A DNA stretch of 44,395 nt from Halorussus litoreus. Lineage in GTDB: Archaea; Halobacteriota; Halobacteria; Halobacteriales; Haladaptataceae. The notes beneath the pieces are model-generated. The model saw only the letters and a program-made list of their open reading frames with translations. It ran no database searches and was not told where the DNA came from. The stretch covers positions 1 to 44,395 of the forward strand of contig NZ_QLVG01000050.1 of the NCBI RefSeq assembly GCF_003382685.1. Reading direction: 5' to 3'. Position numbers and translations under genes: made by a program. Positions 1-44,395 of this stretch are shown here, piece by piece; within the stretch, counting starts at the first letter, position 1; every line of letters begins with the position of its first letter.

Positions 1-158
1 CCCGCCGGCGGGACGGCCGCGGCCGCACGCGGGACGACGGGGATAATGGACGAGAGCGACCGGCACGCAGCCGACGAGGCTACTCGAAGCCGAGGGACGC
101 GACGCTCGTCGGGAAGGTCGACGGCGGGAGAAGAAACCGAGACGGATCGCGAGCGGTT
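1..158. other. left edge, no assignable gene
   Basis: This stretch lies downstream of the last gene of the minus-strand cytochrome operon. On the plus strand, one frame stops at a TAA at about 44-46 and the other two stay open into the antisense of the next gene. That is expected in GC-rich DNA and is not evidence of coding. A plus-strand gene entering from the left could end at the TAA, but nothing recognisable supports it. Confidence 0.4.
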
Positions 159-413
159 CTACGATCGGGATTCGCGCAGTTGCTGGACCGCCGGGATGAC
201 GACCCAGAACGCCAGCACGCCGAAGATGATGAACCACGCGGTCACCTCGCGGAGCGCGATGGCGGCCTGTCCGTACGTGTCGAGACCCTCCGGAATCGCA
301 CCCCAGAGCTGGGCGTCCTCGAAGCCCGGCGTGGTGTACCAGCCCGACAGCACCATCCAGACGAGCCCGCCACCCGTGAGGACGGCGAGTCCTTTCGCGA
401 ATTCGTCAGCCAT
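159..413 (-). CDS. small membrane protein of the cytochrome bc operon (DUF7314-like)
   Basis: An 84-residue protein with two probable membrane segments, about residues 8-25 and 60-78, joined by a short polar loop. I resemble it from memory to the haloarchaeal DUF7314 family; no function is known to me. The start at the ATG beginning MADEF is chosen because it overlaps the end of the upstream gene by 8 nt, typical of translational coupling, while a longer reading would run deep into that gene. It is the last gene of the bc operon and so is probably an accessory or assembly subunit of the quinol-oxidising complex. That role is inferred from position only. Confidence 0.75.
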   Translation of the reverse strand: MADEFAKGLAVLTGGGLVWMVLSGWYTTPGFEDAQLWGAIPEGLDTYGQAAIALREVTAWFIIFGVLAFWVVIPAVQQLRESRS

Positions 414-729
414 TGTCTGAATGTTCGTCGGCGTCGTCTTTAGGTTTTCCCATTCCCTCGGCACGGAACCGGGTAGAGAACGCGTAGACGAACGCCCCCG
501 CCGCGATCATCCCGACGCCGAGCACTGCCAGTGGGAGGTCGAGCTCCGACAGCGACAGGCTCGCGCGCTGTGTCGCGGTGTCGAGGACGATGAACCCGCC
601 GACGACGAACGCCACCGCGAACATCGTCGAGAAGACGGTCACGACCTTGTACAGCCGCAACGGTACCTCGACCTCTCGGGCGCGAGTCTCCCCCTCGGAA
701 TCGGTCGCGTCGTCGGTATCTGGAGCCAT
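406..729 (-). CDS. small membrane protein of the cytochrome bc operon (DUF7315-like)
   Basis: A 107-residue protein. It has an acidic N-terminus rich in Asp and Glu, then two hydrophobic segments at about residues 28-50 and 64-85, then an acidic C-terminal tail. It resembles the haloarchaeal DUF7315 membrane family as I recall it. It starts 30 bp after the petD-like gene and overlaps the next gene by 8 nt, so it belongs to the same transcript. A structural or assembly role in the bc complex is inferred from gene order only; no cofactor motif is visible. Confidence 0.75.
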   Translation of the reverse strand: MAPDTDDATDSEGETRAREVEVPLRLYKVVTVFSTMFAVAFVVGGFIVLDTATQRASLSLSELDLPLAVLGVGMIAAGAFVYAFSTRFRAEGMGKPKDDADEHSDNG

Positions 730-759
730 GAAAAACGATGAGACGGAACCGCTACCGCG

Positions 760-1587
760 TTACTTCGGTGGCCGGAGCCGGTAGTACCGCCGGTTGAGGT
801 CGAACATGTACCCCTCGCGCATCGACTTCAGCACCGCGTACGTGATGGTTCCTACGACGACCGGGAGCAGGAACGTCAGGTCGAACAGCAGGTGCGCGTC
901 GATGGGGACGAGGTTCTTGATCGACAGCGCGCTGATGGTCCACGCGAACGCGAGCCCCGCCATCCCGAACGCCGCCCAGAACGGCTGCTCGACCGGCCGG
1001 CGCGCGCTCCCCTTGTTGAGGAACGGGACGATGGCGATGATGCCGACGATGACGACGTTGGCCATCACGCCGTACGTCCGGTCGGCCAGCAGCTTCTCGC
1101 CGCCGAGGATGGCCAGCTCGGGGTTGAGCGGGCCGAGCTTCAGCAGGCCGAACGACCAGTAGAGATACCAGTCGGGCAGGATGACAGCCGGGGTGGAACT
1201 CGGGTCGGCCGGCGGGCCGAGGTGCGGTGGGAGCGTCGCCGCCAGGAAGATGATCATGCCGACGAAGAAGCTCGTCAGCGAGAGGTTGCGGATCATCTCG
1301 TGGGGCCACGTCGGGAACGCCAGCACGTCGCGCTCGACGTAGCTGGACTCCTGCCGGAGGTCCTGGTCCTCGCTGCGGGCCCGCTCGAAGTACTCGTAGG
1401 TGAGCCGCGAGAGCCCCTGCGTGCGCTGCTTGCGCTCGCTCCACGTCGGCGTCTCGTCGTCCGGCGGGACGATTCCGGTGCCGCCGCCGTCAGGACGTGG
1501 GTCCTGACGAGGCCCGGATTCCGCGGAGTCCGAACCGCCGTCTGCCTGTGCCTCGCCGGTGTTGTCGGTTTGTTCGTTATCAGTCAT
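760..1587 (-). CDS. petD: cytochrome b C-terminal-half protein (PetD / subunit IV type)
   Basis: A 275-residue protein corresponding to the C-terminal half of cytochrome b, as in plastid subunit IV. Residues 1-90 are a long acidic cytoplasmic extension that is absent from bacterial homologues. Four membrane segments follow at about 101-119, 176-190, 204-223 and 233-253. Residues 138-141 read PDWY, the position of the Qo-site PEWY motif of cytochrome b, followed by YWSFGLLK. It would form the quinol oxidation pocket together with the PetB-like protein and the Rieske protein. Its gene lies 6 bp downstream of petB. PDWY in place of PEWY is usually associated with low-potential, menaquinone-using complexes, which fits haloarchaeal menaquinone. 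Confidence 0.9.
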   Translation of the reverse strand: MTDNEQTDNTGEAQADGGSDSAESGPRQDPRPDGGGTGIVPPDDETPTWSERKQRTQGLSRLTYEYFERARSEDQDLRQESSYVERDVLAFPTWPHEMIRNLSLTSFFVGMIIFLAATLPPHLGPPADPSSTPAVILPDWYLYWSFGLLKLGPLNPELAILGGEKLLADRTYGVMANVVIVGIIAIVPFLNKGSARRPVEQPFWAAFGMAGLAFAWTISALSIKNLVPIDAHLLFDLTFLLPVVVGTITYAVLKSMREGYMFDLNRRYYRLRPPK

Positions 1588-1593
1588 GATTCG

Positions 1594-2388
1594 TTAGTGC
1601 GGTTCCGCGATCCCCTGGATCCACACGATGGCGATGTGGACGCCGATGATGGTGGTCACGACGAACGGGAGGAAGAACACGTGGAGGATGTACATCCGCT
1701 GGAGCGTCGCCTGCCCCAGACTGAACCCGCCGAAGACGAGTTGTGCGACCCACTCGCCTGCCAGCGGGATCGAGAGGCTCATCTCCACGCCGATCTGTCC
1801 GGCCCAGAACGCCAGCTGGTCCCACGGGAGCAGGTAGCCCGTGTACCCGAACACCATCGTGAGGCTGATGAGGATGATGCCGATGATCCAGTTTAGCTCG
1901 CGTGGCTCCTTGTACGCTCCGGTGAAGTACACCCGGAGCATGTGGAGGAACACCGCCGCGACCATCACCTGTGCCGACCAGCGATGGAGCGACCGGAGCA
2001 TGAACCCGAAGTTCAGATCCGTCATGATGAACGCCAACTGGTTGTACGCCGACGACGGGTCGCCGGTCGTCGCTGGCGCGTAGTAGAACCCGAGCAACGC
2101 CCCGCTCACGGCCGCGACCACGTACGCGATGGTCGAGAAGCTTCCGAGCGCGTACAGCGGGTACCAGTACCAGAACTTGTTGTCGAGGTTGTACTGCTCT
2201 GTGTGGCTCTTGGGCATCTGGAGGTTGACCCGGTAGTAGAGGGTCTCTAGAATCTCCAGGTAGTCGACGATTCGGAACCGCTTGTCCATCCAGATGAGCG
2301 CGGTCAGGAACGTCGTCTCTACCGGCGTGAGGTTCTTCTCACGCATCCACTCGCCGTGGTCGTAGTCGTCTTTGCGTTCGATGCTCAT
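1594..2388 (-). CDS. petB: cytochrome b N-terminal-half protein (PetB / cytochrome b6 type)
   Basis: A 264-residue membrane protein that binds the two b haems of a bc-type quinol:halocyanin oxidoreductase. The haem-ligand histidines are visible in two helices: H135 and H149 (14 apart) and H236 and H251 (15 apart). The 15-residue step in the fourth helix is the cytochrome b6 pattern rather than the mitochondrial cytochrome b pattern, and the protein stops after four core helices, so cytochrome b is split into PetB and PetD as in b6f complexes. It begins 3 bp after the Rieske gene and ends 6 bp before petD, so the three are certainly co-transcribed. The protein has a soluble N-terminal region of about 75 residues. 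Confidence 0.93.
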   Translation of the reverse strand: MSIERKDDYDHGEWMREKNLTPVETTFLTALIWMDKRFRIVDYLEILETLYYRVNLQMPKSHTEQYNLDNKFWYWYPLYALGSFSTIAYVVAAVSGALLGFYYAPATTGDPSSAYNQLAFIMTDLNFGFMLRSLHRWSAQVMVAAVFLHMLRVYFTGAYKEPRELNWIIGIILISLTMVFGYTGYLLPWDQLAFWAGQIGVEMSLSIPLAGEWVAQLVFGGFSLGQATLQRMYILHVFFLPFVVTTIIGVHIAIVWIQGIAEPH

Positions 2389-2391
2389 TCG

Positions 2392-3243
2392 TTATTCCTC
2401 CGGCCTCGGTAGCGAGACGAACGACTTCTCCACGATGCTGAACGGGTCGTACGTCGACTGGTGGCACTGACAGTAAATCTGGTCCGCCCCACCGGCCGCC
2501 GCAGAGCCCGCCAGCCCCTTGAACGTGGGAACGCAGCAGAAGTGCGTGCACTTGTTCAGGTGCGCGAGGAACCCTTCTTCCGTGCTCGCCGAGAGCCACT
2601 CGTTGCCCTGGGCTTGCTCTTCGATGCGCTCGCTCCGGATAACCTCGATGGGGAGCGTCTCGCCGCCGGAAACGTCCTGCGAGCGCCACTTGCCCTGTGC
2701 GGGCTTTCCGAGGCCGCTCTGTCCGATTCCGTTGCCCCACGAGCCGTAGTCGTCGAAGTCGTCGACGTGCATCTTCTGGCCATCCTCGACGTTCTCGTTC
2801 TGCCAGTCGAACTTCGAGTTGCCGATGTACCGGAAGTAGTTGTCCTGATCGGCTTCGGGACGGACGCCCTTGAACGTCTGGACGCCGCAGTACTGGAACC
2901 ACTTGGGGCCGTACGTGATGCCGCCGAGTTCCATCTCGGCGACGGTGATTTCGGCTCCGCTCTCCAGTGTTCGCGTCTCGGGCTCCGGGAAGATGCCCTT
3001 GAGATACCCCTCCGAGTCGATCTCGAGGGGAATCTGGGGCATCGCCCGCGGAGCGGGACCTCCCGTGTTCTCGACGCCGTAGAAGTCCACGATACCGCCG
3101 CCACCGCCGACGGGGTTGGTCGTGGAGTTGACGGCTGCCGCGGTCGCGGTACCGATTCCCGCGAGCGACGCGCTACCCACGACGCCCTTCACGAAGCGTC
3201 GGCGACCTGTGCTTGCCGGATACTTGTCGTCATCTGCTGGCAT
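2392..3243 (-). CDS. Rieske iron-sulfur protein of the cytochrome bc complex
   Basis: A 283-residue protein. The twin-arginine motif RRRFVKG at residues 14-20 precedes a hydrophobic stretch (21-37), so it is a Tat-exported, membrane-tethered protein. The 2Fe-2S site is at the C-terminus: box I has C232 and H234 with C237 as the disulfide partner, and box II has C258 and H261 with C260 as the disulfide partner. It accepts the first electron from quinol and passes it on, here presumably to halocyanin because no cytochrome c gene is seen. The start at MPADDD is preferred over an upstream in-frame codon because it leaves 2 bp to the previous gene and places the twin arginines near the N-terminus. 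Confidence 0.93.
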   Translation of the reverse strand: MPADDDKYPASTGRRRFVKGVVGSASLAGIGTATAAAVNSTTNPVGGGGGIVDFYGVENTGGPAPRAMPQIPLEIDSEGYLKGIFPEPETRTLESGAEITVAEMELGGITYGPKWFQYCGVQTFKGVRPEADQDNYFRYIGNSKFDWQNENVEDGQKMHVDDFDDYGSWGNGIGQSGLGKPAQGKWRSQDVSGGETLPIEVIRSERIEEQAQGNEWLSASTEEGFLAHLNKCTHFCCVPTFKGLAGSAAAGGADQIYCQCHQSTYDPFSIVEKSFVSLPRPEE

Positions 3244-3245
3244 GG

Positions 3246-3632
3246 TTATTTCTTGTAGTACGGGTACACTGCGCGCTTGAACTGGTCCCACGCGTTACCG
3301 AGCGAGTCGACGCCGTCCTGCTGGTCCTGTCGGACGTACAGGTCCTCCCACTTCCGGCGGCGCTTCTTGACGATCATCACGTCGGGCAGGAACTCCTTGC
3401 GGTACAGCAACAGGATGAACGCCAGATCGATGAAGATGACCGCGAGAACGGAGCCGAGGTACATGTTTCCGACCGCGGTGTACCCCCAGCCGCCGATGAG
3501 TCCGTACGTGAACAGCCCGACGAACACGACCTCGACCACCGTCAGCAGGACGATGGCGATGGCCGCAGCGGTACTCTCTCGCGCCGGCTCGTAGCGGTGG
3601 ATGTCGCCGTAGGTTGAGCCTGTGGATGACAT
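3246..3632 (-). CDS. small membrane protein of the cytochrome bc operon (DUF7318-like)
   Basis: A 128-residue protein with two membrane segments at about residues 20-48 and 58-77, followed by a basic patch (KKRRRK) and a charged C-terminal region ending YPYYKK. I recognise it as resembling the haloarchaeal DUF7318 family, whose biochemical role I do not know. It sits between the halocyanin gene and the Rieske gene with 1-2 bp spacers, so it is in the middle of the bc operon. It is therefore likely a lineage-specific subunit. The basic tail is unusual in an otherwise acidic proteome and may face the cytoplasm. Confidence 0.78.
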   Translation of the reverse strand: MSSTGSTYGDIHRYEPARESTAAAIAIVLLTVVEVVFVGLFTYGLIGGWGYTAVGNMYLGSVLAVIFIDLAFILLLYRKEFLPDVMIVKKRRRKWEDLYVRQDQQDGVDSLGNAWDQFKRAVYPYYKK

Positions 3633-3633
3633 G

Positions 3634-4290
3634 TCAGTTACCTCCGCTGGTGTGTGGCGATTCGCCGTACTTCAGGAGGAAGAACGTGTAAATGAGCGAG
3701 ACGACCATCATCAGCAGGGTCGCCAGCCCGACGAAGTGGGCCTGGAACGCCACGCCCATGTGTTCGGGGTCCTGTTCGGCGGCACCGCCGCCACCGCCGC
3801 CACCACCGCCCTCCTGAACGGTGATGGTAGCCGTCATCCCGGCTTGGCGGTGGGGCGTGCAGTAGTACTCGTACGTGCCAGTCGTCTCGAAGGTGTAGCT
3901 GTACTCGTGGCCGGTGTTGTACGTCTGGTCGTCGCCGCCCTCGGTGCCGCTCCAGTCCGCGCCGTCGGGCTGGCTGGAGGGCTGGACGTTGTGGTTGTCC
4001 GAGTCCCAGACCCATCGCACCGTCGTGCCGGGTGCGATGGTGAGTTCCGCAGGGTCGTACGATAGACTCCCTCCGGGACCGACCGTCACTTCTTCCGTCG
4101 GACCGCCACCGCCGCCACCGGCTCCGCTCTCGGTCGCGGTCCCGTTGACGGCGGTCGTGGTTTCGTTTCCGGTGGCAGTGGTGTTGCCGGACGACGTGGT
4201 GGTCGTGTCCTGCGCCGCAGCGGCGGTTGCACCCGCTCCCGCGCCGCCAGCGACACCTGAGGCTGCCATCAGGAAGTCCCGCCTCTTCAT
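3634..4290 (-). CDS. membrane-anchored halocyanin (blue copper protein) of the bc operon
   Basis: A 218-residue protein with a Tat signal (RRDFL at residues 3-7 and a hydrophobic segment to about 26), a Thr/Asn/Gly-rich linker, a plastocyanin-like domain (about 66-160), a run of nine glycines (161-169) and a C-terminal membrane helix (about 183-206). Type 1 copper ligands are visible as H100, C144, H147 and M152. As the first gene of the bc operon it is the likely electron acceptor or integral electron-transfer subunit of the complex, replacing cytochrome c. A TATA-like element 26-35 bp upstream supports this start and makes it the head of the operon. The glycine run may let the copper domain swing between the Rieske protein and an oxidase. 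Confidence 0.9.
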   Translation of the reverse strand: MKRRDFLMAASGVAGGAGAGATAAAAQDTTTTSSGNTTATGNETTTAVNGTATESGAGGGGGGPTEEVTVGPGGSLSYDPAELTIAPGTTVRWVWDSDNHNVQPSSQPDGADWSGTEGGDDQTYNTGHEYSYTFETTGTYEYYCTPHRQAGMTATITVQEGGGGGGGGGAAEQDPEHMGVAFQAHFVGLATLLMMVVSLIYTFFLLKYGESPHTSGGN

Positions 4291-4315
4291 ACAGCCAAAA
4301 CTCAGGACAGGAATT

Positions 4316-4325
4316 GCTTAAAGCC
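4316..4325 (-). promoter_or_regulatory. TATA-like element for the cytochrome bc operon
   Basis: On the minus strand the sequence reads GGCTTTAAGC, 26-35 bp upstream of the halocyanin ATG. This is the usual spacing for leaderless or near-leaderless haloarchaeal transcripts. It implies that the bc operon starts here rather than at the upstream DUF7319-like gene. Confidence 0.6.
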
Positions 4326-4372
4326 ACCGATGCCGCCGTAGCCGGGTTTCGACGCGGATTCGCCGGGACCGA

Positions 4373-5329
4373 TTACTCGCCCCGCTCGGACGGCGTGGAG
4401 ACCGCGTCCGTCGGCCCCTCGCTGGGCCGCTTGCTGTCATCGGACGCTAAATCGTCGTCCTCGTCCGGGAAATCGTCGTCCTCGTCGGATTCTGGGCCGT
4501 CCTCACCGTCGGGAAGGAACTCCGGGCGCTCCTCGTCGTCGATGCCGACCGCGCGGAGTCGATTCCGGTACTCCTCGGCGCGGAACCGATCCGAGAGCCG
4601 GGCGTTCGCGACCAGCAGGAAGACGAACACGCCGAACAGGAGGAAGCCGACCGCGGCCACGGCGGCCACGAGCGGGAGCGCGAGCGCGACCCACGCGACG
4701 AGCAGCGCGACTCCCGCGAGGAGGTGGACCGCCCCGATGATCTGCATCAGCCGATTGCCGAGTTCGCCCGACCCCTCGGGAACCTCAGCAGGGTCGGGGA
4801 GTGCGTCGCCCTCCGGCGGGTCGGGCACCTCGTAGCTGTCCATCGACGCGAGCGCGACCGACGGTTTGACGTCCCTGAGGACGGTACCGCTGCCCTCGAC
4901 CGAACCGTCGGGGTACACCACGGCGTACCCCTCGTCGGAGTACGCGAGCAGCTGTGGCTCGCCGTCTCGCTCGATGCGTTCGAGCACCGCGAACACGTCG
5001 CGGTTCGCCACCCGGTTCTGGAGGTCTGCCTCAACCCTGTCGAGCAGCCGCGGACCGGTGATCCACGAGTCGGGGTCGAACGCGGCCTCCCACTCCTCGT
5101 AGCTCATCTCCGCCATGTCCCGCGGGCCGAAGTCCTCGAAGTCGTACCGCTCCTCGATGTCCCCGCGGCTGAGTCGGTCCCCGTCTCCGTCGGCACTCCC
5201 CGCGCCACGGCTGCCGGAAGCGTCCACCGAGTCGGGAGCGTCGGCGGGGCCAGAGTCGTCCACCGAGTCGGCCGAGTCCGAGGGCTCGCCGGGTGGTTCG
5301 CCCGCGGGGTCGTCCGAGGCGTCGGTCAT
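4373..5329 (-). CDS. acidic membrane protein upstream of the bc operon (DUF7319-like)
   Basis: A 318-residue protein. Residues 1-75 are a disordered Asp/Ser/Glu/Pro-rich region, a folded domain of unknown type follows (about 80-215), then two membrane helices (about 225-245 and 248-268), and the protein ends in another very acidic tail. It resembles the haloarchaeal DUF7319 family as I recall it. It is 82 bp upstream of the halocyanin gene on the same strand and its conserved position suggests a role in the bc complex, perhaps assembly, but nothing in the sequence shows a reaction. The start at MTDASDD is supported by a TATA-like CGCTTATGCGG about 25 bp upstream; the longer open frame overlaps the neighbouring gene. 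Confidence 0.75.
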   Translation of the reverse strand: MTDASDDPAGEPPGEPSDSADSVDDSGPADAPDSVDASGSRGAGSADGDGDRLSRGDIEERYDFEDFGPRDMAEMSYEEWEAAFDPDSWITGPRLLDRVEADLQNRVANRDVFAVLERIERDGEPQLLAYSDEGYAVVYPDGSVEGSGTVLRDVKPSVALASMDSYEVPDPPEGDALPDPAEVPEGSGELGNRLMQIIGAVHLLAGVALLVAWVALALPLVAAVAAVGFLLFGVFVFLLVANARLSDRFRAEEYRNRLRAVGIDDEERPEFLPDGEDGPESDEDDDFPDEDDDLASDDSKRPSEGPTDAVSTPSERGE

Positions 5330-5435
5330 CGTCCGAAACTCACACCTGAAGCCGCATAAGCGCCCCGACACTCGGCCGACAGAAGGGGAATTCGGTCGAG
5401 GAAGACGAGCGCCGGGCGCGATATCCGTGCTGGGC

Positions 5436-6098
5436 TCAGAACGCGTTCCACTCTCTGGACTGGCTGTCCAGCCCACGGACCCGGAGCTCCCGCGCCCCGT
5501 CGTCGTCCCGAACGTCGACCCGCGCGTCGCAGAACTGGGCGATGGTGCTGATCACGCGCTCGTCCTGCGTGGTCGGGTCGATGAGGAACACCCCGAGCCC
5601 GTCGGCTGCGTCGATGCGGCCGCCGATTGTGTGGACGAACCGCGAGATGGTCCGGAACTCCGCGTACATCAGCAGGGTCGACAGCGAGTACAGGCCCGCG
5701 CGCACTCGCTCACAACCGTTGGCGTGGACGTCACGGTACAGCCCCGAGAACTCGATGCCGATGCCGGTCAGGTCGCTCGGGCTCGACACCAGCGCCACGT
5801 GGTCGTCGGACTGGTCGCGGCCCTGCTGTCTGCTCACGCAGTCCACGACGCCGTATTGTGAGCCGTTCACGCCACCACAGAGCTCGTCGCACTGGCTCAG
5901 GAGCCGCTCGCCGCTCTTGTTCGTCGTGACGAACACCATCCCCTCGTCGCGGTCGTTGCCGTCGGTGACCAGCCGGATCGCGAGCCGCCGCGCACCGCTC
6001 ATCGCGGGACCGGCGACCAGTAGGTTCGTGCCGGGGTCGACGCCGTCGATGGGGAGGTCGTCGCCGAACCGGTACTTTCGGCGCGCTCGCTGGCTCAC
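5436..6098 (-). CDS. degenerate RecA/KaiC-like protein (DUF7504-like)
   Basis: A 220-residue soluble protein that looks like a RecA/KaiC fold. An N-terminal LLVAGPAMSG at residues 26-35 occupies the Walker A position, and beta strands such as MVFVTTN and HVALVSS follow. The Walker A lysine and Ser/Thr are missing (Ala36 and Arg37), so ATP hydrolysis is unlikely. It resembles the haloarchaeal DUF7504 family. It starts with GTG overlapping the stop of the receiver-GAF gene by 4 nt, so the two are translationally coupled and probably act in one signalling pathway. What it senses or regulates cannot be read from the sequence. Confidence 0.72.
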   Translation of the reverse strand: MSQRARRKYRFGDDLPIDGVDPGTNLLVAGPAMSGARRLAIRLVTDGNDRDEGMVFVTTNKSGERLLSQCDELCGGVNGSQYGVVDCVSRQQGRDQSDDHVALVSSPSDLTGIGIEFSGLYRDVHANGCERVRAGLYSLSTLLMYAEFRTISRFVHTIGGRIDAADGLGVFLIDPTTQDERVISTIAQFCDARVDVRDDDGARELRVRGLDSQSREWNAF

Positions 6099-7054
6099 GA
6101 ACGGTCACCTCCTTGTGCGAGAGCCGTGGCCTCCTCCAGTTCCGAGACCTCGTGGCGAAGGTCGATCACGCTCATCGCCACGTCCGCGAGCGTGCTGAGA
6201 AACTCCCTGTGGTCGGCCGAGAACGTTCGCGGCTCGTCGTCGTACACGCACAGCGTGCCGATGGAGAGCCCCTCGTCGGTGGTCAGGTTCGCGCCCGCGT
6301 ACGAACGAATCCCCAATTCGTCGAGGCTCTCGTTGTCCTCGAACCGGGGGTCGGCCTTCACGTCGCCGATGACGGTGACCTCGTCCTCGTCGAGGATGGT
6401 GTAGGTGCAGATGGAGTCTTCCCGAGAGGTCGGGGTCCAGTCCGTGCTGTGACAGGCCAGAAACTGCTGGCTGTGCTCCTTGATGAGGTTCACCGAAGCC
6501 TGTGGCGCGTCGAAGTGCTGGGCTGCGATATCGGTGATTCGCTGTACGTCGGGTTGGAGCGTCTCCGAGTCGAGTTCGTAGGCTTCGAGCGCGTCGAGGC
6601 GCTCGGCCTCGTCCTGCGGGAGCGGGTACGCGGTCTGGGCGGCCGACTCGACGGTGAACTCCACCACGCGCCACAGCTCCTCGACGTCGTCGGGGAACCC
6701 CTTGGGCACGAACTCGGCGACGGTCCCGCCCGCCTCGTCGGTCTCGATCTCGGTGCGGTCCGTCTCCGTGTAGAGGACGCAGCCCGCGTCCGGCTGCAGG
6801 TCCCGGACGCGCTCGGCGACCTCCAGCCCGTTGCCGTCGGGGAGGTCGTACTCGGTCACCACGCAGTCCACGTCGCAGTCGGCCAGCGTCTCGGTCGCGT
6901 CGGCCACCGACTCGGCCGTGAGGAAGGTCACGTCCCGCGCGTGCTCCTCGCCCCCTGCACGCTCCCCGCTCCGGGCGTGCTCACGGACGCGCTCCAGCGC
7001 GGCCGCGCGGGAGGGCCGCTCTCGGTCGACGTAGAGGACGCTGGGGTTCGACAT
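6095..7054 (-). CDS. response-regulator-like receiver domain fused to a GAF domain
   Basis: A 319-residue signalling protein. Residues 5-130 form a receiver domain, with an acidic pocket at D10 and E12 and a conserved lysine at K118, but the phosphoacceptor position holds glutamate (E68 in VVTEYDLP) instead of aspartate. Residues 150-305 form a GAF domain of the type found in haloarchaeal sensor proteins (segments ICTYTIL and YAGANL). There is no histidine kinase or DNA-binding domain. The ATG beginning MSNPSV is chosen; a GTG nine bases upstream (7063) is also possible and sits better with the TATA-like element. It is coupled to the RecA-like gene downstream and lies next to the respiratory operon, which may hint at redox or small-ligand sensing. 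Confidence 0.82.
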   Translation of the reverse strand: MSNPSVLYVDRERPSRAAALERVREHARSGERAGGEEHARDVTFLTAESVADATETLADCDVDCVVTEYDLPDGNGLEVAERVRDLQPDAGCVLYTETDRTEIETDEAGGTVAEFVPKGFPDDVEELWRVVEFTVESAAQTAYPLPQDEAERLDALEAYELDSETLQPDVQRITDIAAQHFDAPQASVNLIKEHSQQFLACHSTDWTPTSREDSICTYTILDEDEVTVIGDVKADPRFEDNESLDELGIRSYAGANLTTDEGLSIGTLCVYDDEPRTFSADHREFLSTLADVAMSVIDLRHEVSELEEATALAQGGDRS

Positions 7055-7088
7055 CTCGGTCACTTAGCGGAAGGTAGCGCCCGCCCGG

Positions 7089-7098
7089 GATTAAATTT
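7089..7098 (-). promoter_or_regulatory. TATA-like element for the receiver-GAF / RecA-like pair
   Basis: The minus-strand sequence AAATTTAATC lies 26-35 bp upstream of the GTG at 7063 and 35-44 bp upstream of the ATG at 7054. The spacing slightly favours the GTG start if the message is leaderless. Confidence 0.5.
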
Positions 7099-7194
7099 GG
7101 CATATGTAATCCGTCTAACAATGGCGATAGCGGCCGGATTGGTCGTGCGACCGCTTTCGCACGCCTTAACCCGGCCCGCTCCCAACCGCCGCGC

Positions 7195-7686
7195 ATGGTC
7201 AGCGACGCCCTGGTTGCGACGGTTGTGGCCCTCCTCGTCACCGCGAGCTTCCCGTTCTACCTCTACGGGGCGTGGTACATTCTCGATCAGGAGGTGGTGA
7301 CGTGGGACGTACTCATCCACCACCTCAAGTTCATCGCCGTCGGACTCGTCCTGACCACGGGTCCGATGCTGACGTGGATGGCCCCGCGTTTCCTCGACCA
7401 GATCGGCGGCCTCTCGGCGCTCCACGTGTTCCTCGGGCTGCAGGCGTACGCGATGCTCATCCTCGCGCTCACGGGCATCGTTCGCATCTTTCAGGTCAAG
7501 CGCGGCCACGACCTGTACGAGCAGGACGCGACCGAGCGCGACGTGGACATCGACGAACTCCACGAGAACATGGGCGCGTGGCGGGGCCGGCTCCGCATCG
7601 GCGTCGCGGGCTACGTGGTGTTCTGGCTGCTGGCGTGGCTCGTCGGGGTGGTTCGGTATCTCAACAAGTACGTGCTGTACGGGTGA
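7195..7686 (+). CDS. four-helix membrane protein (DUF7321-like)
   Basis: A 163-residue integral membrane protein with four hydrophobic segments at about residues 6-26, 42-60, 76-94 and 138-157. Histidines lie in or next to helices (HHLKF near 42, ALHVF near 75), which is the layout of small b-type cytochromes or DUF420-like quinone-linked proteins. I would not claim haem binding without an alignment. It resembles the haloarchaeal DUF7321 family in my memory. A TATA-like CGCCTTAACCC lies about 25-35 bp upstream. It is divergent from the receiver-GAF gene and near the bc operon, so a role in respiratory electron transfer is possible. Confidence 0.75.
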   Translation: MVSDALVATVVALLVTASFPFYLYGAWYILDQEVVTWDVLIHHLKFIAVGLVLTTGPMLTWMAPRFLDQIGGLSALHVFLGLQAYAMLILALTGIVRIFQVKRGHDLYEQDATERDVDIDELHENMGAWRGRLRIGVAGYVVFWLLAWLVGVVRYLNKYVLYG

Positions 7687-7732
7687 GCGACAGACGAACG
7701 TTTTTGTCAGCGTAGCTACGAACGCAGACGTA

Positions 7733-8104
7733 ATGCGCCGGAGTAGTTTCGCGGCCGGTCTGATCGTCGGGCTGCTTCCGACCGGAGTCCTCTACCTCGA
7801 TGGGTACTGGGACCCGCAACTGGCCGTCTTCGTCTGGGCGTCGTTCACCGTCACCGGTTGGCTCGGAGCCCGCCACCGAGAGAACGTTCGCCAGAGCACG
7901 TGGTGGACCGCCCTCCTGGTCGCGCTCGTGATCGGCGGGGCACAGTTCGGCGTCCACATGGACCTTCCAATCGGACACGATCTCACCGTCGCTCTCTGGT
8001 TTCTCGTCCTCGGCGTCGGCACGGCCGCAGCGCTGGTCGGCGTCGAGATCGGCGTCAGAGCGAGCGAAACTTCGACGACGACCGCGAACACGATGGCCGA
8101 CTGA
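7733..8104 (+). CDS. hypothetical four-helix membrane protein
   Basis: A 123-residue protein with about four hydrophobic segments (residues 6-24, 28-45, 57-76 and 83-104) and a Ser/Thr-rich tail. I do not recognise the family. It is transcribed in the same direction as the gene 46 bp upstream, with a T-rich tract (GTTTTTGTC) in the gap that could be a terminator for that gene or a promoter for this one. The length and hydrophobicity are consistent with a real protein; function unknown. Confidence 0.6.
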   Translation: MRRSSFAAGLIVGLLPTGVLYLDGYWDPQLAVFVWASFTVTGWLGARHRENVRQSTWWTALLVALVIGGAQFGVHMDLPIGHDLTVALWFLVLGVGTAAALVGVEIGVRASETSTTTANTMAD

Positions 8105-8125
8105 CGGTCGAGTTCAGAATCGGAG

Positions 8126-8812
8126 TCAGTCCCACGCCTCGCCGCTGGCGAGGTCCACGTCGTGGTCGAGCTTCGAGGAGGGACACAGATCCTCGAGCAC
8201 GCAGTCGCTGCAGTCGGGATTTCGCGCGGTGCAGGTCGCCCGACCGTGGCTGATGAGCAGGTGGGTGTACTGCTGCCAGTCCTCGTCGGGAACGACGTCG
8301 AACAGGTCCTCTTCGATGTTCTCAGGGGTTTTTTCCTCCGTAATCGCGAGCCTGCGCGAGAGGCGCTGGACGTGAGTGTCCACGACGATTCCCTCCACCA
8401 CGTCGTGGCCGTGCTGGAGCACGACGTTCGCGGTCTTCCGCCCGACGCCCTTGAGTTCGGTCAGCTCGTCCATCGTGTCGGGCACCTCGCCGTCGTGCTC
8501 GTCGATCATGGTCTGTGCCGACGATACGAGGTAGTCGGCCTTGCTGTTGTGGTAGGTAATGGAGCCGATGTCCTCGGAGAGTTCGTCCACGTCCGCGTTC
8601 GCGTAGTCCTCGACCGACTGGTACTTCTCGAACAGGTGCTCGGTCTCCTCGTTCACGCGCTCGTCGGTACATTGGGCCGAGAGCACGACCGCGACGAGCA
8701 GTTCCAGCCGGTTCGAGAAGTTCAGCGAAATGGTCGCGTCGGGGTACTCCTCGTACAGGCGGTCGATGACTTCCTCGGCCTGGGCCTTCGGCGTGTCGAG
8801 TGGCTCTCCCAT
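8126..8812 (-). CDS. nth: endonuclease III, DNA glycosylase/AP lyase
   Basis: A 228-residue base-excision-repair enzyme that removes oxidised pyrimidines and cuts the abasic site. The helix-hairpin-helix LKGVGRKTANVV spans about residues 120-131 with the Schiff-base lysine at K126 and the catalytic aspartate D145 in VDTHVQR. The C-terminal 4Fe-4S loop has cysteines C194, C201, C204 and C210 in the canonical C-x6-C-x2-C-x5-C spacing. Length is normal for the family. A TATA-like ATTCAAATCC 24-35 bp upstream supports this start. It is a single gene, convergent with the membrane protein to its left. Confidence 0.96.
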   Translation of the reverse strand: MGEPLDTPKAQAEEVIDRLYEEYPDATISLNFSNRLELLVAVVLSAQCTDERVNEETEHLFEKYQSVEDYANADVDELSEDIGSITYHNSKADYLVSSAQTMIDEHDGEVPDTMDELTELKGVGRKTANVVLQHGHDVVEGIVVDTHVQRLSRRLAITEEKTPENIEEDLFDVVPDEDWQQYTHLLISHGRATCTARNPDCSDCVLEDLCPSSKLDHDVDLASGEAWD

Positions 8813-9198
8813 GTGGCTGTGGTCGGGTGGCCCGGATTTGAATCTTGTTCGTTATTCCGCGGTGGAAGACGTGAGGGTCGTGGTGGAAGACGCGAAACGG
8901 CTTCGCTCTGGAGACTGGGTGTTCGGCGGGACGCTACCCCTTGCTTGAGCCACGGCGTGACCGCAACCGCTCCGCCCCGCACCGCGACCGCAACCGCACG
9001 GCACCGCACCGCGTGCGGTGGCGGGGCGGGTACCCACGTGCCTCGGCAGTAGCTAGCTTCGTCGTCACGAAATCCTCCGAGGAGCCCATTCCCGAGCAGA
9101 ACCCGCCAAGCAGAATCCGTTCCCGAGCAGCATCCAGCCCCGAGTATCGCTATCGGCGTTCCGAGAGTTTTAACCCCGCGACCCACGCGCGTCCACCT
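8813..9198. other. 386-bp intergenic region with CCGCAC-rich repeats
   Basis: No credible gene. It holds the nth promoter at its left end and the mvaD promoter (GTTTTAACCC about 9166-9175) at its right. Between them, about 8956-9030 is rich in ACCGCA/CCGCGA hexamers and contains a hairpin with an 8-bp stem at 9002-9020. One of the few CTAG sites of the window is at 9053-9056. Confidence 0.6.
9002..9020. repeat. inverted repeat in CCGCAC-rich intergenic DNA
   Basis: The sequence CACCGCAC-CGC-GTGCGGTG can fold into an 8-bp stem with a 3-nt loop. A second, imperfect pairing is possible between 8972-8985 and 9015-9029. It is too far from the flanking gene ends to be called a terminator. Confidence 0.5.
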
Positions 9199-10194
9199 AT
9201 GAAGGCGACCGCGAAGGCCCACCCGATCCAGGGCCTCGTCAAGTACCACGGGATGCGCGACGAGGAACTCCGACTCCCGTACCACGACTCCATCAGCGTC
9301 TGCACCGCGCCGAGCCACACCAAGACTACCGTCGAGTTCGACCCCGACCTCGACGGCGACACCTTCGTCGTCGACGGCGAGGAACTCGCGGCCCACGAGG
9401 CCGACCGAGTCACGAGCGTCGTCTCGCACGTGCGCGAACTCGCGGGCGCGAGCACCGGCGCAGCTGACCACGCCGAGCACCCCGTCCGACTGGAGAGCGA
9501 GAACTCCTTCCCGTCGAACGTCGGCCTCGGCTCGTCGTCGTCGGGTTTCGCCGCGGCCGCGATGGCGCTCGCGGAGGCCGCGAACCTCGACCTCACGCGC
9601 CCGGAGATCTCGACCATCGCGCGCCGCGGGTCGTCGTCGGCCGCGCGAGCGGTCACCGGCGGCTTCTCGGACCTCCACGCGGGGCTCAACGACGAGGACT
9701 GTCGCTCCGAGCGCCTCGACTCGCCGCTCGAAGACGACCTCCGCATCGTCGCCGGGCTCGTCCCGGCGTACAAGGAGACCGAGCACGCCCACCGCGAGGC
9801 CGCCGACAGCCACATGTTCGAGGCGCGGCTCGCGCACCTCCACGACCAGCTCGCCGAGATGCGCGACGCGCTCCGCGAGGGCGACTTCAACCGAGTGTTC
9901 GAGACCGCCGAGCACGACTCGCTGTCGCTCGCCGCGACCACCATGACCGGGCCCGCGGGCTGGGTGTACTGGAAGCCGGACACCATCGAGATCTTCAACG
10001 CGGTCCGGGACCTGCGCGAGGAGGGCGTTCCCGTCTACTTCTCGACGGACACCGGAGCGAGCGTCTACGTCAACACGACCGCCGAGCACGTCGACCGCGT
10101 CGAGGAGACCGTCGCCGAGTGCGGCGTCGAGACCATGGTCTGGGAGGTCGGCGGCCCGGCCGAGATTCTGCCCGAGAGCGAGGCGCTGTTTTAA
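9199..10194 (+). CDS. mvaD: phosphomevalonate decarboxylase (MvaD family)
   Basis: A 331-residue GHMP-superfamily enzyme of isoprenoid synthesis. The N-terminus (MKATAKAHPIQGLVKYHG, then PYHDSISV) matches the substrate-binding segment of mevalonate diphosphate decarboxylases, NSFPSNVGLGSSSSGFAA is the GHMP ATP-binding loop, and the Asp in FSTDTGASVYV matches the catalytic aspartate. In haloarchaea this family is known to act on mevalonate 5-phosphate, giving isopentenyl phosphate, which a separate kinase converts to IPP for archaeol lipids; that activity is taken from the family, not seen here. The start is supported by GTTTTAACCC about 24-33 bp upstream. A longer open frame extends upstream but through repeat-rich non-coding DNA. 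Confidence 0.92.
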   Translation: MKATAKAHPIQGLVKYHGMRDEELRLPYHDSISVCTAPSHTKTTVEFDPDLDGDTFVVDGEELAAHEADRVTSVVSHVRELAGASTGAADHAEHPVRLESENSFPSNVGLGSSSSGFAAAAMALAEAANLDLTRPEISTIARRGSSSAARAVTGGFSDLHAGLNDEDCRSERLDSPLEDDLRIVAGLVPAYKETEHAHREAADSHMFEARLAHLHDQLAEMRDALREGDFNRVFETAEHDSLSLAATTMTGPAGWVYWKPDTIEIFNAVRDLREEGVPVYFSTDTGASVYVNTTAEHVDRVEETVAECGVETMVWEVGGPAEILPESEALF

Positions 10195-10221
10195 CTGTCG
10201 GCAGTCCCAACGTCGGGACGA

Positions 10222-11457
10222 ATGCGAATAGCCGTCTTCGGCGCGGGCTACGCCGGACTGACCCTCGCACGGAAGCTGGAGAGAACTCTCCCCGACGACG
10301 TGGAGCTACTGGTCGTCGAGCGGACGGGCAGCCACCTCGTCCAGCACGAACTCCACCGGGTGATCCGCCGGCCCTCGCTGGCCGACGACATCGCGGTCGA
10401 CCTCGACGAAGTGCTCGACCGCGCGACCGTCCGACAGGCCGAGGTCGTGGACGTGGATTCCGCCGCCGGCGTCGCGACGTTGGCCTCCGGCGAGACCGTC
10501 GAGTACGACTACGGCGCGGTCTGTCTCGGAGCCGAGACGGCGTTCTACGACCTGCCGGGCGTCGAGGACCACGCCACGCCGCTCAAGACGCTCGGCCACG
10601 CCGAGGAGATCCGGGGCGACTTCCTCGACGTGCTGAACGCCGCTCACACCGCCGCCGCTGACGGCTCCACCACCGACGACACTGACGGCTCCACCACCAA
10701 CGATACTGATCGCGCCGCCGACGACGACGCGACCGGTCGCGTCGTCGTCGGCGGCGCGGGGCTGTCTGGCGTGCAGGTCGCGGGGGAATTGGCCGCGCTG
10801 GCCGACGAGCGTGGGAACGACGGCGTGACCGTCACGCTGCTCGAACAGTTCGACAGCGTCGCGCCCTCGTTCCCCGAGAACTTCCAGACCGCGGTGCGCG
10901 AGGAGCTGGAAGCCCGCGACGTGACGGTCCGGACGGGCGCGACCGTGGCGGAGGCGACCGACGAGGCCATCGAACTCGAATCCGGCGAGCGACTCGACTA
11001 CGACCAGTTCGTCTGGACCGGCGGCATCCGCGGGCCGAACGCGCTCGCCGGCGAGCGCCCCGCGGTCAAGAACACCCTCCGACTCGACGATTCGACCTTC
11101 GTCGTCGGCGACGCAGCGCGCGTGGTCGACGCCGACGGCGAGCCCGTGCCCGCAAGCGCGCAGTCGGCCGTGCGCGAAGCGCGCGCGGTCGCGGAGAACA
11201 TCACCAAGCTGGTCGAGCACGACCGGGCGGGCGACGGGCTGTTCGAGCCCCGGCTCGACCCCTTCGCCTTCGACTCGCCGGGGTGGCTGGTGTCGGTCGG
11301 CGACGGCGCGGTCGCGCAGGTCGGGCCGACCGTACTCCGGGGGCGGGCCGCGAAGGCGCTGAAGACGACCGTCGGTGCGGGCTACCTCTCGTCGGTCGGC
11401 GCGGTGCGCAACGCGGCGGAACTGGTGAGCGAGGAATTGCACCCCGAGAAGGAGTAG
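10222..11457 (+). CDS. NAD(P)/FAD-dependent oxidoreductase (type II NADH dehydrogenase-like)
   Basis: A 411-residue flavoprotein of the pyridine nucleotide-disulfide oxidoreductase superfamily. An N-terminal FAD-binding GAGYAGLTLARKLE starts at about residue 7, a second dinucleotide-binding GGAGLSGVQVAGELA lies near residue 175, and the late FAD motif VVGDAARV is near residue 294. It lacks the redox CxxC, so type II NADH dehydrogenase or a related quinone reductase is most likely. Between the first domain and the NAD domain there is an acidic Ser/Thr/Asp insert with two tandem copies of an 8-residue unit (DGSTTDDT / DGSTTNDT). A TATA-like GTTTTAACTG is 25-34 bp upstream, inside the end of mvaD. 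Confidence 0.85.
   Translation: MRIAVFGAGYAGLTLARKLERTLPDDVELLVVERTGSHLVQHELHRVIRRPSLADDIAVDLDEVLDRATVRQAEVVDVDSAAGVATLASGETVEYDYGAVCLGAETAFYDLPGVEDHATPLKTLGHAEEIRGDFLDVLNAAHTAAADGSTTDDTDGSTTNDTDRAADDDATGRVVVGGAGLSGVQVAGELAALADERGNDGVTVTLLEQFDSVAPSFPENFQTAVREELEARDVTVRTGATVAEATDEAIELESGERLDYDQFVWTGGIRGPNALAGERPAVKNTLRLDDSTFVVGDAARVVDADGEPVPASAQSAVREARAVAENITKLVEHDRAGDGLFEPRLDPFAFDSPGWLVSVGDGAVAQVGPTVLRGRAAKALKTTVGAGYLSSVGAVRNAAELVSEELHPEKE
10660..10707 (+). repeat. two tandem 24-bp units inside the flavoprotein gene
   Basis: Two copies of a 24-bp unit starting GACGGCTCCACCACC, with 2 differences, encode the duplicated acidic octapeptide in the linker between the FAD and NAD domains. The unit length keeps the frame, so copy number could vary without breaking the protein. 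Confidence 0.75.
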
Positions 11458-11491
11458 CGACGATTCGGTCGCGGAACTCGACGGTTCGTCC

Positions 11492-11881
11492 TCAGAGCCC
11501 GGGGATGCCGATCGCGCCCGCGTCCACGATCTGGAGCGCTTCGAGCACGACGAGTACGATCCACACCGAGAGCCACGCCACCACGCCGATGCCGATGGCC
11601 TTGCCCCAGCCGCCGGGGTACCGCGCGTTGATGACGTACACCCACGCGAGCAGGGCGAGCAACGACGCGACGACCGACGCGATGTCGCCGAGGATGGGTA
11701 TCCACGTGATCAGCCCGAACAGCCCGGTGATCACCCACCAGACGAGCGCGCCCACGAGCGCGGTCAGGATCGCGTACTCGTAGTCGTTCCGGTCGACGAT
11801 GACGCGCGCGCCGACGTAGATGCCGAACGCGCCGATGAGGAGGGCCACCACGAATCCGATGAGGAGGTCGAGCAGTGCCAT
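11492..11881 (-). CDS. hypothetical small membrane protein
   Basis: A 129-residue protein that is almost entirely hydrophobic, with about four membrane segments (residues 3-26, 37-60, 64-85 and 92-116). I do not recognise a family. It has a strong TATA-like element upstream and is convergent with the flavoprotein gene 34 bp away. Nothing else in it suggests a role. Confidence 0.65.
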   Translation of the reverse strand: MALLDLLIGFVVALLIGAFGIYVGARVIVDRNDYEYAILTALVGALVWWVITGLFGLITWIPILGDIASVVASLLALLAWVYVINARYPGGWGKAIGIGVVAWLSVWIVLVVLEALQIVDAGAIGIPGL

Positions 11882-11904
11882 GTAGGTGTATTTGGTCCGA
11901 GCGG

Positions 11905-11917
11905 ACTTTTATATGTG
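11905..11917 (-). promoter_or_regulatory. TATA-like element for the 11492-11881 membrane protein
   Basis: On the minus strand CACATATAAAAGT lies 24-36 bp upstream of the ATG. It is one of the best TATA matches in the window. Confidence 0.65.
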
Positions 11918-11974
11918 GGTGGTACCGAGTCGGTCCGACACGGTAACGGACCCAGAGTCGGGCGTAACGGCGGG

Positions 11975-12490
11975 TTAGCGTTCGGTCGCGGGGTCGCCGT
12001 CGCGTTCCCTTGCGGCCGCCTCGGCCGTAGCGGACTCCCGGCGGGGCGAGTCGCCGTCGCGCCGCTCCGCGACGCGATCGCGCGCCCCTTCGAGCGTCTC
12101 GGTTTCGAGCAGCTTCTCGACCTTGCGCTCGAACTCCATTTCGTCGAGTTCGCCCTGAGCATACCGCGTCCGGAGGGCGTCGAGCGCGTCCTGCTTGGAC
12201 CGAGGAGCGTCCGCTCTGCGATGGTCGGCTCGCGCATCCGAGCGCGAATCGGCGTGGCGGTTTGCCATCGAATCGGGCGAGCCTTCCGAGCGCGGGGTCG
12301 AAGCCCCCGCAAGTCCGAGTTCGTCGGTCGCGAGCTTCACGAGCGGGACGGCCACCGCGAAGCCGACCGCGAACACCATCCAGAACCAGCCGTAGCCGAG
12401 GAACAGCGTGGTCAGTCCCAACCCGAGAACGAGCAGTGCGGTGAGCTTCACCAGCGCGCTCTCGTCGGACGGGTCCGCCGGATCGGTCAT
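11975..12490 (-). CDS. SHOCT-domain small membrane protein
   Basis: A 171-residue protein. Two membrane segments at about residues 14-30 and 33-51 are followed by an acidic linker and a short SHOCT-type helical domain (LRTRYAQGELDEMEFERKVEKLLE, about 118-142), then a charged tail. SHOCT domains are small oligomerisation modules usually found at protein ends. The start at MTDPADP fits a TATA-like CTCTTTTAGTC 22-32 bp upstream. It has a paralogue in this window at 26016-26426 with the same two-helix plus SHOCT layout. Confidence 0.75.
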   Translation of the reverse strand: MTDPADPSDESALVKLTALLVLGLGLTTLFLGYGWFWMVFAVGFAVAVPLVKLATDELGLAGASTPRSEGSPDSMANRHADSRSDARADHRRADAPRSKQDALDALRTRYAQGELDEMEFERKVEKLLETETLEGARDRVAERRDGDSPRRESATAEAAARERDGDPATER

Positions 12491-12511
12491 GTGGGGAGTA
12501 TCGCGATGCTC

Positions 12512-12522
12512 GACTAAAAGAG
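12512..12522 (-). promoter_or_regulatory. TATA-like element for the SHOCT protein gene
   Basis: Minus-strand CTCTTTTAGTC, 22-32 bp upstream of the chosen ATG. It supports the short start over the longer open frame. Confidence 0.5.
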
Positions 12523-12621
12523 TTGGAACGTCGGCGCGCGGAGGGACCCCGAAACACGTCTGCATTCTGTTGGTTTCCCCGCGTCAGTGGGTTTAAGTAA
12601 CTGGGACGGGCTTGAGGGCGC

Positions 12622-12843
12622 ATGGCACGCGAGATCGCGCTGCTGGACAAGGCGCTCGCCGGAGTGGTGGGCGTCGCCGCCGGAGCGGTCATCGGAACCC
12701 GAGTCGTTCGTCACTACCGCGACGCGGACCGTCCGGCGGTCGTCTGCACCGAATGCGGAGAATCACTCCCGGTCGACGACGTGCTCGACCCGACCGTCAC
12801 CTGCGCCTGCGTCGCGCCGCGGGACTCCCACGAGTTCCGATAG
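12622..12843 (+). CDS. small CxxC / CxC protein with one hydrophobic segment
   Basis: A 73-residue protein with one hydrophobic helix (about residues 9-27) and then four cysteines, CTEC near 42-45 and CAC near 61-63, which look like a small zinc-binding knuckle. I do not recognise the family. A TATA-like GGTTTAAGTA lies about 25-34 bp upstream, which supports expression of such a short gene. It is probably membrane-tethered with a cytoplasmic zinc site. Confidence 0.6.
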   Translation: MAREIALLDKALAGVVGVAAGAVIGTRVVRHYRDADRPAVVCTECGESLPVDDVLDPTVTCACVAPRDSHEFR

Positions 12844-12879
12844 CGGACAGTTTAGGCCCCCGACGCCGTAGGCCCGGGC

Positions 12880-13227
12880 ATGGACGACGCGGACCTTCGC
12901 GAGCGACTGGAAGCCCGACTGATGAGCCACGGCGTCTACGTCACGGAGTTGGACTCCGAGGAGGGCCGACTCCGCATCGCGTACGAGACGGCCTCGCCCG
13001 GCACCGGCGTCCCCCAGCAGGAGGTCGGCCGAGTACTGAATCGCTTACTGGAAGCCCAGTCGGACGGCTGGGAGCCGACCGACGTGAGAGGCGTGGTGAC
13101 GGACCTCGACGGCGACGACCGCGGGACGTGGCGGGCCGACCGCGAGTGGCTGGTCGGCCACGCCAGCGGTGACCTCTCGGACGTAGACCTCTCCCAGCGC
13201 GTCGTCGACACCATCGAGGAGGAGTAG
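12880..13227 (+). CDS. hypothetical acidic protein
   Basis: A 115-residue soluble acidic protein with no membrane segment and no cofactor motif that I can identify. It has alternating predicted strands and helices and a repeated theme of Trp-Asp segments (GWEPTD, TWRADREW). A TATA-like AGTTTAGGCC about 25-32 bp upstream, just after the previous stop, argues for its own transcript. Function unknown. Confidence 0.6.
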   Translation: MDDADLRERLEARLMSHGVYVTELDSEEGRLRIAYETASPGTGVPQQEVGRVLNRLLEAQSDGWEPTDVRGVVTDLDGDDRGTWRADREWLVGHASGDLSDVDLSQRVVDTIEEE

Positions 13228-13270
13228 TCCGGTCGGCCGGTGGAATCGGTCGACGCCGGCCAGTCCACTC

Positions 13271-13690
13271 TCACGGGAGTCGACCCAGCAGTTCGACCGC
13301 GAGCGCGACCCGATGCTCGCGATCCGGATGACGGTCGAAGCGGACGGTGTTGCTCCCGGCGTCGTAGTCGAGCAGTCCTGCATCGGCCAGTTTCGGCAAG
13401 TGGACGTGATGCAACGCGGTCGCGACCGTCTCCCGATCGTCGCTCCCGTCGTCGGCCCCGCAAGCCGTCGTCTGTTCGTTATCCGAGAGTATCTGCTCGT
13501 CGTGGGAGACGACGTGCTCGACCAGTTCGGACAGTGCCACCGCGTCGTCGTCCGACGATTTGAGGAACGAGACGACGGCGCGGCGACGTTCGTTCGACAG
13601 CGCGTCGAAGAGGGAGTCGAGGGGCGCGTCGGAGTCGGCTAATGGCGCGAAAGCAGAGTTGTCCAGTCGATGCGTCTCGGGTGTTGTCAT
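13271..13690 (-). CDS. winged-helix domain protein (DUF7344-like)
   Basis: A 139-residue protein with a winged-helix fold: a helix at LFDALSNERRRAVVSFL (about residues 27-43), a second helix at ALSELVEHVVSH, then HHVHLPKLADAGLLDYD (about 93-109), which is typical of haloarchaeal ArsR/DUF7344-like domains where the last helix binds DNA. A non-conserved acidic loop separates the halves. It is probably a transcriptional regulator with an unknown signal. It is convergent with the hypothetical gene to its left and precedes no operon. Confidence 0.75.
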   Translation of the reverse strand: MTTPETHRLDNSAFAPLADSDAPLDSLFDALSNERRRAVVSFLKSSDDDAVALSELVEHVVSHDEQILSDNEQTTACGADDGSDDRETVATALHHVHLPKLADAGLLDYDAGSNTVRFDRHPDREHRVALAVELLGRLP

Positions 13691-13759
13691 CCATTACTCG
13701 GACGCCGCCCGCGCGAATCAGCAGACGGCTTCACTCGTCACGGCGTTCAAGTTCCCGGC

Positions 13760-14416
13760 TCACTCGACGTCGTCGGGAATCCTCAGCGCGGAGCGGATCA
13801 ACACCCCGGAGCCGCGCCGGATGCGCTGGGAGACGGCGTTGGCAGAGATGCCCAGCGTCTCGCCGATCTCCTCGGCGGAAGCGGTCCGCGGGATGGCGAA
13901 GTACCCCTCCCTGACCGCCGCGACGAGCGCCTCGTGCTGCTCGGCCGTCAGGCCGAACTCGCGCTGGCGCGGTTCGGTCGGGTGCGAGAGGTGGTTGACC
14001 TCGAGGGAGTAGCCCTCCTCTTCGAAGTGGCTCTGGAACGACGACACGTCGCCCTCCTCGGCGAACCGAAGCCTGAGGTTCCAGCGGTCGTCTTGGGCCA
14101 CCGCCTCCACGATGGCGGCGTGGTGGTCGATCATCTCGTGGACGAGGTCGTGGAAGTCGTCGGTCCACTCGAGTCGGTACAGCACTTCGTCGTCGGCGTG
14201 CTCGACAGCGTCGGCCGTCTCGACCGTCGGGTCGTCCTCCAGCGCGCGGTGAAAGCGGTCGAAGTCGCCGCCGCGAGTCCACAGGAACGGGAACACCTCC
14301 TCCGGGCTGTGGGACGCCAACCGGTCGGCCTCGACGGTCATCTCCGGGACCGCCGAGAGGGCCGATTCCAGCGCGAACGCCTCGGCGGGGATACTGAAGT
14401 CGCCAACGACACTCAT
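13760..14416 (-). CDS. bacterio-opsin-activator-type HTH-10 regulator
   Basis: A 218-residue DNA-binding protein. An N-terminal sensory-like alpha/beta domain (about residues 1-150) is followed by a C-terminal HTH-10 domain: LTAEQHEALVAAVREGYF and then ASAEEIGETLGISANAVSQRIRR near 175-203, the signature of the haloarchaeal Bat-type regulators. It is a one-domain-plus-HTH form without PAS or GAF domains. The ATG at MSVVG is chosen; another ATG six bases upstream is equally possible. A strong TATA element supports a leaderless message. Its target is unknown. Confidence 0.85.
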   Translation of the reverse strand: MSVVGDFSIPAEAFALESALSAVPEMTVEADRLASHSPEEVFPFLWTRGGDFDRFHRALEDDPTVETADAVEHADDEVLYRLEWTDDFHDLVHEMIDHHAAIVEAVAQDDRWNLRLRFAEEGDVSSFQSHFEEEGYSLEVNHLSHPTEPRQREFGLTAEQHEALVAAVREGYFAIPRTASAEEIGETLGISANAVSQRIRRGSGVLIRSALRIPDDVE

Positions 14417-14436
14417 ACCCATAGTGGGGGCGTAGG

Positions 14437-14447
14437 ATTTATAAATT
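14437..14447 (-). promoter_or_regulatory. TATA-like element for the HTH-10 regulator
   Basis: Minus-strand AATTTATAAAT lies 21-31 bp upstream of the start codon. It is a clear TATA box in a GC-rich background. Confidence 0.65.
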
Positions 14448-14538
14448 CGAGGGTATTTTTGAATTGCCGAGGGTCGGTCGATGCTTCCGGACGGTCGGTT
14501 CTTCCCCGTCGAACGGTCGGCTCTGCGCTCTCGAACGG

Positions 14539-14970
14539 TCAGTTCTGCTGGCCGAACTCGAACTCCTCGGCCACGTCCTCGCGCTTGAGTTCGTCGATCT
14601 TGCGGCGCGTCTCGCTCATGTCGTGTTCCACGTCCGAGAGCCGGTCGTCGAGCACCGACAGGATCTCGCTCTTGACCTTCTCGCTGTCGAAGCGCTCGCG
14701 CATCTGCTCCTCGACCGCGGCGGTGAACACCCGGACGAACGCCGCGACGGTGCCGACCGCCCAGAGGACCACGCCGACCAGCGCGAGTGCGAGCCCCGGC
14801 GCGGCCGTGCCCGCGACCGACGAGAGGGTCGCGCCGTCTGCAAGCTGGTCGTAGGCGCTTCCGAGCCCGACGACCCAGCCCGCGGCCACGAGCGCGCCCG
14901 CGACGAGGGTGGTGACCCCTGCGAGGACGACGTAGTACACTGCCCAGCGAAGCGAACGTTTGGCGTCCAT
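14539..14970 (-). CDS. hypothetical membrane protein with coiled-coil tail
   Basis: A 143-residue protein with two hydrophobic segments (about residues 10-34 and 54-83) and a charged, probably coiled-coil C-terminus (about 85-133). The start at MDAKRS is placed 22 bp downstream of a clear TATA element, so the 11 extra residues of the longer frame are unlikely. I do not recognise the family. The tail suggests oligomerisation on the cytoplasmic side. Confidence 0.7.
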   Translation of the reverse strand: MDAKRSLRWAVYYVVLAGVTTLVAGALVAAGWVVGLGSAYDQLADGATLSSVAGTAAPGLALALVGVVLWAVGTVAAFVRVFTAAVEEQMRERFDSEKVKSEILSVLDDRLSDVEHDMSETRRKIDELKREDVAEEFEFGQQN

Positions 14971-14991
14971 GCGGGAGTGACGCGGCCGATA

Positions 14992-15001
14992 GGTTATAAA
15001 C
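14992..15001 (-). promoter_or_regulatory. TATA-like element for the 14539-14970 gene
   Basis: Minus-strand GTTTATAACC lies 22-31 bp upstream of the ATG beginning MDAKRS and fixes the choice of that start. Confidence 0.65.
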
Positions 15002-15125
15002 ACACCCGATTCCTGTTCGATTCGAAACGGGTCTCCTCTCGGCCGAAACTCGCTCGCGTTCTACTGAACGACGACAACAGGAACCCGACTTCGAGTTAGT
15101 TTTTAGCCCACGTGCGGGTCGGAAG

Positions 15126-15137
15126 GTTCTTTATCGG
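15126..15137 (+). promoter_or_regulatory. TATA-like element for ppsA
   Basis: GTTCTTTATCGG lies 27-38 bp upstream of the ppsA ATG. A second T-rich stretch about 25 bp further upstream could be an alternative box. Confidence 0.5.
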
Positions 15138-15163
15138 CTCTCTTGTTCCATTGAACACGCACA

Positions 15164-17533
15164 ATGGCTGTACTCTGGCTGGACGAAATCACCGCGGACG
15201 ACCTCGAACTGGTCGGCGGGAAGGGCGCGTCGCTGGGGGAGCTCACCGGCGCGGGCCTGCCGGTTCCGCCGGGGTTCGTGGTCTCGGCCGGCACCTACCG
15301 CTCGTTCATAGAAGACACGGGTATCGAGGACGAACTCTTCGAGGCCGTCGACGTTGACGCCGACGACTCGGCGGCGCTCGCGGAGGCCCAGTCCCACGCC
15401 GAGGAACTCATCCTCGACACGGAGATGCCCACCCACATCCGACAGGAGATCTACGACTCCTACGACGACCTTGGCGGCGGCGAAGCGTTCGTGGCGGTCC
15501 GGTCGTCGGCGACCGCCGAGGACCTGCCCGACGCCAGCTTCGCCGGACAGCAGGAGACGTTCCTCAACGTCACCCGCGAGGACCTCGTCGAGCGGGTCAA
15601 GCAGTGCTGGGCGTCGCTGTTCACCCAGCGGGCCATCTACTACCGACAGGAGCAGGGGTTCGCCCACGACGTGGTCGACATCGCCGTGGTCGTCCAGCGC
15701 ATGGTCGACGCCGAGAAGTCCGGCGTGATGTTCACCAGCCACCCCTCCACCGGCGAGCCCCGCATCATCATCGAGGCCGCGTGGGGGCTCGGCGAGGCAG
15801 TGGTCTCGGGCTCGGTGTCGCCCGACAACTACGTCGTCGACCGCGAGACCGGCACGGTCGAGCAGGTCACCGTCGCCGACAAGAAGACGATGATGGAGAA
15901 AGACGAGGAGACGGGCGAGACCGTCGAGCGCGCGGTCTCGGACGACCGCCGCGAGGCGCAGGTCCTCGACGAGCGCGACATCGAGCGGCTCGTCGAACTC
16001 GGCGAGCGCGTCGAGGACCACTACGACGCACCACAGGACGTCGAGTGGGCCATCGTCGATGGCGAGGTGTTCATGCTTCAGTCCAGACCCATCACCACCA
16101 TCGACGACGGCGAGATTTCGGCCGACGAGAACGCGAACGCTGGCGGTAGCTCGTCGGCGGGCATCGCCGACGGGAGCGGCGCGGTCCAGAGCGCGGGAAG
16201 CGGGGCGAGTGGCGGAAGCGCGGGCGGCGCGGGAAGCGGGAACGACGCCGGAAACGCGGGCGGCAAACAGCTCGTCTCCGGCCTCGGCGCGAGCCCGGGC
16301 ATCGCCTCGGGCGCAGTCCGCATCGTCGGGAAGCTCGACCAGCTCGACAAGGTGGCCGAGGGTGACGTTATCGTGACCGAGATGACCACCCCGGACATGG
16401 TGCCGGCGATGAAGCGCGCGGCGGGCATCGTGACCGACGAGGGCGGCATGACCAGCCACGCCGCCATCGTCTCGCGCGAACTCGGCGTCCCGGCCGTGGT
16501 CGGTGCCGGCGACGCGACGACCACGCTGTCCGACGACCAGCAGATCACCATCGACGGCGACAAGGGTACCGTCATCGAGGGGAGCAAGGACGCTGGCGAG
16601 GAGCGCGACCCCACCGAGGAGGTCCGCCCCACGACGCCGGTCAAGCCGATGACCGCGACCGAGGTGAAGGTCAACGTCTCCATCCCGGAGGCCGCCGAGC
16701 GCGCGGCCGCGACGGGTGCCGACGGCGTCGGCCTGCTCCGGATGGAGCACATGATCCTCTCGACGGACAAGACGCCCGCGAAGTACCTCGAGGATCACGG
16801 CGAAGACGCGTACGTCGACGAGATCGTCGAGGGCATCCGCGGGGTCGCCGACGAGTTCTACCCGCGGTCGGTCCGGGTGCGCACCCTCGACGCGCCGACC
16901 GACGAGTTCCGCCAGCTACAGGGCGGCGAGGACGAACCCGCCGAGCACAACCCGATGCTGGGCTACCGGGGCATCCGGCGGAGCCTCGACCGGCCGGACG
17001 TGTTCGCCCACGAACTGGAGGCGTTCGCCCGACTGTACGAGATGGGCTACGACAACGTCGAGATCATGTTCCCGCTGGTCAACGACGCCGAGGACGTAAT
17101 CCGGGCACGCAACCTGCTGGAGCAGGCGGGCATCGACCCCGAGAAGCGGACGTGGGGCGTGATGATCGAGACGCCCGCGTCGGCGCTCGGCGTCGAGGGG
17201 ATGGCCGAGCAGGGCATCGACTTCGCCTCGTTCGGCACGAACGACCTCACCCAGTACACGCTCGCGGTCGACCGGAACAACGAGAACGTCGCCGACCGCT
17301 TCGACGAACTCCACCCCGCCGTGCTCGAACTCGTCAGCCGCACCATCGAGACGTGCCGCGAGCACGACGTGGACACCTCCATCTGCGGGCAGGCCGGCTC
17401 GAAACCACGGATGGTCCGCCATCTCGTCGAGGCTGGCATCTCCTCCATCTCGGCCAACATCGACGCGGTCAGGGACGTCCAGCACGAGGTCAAGCGCGTC
17501 GAACAGCAGCTAGTGCTCGACTCGGTGCGCTGA
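15164..17533 (+). CDS. ppsA: phosphoenolpyruvate synthase
   Basis: A 789-residue enzyme, normal for the family, that makes PEP from pyruvate and ATP in gluconeogenesis. Order of domains: an N-terminal ATP-grasp domain (about residues 1-320), a low-complexity Gly/Ser/Ala linker (about 321-367), the swivelling phosphohistidine domain with the catalytic histidine H432 in GGMTSHAAIVSR, and the C-terminal PEP/pyruvate barrel with the conserved CGQAGSKP segment near residue 745. The 47-residue linker is much longer and more repetitive than usual and may be a flexible hinge between ATP and PEP sites. The gene stands alone with its own promoter. Confidence 0.96.
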   Translation: MAVLWLDEITADDLELVGGKGASLGELTGAGLPVPPGFVVSAGTYRSFIEDTGIEDELFEAVDVDADDSAALAEAQSHAEELILDTEMPTHIRQEIYDSYDDLGGGEAFVAVRSSATAEDLPDASFAGQQETFLNVTREDLVERVKQCWASLFTQRAIYYRQEQGFAHDVVDIAVVVQRMVDAEKSGVMFTSHPSTGEPRIIIEAAWGLGEAVVSGSVSPDNYVVDRETGTVEQVTVADKKTMMEKDEETGETVERAVSDDRREAQVLDERDIERLVELGERVEDHYDAPQDVEWAIVDGEVFMLQSRPITTIDDGEISADENANAGGSSSAGIADGSGAVQSAGSGASGGSAGGAGSGNDAGNAGGKQLVSGLGASPGIASGAVRIVGKLDQLDKVAEGDVIVTEMTTPDMVPAMKRAAGIVTDEGGMTSHAAIVSRELGVPAVVGAGDATTTLSDDQQITIDGDKGTVIEGSKDAGEERDPTEEVRPTTPVKPMTATEVKVNVSIPEAAERAAATGADGVGLLRMEHMILSTDKTPAKYLEDHGEDAYVDEIVEGIRGVADEFYPRSVRVRTLDAPTDEFRQLQGGEDEPAEHNPMLGYRGIRRSLDRPDVFAHELEAFARLYEMGYDNVEIMFPLVNDAEDVIRARNLLEQAGIDPEKRTWGVMIETPASALGVEGMAEQGIDFASFGTNDLTQYTLAVDRNNENVADRFDELHPAVLELVSRTIETCREHDVDTSICGQAGSKPRMVRHLVEAGISSISANIDAVRDVQHEVKRVEQQLVLDSVR

Positions 17534-17678
17534 CCGCCCTTCGACAGCGAAACTGATTTTCGCGAACACGCTCCTCCCGAGTAAGCTCAACTTAGCCCTG
17601 ACAATCCGGCGCTAACCCCGGAAAACGTCACGGTACGGTCGCGGCCGTTTATTGGCGAGCGCGCCGGAGTAGACGAGG

Positions 17679-18803
17679 ATGTCCCCGCGCCGAGCCCCGA
17701 TGGCGGTCGCCCTGCTCGTCGTCCTCGCCGGCTGCGTCGGCGCTGGCGTCTCGCCGCCGAACGCCGACCGGTCGCCGGACGAAACGGCCGCGACCACGTC
17801 GCCGGGCGAGACGCCGCCGACCGAGAATGTGGCCGGGAACGCTTCTTCTGCGAACACGACCGGGACCGCAAGCGGAGGGACAAACGCAAGCAGCGAGACG
17901 ACGACGCAGGCGGTAAATGCGACGACTCCGGAGGCGAACGCCACGCACCCACCGGGCGTGAACGAGTCCGGCGTCGAGGACGCCGAGGCGCTGGTTGCCG
18001 CCCACCGGACTGCGCTGAACGACACCAGTTTCGCGTTCCGCTTCGGGGCGAACGTCTCGGTCGGCCCCGCGGTCCAGTGGACCAACCAGTGGGGACAGGT
18101 CGAACGGGGGCTCGGCCCGCTGGTCGTCCACTCGACGAGCCTCCGGCGCTTCGAGGACGACGCCACGCGAGTGGGGACCGACCTCTGGGCCAACGAGACC
18201 GCGGTGGTGGTCAAGTACCGCGGGGAGGACAGCACCGAACTCCGGCAGTCGAACCGCACCGGCGGTAACGGCGGGGGAGTCGGCGCGTACGACGAGACGT
18301 GGGCCCACCTGCCGCGGGCCGACCTCGAATCGCAGGTCACCCAGTCGTGGCTGGTGGAACTCGCGCTGGCGGTCGGCGACTACCGGCTGGCTGGGACCGA
18401 GCGCCGGGACGGCCGACTGCTCGCGACGCTCCGGGCCGACGAGCCGGTCGCGGCCGCCAACTACACCGACCTGAACGCCACCCTCGTCGTGGACGGGACG
18501 GGCCTGGTCCACTCGGCGTCGCTGACCGCGACCGCGGCGGGCGTCGACGAGACGCGCATCCACTACGAGTTCTCGGTGACCGACCTCGGAGCCACCTCGG
18601 TGGTCCAGCCCGAGTGGGTCGAGGCCGCGACCCCGCCGAACCGGACCGCTGGGAACGCGTCCACCGCGACGACTGCGACAACCGCGACGACCGCGACCCC
18701 CGCGACCAGCGCGACCACCGCGACAACCGCAACGACCGCGACCACCGCGACCACCGCGACAACCGCGACGACGGACAAACCGCATCGATTCCGCGCAGTG
18801 TAA
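17679..18803 (+). CDS. lipoprotein with Thr-Ala repeats (DUF7537-like)
   Basis: A 374-residue exported protein. The N-terminus has a short hydrophobic segment ending in the lipobox LAGC (cysteine 19), so it is probably lipid-anchored outside the cell. Residues 20-105 are an Asn/Thr/Ser-rich linker with many N-x-S/T glycosylation sequons. A folded domain (about 105-320) of DUF7537-like appearance follows, and the C-terminus is a run of Thr-Ala-Thr triplets (about 329-365) ending DKPHRFRAV. The TATA-like CCGTTTATTGG lies about 25-35 bp upstream. Function unknown; the architecture is that of a surface-exposed lipoprotein. Confidence 0.78.
   Translation: MSPRRAPMAVALLVVLAGCVGAGVSPPNADRSPDETAATTSPGETPPTENVAGNASSANTTGTASGGTNASSETTTQAVNATTPEANATHPPGVNESGVEDAEALVAAHRTALNDTSFAFRFGANVSVGPAVQWTNQWGQVERGLGPLVVHSTSLRRFEDDATRVGTDLWANETAVVVKYRGEDSTELRQSNRTGGNGGGVGAYDETWAHLPRADLESQVTQSWLVELALAVGDYRLAGTERRDGRLLATLRADEPVAAANYTDLNATLVVDGTGLVHSASLTATAAGVDETRIHYEFSVTDLGATSVVQPEWVEAATPPNRTAGNASTATTATTATTATPATSATTATTATTATTATTATTATTDKPHRFRAV
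18663..18773 (+). repeat. 9-bp tandem repeat coding for Thr-Ala-Thr
   Basis: About twelve consecutive 9-bp units of the form ACN-GCG-ACN, with two substituted units (Pro and Ser in place of the first Thr), encode the C-terminal tail of the lipoprotein. All units keep the reading frame. Synonymous third-position differences show that the array is not brand new. Confidence 0.85.
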
Positions 18804-18846
18804 CCGACCTCCCGGCGACTTCGCACCGAACGTACAATCGTCGCTT

Positions 18847-18888
18847 GTACGGGCGGCCGCGCGCAGTTCTGCGCGCGGCCATCCGTAC
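18847..18888. repeat. 42-nt near-perfect hairpin after the lipoprotein gene
   Basis: The arms 18847-18866 and 18869-18888 pair over 20 positions with one C-A mismatch and one G-T wobble, around a 2-nt TT turn. It lies 44 bp after the lipoprotein stop and 112 bp before the next start. It may act as a transcript 3' structure, but no T-tract follows it. Confidence 0.75.
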
Positions 18889-18999
18889 AGCGACCGTGAG
18901 TGGTCAGGCCCGCACAGCAACCGCGAACGGACGGGGACGGGAACACTATCCATCGCCGCATCCGCCACGTTCAAGCCCTCCGACCGCAAGCGTCCGAGT

Positions 19000-20166
19000 A
19001 TGACACGCTCCGTGTGGCTCAAGGCCGACGACGCGGTCGGCGACTGGGACGCCCGCCGGAAACGCATTACGGCGGGGCTCGAAGCAGGCGTCGACTGGGT
19101 GCTGGTCGACGCCGACGACGTGGGACGAGTGCGGGAACTCGGCGACGTGAACGTCGCGGCGTTCACAGACGGCGACGCCGAACTGATAGACGAGGCCGAA
19201 GCGGGCTCGGAGCCCGACGCGTTCGTCGTGGGCAAGCACGGCGAGGGCGACGGGACGGTCGACCTCCCCTCGGAACTGTCTGGCTCCGCGGACCTCTCGA
19301 CGCTCCGGCGGGGCGACGGCCGGGCCGACGGCGCGTACGTCCGCATCTTCGACGAGGAGTACGAGGGGTTCGCCGAGGCCGCGGCGGGCGAAGCCGACTA
19401 CACCATCGTCGTCGGCGAAGACTGGACCATCATCCCGCTGGAGAACCTCATCGCGCGCATCGGCGAGGAGACCGAACTCGTCGCGGGCGTGACCACCGCC
19501 GAGGAGGCCCGCACCGCGTTCGAGACGCTGGAGATCGGTAGCGACGCGGTGCTGCTCGACACCGACGACCCCGACGAGATCCGCGAGACGGTCGAGGTGC
19601 GCGACGAGGCCGACCGCGAGACGCTCGACCTCGACTGGGCGGAAATCACGACGGTCGAGCGCACCGGAAGCGCCGACCGGGTCTGCGTCGACACCGGGAA
19701 CCTGCTGGAGCACGACGAGGGGATGCTGGTCGGGTCGATGTCGCGTGGCCTCTTCTTCGTCCACGCCGAGACCGCCGAGTCGCCGTACGTCGCCTCCCGA
19801 CCGTTCCGGGTGAACGCCGGCGCGGTCCACGCCTACGTCCGGACGCCGGACGGCGGCACGAAGTACCTCTCGGAGCTCAAATCGGGCGACGAGGTGCAGG
19901 TCGTGGACCTCGACGGCAAGACCCGCGAGGCGACCGTGGGACGGGTGAAGATCGAGAAGCGCCCGATGTTCCGCGTCGAGGCGAAGTTCGAAGATGGTGA
20001 TCGAGTCGAGACGCTGCTTCAGAACGCCGAGACCATCAAGGTGCCGACGGGCGAGGGGCGGAAAGCGGTGACCGACCTCGAAGTCGGCGACGAGGTCAAG
20101 GTGTTCCGCGAGGGCGGCGCGCGCCACTTCGGCGAGGCCGTCGAGGAGAACATCATCGAGAAGTAG
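19000..20166 (+). CDS. 3-dehydroquinate synthase II (archaeal type)
   Basis: A 388-residue enzyme of the archaeal version of the early shikimate pathway. It matches the archaeal AroB'/DHQ synthase II family along its length: N-terminal SVWLKADD, central IPLENLIA, then DTGNLLEHDEGMLVGSMSRGLFFVHAE and VNAGAVHAYV. The family oxidatively deaminates 2-amino-3,7-dideoxy-D-threo-hept-6-ulosonate to 3-dehydroquinate using NAD; that is family knowledge. The product is the substrate of the dehydratase encoded at 20904-21629 on the other strand. A TATA-like GTTCAAGCCC is about 24-33 bp upstream. Confidence 0.94.
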   Translation: MTRSVWLKADDAVGDWDARRKRITAGLEAGVDWVLVDADDVGRVRELGDVNVAAFTDGDAELIDEAEAGSEPDAFVVGKHGEGDGTVDLPSELSGSADLSTLRRGDGRADGAYVRIFDEEYEGFAEAAAGEADYTIVVGEDWTIIPLENLIARIGEETELVAGVTTAEEARTAFETLEIGSDAVLLDTDDPDEIRETVEVRDEADRETLDLDWAEITTVERTGSADRVCVDTGNLLEHDEGMLVGSMSRGLFFVHAETAESPYVASRPFRVNAGAVHAYVRTPDGGTKYLSELKSGDEVQVVDLDGKTREATVGRVKIEKRPMFRVEAKFEDGDRVETLLQNAETIKVPTGEGRKAVTDLEVGDEVKVFREGGARHFGEAVEENIIEK

Positions 20167-20234
20167 TCACCGAGAGCGGAGTTTAGCGGACGGTCGAACT
20201 GACGAGACAGAAGCGCGAAGCTATCTTTTGAACG

Positions 20235-20248
20235 TCGGCGCGCGCCGA
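20235..20248. repeat. 14-bp palindrome between convergent genes
   Basis: TCGGCGCGCGCCGA is a perfect palindrome in the gap between the 3-dehydroquinate synthase gene and the convergent zinc-ribbon gene, and is the only structure I see there. Confidence 0.45.
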
Positions 20249-20342
20249 AGATGAGACGTCAATATCGTCCAAGCAGCATCGAAGCATCACGGTTACGCAC
20301 GGGAGCGAAAAACACGGAGATCGCGCGTTCGATCGGACAACG

Positions 20343-20795
20343 CTACCGCGAAAGCGCGTTGCTCTCGGTCGGCCCGTTCGGCCCGTCGCGCTCCGGCAGC
20401 GGCGTCGTACACCACTGGCAGAAGTCCAGGTCCTCGTCGACCGGCTTGCCGCAGGCGGGACACCGCTCGCCCTCCTCGGTCTCCGGTTCGTGCTGGAGCG
20501 CGATCCAGTAGGCGTCGATGGCGCTGAAGATGCGAACGACCCAGACCGGTAACAGCGCCTCCAGCGGGAGGTCCTGGGTCGCCTGCATCGCGCTGTCGAA
20601 CGCCGCGCCGATGCTCTCGGCACCGGCGGCCGCGGCGTCGGGGAGCGGGACGAACAGCAGGACGGCGCTCACGGCGAACGCCAGCCACATCGCCGAGCGG
20701 AGCCACTTGCGTAGGTAGACGTGGCCGAGTCCGGGCAGGAAGAACGACAGCAGCGCGCCCAGCCACGGACGCTTTCCGGAGTTCGTTTCGGTCAC
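20343..20795 (-). CDS. membrane protein with C-terminal zinc ribbon (DUF7575-like)
   Basis: A 150-residue protein. Two hydrophobic segments (about residues 10-26 and 34-50) carry a GLGHVYLRKW motif seen in small TM2-like proteins, and the C-terminus has a zinc ribbon CPACGKP...CQWC (about 112-129). It looks like a membrane-tethered zinc-ribbon protein; I recall the ribbon as DUF7575-like. The start is GTG and is supported by a TATA element 23-33 bp upstream. It lies between two shikimate genes, convergent with the first, but nothing links it functionally to them. Confidence 0.78.
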   Translation of the reverse strand: MTETNSGKRPWLGALLSFFLPGLGHVYLRKWLRSAMWLAFAVSAVLLFVPLPDAAAAGAESIGAAFDSAMQATQDLPLEALLPVWVVRIFSAIDAYWIALQHEPETEEGERCPACGKPVDEDLDFCQWCTTPLPERDGPNGPTESNALSR

Positions 20796-20817
20796 TACTG
20801 GCGCGTAGCCGACCTAT

Positions 20818-20828
20818 CTTTATAAATG
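20818..20828 (-). promoter_or_regulatory. TATA-like element supporting a GTG start
   Basis: Minus-strand CATTTATAAAG lies 23-33 bp upstream of the GTG at 20795, which is the reason that codon is accepted as the start. Confidence 0.65.
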
Positions 20829-20903
20829 CTGTCCCCGAGGGGCGCTTTCCGGCGGTTCTCGGCGGTACGCTTACCTCAATTTCTCGAAAATAAACTCGGG
20901 CGG

Positions 20904-21629
20904 TCACCGTAGCTCGTCGACGAGTCGGGCGAGCGTCGCGAGGTCGTACTGGCCCGGCGCGGTGGCCTCGGCGGGGTCGACCGGCGCGTAGCCGATCCGC
21001 GAGCCGTAGATGGGCGCGACCGCCCGCGAGTGACGACCCGCCGCGCCCATCGCCATCGTCGCCACGCGTTCGCCCGCCGACGCGAACTCGCGGGTGACCG
21101 CCAACAGGTCGAGCACGTCGTCGGCGTCGCGGGCCGTGACGGCGAGTTTGCCCACGTCCGCGCGCTCGGTCGCCTCGTCCAGAAGTCCCCGCAGGTCGTC
21201 TCGCGGCGGCGTGCGCTCGAAATCGTGGACCGACGCGATGACGGCGGTGTCGGACCGCCGCGCGCGCTCGACCACGCGGTCGGCATCGGCCACGCGGTCA
21301 GCACCCACCTCGCCTTCGGTCTCCCCCTCGCCCCGCGCGAGTGACGTGAGTTCCACGTCGACCGCGCAGACGCAAGCCAACTCGGCGGCCTCGGCGAGTT
21401 CCGACAGTCGGGCCGCGTCGTTGTCGGCTTCGCCGCCCTCCCACGTCGCGCGGTTGGTTGCGATGATGGGAAGCTCGCCGTCGTAGTCGTCGAGCGCGGC
21501 GAGTGGGTCGACCCCGCGCTCGGCGGCGAGGTCCATCCGGAACTCCACGGCGTCGGCGTGCTCGCGGGCGCGGGGTTCCTCGCCGAGGTCCGAGAGACTG
21601 GCGGCGAGAACGAACTCCTCGAAATTCAT
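20904..21629 (-). CDS. aroD: 3-dehydroquinate dehydratase, type I
   Basis: A 241-residue class I enzyme that dehydrates 3-dehydroquinate to 3-dehydroshikimate through a Schiff base. Visible active-site segments are EFRMDLA near residue 28, the catalytic histidine in IASVHDFERTP, the Schiff-base lysine in VGKLAVTA, and the MAMGAAGRHSR phosphate-like loop. The much longer open frame upstream is an antisense shadow of the methyltransferase gene; the ATG at MNFEEF is the real start. It is 65 bp downstream of the methyltransferase gene on the same strand. Confidence 0.94.
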   Translation of the reverse strand: MNFEEFVLAASLSDLGEEPRAREHADAVEFRMDLAAERGVDPLAALDDYDGELPIIATNRATWEGGEADNDAARLSELAEAAELACVCAVDVELTSLARGEGETEGEVGADRVADADRVVERARRSDTAVIASVHDFERTPPRDDLRGLLDEATERADVGKLAVTARDADDVLDLLAVTREFASAGERVATMAMGAAGRHSRAVAPIYGSRIGYAPVDPAEATAPGQYDLATLARLVDELR

Positions 21630-21694
21630 GTAGTGGTGTGCGGTTCGGGCCACGAAAAGCCTGTTTGTTGAATTTCGGACCGATTCCTGACGGG

Positions 21695-22732
21695 CTATCC
21701 GCCATCGAACGCCCGATGGTCGACCACGTACCGGTCCCCGTCGCGCCGAACGCCGTCCACCGTGTACAGCTGAATCTCTCGCTCCTGCTTGGTCTTCACG
21801 CGGAAGTCGTAGTTCTCGGCCTCGTACTTGAGGTCGGCGTCGGCCTCGGCTGCGAACTCCCGATGCGCCGCGAGTCGGTCGCCGACCACGCCGTCCGCGA
21901 AGGACGCGACGGCGTCGAGCCGGTCGTCGAACACCTCGCGGAACTCCCGACTGAGTTCGTAGCCGGTCGAGTGCCGCCCGGCGACCATCGCGGCGAGGCT
22001 GGTCGTGCCCGTCCCCCAGAAGGGGTCGAGCACGGTGTCGCCGTACACCGAGTACATGTTGACGAGTCGGTAGGGAAGCTCGAAGGGGAACGCGGCCGAG
22101 CGCTCGCGGAGATCGTCGTGGCCCAGTGTCTGGGCCTCGCCCTGCACGTCGGTCCAGAGGTCCGAGAACCAGTCGTTGCGCTCCTCCCAGAAGTACGCCG
22201 CGCCGTACCGGCGGTCGGCTCCGGTGGCGAACTCCCGCGAGGCCGCGCCGTTCCGGAAGAGGAGGACGTACTCGTGTTCGAGCGTGGGGTAGGCGTTCGG
22301 CGGCACCATTCCCGAGCCCATGAACTTGGCGTGGCTGTTGACCGGCTTGCGCCAGAGCACGTCCGGCAGGAGGTCGAACCCCCGCGCCCGAAAGCGGTCG
22401 ATCAGCTCGGCGTGGTTGGGGTACAGTTGGAAGCCGTCGCCGACGCTCCGGGTCGCGTCGCCCACGTTGACCGCGGCGATGCCGCCCTCGACGAGGACCC
22501 GCGCGAGTTCGTCCCACACAGGGTCGAGCGCGGCGTGCATCGCGTCGAAGGCGGCCTCGCCGTCGCCGGCCGCCAGCGAGTCCGCGACGCCGGCGTCGAG
22601 TCTCGCGAACAGGTCGTCCCACATCTCGATCATCGGATACGGCGGCGAGGTCACGACGAGTTCAACCGAGTGGTCGTCGAGCGCGTCCATCTCGCGGGCG
22701 TCTCCGACGTGGATCCGGTGTTCGGTTTCCAT
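21695..22732 (-). CDS. zim: orphan N4-cytosine-type DNA methyltransferase, Zim-like (CTAG)
   Basis: A 345-residue beta-class DNA methyltransferase. The catalytic motif IV, TSPPYP, is near the N-terminus (about residue 28) and the SAM-binding motif I, DPFWGTGTT, is near residue 245, the order of N4-cytosine/N6-adenine beta enzymes; SPPY favours N4-cytosine. No restriction endonuclease gene is next to it. Haloarchaea carry a conserved orphan enzyme, Zim, that methylates CTAG, and this protein fits that family in architecture and in the strong CTAG shortage of the surrounding DNA. The symbol rests on recognition, not on an alignment. It sits between tfb and aroD on the same strand. Confidence 0.8.
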   Translation of the reverse strand: METEHRIHVGDAREMDALDDHSVELVVTSPPYPMIEMWDDLFARLDAGVADSLAAGDGEAAFDAMHAALDPVWDELARVLVEGGIAAVNVGDATRSVGDGFQLYPNHAELIDRFRARGFDLLPDVLWRKPVNSHAKFMGSGMVPPNAYPTLEHEYVLLFRNGAASREFATGADRRYGAAYFWEERNDWFSDLWTDVQGEAQTLGHDDLRERSAAFPFELPYRLVNMYSVYGDTVLDPFWGTGTTSLAAMVAGRHSTGYELSREFREVFDDRLDAVASFADGVVGDRLAAHREFAAEADADLKYEAENYDFRVKTKQEREIQLYTVDGVRRDGDRYVVDHRAFDGG

Positions 22733-22857
22733 CCGCTGTGTCGACCTCTCTCGGGACCGACAAAATTCTTTTCCGTTTCGGAACGTAACTAGAAAAGCTG
22801 TGCAGTTATCGAATCGCCGACTCTACCGCGGAGCGGCACCCGGAACGATGTCCGAGT

Positions 22858-23826
22858 TCAGACCATCGCGGGGGCCTCTTCGGCCTCCAGCAGTTCGTGG
22901 TACCGATTCCGGATGGTGACCTCGCTGATGTCGGCGACCTCGCTGACCTCCGCCTGCGTGGTCTTCTCGTTGGTGAGCAGCGCGGCGGCGTAGACGGCGG
23001 CGGCGGCGAGACCGACCGGCGACTTGCCGCTGTGGACGCCCTTCTCCTTGGCGGTCTGGAGCAGTTCCCGGGCGCGGTGCTCGGCCTCGTCCGAGAGGTC
23101 CAGCCCCGAGGCGAACCGCGGGACGTAGCTCTCGGGGTCGGCGGGCTTGACCTCCAGATTGAGTTCGCGGACCACGTAGCGGTACGTCCGGGCGACCTCG
23201 CTCTTCTCGACCCGGCTCACGTCGCCGATCTCGTCGAGGCTCCGCGGAACGCCGGCCTGTCGCGCCGCGGCGTAGACGCACGCGGTCGAGACGCCCTCGA
23301 TGGACCGACCCGGCAGGAGGTCCTCGTCGAGCGCGCGCCGGTAGATGACCGATGCGGTCTCGCGGACGTTGTCCGGGAGACCGAGCGCGGAGGCCATCCG
23401 GTCGATCTCGCCGAGCGCCTGCTTGAGGTTGCGTTCTTTCGAGTCGCGCGTCCTGAAGCGCTCGTTCCACTTGCGCAGGCGCTGCATCTTCTCGCGCTGG
23501 CGCGCGCCCAGCGAGTTGCCGTACGCGTCCTTGTCGCGCCAGTCGATGTTGGTCGACAGCCCCTTGTCGTGCATCGTGTTCGTCGTCGGCGCGCCCACGC
23601 GGGACTTCTCGTTTTTCTCCTTCGAGTCGAATGCGCGCCACTCCGGCCCGCGGTCGACCTGATCCTCGTCGACGACGAGGCCACACTCCGCACAGACAGT
23701 CTCGCCGTGTTCGGTGTCCGAGATCAGGTTCCCGCTGCACTCCGGACAGGCCGTCTGCTCGTCGCTCTCCTCTCGTTCGACTTCGTCCTCTTCGCCTCGG
23801 TCGATCCTCGTTCGTACGTTGGACAT
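22858..23826 (-). CDS. tfb: transcription initiation factor IIB
   Basis: A 322-residue archaeal TFB that bridges TATA-bound TBP and RNA polymerase. An acidic N-terminus is followed by the zinc ribbon (C27, C30, C45 and C48), the B-reader/linker (PEWRAFDSKEKNEKSRVG and then the MHDKGLSTNIDW segment) and two cyclin-fold repeats (about residues 120-210 and 215-310) whose last helices contact the BRE. Haloarchaea usually have several TFB paralogues; which one this is cannot be decided here. A symmetrical element overlaps its TATA-like box, which suggests regulated transcription with a leader of about 70-80 nt. Confidence 0.95.
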   Translation of the reverse strand: MSNVRTRIDRGEEDEVEREESDEQTACPECSGNLISDTEHGETVCAECGLVVDEDQVDRGPEWRAFDSKEKNEKSRVGAPTTNTMHDKGLSTNIDWRDKDAYGNSLGARQREKMQRLRKWNERFRTRDSKERNLKQALGEIDRMASALGLPDNVRETASVIYRRALDEDLLPGRSIEGVSTACVYAAARQAGVPRSLDEIGDVSRVEKSEVARTYRYVVRELNLEVKPADPESYVPRFASGLDLSDEAEHRARELLQTAKEKGVHSGKSPVGLAAAAVYAAALLTNEKTTQAEVSEVADISEVTIRNRYHELLEAEEAPAMV

Positions 23827-23913
23827 GATGGGTTCCTCGTTGACTGGGATGGCGAACGCTACCGGGCAGGGAGAACCTGGAAAACCCCGGACTGAGTTCT
23901 TACAGTTGTGTTC

Positions 23914-23941
23914 TTCCGAAAGGTATTTAATGTTTTCGGAA
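23914..23941. promoter_or_regulatory. inverted repeat enclosing the tfb TATA-like box
   Basis: TTCCGAAA at 23914-23921 and TTTCGGAA at 23934-23941 form a perfect 8-bp inverted repeat with a 12-bp spacer. The spacer contains the AT-rich minus-strand ATTAAATACC that looks like the TATA box of tfb. A dimeric regulator bound here would cover the TBP site. Confidence 0.55.
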
Positions 23942-24085
23942 CTTGTTTTCCCGAGTCACGTGAACAGGTCACACGCGAGGGCGTCCCAGCGGGCCCACCT
24001 TACGTAAGCGAAGATGTATGCGTCGTTCGCCGGGAGGACCTGTCGAACGGACGATTTAACCCGCAGGGGTGCGAACGCCCCGCCG

Positions 24086-24850
24086 ATGGACGCCGAGAAC
24101 CAGCGCGTCGTCTCGCTCGCGCCGAGCGCCACGGCGACCTTGCAGGCGCTCGGCGCGGGCGACCGCCTCGTCGGGCGGACCTTCCACTGCGACGCCGACT
24201 GCCCGCCGGTCGGCGGCTGGCTCAACCCGGACTACGAGGCGGTCGCCGACCGCGAACCCGACCTCGTGCTGACCGCCGACGACCTGCAGGCCGACGTCGC
24301 GACCGAACTCGACGAGCGCGGCCACGAGGTGTTCCACGCCGCGCCCGCGACGCTCGCGGAGGTGATCGACTCGTTCGCGGACCTCGGAGCAGCGGTCGGC
24401 CTGCCCGACGAGGGAACCGCGCTGGCCGAGCGCGCTCGGAACCGACTCGACAGGGTCGCGCGGCTCACGCCCGACGCCGAGAGCGAGCAGCCGACCGCCT
24501 ACTGCGAGGAGTGGTCCGAACCGCCGATGGCCGCGGGCAACTGGGTGCCGGAGGCGGTCGCCGCTGCAGGCGGGCGCTACCCGCTCGTGGACCCGGGCGA
24601 GCGCTCGCGCGAGGTGTCGGTCGCGGAGGTCGAGGCCGCCGCGCCGGACCACGTCGTGCTCCACGTCTGCGGCCACGGCGCGGGGGCCGACCCGACGACG
24701 ATCAGCGAGCGCGACTGGACCCTGCCGGCGATAGAGCGCGGCAACGTCCACGTCGTCGACGACTCGCTGTTGAACCAGCCGAGTCCGCACCTCGTGGAGG
24801 GAATCGAGACGCTCGCGTCGCTGTTCCACCCCGATGCTGTCGACGGCTGA
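24086..24850 (+). CDS. cobalamin-binding-type periplasmic-fold protein (BtuF/PF01497-like)
   Basis: A 254-residue protein of the helical-backbone substrate-binding family used for cobalamin and siderophores: VSLAPSATATLQALGAGDRLVG at the start (the BtuF N-terminal pattern), PDYEAVADREPDLVL, and later NWVPEAVAAAGGRYPL. It has no signal peptide or lipobox, so it is probably cytoplasmic, as is common for the haloarchaeal 'cobalamin-binding protein' branch. No permease or ATPase gene is adjacent, so a role in transport is unlikely. The start is set by CGATTTAACCCG about 21-35 bp upstream. Confidence 0.85.
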   Translation: MDAENQRVVSLAPSATATLQALGAGDRLVGRTFHCDADCPPVGGWLNPDYEAVADREPDLVLTADDLQADVATELDERGHEVFHAAPATLAEVIDSFADLGAAVGLPDEGTALAERARNRLDRVARLTPDAESEQPTAYCEEWSEPPMAAGNWVPEAVAAAGGRYPLVDPGERSREVSVAEVEAAAPDHVVLHVCGHGAGADPTTISERDWTLPAIERGNVHVVDDSLLNQPSPHLVEGIETLASLFHPDAVDG

Positions 24851-24881
24851 ACGCTGTTCTCCAGCGATTGCGGCTGTACGC

Positions 24882-25379
24882 TTACCGGTAGGCGACCGCG
24901 ACCGCGAGGAGCCCGCCGGCAGTCCCGCCGAGCGCGAGCCCGGTGACGACGGTCCCGCTCGCGCCGACCCAGATGGCCGGGGCGAGCGGCGCGACGAGAA
25001 GTCCCGAAAGCATCGCTGCCGCGCCGAGGCGTGCGCCCGTCTCGCGGTCGACGCCCGGCGTCGTGAGGAGGTCCCGGCGGTCGCGGTACCGGACCAGCCA
25101 CCCGAGCGCCACGCACGCGCCGGCCGCGAGGACGACCGTGGCGGTTCCGAGAACACGACCCGAAACGTCGAGCGCGATGGCAGCGGCCAGCGCGAGCAGT
25201 CCGGCCCCGCAGACTCCGAGGACGGCCGCGTTCGAGCGAACTGCCGCGTCGTCGGCCGCATCGACGCCGTACGACTCGCGGAATCGACTGTCGGCGCGCA
25301 GCGAGAGCGCAGCTACGACGACGCAGGCGAGGCCCGTTGCTCCCATGAGAGCGACCGCGAATCCGGTTCCCGCGTCCAT
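24882..25379 (-). CDS. hypothetical membrane protein
   Basis: A 165-residue Ala/Gly/Val-rich protein with about five hydrophobic segments (residues 6-25, 49-69, 76-95, 115-132 and 138-162). I do not recognise it. It is convergent with the cobalamin-binding-type gene and divergent from the nucleotide phosphatase gene. A T-rich CCTTTTTCACC about 25-35 bp upstream is a possible promoter. Confidence 0.6.
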   Translation of the reverse strand: MDAGTGFAVALMGATGLACVVVAALSLRADSRFRESYGVDAADDAAVRSNAAVLGVCGAGLLALAAAIALDVSGRVLGTATVVLAAGACVALGWLVRYRDRRDLLTTPGVDRETGARLGAAAMLSGLLVAPLAPAIWVGASGTVVTGLALGGTAGGLLAVAVAYR

Positions 25380-25487
25380 GGCAGGAGATGGCAGTTCGCG
25401 GTGAAAAAGGTGGGTGCGACGAGGCCACTAATCGGGAAGTGCGCGGGGAGCGAAACCGCCAAGTCGACCGGGCGTCTGGCTCTCTCC

Positions 25488-26006
25488 ATGCGAGTCGGCG
25501 TCGGCAGCACGAACCCCGTCAAGCGCAGCGCGACCGAGTCGGCGCTCGGGGACCTCCCAGGCGCGTCGGTCGAGTCCGTCGCGGTCGCGTCGGGCGTGAG
25601 CGAACAGCCGGTCGGCGAGCCCGAGACGGTCCGTGGGGCGGAGAATCGGGCGCACAACATCCTCGACGCCGGCGACTACGACCTCGGCGTCGGGCTGGAG
25701 GGCGGCGTCGCCGAAGTCGATGGCGCGGACGGCCTCTTCCTACTCATGTGGGCCGCCGTGACCGACGGCAAGCGGACGGGATTGGGCGCTGGTCCCCGAC
25801 TCCGACTTCCCGACGCCATCGCGACCCGAGTCCGCGACGGCGAGGAGCTCGGCCCGGTGATGGACGACGTGCTCGGGATGGACGGCGTGGCCGAGAAGCA
25901 GGGCGCGGCGGGCGCGCTCACCGGCGGCATCATCGACCGCGAGAGCGCGCTGGAGCAGGCAGTCGCCGGGGCGTTCGGCCCGTTCGTAACGGAATTTTAC
26001 GAGTAG
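25488..26006 (+). CDS. yjjX: inosine/xanthosine triphosphatase
   Basis: A 172-residue enzyme of the NTPase/YjjX family that hydrolyses deaminated purine nucleotides (ITP, XTP) to keep them out of DNA and RNA. The N-terminus VGVGSTNPVKRSA is the phosphate-binding signature, GLEGGV is the central acidic motif, and GAAGALTGGIIDR matches the C-terminal loop. The ATG at MRVGVG is chosen because the signature must lie at the extreme N-terminus. Length is normal for the family. Confidence 0.9.
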   Translation: MRVGVGSTNPVKRSATESALGDLPGASVESVAVASGVSEQPVGEPETVRGAENRAHNILDAGDYDLGVGLEGGVAEVDGADGLFLLMWAAVTDGKRTGLGAGPRLRLPDAIATRVRDGEELGPVMDDVLGMDGVAEKQGAAGALTGGIIDRESALEQAVAGAFGPFVTEFYE

Positions 26007-26015
26007 CGAAAGTCG

Positions 26016-26426
26016 TCATCGTCCGCGTTCGAAATCGGGGTTCCGTTCGTCGCGGTCGGGGCGCAGTTCGTCGGGGTCGAAAGTCCCACTGCGGTCGACG
26101 TCCACGTCCTCGGTCTCGATCAGCTTCTCGACCTGCCGCTCGAACTCCGCGTCGCCGATCTCGCCGCGGGCGTAGCGGTTCCTGAGCTGGGTCAACGCGT
26201 CGTCGGCGTCGGCATCGGCGTCCGACGCGGCGTCGGCGGACGAGCCGCCGAGCGCCGGCAGGAGCTCCTCACCGACGATGGGGATGAGCGGCGTGAGCAG
26301 GAACCAGCCCACGACGAACACGAGTATCCCGATCTCCCAGCCCACGAACAGCAGCGCGAGCGTGCCGAGCGGCAGCGTCGCGACTGCGACGATTGCGGTG
26401 AGCGCGCCCGTGAGATCGTCGGCCAT
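26016..26426 (-). CDS. SHOCT-domain small membrane protein (paralogue of 11975-12490)
   Basis: A 136-residue protein with two hydrophobic segments (about residues 6-22 and 24-48), an acidic Asp/Ala linker and a SHOCT domain LRNRYARGEIGDAEFERQVEKLIE (about 81-104), then a charged tail. The SHOCT segment is closely similar to that of the 11975-12490 protein. The start is supported by an AATAATTATT element upstream. It is convergent with yjjX, 9 bp away. Confidence 0.75.
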   Translation of the reverse strand: MADDLTGALTAIVAVATLPLGTLALLFVGWEIGILVFVVGWFLLTPLIPIVGEELLPALGGSSADAASDADADADDALTQLRNRYARGEIGDAEFERQVEKLIETEDVDVDRSGTFDPDELRPDRDERNPDFERGR

Positions 26427-26450
26427 GTCAGTCGGTACCCGAGGCTGGAC

Positions 26451-26461
26451 AATAATTATTT
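26451..26461 (-). promoter_or_regulatory. TATA-like element for the second SHOCT gene
   Basis: Minus-strand AAATAATTATT lies 25-35 bp upstream of the ATG at 26426. Confidence 0.6.
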
Positions 26462-26538
26462 CGCAGTCCATCGACACGTGGGTCGGCTGGGTGCTCGCGG
26501 TGAAGGCGTCCCCCACCGTCAGTCGTTTCTCACAGCCG

Positions 26539-28380
26539 TCAGTCGTTGGCCGGTTCCGTGGGCTCGGTCCCTGTCCGGACGTCTGCGCTCTCCTCGACCG
26601 CGGTGGTCAGCGAGACGTTCAGCCAGAGCATCGAAGCGACTCCGCCGATCAGCGTGACGACGTTCTTCACCGCGTGGTCGAGGATTGCTGCGCCGAGCGC
26701 GACCGCGCTGGGGATCGGAGTCAGCCCGATCACGAGCAGGGTGAACGCGCCCTCGTAGAGGCCGATGCCGCCGGGCGAGAGCGGCAGGACCTTGGCGAGG
26801 TTGCCCACGCTGACCGCGAAGAAACAGACGGTGACCAGCATCGGGAGCGACAGCGACACCGCCGGGAACGCGGCCAGCACGAGCAGCGCGGTCAGCACGT
26901 CGAGCGACCAGATGACGAGGCTCGACGCGCCGACCGAGAGGAACGCCCGCCGATTGCCCGCGACGGTCTGGACGTCGCCCGTGAACCGCTCGATGATGCC
27001 CGCCACGTAGTCGGCGTACGAGTCGCTGCTGAACCGGGAGACGGCCGCCCGGACGTAGTTGCGATCCGAGCGTGCGCTGGCGACGATGACCACGACAGCG
27101 AGGATGGCCGCCAGTCCGACGCCACCCGCGACGTACACCGCGGTCTGGCCGCTGTCGCCCACTTCGCTCCCTGCTGCTCCCGAGCCGAACAGCGCCGATT
27201 CGAGCCCTCCGGTCGCGCCCGTGAGCGCGAGGCCCATCAGGACGACGCCCGCGAGCATCGTGATGGTCAGCAGGTCGAACACGCGCTCGACCGCCAGCGA
27301 GGCGAAGCCCGTGGGGTACGGAATCGACCGGCGGGCCTTCACGACGTAGGCCCGCACCGCGTCGCCGGCCCGCGCCGGGAACACGAGGTTGCCGGTCTGG
27401 CTCACGAAGATGGCACCCGTCAGGAAGCCCGCGTCCTCGGTGTAGCCCAGTTCTTCGAGGATGTCCCGATACCGGGTCCCCCGGAGGGGCCACGACAGCA
27501 GGTAGACCAGTGCGGCCGCGCCGACGAGCGCCGGGTCGGCCGCGCTCATCTGGTCGAGCACCTCGCCGAGCGGGAGGTACTGACCCATCAGCGCGACGGC
27601 GACGATGGTGAGGAAGATGCCGGCCAGAATCGACACCCGGCGGGTGATGCGGGGCTGGACCGCGAACTCCCACCAGCAGCGCATGATCTGGCTCCCCATC
27701 CCGAACACGTCGCGCACGATGTCGACCTTCGAGTCGCCCTTCGGCATCCAGTCGACCGCGAACTCCTCGACCGCGTACCCACGGCGCTGGGCCCGCACCA
27801 GGACCTCGGTGTCCCAGAACCAGTGTTCGTCCTCCACGTCGTCGAGCACGTCGAACAGCGCGGTCCGGTCGAACGCCTTGAAGCCGCACTGGTGGTCGCG
27901 CATCTCCGAGCTGAGGAACAATCTGGTCAGGCCGTTGAACCCACGGCTCGCCACGTCGCGCTTGGCGGGGCGGTCGGCCTCGTCGCCCGGCATCCACCGC
28001 GACCCGGTCGCGAAGTCGTACTCGCCCGACCGGACGCTCTCGACCAGGTGCTCCAGATGCTTCATGTCCGTGGCGAGGTCGGTGTCGAAGTACACCAGCG
28101 TCTCGCCGTCGGCGGCCTCGAACGCCCGGTTCAGGGCACCGCCGCGTCCCAGTCGCTCGTCACTGTGGAAATGTCGAATCCGGTCGTCCTCGGCAGCCAT
28201 CCGGTCGGCGATCTCTGGGGTCCGGTCGTCGCAGCCGTCCTCGGCCACGATGACCTCGAACGTCCCCGCGGGTAGAAAGCCGGCTAACGTGTCGAGCGTC
28301 GTCTCCACGGTGTTCTCGATGGTCGCCTCCTCGTTGTACGCCGGGAGGACGACGCTCACTTCGACTGCGCGACCGCTCAT
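26539..28380 (-). CDS. aglD: AglD-like dolichyl-phosphate hexosyltransferase (GT2 plus flippase-like membrane domain)
   Basis: A 613-residue membrane protein of N-glycosylation. Residues 5-235 are a GT2 glycosyltransferase: VVLPAYNEEATI, the nucleotide-sugar aspartates in AEDGCDD, the FDTD motif with D99 and D101, and WDTEVLVRAQRRG near 189. Residues 240-600 carry about eight or nine membrane helices of the flippase-like (PF03706-type) domain. This fusion is the architecture of Haloferax AglD, which charges dolichol phosphate with the final hexose of the S-layer glycan. The gene is alone, with a TATA-like TACTTAGG about 25 bp upstream; no other agl genes are near. The exact sugar cannot be told. 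Confidence 0.82.
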   Translation of the reverse strand: MSGRAVEVSVVLPAYNEEATIENTVETTLDTLAGFLPAGTFEVIVAEDGCDDRTPEIADRMAAEDDRIRHFHSDERLGRGGALNRAFEAADGETLVYFDTDLATDMKHLEHLVESVRSGEYDFATGSRWMPGDEADRPAKRDVASRGFNGLTRLFLSSEMRDHQCGFKAFDRTALFDVLDDVEDEHWFWDTEVLVRAQRRGYAVEEFAVDWMPKGDSKVDIVRDVFGMGSQIMRCWWEFAVQPRITRRVSILAGIFLTIVAVALMGQYLPLGEVLDQMSAADPALVGAAALVYLLSWPLRGTRYRDILEELGYTEDAGFLTGAIFVSQTGNLVFPARAGDAVRAYVVKARRSIPYPTGFASLAVERVFDLLTITMLAGVVLMGLALTGATGGLESALFGSGAAGSEVGDSGQTAVYVAGGVGLAAILAVVVIVASARSDRNYVRAAVSRFSSDSYADYVAGIIERFTGDVQTVAGNRRAFLSVGASSLVIWSLDVLTALLVLAAFPAVSLSLPMLVTVCFFAVSVGNLAKVLPLSPGGIGLYEGAFTLLVIGLTPIPSAVALGAAILDHAVKNVVTLIGGVASMLWLNVSLTTAVEESADVRTGTEPTEPAND

Positions 28381-28792
28381 TATCGAGTGACTCAGTCCCG
28401 CCGCCTAAGTACCTTCTGCTCCGTTCCAGCGTCTTCGAGCCGGTAGGTCGGCCTTTGCTCTCCGGTCGGATTTCGACTGTCGAGAAACCCGACGTGGACC
28501 GAAGTCGTGGGCCCGTTACTCGCAGAAATGGGAGCTTTCGCGACGATAGAACGCGCTCGGTGGCCCGTTGTTCACCCGACGGAGACACTGTTCCCCGGGC
28601 GGAGATTTCGGACCTGCCCTCGGACAGACGCTCGATGGCCGTACCGAAACTCCCGATTAACCAGCCGTACCAACACCCCCGTCCGGGGTGGTTTCGTTCA
28701 CAGTTCTTTTCGGTAAAAGAGCATGAGTGCGCCGGGTTAACTCCACGTACCAAATCCACTAAGGCGGACTCCGTCCAAGCTGGAAGTACGTC
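28381..28792. other. 412-bp intergenic region between divergent genes
   Basis: Open frames of 69-113 codons exist on both strands but lack family features and look like composition artefacts. The left end carries the promoter of the AglD-like gene. At about 28673-28689 a small hairpin CACCCC-N5-GGGGTG is followed by T-rich DNA (TTTCG...TTCTTTTCGG, 28691-28713). Nothing else is recognisable. Confidence 0.5.
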
Positions 28793-29035
28793 ATGAGCAC
28801 CACCGCGACCGCCAGCGCGACCACCCTGACCGACAAGCAGCAGCGAATCCTGCAGTACCTCCGCAAGAAGGGCCAGATGAAGACCTACTTCAAGTCCCGA
28901 CTCATCGGCGACGAGCTCGGGATGACCGCCAAGGAGGTCGGCGCGAACATGACCGCCATCGCCGAGGGCGAGTTCGACGTGGACGTCGAGAAGTGGGGCT
29001 ACTCGTCGTCGACGACGTGGAAGGTCACGGCCTGA
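28793..29035 (+). CDS. small winged-helix protein (DUF7123-like)
   Basis: An 80-residue protein. After a Ser/Thr/Ala-rich N-terminus, residues 12-78 form a winged helix: TDKQQRILQYLRKKG (helix 1), TYFKSRLIGDELGMTAKEVGANMTAI (helices 2 and 3) and a wing ending WGYSSSTTWKVT. It resembles the conserved haloarchaeal DUF7123 family. It is probably a DNA-binding regulator. It has long non-coding DNA on both sides, so it stands alone. Confidence 0.8.
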   Translation: MSTTATASATTLTDKQQRILQYLRKKGQMKTYFKSRLIGDELGMTAKEVGANMTAIAEGEFDVDVEKWGYSSSTTWKVTA

Positions 29036-29396
29036 ACGCGCTCGATATCGAATCCGTCGTCACGCACCGAACCGCGATCAGGTGGACTACTGGTACGCTC
29101 TGCGGTCGGGCCGCTCGCAGGTCCCTCGTCCGCCCGCAGGTCCCCGCCGTCCGCCCTCCAATCGCCCCGTTCACGACGGTTCCGTTTCCTCACGCCGCTC
29201 CCTTCCCTTCGATTCGCCGCGGCCGGGCGAGCGTGCGAGCGTGCAGTCGCACGCTCGCCCGGCCGCTCGGCTCAGATCGACGGTCCAATAGCCACAATCG
29301 GAGGCTTCTGTACTTTGGAGAGCGCTACCTAACAGTTTCCAACCGAGACTATCGCGGCGTCTACCTCTCCAAGAGAACTGCGAGGTGAGCGACGGG
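29036..29396. other. 361-bp intergenic region with a large hairpin
   Basis: No convincing gene. The main content is the 48-nt hairpin at 29219-29266. The DNA after it (about 29267-29390) is less GC-rich and without an obvious structure. The flanking genes are convergent, so both transcripts end in this region. Confidence 0.55.
29219..29266. repeat. perfect 20-bp inverted repeat between convergent genes
   Basis: Arms 29219-29238 and 29247-29266 are perfectly complementary over 20 bp with an 8-nt loop (GCGTGCAG). It lies 183 bp after the winged-helix stop and 130 bp from the stop of the convergent gene. As transcribed RNA it would be a very stable stem from either direction. Confidence 0.85.
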
Positions 29397-30008
29397 CTAC
29401 GGATCGAACGAGATGAAACTGTCTGCCTGCGCGGCGAACGTCGCGGCGCGCTCGCCGAACGAGTCGGCGTACCTGACGAGCAGAGTGATGACCGTCTCGG
29501 GGCGGCGGACCGCATAGCCGTCCTCGCGGTCGAGCAGGCCTGCCTCTTCGAGGTCGGTGGCGTACTTGCTCACGGTCGGTCGCGACACGTCGAGGACGTC
29601 GGCCACGTCGCTGCCGGTGGCGTCGGGGTCGCGCAGCAACTCGACGAGCATCCCGCGGGGCGTCTCCCGCCGGAGGTAGCCCAGCGCGACCTGCTCGAAG
29701 GAGGAGAACTGGCCGGCGGGATAGAAGCGCCGATAGTCGCCGTCCCGGCGGCTTTCGACCGCTTCGGCGTCGACCAGCTGGCGGAGGTGGTGCTGGGTCT
29801 CGCCGGTCCCGAGCTTGAGGTCGTCGCGGACCTTCGAGAAATGCGCGCCCGGCGTGGTCGCCACGTAGCCCGCGATGGCGTCACGGGCCTCGCTCTCGCC
29901 GCTGTCGGCCTCGGCACCGAACGACGCCAGCGGCGTCGCGGCCCCGAGGACCGCGAACCGACGGAGCGTCGCCCGCTTATTTTCATCCACTTCGGAGCGC
30001 TCAACCAT
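29397..30008 (-). CDS. two-winged-helix transcriptional regulator
   Basis: A 203-residue protein with two winged-helix domains. The first spans about residues 42-100 (ATTPGAHFSKVRDDLKLGTGETQHHLRQLVDAEAV) and the second about 105-160 (MLVELLRDPDATGSDVADVLDVSRPTVSKYATDLEEAGLL). This tandem layout is common in haloarchaeal MarR-like regulators. A short hydrophobic segment near residues 16-28 could be a membrane anchor or part of the fold. A TATA-like CGTTTTAGTG 26-35 bp upstream supports the start. It lies downstream of the SPFH gene on the same strand but 238 bp away, so separate transcription is likely. Confidence 0.82.
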   Translation of the reverse strand: MVERSEVDENKRATLRRFAVLGAATPLASFGAEADSGESEARDAIAGYVATTPGAHFSKVRDDLKLGTGETQHHLRQLVDAEAVESRRDGDYRRFYPAGQFSSFEQVALGYLRRETPRGMLVELLRDPDATGSDVADVLDVSRPTVSKYATDLEEAGLLDREDGYAVRRPETVITLLVRYADSFGERAATFAAQADSFISFDP

Positions 30009-30033
30009 CTACAAAAGGAGAATCGGCGTGGAG

Positions 30034-30043
30034 CACTAAAACG
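30034..30043 (-). promoter_or_regulatory. TATA-like element for the two-winged-helix regulator
   Basis: Minus-strand CGTTTTAGTG lies 26-35 bp upstream of the ATG at 30008. Confidence 0.5.
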
Positions 30044-30246
30044 TCTTCGGCTCGGGAGTCGGTCACACGGCCGAGAGGTCCGAATCGCCGACGACAGGCG
30101 TCGAGTGGCGGGTTCGGGTCGAGTTGTTCTCGAGTCCTTTCGAACGCCAGTAACTACTGGATTCAAATAGGGTCGGAAAACGAACGGCTGGTGGCAGTCG
30201 GGAAACGGGCAGCGGACGGCTGCGGAAAACGAGAAGAAACGCCGGA

Positions 30247-31413
30247 TTACTCGACTTCTTTCTCCATCTCGGCGTCGAGTTCGGCCTGCACGTCTTCCAT
30301 GTCGGGGTTCTCCTCGTCCATCTCTTGGATGACCTCGTCGGGGCTCTTGATGTCGGCCGGGTCCTCGCCCTGCTTGATGGCCTCGGCCTCCTGCTCCATC
30401 GCTTCGACGTCCATCTCGGCTTCCTCGTCGATCTGGCCGAGGATCTCCTCGATGTTGTCGAGGCCGATGAGTTCGCGCGTCTCCTCGTCGAAGTCGAGGC
30501 TGTCGAGCTGGTCGCCGTCCGTCTCCACGTCGCTGCCGGTCAGGTGCTTGCCGTACCGACCGACCAGCGAGGACAGCTCCTGCGGGAGCACGAACGTCGT
30601 GGACTCGCCCTGCCCGATGGATTCGAGCGTCTCCATGCCCTTGTCGATGACCGCGCGCTCGCCCATCGACTCGGCGGACTTCGCGCGCAGCACGGTCGAC
30701 ACCGCGTCACCCTGCGCTTCGAGGATCTGGCTCTGCTTCTCACCCTGCGCCCGGATGATGTTGGACTGCTTGTCACCCTCCGCCTGCTCGATGGCGCTCC
30801 GGCGCTCACCCTGTGCTTCCAGAATCATGGCGCGCCGTTTGCGCTCCGCGGAGGTCTGTTGCTCCATCGCCTGCTGGACGTCCTTGCTCGGGTTGACCTC
30901 CCGGACCTCGACGCTCTCGACGCGGATCCCCCACTCGTCGGTCGGCTCGTCGAGCTCCTGGCGGATCTTGGCGTTGATCTGCTGGCGCTTGTTGAGCGTG
31001 TCGTCGAGTTCCATGTCGCCCAGCACCGCACGCAGCGTGGTCTGGGCGAGGTTCGAGACGGCGCGCTTGTAGTCTTCGACTTCGAGGAACGCCTTCTTGG
31101 CGTCCATGACCTTGATGTAGACGACGGCGTCGGCGGTCACCGGCGAGTTGTCGCGGGTGATGGCCTCCTGTCGGGGCACGTCGAGCGTCTGGGTCCGCAT
31201 ATCGAAGCGGTGGGTCGCGCTCACGAACGGCGGCACGAAGTTGATACCCGGTTCGAGCAGCTTCCGGTACTCGCCGAACACCGTCAGCGCGCGTTTCTCG
31301 GTGGCGTCGACGATCTCGACCGACTGCCAGATGGTGATGACGGCCAGCACGAGGACCAGCAACGCGACGACCGTGAAGCCCTCGAGCGCACCCGTCTGTA
31401 GTGGAACGAACAT
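30247..31413 (-). CDS. SPFH/band 7 (stomatin-prohibitin-like) membrane protein
   Basis: A 388-residue protein with one N-terminal membrane helix (about residues 11-30), an SPFH domain (about 32-200), an Ala/Glu/Gln-rich coiled coil (about 195-265) and a very acidic C-terminal tail (about 300-388). It would form oligomeric cages or scaffolds on the membrane. Members of this family are usually encoded beside NfeD-type proteins, and here the NfeD-like gene is directly upstream (113 bp). The tail is longer and more acidic than in bacterial homologues. Confidence 0.92.
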   Translation of the reverse strand: MFVPLQTGALEGFTVVALLVLVLAVITIWQSVEIVDATEKRALTVFGEYRKLLEPGINFVPPFVSATHRFDMRTQTLDVPRQEAITRDNSPVTADAVVYIKVMDAKKAFLEVEDYKRAVSNLAQTTLRAVLGDMELDDTLNKRQQINAKIRQELDEPTDEWGIRVESVEVREVNPSKDVQQAMEQQTSAERKRRAMILEAQGERRSAIEQAEGDKQSNIIRAQGEKQSQILEAQGDAVSTVLRAKSAESMGERAVIDKGMETLESIGQGESTTFVLPQELSSLVGRYGKHLTGSDVETDGDQLDSLDFDEETRELIGLDNIEEILGQIDEEAEMDVEAMEQEAEAIKQGEDPADIKSPDEVIQEMDEENPDMEDVQAELDAEMEKEVE

Positions 31414-31435
31414 ACTCGACTGTTAGAAAGATGTA

Positions 31436-31445
31436 GTGTTAAGCG
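31436..31445 (-). promoter_or_regulatory. TATA-like element for the SPFH gene
   Basis: Minus-strand CGCTTAACAC lies 23-32 bp upstream of the SPFH start, so SPFH can be transcribed independently of the NfeD-like gene. Confidence 0.5.
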
Positions 31446-31526
31446 TTCCCCTCGCCGCCGGCCGGAAGCGGGGCGCAAGCTTGCGGACGCAGGTCTCGCA
31501 CGTGCTTTCGATGCAGGAGCAGCGCG

Positions 31527-32084
31527 TCACACACCTTCGGTGTCGGTCTCGCGCTCCGGTTCGGGTTCGGTCTCCGCGGCGTTCCGGCCCTCCCGGAGTT
31601 CGCGGTCGATGGGGTCCTCGATGGCCTCCAGCGACTCGACCGTGACGACGTTGCCGCCGCCGGGGTCGACCACCATCACCTCGGTCCCCTCCGGAATCTC
31701 GTCGCGGACGCTCCGGGCGGCGTAGTAGGGGTTGAACCCGCCTTCGAGGAGCTTGATCTGGCCATCCTGGGGCGTGACGCGCTCGGTGACGCGGCCGGTC
31801 TTGCCCTTCAGCGAGTCGGAGTCGCTCGTGCGCGCGACCCCCTTGCCGCCGTAGAGGTCGAGCTCCCGGTAGCCGTACAGCGCCACCGCCCCGAAGGCCA
31901 AGACGAGCGCGGCCAACAGCAGCGGCGACGCCAGCGGCCCGAGCAATAGTCCGACCAGCCCCGCGAACGTGAGCGCCACCCCGAGCACGATGAAGTGCGC
32001 ACCCGGAATCAGCGCCTCGGCGATGGACAGCCCGACGCCTGCGACGAGGAGCAACAGCGGGAGCGATTCCAGCAGCGGTGCCAT
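31527..32084 (-). CDS. NfeD-like membrane protein
   Basis: A 185-residue protein with three or four hydrophobic segments (residues 8-80) followed by the OB-fold NfeD C-terminal domain (about 92-160, with GKTGRVTERVTPQDGQIKL and GTEVMVVDPGGGNVVTVE) and an acidic tail. NfeD proteins partner SPFH proteins in membrane quality control or microdomain organisation. The ATG at MAPLL is preferred to a GTG six bases upstream, but both fit the TATA-like CGGTTAACGT region. No ClpP-like protease domain is fused, so this is the short NfeD class. Confidence 0.87.
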   Translation of the reverse strand: MAPLLESLPLLLLVAGVGLSIAEALIPGAHFIVLGVALTFAGLVGLLLGPLASPLLLAALVLAFGAVALYGYRELDLYGGKGVARTSDSDSLKGKTGRVTERVTPQDGQIKLLEGGFNPYYAARSVRDEIPEGTEVMVVDPGGGNVVTVESLEAIEDPIDRELREGRNAAETEPEPERETDTEGV

Positions 32085-32214
32085 ATCCACGTCTTGGTAG
32101 TCGGCGCGGTTAACGTTTTGCAGTCAGTTTGCAATCCTCCGGAGAACAGTGTCGGGGTCGAGCGCGATGGTGGTCGCAGTCATCCCGGACGGCCGGGCGA
32201 CGACCGACCCCCAG

Positions 32215-32412
32215 TCATCCCGCGACGACCAGAACCAGGCGAGCGAAGACGAACAGCATCGTCGCGATGCCGAGCGTCACGAACAGGACGTTCTCGGCCG
32301 TCGGGGAGCCGGGTTCGATGGGTCCCCGTTCGCGGCGGTCGGGTTCCTCGTCGGGGTCGTCGCCCTCCGCGTCCTCGCCGACCTCGTCGATGTCGTACTT
32401 CCACTCCGACAT
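32215..32412 (-). CDS. small single-helix membrane protein (DUF7312-like)
   Basis: A 65-residue protein with an acidic N-terminus (MSEWKYDIDEVGEDAEG) and a C-terminal membrane helix (about residues 44-63). It resembles the conserved haloarchaeal DUF7312 family in my memory. The start is supported by a TATA-like ATCCTTTTGACG about 22-33 bp upstream. It lies between pyruvate kinase and the NfeD-like gene on the same strand; a functional tie to the SPFH/NfeD pair is only positional. Confidence 0.7.
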   Translation of the reverse strand: MSEWKYDIDEVGEDAEGDDPDEEPDRRERGPIEPGSPTAENVLFVTLGIATMLFVFARLVLVVAG

Positions 32413-32551
32413 GGCTTGGGGTAGCAGGTCGAACGTCAAAAGGATTGGCTACGGGGTGCGATTGCAAGTGGGCTGTCCTGTGGCTGCGAAAGTCGGAGCA
32501 AACAACCGGTAGAAAGCCCGCGCGAGTGCGCGGCCCTTTCAGTCCCACCCG

Positions 32552-32632
32552 GTAGTTAGTGTCACCGAGCGCGTCCCCGTAGTTAGTGTCACCGAGCGCG
32601 TCCCCGTAGTTAGTATCACCGAGGGCGAAAAG
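32552..32632. repeat. 27-bp tandem repeat, three copies
   Basis: Copies at 32552-32578 and 32579-32605 are identical (unit begins GTAGTTAGTGTCACCGAGCG), and a third at 32606-32632 diverges after about 20 bp. It lies in the 294-bp gap between the pyruvate kinase stop and the DUF7312-like start. There are no spacers, so it is a minisatellite and not a CRISPR. Confidence 0.9.
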
Positions 32633-32706
32633 TCGAACGGTCAGGTCGGGGCGAGTCAGACGGTTAGGTCGGAGCGGGTCGCGTCGAAGACTACGCTTGC
32701 TGTCGG

Positions 32707-34458
32707 TTACGGCCGGTCGGCGTGGGTCACGTCGCCCTCGTACACCACGCCGCGCTCGGCGTCCAGCGTGACGGTGTCGCCGTCGTGGATGGCCGGGTCG
32801 AGCGGCGCGCCGCTGACCATCGGTACGTCGAGCTCCCGCGCGATCATCGCGGGGTAGCCCGTCATCCCCGCCCGAGCGTCCACGATGCCGACGAGTTTGC
32901 CGGGATCGCCGTCGAACTCGCCGTCGAACTCCGGCTCGATGGCGAGGATCGACCCGTCGGCCACGTCCGAGAGGTCGCCGGTCTCCGTGCGGGCGACCGG
33001 GCCGGCGATCCGGCCGCGGACCACGCTCCGGCCCGTGGCGATGGTCTCGGCCGCGACGTGGACCTTCAGCATGTTGGTCGCGCTGGTGCCCTCCAGTTCC
33101 GACATCATGCCCGAGAGTACGACCACGGTGTCGCCGCTGTCGGCCGCGCCCGCGTCGAGGGCGGCCTGCACCGCCTCGTCGATGACGTTGTCGACGCCAG
33201 ACGAGAGCGGCGTGTAGCGCGCGTCGACGCCCCACGAGAGCGCGAGTTCCCGGCGGACCCCATCGTTCGGCGTGGCCGCGACCACGGGGACCGCGGGCCG
33301 GAACTTCGCGACCTTGAGCGCGGTGTAGCCCGACTCGCTGGCGGCCACGACCGCCGACGCGCCGATGTCGCGGGCGAGGTAGCGCGCCGACCGCGCGAGG
33401 GCGTCGGTCCGGGCGTCGTCGGCGGGCGGGACGCGCTGCTCGCGAATCTCGTCGTACTCCGCGCTCTCCTCGACGTCCCGGACGATGCGGTCCATCGTCT
33501 CCACGACCCGCACCGGGTGGTCGCCGATGGCAGTCTCGCCCGACAGCATCACGGCGTCGGTGCCGTCGAGCACTGCGTTCGCCACGTCCGAGGCCTCAGC
33601 GCGCGTGGGCCTGCGTGCGTGGACCATCGAATCTAGCATCTCGGTCGCGGTGATGACCGGCGTGCCGGCGCGCTGGCACTGCCGGATGATGCGCTTCTGG
33701 ATCATCGGCACGTCCTCCAGCGGGCACTCCACGCCGAGGTCCCCGCGCGCGACCATCACACCGTACGCGGCGTCGATGATATCGTTCAGGTTCTCGACCG
33801 CGCCGCGGCGCTCGATCTTGGCGACGATGGGCAGGTCCGCGCCGAGGTCCTCGAGCACCTCGCTAACCTCCAGCACGTCCGCGCCGCTCCGGACGAAGCT
33901 CGCGGCCACGAAGTCGACGTCCTTCTCGGCGGCGAGTTCGAGGTCCCGGCGGTCCTTCTCGGTCACCACGTCGAGGTCGAGCTCCACGCCCGGGACGTTG
34001 ACCCCCTTCCGGCTCCCGAGGTCGCCCCCGGACTCGACGCGGGCGACGACCGAATCCTCGCCCTGGACCTCCTGGACAGTCGTCTCGATTCGCCCGTCGT
34101 CGAGCAGGATGCTGTCACCCGGTTCGACGTTGGTGACGGAGTAGCTCAGCCCGACCTCCTCGGGCGTGGCGGTGTCGCCCGCCACGAAGCGGACGGTCGA
34201 GTCGGTTTCGAGGTGGATCGGGTCGTTGACCTCGGCGGTCCGGATCTCGGGTCCCTGGAGGTCGAGCATCACCGCGAGCGGGTCGGTGGTCGAGGAGTCC
34301 ACGTCGCGCACGCGGTCGACGATTTCGGCACGGTCCTCGCGACTGCCGTGGCTCGCGTTCAGCCGCGCGACCGACATCCCGGCCTCGGCGAGCCCTCGGA
34401 TGGTTCGCCGGGAGTCGGAGGACGGTCCCAGCGTACACACGATCTTCGCGCTTCTCAT
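32707..34458 (-). CDS. pykA: pyruvate kinase with C-terminal swivel-like domain
   Basis: A 583-residue glycolytic enzyme, converting PEP and ADP to pyruvate and ATP. It starts with MRSAKIVCTLGPSSDS; the catalytic barrel carries RLNASHG, KIERRGAVEN and MVARGDLGVE, followed by the TEMLDSM segment; the allosteric C-domain follows (about residues 340-470). An extra domain of about 100 residues (480-583) resembles the phosphohistidine swivel domain of PEP synthase (GMTGYPAMIARELDVPMVSG) but has tyrosine (Y535) where the catalytic histidine would be. This extra domain is known in some bacterial pyruvate kinases. The start at MRSAK is 27 bp from a GGGTTTTTGCC element. Confidence 0.95.
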   Translation of the reverse strand: MRSAKIVCTLGPSSDSRRTIRGLAEAGMSVARLNASHGSREDRAEIVDRVRDVDSSTTDPLAVMLDLQGPEIRTAEVNDPIHLETDSTVRFVAGDTATPEEVGLSYSVTNVEPGDSILLDDGRIETTVQEVQGEDSVVARVESGGDLGSRKGVNVPGVELDLDVVTEKDRRDLELAAEKDVDFVAASFVRSGADVLEVSEVLEDLGADLPIVAKIERRGAVENLNDIIDAAYGVMVARGDLGVECPLEDVPMIQKRIIRQCQRAGTPVITATEMLDSMVHARRPTRAEASDVANAVLDGTDAVMLSGETAIGDHPVRVVETMDRIVRDVEESAEYDEIREQRVPPADDARTDALARSARYLARDIGASAVVAASESGYTALKVAKFRPAVPVVAATPNDGVRRELALSWGVDARYTPLSSGVDNVIDEAVQAALDAGAADSGDTVVVLSGMMSELEGTSATNMLKVHVAAETIATGRSVVRGRIAGPVARTETGDLSDVADGSILAIEPEFDGEFDGDPGKLVGIVDARAGMTGYPAMIARELDVPMVSGAPLDPAIHDGDTVTLDAERGVVYEGDVTHADRP

Positions 34459-34498
34459 GGGTCGGCGTACGCCCGTCCGTGGCAAAAACCCCCGGTGA

Positions 34499-34550
34499 TT
34501 CGTCCGGATTTACTCGCGACTAGATTGTTTAGCTAGCCGCAATCGCCTTA
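34499..34550. promoter_or_regulatory. divergent promoter region pykA / GYD gene with two CTAG sites
   Basis: The region between pykA (minus) and the GYD gene (plus) contains CGCCTTATTCC about 25-35 bp upstream of the GYD start, an AT-rich ATTGTTTAG, and CTAG tetranucleotides at 34520-34523 and 34533-34536, only 9 bp apart. Confidence 0.45.
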
Positions 34551-34575
34551 TTCCATCGCCCCGAAGGCGACAGAT

Positions 34576-34860
34576 ATGCCGAAGTACGCCTCGCTGGTCG
34601 ACGTGCGCAAGGACTTCCAGAACCCCCAGGAACTCACCTCGATCTGGGGCGACATCCGCGCCGACCTCGAAGAGTTCGACGCCGACCTGACCGACACGTA
34701 CGCCGTGCTCGGCGAGTACGACTTCCTCGTCATCATGGACGCTCCGGAGCGCGACGCCGCGTATCAGGCCGGCATCGCGCTGGAACGTCACGGCCTCGAC
34801 GCCCAGACGATGGAGATCCTCCCGACCGAGCAGCTCGCGCAGGTCGTCGAGGACGTTTGA
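34576..34860 (+). CDS. GYD-domain protein
   Basis: A 94-residue protein of the GYD family (alpha/beta ferredoxin-like fold, named for the Gly-Tyr-Asp motif, here GEYDF at about residues 46-50). The molecular role of the family is not established. It is divergent from pykA, and its own end overlaps sequence repeated in the hairpin that follows. Length and composition are normal. Confidence 0.85.
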   Translation: MPKYASLVDVRKDFQNPQELTSIWGDIRADLEEFDADLTDTYAVLGEYDFLVIMDAPERDAAYQAGIALERHGLDAQTMEILPTEQLAQVVEDV

Positions 34861-34861
34861 A

Positions 34862-34915
34862 GTCGTCGAGGCCGTCTGCGGTCGACGGCCGTCGACCACA
34901 GACGGCCTCGACGAC
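34862..34915. repeat. 54-nt hairpin immediately after the GYD gene
   Basis: Arms 34862-34878 and 34899-34915 are perfectly complementary (17 bp), and the inside 34880-34897 is itself a perfect 18-bp palindrome, so the whole element folds with one C-A mismatch. It begins 2 nt after the stop codon. The first 10 bp of the arm (GTCGTCGAGG) also occur at the end of the coding region. Confidence 0.85.
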
Positions 34916-34953
34916 GGCAGGTCGGAGCCCCACGTGACGGCAGCCAGAATCCG

Positions 34954-35730
34954 CTACGCCGGCTTGCGCGCCCGCATCAACACCTTCACGTTGCTGAACT
35001 CGACCACCTCGTCGTCCTCGACTTCGACCTCGTAGGCGTCGGCGGCCTCCGGCGTCCGGACCAGTTCGTCCAGTCGCTCGCGGTCGGCCGCCAGCGGGTC
35101 GGTCCGGTCGACCCAGTCCGCGAAGTCGAGGTCGATGCGGCCGACCGTCGACACCTCGATTTCGAACCCCCCGTCGCGGAGCCACGCCGCCCACTGTGAC
35201 TGGGGATGGGCCTTCACGTGCGAGCCGTCCCGCAGGGTCTCGAACCGGTCGGTGAAGTCCGCGAGCTCCGAATCCTCGGGCGCGGCCACGTCCTCGAACG
35301 CGAACGTCCCGCCGGGCGCGAGCACTCGATAGACTTCTCGCACGAACGCTTCGGGGTCGGGGAAGTGATGAGCAGCGACTCGGCAGGTCGCGGCGTCGAA
35401 GCTCCCGGTGCGGAACGGCAGCCGCTCGGCGTCGGCCACCGCGCCCGCGACGGGAAAGTTCGCGGTCGCGGTTCGGACCATCTTCGGGGTCGCGTCGGCC
35501 GCGACCACGCTGGGGACGCCCGCCTCGACGAGCGCGTTCGCGGTATGGCCCGCGCCGCAGGCCACGTCGAGCGCCCGCGAGGCGTCGGCCGACCACTCTG
35601 CCAAGGTGTTCAGGTCCTCGCCCGCGCGATGCACGTCGCTCGCGAGGTAGGCGTCGGCGGCCTCGTCGAACGACGACATCGCCTCGCGCTTGGCGTCGCG
35701 TCCGGCGTCCTGCCCGCCGTCGGAGTTCAT
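34954..35730 (-). CDS. class I SAM-dependent methyltransferase
   Basis: A 258-residue protein with a Rossmann-fold SAM domain: ALDVACGAGHTANALVEAG (motif I, about residues 53-71), VAADATPKMVRTA (motif II), LPFRTGSFDAATCRVAAHHFPDP (motif IV region) and VLAPGGTFAFED (motif VI). It belongs to the broad UbiE/COQ5-like Methyltransf_11 group. The substrate cannot be told, and the neighbours (GYD gene, MetRS gene) do not help. Confidence 0.9.
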   Translation of the reverse strand: MNSDGGQDAGRDAKREAMSSFDEAADAYLASDVHRAGEDLNTLAEWSADASRALDVACGAGHTANALVEAGVPSVVAADATPKMVRTATANFPVAGAVADAERLPFRTGSFDAATCRVAAHHFPDPEAFVREVYRVLAPGGTFAFEDVAAPEDSELADFTDRFETLRDGSHVKAHPQSQWAAWLRDGGFEIEVSTVGRIDLDFADWVDRTDPLAADRERLDELVRTPEAADAYEVEVEDDEVVEFSNVKVLMRARKPA

Positions 35731-35837
35731 ACAGGACGGTGAATATCCGACGGTATGGGTGTGCCGGTGCGCGCAAGAATCGTGAGTGACGGATGCAGTC
35801 GACGGAACTGCAAATGGGAGAAGACCCGCGGAACCCG

Positions 35838-37940
35838 CTACCGCACCTTCGTCCCGGGTTCGCTGTCGCCGTGAGTCGTCAGCAGGTCGGCGTCCTCGCC
35901 GGCCGCGAGCACCATCCCGTTGCTCTCGACGCCGAACAGTTCGGCCTTTTCGAGGTTCGCTACGACGACGACCTTCGTGCCAGGTAGCGCGTCGAGGTCG
36001 TGGAGCTGCTTGATGCCCGCGACGATCTGGCGCGTCTCGACGCCGATATCGACTTCGAGGCGCGCGAGGTCGTCCGCGCCCTCGATGCCCTCGGCGCTCT
36101 CGATTCGACCGACTCGGACGTCGAGGTCCTGGAACTCCTCGAAGCTGATGCGCTCGTCCGCGATGGGTTCGATGTCGGTGTCGTCGGTCATGGATTCGTT
36201 CTCCTCGCTTTCGTCGGATTCGTCCGCGTCGTCCTCAGTTGCTTCGGTCGCGGCCGCGACCCGCTCTTCGAGCTTCTCGTTGAGTTCCGCGACGCGGTCG
36301 TCCTCGATCTTCTCGAACAGCTCGTCGGGTTCGCCGAACTCGCCCGGCGGGGATTCGAGACAGGCGTCGAGGGTCGCGTCGTGGACCGACCCGTCCTCGC
36401 CGAGCTGCTCCCAGAGGGTCTGGGCCTTCTCGGATAGGATGGGAGCCGAGAGGACCGCGACCGCCTTGGCGATCTGGACGCAGTCGTAGATGACCTGCTC
36501 GGCGCGGTCCGGATCGTCGTCGGTGAGGTGCCACGGCTCGTTGCGCTGGATGTACTCGTTGCCGAAGCCGGCCAGCGCGACCGCGGCGTCGCCAGCTTCC
36601 TTGAGCGAGTAGTCGTTGATGGCCGCCGCGAAGTCGTCGACGGCCGCTTCGATGCGTGACTCGACCTCCGCGGAGGTCTCGGCGTCGGGCGCGCCGTCGT
36701 AGTTCCGGGCCGCAAAGAGGAGGCTCCGGTAGACGAAGTTGCCGAGCGTGCCGACCAGTTCGCCGTTGACACGGTCCTGGAACTTCTCCCACGAGAAGTC
36801 CACGTCGTGCTGGAAGCCGCCCGTGGTGGTGAGGTAGTACCGGACGAGGTCGGGGGCAAGGTCCTCGTCGAGATAGTCGTCGGCCCACACCGCACGATTC
36901 CGACTGGTCGAGAACGCGTCGCCGTCGAGGTTCACGAACCCGCTGGCCATCACCGCGCGGGGCTCGTTGTAGCCCGCGCCGCGCAGCATCGACGGCCAGA
37001 AGATGGTGTGGTGTTGGATGATGTCCCGGCCGATGACGTGGATCAGTTCGCCCTCGCCGTCGCGCCACGGCTCGGCCCAGTCGAAGACGTCCGGCCCGAC
37101 GCGCTCGCTGTACTGCTTGGTCGAGGAGATGTACTCGATCGGTGCGTCGACCCAGACGTAGAGGACGAGGTCCGACGGCGTCTCCCCCTCTTCATCTCCG
37201 GGGTAGTCGATGCCCCAGTCCATGTCGCGAGTGATACACCAGTCCTGCAGGCCGCTCTCGATCCACTCGCGGGGCTGGTTCTTCGCGTTGCTCGTCCCTT
37301 CGAGCCGGTCGAGAAAGTCGGTGAGGTAGTCGGCGAACTCCGAGACGCGGAAGAACTTGTGGGTGCGCTCGCGGTACTCCGCGGGGTTGCCCGAGATGGT
37401 GGAGACGGGCTCTTCGATCTCGCCGGGTTCGAGGTGGCGGCCACAGCCCTCGTCGCACTCGTCGCCGCGGGCCTTCTCGCCGCAGTAGGGGCAGGTCCCC
37501 TCGACGTATCGGTCCGGGAGCCACTGGTCGTCCTCGGGGTCGTACGCGACCTGGATCTCCTTCTCGTAGACGTACCCCTTCTCGTCGAGCGTCCGGACGA
37601 TGTCGGTCGTGAGTTCGGTGTTGGTCTCGTCGTGGGTGTGCCCGTAGTTGTCGAAGTCGACGTCGAACTTCGGGAACGTCTCCTCGTACTTCTCGTGGTG
37701 GTCGAGCGCGAACTCCTCGGGCGAGACGCCGGCCTTCGTGGCGTTGACCGCGACCGGGGTCCCGTGCATGTCCGACCCCGAGACGAACGCGGTGTCCTGT
37801 CCGAGCGTCTCCAGCGCGCGGGCGTACGCGTCGCCGCTGACGTACGTCCGGAGGTGGCCGATGTGGAGGTCGCCGTTGGCGTACGGCAGTCCACACGTCA
37901 CCACCGCCGGATTCTCCGTGGGGAAGTCGTCGTGGCTCAT
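35838..37940 (-). CDS. metG: methionyl-tRNA synthetase
   Basis: A 700-residue class I aminoacyl-tRNA synthetase. The HIGH motif is in GDLHIGHLR (about residue 26), zinc knuckles in CPYCGEKARGDECDEGC (about 145-161), the KMSKS-equivalent loop reads FSTSRNR, and the C-terminal tRNA-binding OB-fold (about 595-700, FQDLDVRVGRIESAEG to GEDADLL) is fused to the same chain, separated by a Glu/Asp/Ser linker. It charges initiator and elongator tRNA-Met. The ATG at MSHDDF is chosen: a Shine-Dalgarno AAGGAGG lies 10 nt upstream and a TATA-like element further up. An ATG three codons upstream is also possible. Confidence 0.95.
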   Translation of the reverse strand: MSHDDFPTENPAVVTCGLPYANGDLHIGHLRTYVSGDAYARALETLGQDTAFVSGSDMHGTPVAVNATKAGVSPEEFALDHHEKYEETFPKFDVDFDNYGHTHDETNTELTTDIVRTLDEKGYVYEKEIQVAYDPEDDQWLPDRYVEGTCPYCGEKARGDECDEGCGRHLEPGEIEEPVSTISGNPAEYRERTHKFFRVSEFADYLTDFLDRLEGTSNAKNQPREWIESGLQDWCITRDMDWGIDYPGDEEGETPSDLVLYVWVDAPIEYISSTKQYSERVGPDVFDWAEPWRDGEGELIHVIGRDIIQHHTIFWPSMLRGAGYNEPRAVMASGFVNLDGDAFSTSRNRAVWADDYLDEDLAPDLVRYYLTTTGGFQHDVDFSWEKFQDRVNGELVGTLGNFVYRSLLFAARNYDGAPDAETSAEVESRIEAAVDDFAAAINDYSLKEAGDAAVALAGFGNEYIQRNEPWHLTDDDPDRAEQVIYDCVQIAKAVAVLSAPILSEKAQTLWEQLGEDGSVHDATLDACLESPPGEFGEPDELFEKIEDDRVAELNEKLEERVAAATEATEDDADESDESEENESMTDDTDIEPIADERISFEEFQDLDVRVGRIESAEGIEGADDLARLEVDIGVETRQIVAGIKQLHDLDALPGTKVVVVANLEKAELFGVESNGMVLAAGEDADLLTTHGDSEPGTKVR

Positions 37941-37950
37941 ACTATCCAAT

Positions 37951-37957
37951 CCTCCTT
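37951..37957 (-). promoter_or_regulatory. Shine-Dalgarno sequence of metG
   Basis: Minus-strand AAGGAGG ends 10 nt before the chosen ATG. Good Shine-Dalgarno sites are rare in this mostly leaderless window. Confidence 0.6.
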
Positions 37958-37961
37958 CGCG

Positions 37962-37973
37962 GGTGTAAAACCC
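37962..37973 (-). promoter_or_regulatory. TATA-like element for metG
   Basis: Minus-strand GGGTTTTACACC lies 22-33 bp upstream of the ATG at 37940. If it is used, transcription would start at or just before the Shine-Dalgarno site. Confidence 0.4.
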
Positions 37974-38175
37974 GCCGATTTCCGTGTTCGGGCATCGTCA
38001 CTGGGTGTCGATTCGATACAGTTGTCGAGCGGTTCGACCGCCGAGATTCGACCGTCGAGTCGAGTTTCGCCACCGCGAGAAGCCGTCCGCGTGTCACGGT
38101 CCGGCGGGTCCTCCCGACGTTACGCGTTGCTCCGCGAGCGCATACGCATAGCGCGGGCGGATGCTGTCGAACGGC

Positions 38176-38203
38176 CGAGCGCGCGGACGTGTCCGCGCGC
38201 TCG
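38176..38203. repeat. 13-bp-arm hairpin in the metG upstream region
   Basis: CGAGCGCGCGGAC at 38176-38188 pairs perfectly with 38191-38203, with GT between. It lies more than 230 bp from both flanking genes and has no T-tract. Confidence 0.75.
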
Positions 38204-38309
38204 ACCGCTTCGGGTCGAGTGAACCGTGACTGGCACGCCCGAGAGTTGGGCGGCCCGATAGTTAAGCGTTCGTCCGGCGTACAAACCCGGCACGTCTTCC
38301 GATGGGCAA

Positions 38310-38370
38310 CTTCGACACGTCCCCGCCGCCGGGCCGCGAATCACCGTCCGACGGCGAGGACGTGTCGAAG
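38310..38370. repeat. 13-bp inverted repeat abutting the propeller-gene TATA box
   Basis: CTTCGACACGTCC at 38310-38322 is perfectly complementary to GGACGTGTCGAAG at 38358-38370. After one mismatch pairing resumes for five bases (CGCCG with CGGCG). The right arm ends at the first base of the TATA-like element. Confidence 0.75.
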
Positions 38371-38379
38371 TATATATTA
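38371..38379 (+). promoter_or_regulatory. TATA box of the propeller / PH-domain operon
   Basis: TATATATTA lies 51-59 bp upstream of the GTG start at 38430, implying a leader of about 30 nt. It is the most AT-rich TATA box in the window. Confidence 0.65.
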
Positions 38380-38429
38380 GACCGATTATGAAAACCCTGA
38401 TTACGGATATGTGAGTACGCGGAACCAAC

Positions 38430-39854
38430 GTGACATCCCTGTCGTCCGACCCACCGGATGGTTCGGCCGTGCTCAGCCGCCGGAGGATGCTCCGCTCGGG
38501 AGCCGTCCTCACCGGGGGTAGTCTCGCGCTTGGCGGAACGGCAGTCCGGCCGGCCTCGGCCGTCGGAGAGGACAGCTGGCCGATGCAGCGCTTCGATCCC
38601 GGGAACACGGCGTACGACCCCGACGGCACCGCGCTGAAGAGCGACGCGACGGTTCGCACGGCGATGACCGCCCCGGCCGGGTTCGGCAACGATTACCTGC
38701 TGGCCGACGGCACGGCGTACGTCTACGACGCCGACGAGGGGAGCGTGATCGCCATCGACCTCGTGACCGGCGATTCGCTGTGGACGAACGAGATCGCCGA
38801 CCAGCAGGTCGTCCCGGAGTTAGTCGAAACCGACCTGCTGGTCTGCCGGTCGGTCGACGGGCCGACGTACGTCCTGAACCGCGACACCGGCGAGGTCACG
38901 GCCGAGTTGGCGACCCCGCGAGGCTTTCACCTCGGCTACGCCGGGGGCGCAGAGTGGTTCGCTCCGACGGTCGACGGACGGGTAGTCGCCGGACGGGCGA
39001 CCGCCGAGGAGTTTCGCTGGACCGCCGACATCGAGGGCATCGGCTTCCGGCCGGCCGTCGACGGCGACCGCATCTACGTCGCGACGGTCGCGGGCGTCGC
39101 ACCCGAGGACGTGAATCTCGAATCCCCGAACGAGATGGACGCCTCCGGGCGGCTGTACGCAATCGACCGGTCGGACGGCTCCGTGGTTTGGGAGGTCACC
39201 CACGACGGCGTCGGCGTCAGGCCGGTCGCGGTCGCCGATGGACAGGTCTACTGGCCCCGAGCCGACGGCACGCTGGCGGCCTACGACGCCGAGACCGGCG
39301 ACGAGCAGTGGACGTTCACCGGCAAAGGCGGATTCAACGCCGCGGTCGCCGTCACCGACAACGCGGTGCTGGCGGGCAACGACGACGGCCGACTGTACGG
39401 CATCGACCGCGAGTCCGGCGACCAGTTCGCCCAAGCCGGAATCGGCGAGCGAGTGCGCGGCGCGCCGGTCGTCCTCGGGCGCACGATGTTCTTCGGCACG
39501 GACGACGACGCGGTGTACGCCTACTCGCTCGACGACGGCGAGGTACTGTGGGAGTTCGAGACCGACGCGCCCGTCCGGTCGCTGACCGCCGGGGACGAAC
39601 ACGTCGTCGTCGGCTCGACCGAGCGCTGCTACGTCATCGGGCCGAGCAGCGGCGTGTCGACTGGCGGCACGGAAGACGGTGGAGGTTCTGACGCAACCGA
39701 GACCGGGGACGGTGAGGAGACCAATCGCGGGTTCCTGACGAACGACCCCGACTCCGAACTGTCGTTCCTCGACGATCCCGTGACGCTGACGTGGGCCGGA
39801 ATCGCGGTCTCGATCGTGGGCATCGTGATGCAACTGATCGGCGAGCAAACCTGA
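38430..39854 (+). CDS. Tat-exported PQQ-type beta-propeller with C-terminal membrane helix
   Basis: A 474-residue protein. A Tat signal (RRRML at about residues 17-21, hydrophobic to about 37) is followed by a beta-propeller (about 50-405) of PQQ-like repeats, with recurring segments such as VIAIDLVTGDSLWTNEI, LYAIDRSDGSVVWEV, LAAYDAETGDEQWTF and VYAYSLDDGEVLWEFETD. An acidic linker and a C-terminal membrane helix (about 450-468) follow. It is a surface protein; enzyme activity is not implied, since many such propellers are scaffolds. The start is GTG, because the Tat motif must be preceded by residues and no ATG is in frame upstream. It forms an operon with the PH-domain gene. Confidence 0.85.
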   Translation: MTSLSSDPPDGSAVLSRRRMLRSGAVLTGGSLALGGTAVRPASAVGEDSWPMQRFDPGNTAYDPDGTALKSDATVRTAMTAPAGFGNDYLLADGTAYVYDADEGSVIAIDLVTGDSLWTNEIADQQVVPELVETDLLVCRSVDGPTYVLNRDTGEVTAELATPRGFHLGYAGGAEWFAPTVDGRVVAGRATAEEFRWTADIEGIGFRPAVDGDRIYVATVAGVAPEDVNLESPNEMDASGRLYAIDRSDGSVVWEVTHDGVGVRPVAVADGQVYWPRADGTLAAYDAETGDEQWTFTGKGGFNAAVAVTDNAVLAGNDDGRLYGIDRESGDQFAQAGIGERVRGAPVVLGRTMFFGTDDDAVYAYSLDDGEVLWEFETDAPVRSLTAGDEHVVVGSTERCYVIGPSSGVSTGGTEDGGGSDATETGDGEETNRGFLTNDPDSELSFLDDPVTLTWAGIAVSIVGIVMQLIGEQT

Positions 39855-39868
39855 TTCGAGAGGAGACA

Positions 39869-40516
39869 ATGGCACGAGGACTTCCCGGCGTCTGGAGCAC
39901 GGTACTGAGCATCCCATTCCTGGCGAGCGGCGCAATCATCTACTTCGGGGACACGCCGTCCCCGGAGCTGTTGGGCGCGCCGCTGCTCGTGTTCGGCGCG
40001 TTCGTCGTCGCGATGGGGTGGTACGTCCACCTCGTCGCGGCTCCGCCCGAGCCGAGGCTTCGTGACGAGGAGGAGATCATCGACACGCGCCACCCCACGC
40101 AGAAGGCTCCGCTCGCGAAGGTCGGACTGAGCCTCCCGTTCCTGTTCGCGGCCGGCTTTCTCATGTTCTTCACGACCCAGCCGTACGTCTACCCGATGGG
40201 CGCGTTCGTCGTCGGCCTCTACCTGCTCTCGACGGGCATCCTGACGTACTGGACCAACTCGCTCACGACCTACTACATTACCACCGAGCGAGTCATCAAC
40301 TCGTTCCGGCTGCTGTCGCTGGTGCGCAAGGAGGTCCCGATGGAGAAGATCCGGGCGGTCCGCGAGAGCAAGTCGCCCATCGAGTCGCTGGTCGGCGTCG
40401 GGAACATCCGCGTCGCGAGCGGCGGCGGTGCCGGACTCGAGATCGTGATCCGGAACGTCAACGACGCCACGGCGTTCGCCGACGAACTCCGCGGGACGCT
40501 CAAGTCGGACGGCTGA
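39869..40516 (+). CDS. PH-domain (bPH2-like) membrane protein
   Basis: A 215-residue protein with four hydrophobic segments in two pairs (about residues 8-25, 33-53, 87-103 and 109-128) and a C-terminal bacterial PH-type domain (about 135-212: YYITTERVINSFRLLSLVRKEVPMEKIRAV to GGAGLEIVIRNVNDA). It starts 14 bp after the propeller gene with a Shine-Dalgarno GAGGAG 4-9 nt upstream of the ATG, so the two are co-expressed. The pairing suggests a membrane complex with an external propeller and a cytoplasmic PH domain. Confidence 0.82.
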   Translation: MARGLPGVWSTVLSIPFLASGAIIYFGDTPSPELLGAPLLVFGAFVVAMGWYVHLVAAPPEPRLRDEEEIIDTRHPTQKAPLAKVGLSLPFLFAAGFLMFFTTQPYVYPMGAFVVGLYLLSTGILTYWTNSLTTYYITTERVINSFRLLSLVRKEVPMEKIRAVRESKSPIESLVGVGNIRVASGGGAGLEIVIRNVNDATAFADELRGTLKSDG

Positions 40517-40544
40517 CTCCTTCTACGGGCGAGGTTATGATACC

Positions 40545-40629
40545 TTGCCCACACGTCGTTCTGCTGGCTTGCCCACACGTCGTTCTGATGGCTTGCCCAC
40601 ACGTCGTTCTGCTGGCTTGCCCACACGTC
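40545..40629. repeat. 24-bp tandem repeat, 3.5 copies, next to the M24 promoter
   Basis: Copies at 40545-40568, 40569-40592 and 40593-40616 plus a partial copy to 40629. The unit begins TTGCCCACACGTCGTTCTG; copies differ at one base (CTG versus ATG). The array ends 3 bp before the TATA-like CGCTTAACC (about 40632-40640) of the next gene. No spacers, so not a CRISPR. Confidence 0.92.
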
Positions 40630-40665
40630 AACGCTTAACCGGGCGGGTTGCGTGGAACCAGCTAT

Positions 40666-41868
40666 ATGCCGACGCGCGTACCCGACGCCGAGTTTCGAGA
40701 CAGACTCGCCGCCGTCCGCGACCGACTCGCCGGCACCGACGCCGACGCAGGCGTCTGGTTCGGCGCGACCAGTATCGAGTACCTGACCGGCTTCGACCAC
40801 ATCCAGACCGAGCGCCCGGTCGTGCTCGCGGTGACCGACGACCGGGTCGAAGTGACCGTGCCCCGATTGGAGGTCGAGCGCGTCGAACCCAACTCCCGCA
40901 TCGACGCGGTCCACCATTACTTCGACTACCCCGGCGGGAAGCCCATCGAGGTCGCTGCCGGGATGCTGTCGGACCTCGGCGTCGAGTCGGTCGTCGCCGA
41001 CGCCGACGGCGCGCCGGGCGTGATGGGCTACGAGGGGCCGGCACTCTCGGCGTTCGTCGACGTGGAGAGCCAGAGCTGGATCGACCGGATGCGGTGGGCC
41101 AAGTCCGACGTGGAGGTCGAACTGGTCCGCGAGTCCGCGCGCTGGGGCAACCTCGCGCACCGCTACCTCGCCGACTTCACCGAGGTCGGCGAGCATCCCG
41201 CGACCGTGAGCCAGCGCGCGTCGCTGGAGGCCTCGCGAGCGATGCTCGACACCCTCGGCGACGAGTACGTCCCGCGGACTCGCGCTGACGGGCCGGCGCA
41301 CGCGGGATTCATCTCCGGCGAGCAGACCGGCCTGCCTCACGGCCACACCGCGAATCGGCGGCTGGAGGAGGGCGACCTGCTGGTCACGGGCGCGAGTGCG
41401 GACGTGGACGGCTACCGCTCGGAACTCGAGCGCACGATGTTCGTCGGCGAGCCGACCGACGAGCAGGCTCACTACTTCGAGCTGATGCTGGAGGCCCAGA
41501 CCATCGCCATCGAGGCGCTCGGGCCGGGCGTCCCGCTCGCCCACGTCGACGAGCAGGTGACCGACTACTTCGAAGAGCAGGGCGTCGCCGACCTCGCACA
41601 GCACCACGTGGGACACAACATCGGCCTCGGCGCACACGAACCGCCGTACATCGACCACGGCTGGACCGCCCACTGTGAAGAACAGGACGGCCGCGAGGAG
41701 GGCGACGCCGAGATGGAGCCCGGCCACATCTATACTATCGAGCCCGGCATCTACACCGACACGTACGGCTACCGCCACTCGGACACCGTGGCGATCACCG
41801 AGGACGGGACGGACATGCTGACCTACTTCCCGCGCGATCTGGAGTCGAACACGATTCGCGTCGAGTAG
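40666..41868 (+). CDS. divergent M24-family (pita-bread fold) protein, metal site altered
   Basis: A 400-residue protein with the two-domain layout of Xaa-Pro peptidases/creatinases: an N-terminal creatinase-like domain (about residues 1-140) and an M24 pita-bread domain (about 150-390). Only two of the five usual metal ligands are in place, H317 (VGHNIGLG) and E359 (YTIEPG). The first aspartate is missing (LLVTGASADVDGY), the second is glutamate (E253 in RSELERT) and the last glutamate is serine (S372 in RHSDTV). It may therefore be a hydrolase with another mechanism, or bind one metal. The start is 25-35 bp from a CGCTTAACC box. Confidence 0.8.
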   Translation: MPTRVPDAEFRDRLAAVRDRLAGTDADAGVWFGATSIEYLTGFDHIQTERPVVLAVTDDRVEVTVPRLEVERVEPNSRIDAVHHYFDYPGGKPIEVAAGMLSDLGVESVVADADGAPGVMGYEGPALSAFVDVESQSWIDRMRWAKSDVEVELVRESARWGNLAHRYLADFTEVGEHPATVSQRASLEASRAMLDTLGDEYVPRTRADGPAHAGFISGEQTGLPHGHTANRRLEEGDLLVTGASADVDGYRSELERTMFVGEPTDEQAHYFELMLEAQTIAIEALGPGVPLAHVDEQVTDYFEEQGVADLAQHHVGHNIGLGAHEPPYIDHGWTAHCEEQDGREEGDAEMEPGHIYTIEPGIYTDTYGYRHSDTVAITEDGTDMLTYFPRDLESNTIRVE

Positions 41869-41906
41869 TCGGTCGATGGGGAGTATCGAGCTCTCGTTTT
41901 TCAGCG

Positions 41907-41926
41907 CGCTTCGGAGCTCCGGAGCG
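41907..41926. repeat. short hairpin after the M24 gene
   Basis: CGCTTCGG at 41907-41914 pairs with CCGGAGCG at 41919-41926 with one G-T wobble. It lies 39 nt after the M24 stop and follows a CGTTTTTC tract, so it may mark the transcript end. Confidence 0.45.
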
Positions 41927-42004
41927 TAACCTGCACCGGTGACCGATCTCGGGTGACTTTCCGGATGCAAAAGAACGGTAAGCCCCCGCTCAGTAACCCG
42001 ACGC

Positions 42005-42562
42005 ATGACCGACTCGACGCGCCGGGACTTCCTCCGGCACACCACCGCGACGACCACGGCCACCGCCACAGTCGCCCTCGCCGGCTGCGCCGGCGTTCTC
42101 CGCGACGACGAGGAGAGCTACGAGGACTACACGCTCCCCGAGGCGAGCGCGAGCGTCGAGGTCGACATGGGTCCCGACGCCTCGAACCGGTTCGAGCCCG
42201 AGATCGTCCACGTCGAGACCGGCGGCACCGTCACCTGGACCAACGTCTCGCGCAACCACTCCGCGACGGCCTACCACCCGGACAACGACGCGCCGCGCCG
42301 GGTGCCGGCGGACGCCGAATCGTGGGACAGCGGCGTCATTCGGGAGAACGGGAAGACTTTCTCGCACACGTTCGAGCAGGCGGGCGTCTACGACTACTAC
42401 TGCACGCCCCACGAGACGCTTGGGATGCTCGGGAGCGTGGTCGTCGGCGATCCGGAGCCGGGCGACGAGCCGGGGCTCGCCTCCCCGGGCGACGACTTCG
42501 GACGCGGCGGGGCCAACAAACTGGAGGAACTGAACGGGAAGGTTCGGGCTGGATTGGAGTGA
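42005..42562 (+). CDS. halocyanin-type blue copper lipoprotein
   Basis: A 185-residue protein. The Tat motif RRDFLR (residues 6-11) and lipobox LAGC (cysteine 28) predict export and lipid anchoring. The cupredoxin domain has copper ligands H85, C133, H136 and M141 (in NHSATAY and YYCTPHETLGM). It is a mobile or membrane-bound electron carrier. Unlike the operon halocyanin at 3634-4290 it has no C-terminal membrane helix and no glycine run, and no respiratory gene is next to it. The C-terminal tail is charged. Confidence 0.92.
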   Translation: MTDSTRRDFLRHTTATTTATATVALAGCAGVLRDDEESYEDYTLPEASASVEVDMGPDASNRFEPEIVHVETGGTVTWTNVSRNHSATAYHPDNDAPRRVPADAESWDSGVIRENGKTFSHTFEQAGVYDYYCTPHETLGMLGSVVVGDPEPGDEPGLASPGDDFGRGGANKLEELNGKVRAGLE

Positions 42563-42831
42563 GAGATATTTTGATGCTACTTGCGTACCGGATTTTGGGC
42601 GAGAAGCTAGCTTCTGCTTGCCCATCGGAGTAACCGCACCGCGACTGCACCGCGACCGCACAGCACAGCACCGCGACCGCAGGCCTCACGCCTCCCCAGC
42701 CTCCTGCGCTTCTCGCCCACCGTCGGAACAAGCTCCGACGAGCCCTCGGTCGCTACGCTCCCGAGGACTCCGCTACGCTCCGCGGCTGCGATGCTCGTCC
42801 CTCACGCGCCTTGCGCGGCGCACGAGAGCGC

Positions 42832-42851
42832 CGTCAGCGCACGCGCTGACG
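42832..42851. repeat. palindrome
   Basis: CGTCAGCGC at 42832-42840 pairs perfectly with GCGCTGACG at 42843-42851 with AC between. Confidence 0.65.
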
Positions 42852-42938
42852 AACCTCGCCTCGTTTCACTCGTCGAGACGCCGTGGGAGCACAGCTCCCA
42901 CGAGCCTCGGCTCGCGGCACTCGCCGAGACGCCGCGCA
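42849..42938. repeat. imperfect direct repeat of 51-bp period
   Basis: Segments at about 42849-42887 and 42900-42938 (ACGA-CCTCG-CTCG-----CACTCG-CGAGACGCCG in common) are similar by eye, with about seven differences. They overlap the flanking hairpins. Confidence 0.5.
42882..42902. repeat. 9-bp-stem hairpin
   Basis: CGTGGGAGC at 42882-42890 pairs perfectly with GCTCCCACG at 42894-42902 around an ACA loop. Confidence 0.65.
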
Positions 42939-43106
42939 GCACGCGCCGGGTCGAAAGGTTCAGTTAGCGTGCGCTGATCTGGAAGGACGAACCAGCGCAC
43001 GCCGGACAAACGAGCAAGTCAGCCCGCGCTGTGCAGTACCCGAATCGAGCGCGTTCCGACGGTTGACCAAATCCCCTCCATCGCAGAGGTTGTTTTCACG
43101 ACCGTA

Positions 43107-43118
43107 GATTTTTAACAC
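43107..43118 (+). promoter_or_regulatory. TATA-like element for the MinD-like gene
   Basis: GATTTTTAACAC lies 22-33 bp upstream of the ATG at 43140, consistent with a leaderless message beginning at the GTG or ATG. Confidence 0.6.
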
Positions 43119-43139
43119 ATCGGGCGCAACCCCGGCGTG

Positions 43140-43913
43140 ATGGTCGAGGCGTTCGCAGTCGCCAGCGGCAAGGGCGGCACCGGGAAGACGACGACGACCG
43201 TAGCGCTGGGGATGGCGCTGGCCGACGAGTACGACGTGACGATAGTCGACGCCGACACCGGCATGGCGAACCTGCTGTTCCACACCGGACTGGCCGACGC
43301 CGACGTCACGCTCCACGACCTGCTCGTGGCCGACGAAACCGCGTCCGTCTCGGACGCGGTCTACGAGAGGTTCGGGATGTCCGTGGTCCCCTGCGGCACC
43401 GGCCTCGCAGCGTTCGAGGCGGCCGACCCCGAGCGACTCCGGGACGTGGTCGCCGAACTCGCCGCCGACACCGACGTGCTCCTGCTGGACTCGCCCGCGG
43501 CGCTGGGTTCGAAGAGCGCGGTCCTGCCGGTCGTACTCGCCGACCGGGTGGTGGTCGTGCTCCAGCCCACCATCCCGGCGCTGAGCGACGGGCTCAAAGT
43601 CCAGGAGTACGCCCACTCGTACGGCACCGACACCGCGGGCGTCCTGTTCAACAAGGTCCACGATCCCGACGAGGCCGGGGACGTCGCCGAGAAGACCGAG
43701 CGCTACTTCGACGGCCCGACGCTCGCGACGGTGCCCGACTCGGACGCCGCGCGCGCCGCCCGCCGCGCCGGCGAACCACTGCTCGCTCACGCGCCCGACA
43801 GCGATGCCGCGCGCGCCTACCGCGAGGCCGCCGGCGCGCTCGACGTGCGGCCGGGCGACTCCGAGGAGGTCGCCGACCGGTTCCGGAGCGCGGTGGTCCC
43901 CGACTCGCCATGA
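43140..43913 (+). CDS. MinD/ParA-family ATPase
   Basis: A 257-residue P-loop ATPase. The deviant Walker A GKGGTGKTT is at residues 10-18 with the signature lysine at K11, followed by DADTGMANL and LLLDSPAAL (Walker B region). It lacks an obvious C-terminal amphipathic membrane-targeting helix, so it may not be a division-site MinD. The ATG at MVEAF is chosen; a GTG one codon upstream is possible. The next gene begins within its stop codon (ATGA overlap), so the two are translationally coupled and the partner is probably functionally linked. Confidence 0.88.
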   Translation: MVEAFAVASGKGGTGKTTTTVALGMALADEYDVTIVDADTGMANLLFHTGLADADVTLHDLLVADETASVSDAVYERFGMSVVPCGTGLAAFEAADPERLRDVVAELAADTDVLLLDSPAALGSKSAVLPVVLADRVVVVLQPTIPALSDGLKVQEYAHSYGTDTAGVLFNKVHDPDEAGDVAEKTERYFDGPTLATVPDSDAARAARRAGEPLLAHAPDSDAARAYREAAGALDVRPGDSEEVADRFRSAVVPDSP

Positions 43914-44395
43914 CCCGCGAACGCGCATCCGGTTCCAATCCCGATTCCGACCTCCCCGACGGAACCCTCGTGCGCTCGCGAGTCACCTCTGACCCCGCCG
44001 CCCCGCTGTCGGCCGCGCTCGACCGCGAACTCACGGGCTACGCCGTGCTGGAGTCCCAGGACGCGCTCCTGCTCGACGACGACGGCGCGAGCGTGATCGC
44101 GTTCGAGGACGGCGTCCCCCGGTTCGCCTACCACGCAGCCACCGGTGCGGGCGGCCCCGACGCGCTGGCGGACCTCGCCGCGCCCGGTCCGTACGACGTG
44201 GAACTGCGCGAACTCCCGGCCGACGGTGATCTCGACGCAATCGCCCACCCCGACCGCCGCGTGCCGCCGGGCATGGCGGCCGAACGACTCGCGGGCGACC
44301 CGGACCTCGCCGAGCGCACGCGCGAGGCCGCACCTCCGGAGCGGGAGAGCCACGGCGTCGAGCGAACCGCCGCGGTCGACCGCGGCGGTTCGCTC
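43910..44395 (+). CDS. hypothetical protein coupled to the MinD-like ATPase (partial)
   Basis: The frame opens at an ATG that overlaps the stop of the MinD-like gene by 4 nt and remains open for 162 codons to the window edge, so the 3' end is missing. The visible part has an alpha/beta domain (about residues 16-105, with TGYAVLESQDALLLDDDGASVIAFEDGVPRFAYH split over strands) and then a Glu/Arg-rich linker beginning near residue 135. I do not recognise a family. Coupling suggests that it works with the ATPase. Confidence 0.7.
   Translation, partial: MTRERASGSNPDSDLPDGTLVRSRVTSDPAAPLSAALDRELTGYAVLESQDALLLDDDGASVIAFEDGVPRFAYHAATGAGGPDALADLAAPGPYDVELRELPADGDLDAIAHPDRRVPPGMAAERLAGDPDLAERTREAAPPERESHGVERTAAVDRGGSL

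Follow-up and report, generated by a model that had tools for sequence, protein, structure and literature searches.

We analysed the promoter of a gene for an M24-fold (pita-bread) protein in Halorussus, on a stretch of DNA, hereafter the window, that is contig 31, 44,395 bases long, in a draft genome of 3.84 Mb; the features of the locus are collected in table 1. The gene lies downstream of a tandem array and of a promoter block, and the neighbour on the other side of the array is not the same gene in relatives. The M24-fold protein reaches the cut-off of no NCBIfam model, and its closest named relatives come from Halorussus species, the H. halobius protein being 90% identical. On alignment, three of the five prolidase metal-ligand positions are substituted, with G242, E253, and S372 standing where the Pyrococcus enzyme has the metal ligands D209, D220, and E327; of 97 aligned proteins, 96 show the substitutions and one has a gap at this place. 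The name peptidase is therefore doubtful, and the protein may, like creatinase, be a hydrolase without a metal.

Table 1. Features of the M24 promoter and its flanking genes (window coordinates)
Feature	Position	Strand	Remarks
Upstream neighbour: bPH_2 (bacterial PH domain) protein of membrane type	39869..40516	+	Outside the promoter
Extra copy 1	40544..40567	+	CTTGCCCACACGTCGTTCTGCTGG, that is, CTTGCCCACACGTC plus the 10-bp spacer GTTCTGCTGG
Extra copy 2	40568..40591	+	CTTGCCCACACGTC plus GTTCTGATGG; single change, GATGG for GCTGG
Extra copy 3	40592..40615	+	CTTGCCCACACGTC plus GTTCTGCTGG; identical to copy 1
Native copy, CTTGCCCACACGTC	40616..40629	+	Promoter-proximal element; TTGCCCMCACGTC is 40617-40629; conserved across genus orthologs
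TTGCCCACACGTC			Belongs to the native copy
BRE-like AACG and TATA-like CTTAAC(C)	40630..40640	+	About 31 bp before ATG
Conserved downstream arm, GGGTTGCGTGG	40645..40655	+	CGTG at 40651-40654 mirrors CACG in the native element, with the TATA box between them
M24-fold (pita-bread) protein, 400 aa	40666..41868	+	Creatinase_N and Peptidase_M24

The array is returned by TRF at 40544-40629 (period 24, 3.6 copies, 96% matches) with a score of 165, the highest among the 23 rows of the window, and since the best score in 20 dinucleotide-preserving shuffles of the window was 67, it lies far beyond chance. The three full copies and one partial copy described in the original prediction are thus real, head-to-tail and nearly identical as in a minisatellite (unit class of 10-60 bp); the first base of the array is 40544 and not 40545. 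Three 24-bp units precede a 14-bp partial last copy with one base change overall, a count taken from a 75-contig draft assembly, and drafts can mis-count such copies. From the last base of the array it is 36 bp to the ATG (40666) and, as in a phase-variable promoter repeat of the nadA type, 3-4 bp to the TATA-like box: the gap of 3 bp given initially applies if the box is read as GCTTAAC, and becomes 4 bp (AACG) if it is CTTAAC. A CRISPR array was rejected, given that the repeats are separated by one and the same 10-bp spacer with a single change and not by unique spacers, and so was a minus-strand translation of the array (DVWASQQN repeats in a 598-aa frame), whose frame crosses the M24 gene in antisense.

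Conservation was followed in an alignment of the window gene with 16 genus orthologs; a match to the gene occurs in 17 of the 18 genus genomes, its own included, and the genome with no match is 62% complete. These promoters share a block, TTGCCCMCACGTC-AACGTTTAACC-N5-GGRTTGCGTGG, at a nearly fixed distance to ATG. Upstream of the BRE, 13 columns average 1.56 bits across the 17 orthologs (1.54 bits in the 15 sequences other than the window and LT46), against 0.25 bits in columns -50 to -26 of the same alignment, a rise above the flanks that is proper to a cis-element, and against 0.65 bits for the same 13 columns in a control promoter, that of pyruvate kinase (17 of 18 sequences, one without the anchor being left out). 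Conservation thus continues beyond the basal elements, upstream of the BRE by 13 bp and downstream of the TATA box by 10-20 bp, far above the control. From the conservation of this block across orthologs it follows that the 14-bp partial copy at the end represents the native element, which each of the three full units repeats together with a 10-bp spacer. The array is thus neither a free-standing minisatellite nor, as first described, one that merely abuts the promoter: its partial last copy is a native part of the promoter block. The idea of a repeated protein-binding site gains plausibility, its repeated core, CCCACACGTC, being part of this conserved element; what does not hold is the added suggestion that the copies lie in helical phase, since 24 bp correspond to ~2.29 turns at 10.5 bp per turn, with a rotation of ~100 degrees from one copy to the next.

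In haloarchaea, the TATA box is given as TTWT and the BRE as CGAAA, with 72% of protein-coding transcripts leaderless (PMC4983044). The M24 promoter resembles this basal layout in its BRE-like AA and TTAAC box ~31 bp before ATG, a distance that would correspond to leaderless-type spacing, but departs from it as there described by the extra, gene-specific conserved arms that flank the box. The arms mirror each other around the TATA box as CACG-N23-CGTG, with 0.70 of the compared cells complementary versus a mean of 0.31 (32 centres tried). Both arms are altered together in three of the 17 orthologs, those with a strongly changed upstream arm; these joint changes may represent a single event, and the number of independent changes behind the dyad is small. 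Such mirrored arms suggest either a regulator that would contact both sides of the BRE/TATA, possibly repressor-like, or a second basal contact.

Judged from sequence searches, the element is gene-specific and confined to near relatives. With TTGCCCMCACGTSAAYNYTTAA and up to 3 mismatches the M24 promoter was matched in 16 of 18 genus genomes, with 2 further matches elsewhere and 2 for the reversed control, whereas the matches of the strict element pattern, found in 9 of 18 genus genomes, are M24 promoters in nine cases out of nine; a regulon-wide site was rejected on these two results. Among the named relatives (78 of 80, two having been dropped because their match starts elsewhere in the locus), 10 match at 12 or more of the 15 positions: six of the Halorussus kind (LT46 included), one Halomicrococcus, and three Haladaptatus. 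A 20-base stretch of the unit has no other occurrence in its own genome at up to 3 mismatches, and a 34-base stretch of the array was found in none of the 98 other genomes, hence in 1 of 99 searched; the array as such is not conserved. Restriction to this genome without conservation, the outcome named beforehand as adverse to the original prediction, therefore describes the 24-bp unit, which is unique to the genome, but not the 14-bp core. The decamer CCCACACGTC occurs 23 times in its own genome (reversed control, 3), four times within the array and 19 times outside it, always under stop-free frames of 256-886 codons. A promoter-like candidate in the same genome (L137), with a second CCCACACGTC and then a T run, was rejected for lying inside a 278-aa minus-strand ORF, presumably HNH-like by motif. 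At the order level, a paired-site search found some pair in 91 of 392 genomes, most rows being one recurring sequence that resembles coding DNA.

Extra upstream copies were detected in 3 of the 17 orthologs by a gapped self-comparison of each promoter (500 shuffles per promoter): the window (p=0.002), strain LT46 (p=0.002), and H. halobius, the sister species (p=0.004); the remaining 14 gave no extra-copy signal (p>0.1). LT46 carries three CCCACACGTC cores at 23-bp spacing, identical at 10/10 positions while their flanks have diverged, which hints at selection on the extra copies. H. halobius retains the native copy and one decayed copy 22 bp upstream, recovered by TRF and gapped alignment; an ungapped extra-copy search gave 8/13 for this decayed copy, no signal. 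That the sister species has no more than this is consistent with a young array, the first of the two options (young, or kept homogeneous) offered initially for the near identity of the units. In a tree of M24 and pyruvate kinase (2,961 columns, 17 rows) the window joins H. halobius (100/100) and LT46 falls in a different clade (98/96 and 99/99), so that at least two changes are required; the M24-only tree also joins the window with H. halobius (96/97) and leaves LT46 unplaced. Given the separate clade of LT46, there were probably at least two amplification events in the genus, giving tandem copies of the element 22-24 bp apart; the alternative history is one ancestral duplication followed by several losses.

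How often promoters carry such duplications was estimated on 444 kb, that is, the window plus 400 kb (the first 100 kb of each of the four longest contigs, C1-C4), which is not a random sample and in which gene starts follow a crude GC-position rule. A self-repeat score of at least 20 is reached by 7 of 262 other promoters (8/263 counting the M24 promoter), and as several of the eight look low-complexity or like mis-called starts, 7/262 is probably an over-estimate. At that rate ~0.4 duplicated cases are expected in the 16 other orthologs versus 2 observed, and the recurrence among orthologs is only mildly surprising. Non-coding TRF rows number 34 in the 444 kb. One locus of the same genome (C3:75515-75573) shares the architecture of the M24 promoter array: a 29 bp x 2 duplication stops immediately short of a TTTT box, 31 bp upstream of the predicted start. 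A Halorussus ortholog (L099) has an unrelated perfect array, 33 bp x 2.4, from 143 to 65 bp before its ATG. Together, the base rate, the C3 duplication, and the L099 array indicate that promoter-near tandem duplication is recurrent, and mostly unremarkable, here.

Overall, we suggest that the array arose when one arm of the conserved promoter element belonging to the M24 gene itself was amplified in tandem by a slippage-type process. The copy adjoining the TATA box would be the native working site, flanking the BRE/TATA together with the downstream arm, and a gene-specific regulator would probably bind this CACG/CGTG site. The three upstream units duplicate the upstream arm and the 10-bp spacer alone; lacking BRE, TATA box, and downstream arm, they most likely represent by-products whose effect is absent or modest, and would at best act as half-sites that raise the local occupancy of the same regulator. 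We hold with moderate confidence that they are slippage-derived extra copies, of little effect, of a real gene-specific cis-element; binding, the slippage route, and the weak effect are what we infer. Against by-product copies stand the probable two or more gains in the genus at 22-24 bp spacing and the intact cores of LT46. The same observations favour a functional multi-site array, where the regulator would bind all four copies cooperatively and copy number would tune M24 expression as a promoter rheostat; this possibility is tentative and clearly the less probable of the two. It would build on a core that is a conserved cis-element, on tandem copies in H. halobius and LT46 as against the 14 orthologs with none at p<0.1, on a history of at least two gains (or of one gain with losses), and on the precedent of nadA and IHF, where repeats alter the number of binding sites (PMC3899988). 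It fits poorly, however, with copies that hold one arm only and are unphased at ~2.3 turns, with the decay of the H. halobius copy, and with a base rate that already predicts part of the recurrence. Since only the upstream arm has been multiplied and the copies do not share one helix face, by-product copies are favoured over a multi-site array. A more ambitious version, in which the regulator would read the CACG arms around the TATA box and Halorussus lineages would repeatedly multiply the upstream arm to retune the gene, an archaeal promoter rheostat by slippage, seems to us unlikely.

A plain neutral minisatellite, overlapping the promoter by coincidence and leaving the conserved block as an ordinary basal promoter (BRE/TATA), is improbable: intergenic tandem arrays are indeed frequent in the sample, and the L099 array occupies an equivalent intergenic place, yet conservation extends on both sides well past the BRE and TATA box, at levels the control promoter does not approach. 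Reading the copies as duplicated promoters that have decayed (element, BRE, and TATA copied together, the TATA then lost) and that would provide alternative start sites is very hard to sustain: the extra copies of H. halobius and LT46 do continue into the start of the BRE/TATA (CGTCAGCGTT and CGTCGATAT), but the window spacer GTTCTGCTGG has no TATA-like run and is shared by the three copies but for one base.

With by-product copies as the preferred account, the comparison shows that what looked like a minisatellite beside a promoter consists of one conserved cis-element and of copies specific to the lineage: the element is single-copy in most related species and has three extra head-to-tail copies here. 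Should these copies act, the orthologs would provide a natural archaeal promoter set in which the element occurs once, twice, three times, or four times, suited to the study of site number versus transcription in a TBP/TFB system. Promoter repeats can change the number of binding sites, as do the TAAA repeats of Neisseria nadA, according to PMC3899988, which also cites yeast promoter-repeat work; as in those cases, tandem promoter copies possibly contain a regulator site here. Unlike nadA, the Halorussus unit is 24 bp long, is the gene's own conserved element, belongs to an archaeon, and is known from its sequence alone. PMC6749651 lists haloarchaeal examples of prokaryote satellites, among which, for the short-repeat ones of Halobacteria, coding repeats with a unit length that is a multiple of three predominate; the M24 array shares with them short GC-rich units in few copies, but differs from that predominant kind in being non-coding and in overlapping a conserved promoter element. 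Among open-licence papers we found none on the array or the element.

Array-like loci were also seen elsewhere. Six in other genera (L228-L233) and five in the genus (L188, L190-L192, and L194) have no M24 gene within the locus stretch examined; two of the former, a 27-bp array (L228, G388:C6:189743-189859) and a 28-bp array (L229, G266:C1:360033-360097), each from another haloarchaeon, contain CCACACGTC and have no M24 gene within 6 kb. Within the window, a 27-bp x 3 array (94%) at 32548-32627, non-coding by the gene rule, lies downstream of a pyruvate-kinase-like gene. The M24 promoters of other haloarchaeal families (L017, L019, and L046) have a different common stretch, CCGCCTCCTGAA, in a comparable position, 46-47 bp before the start.
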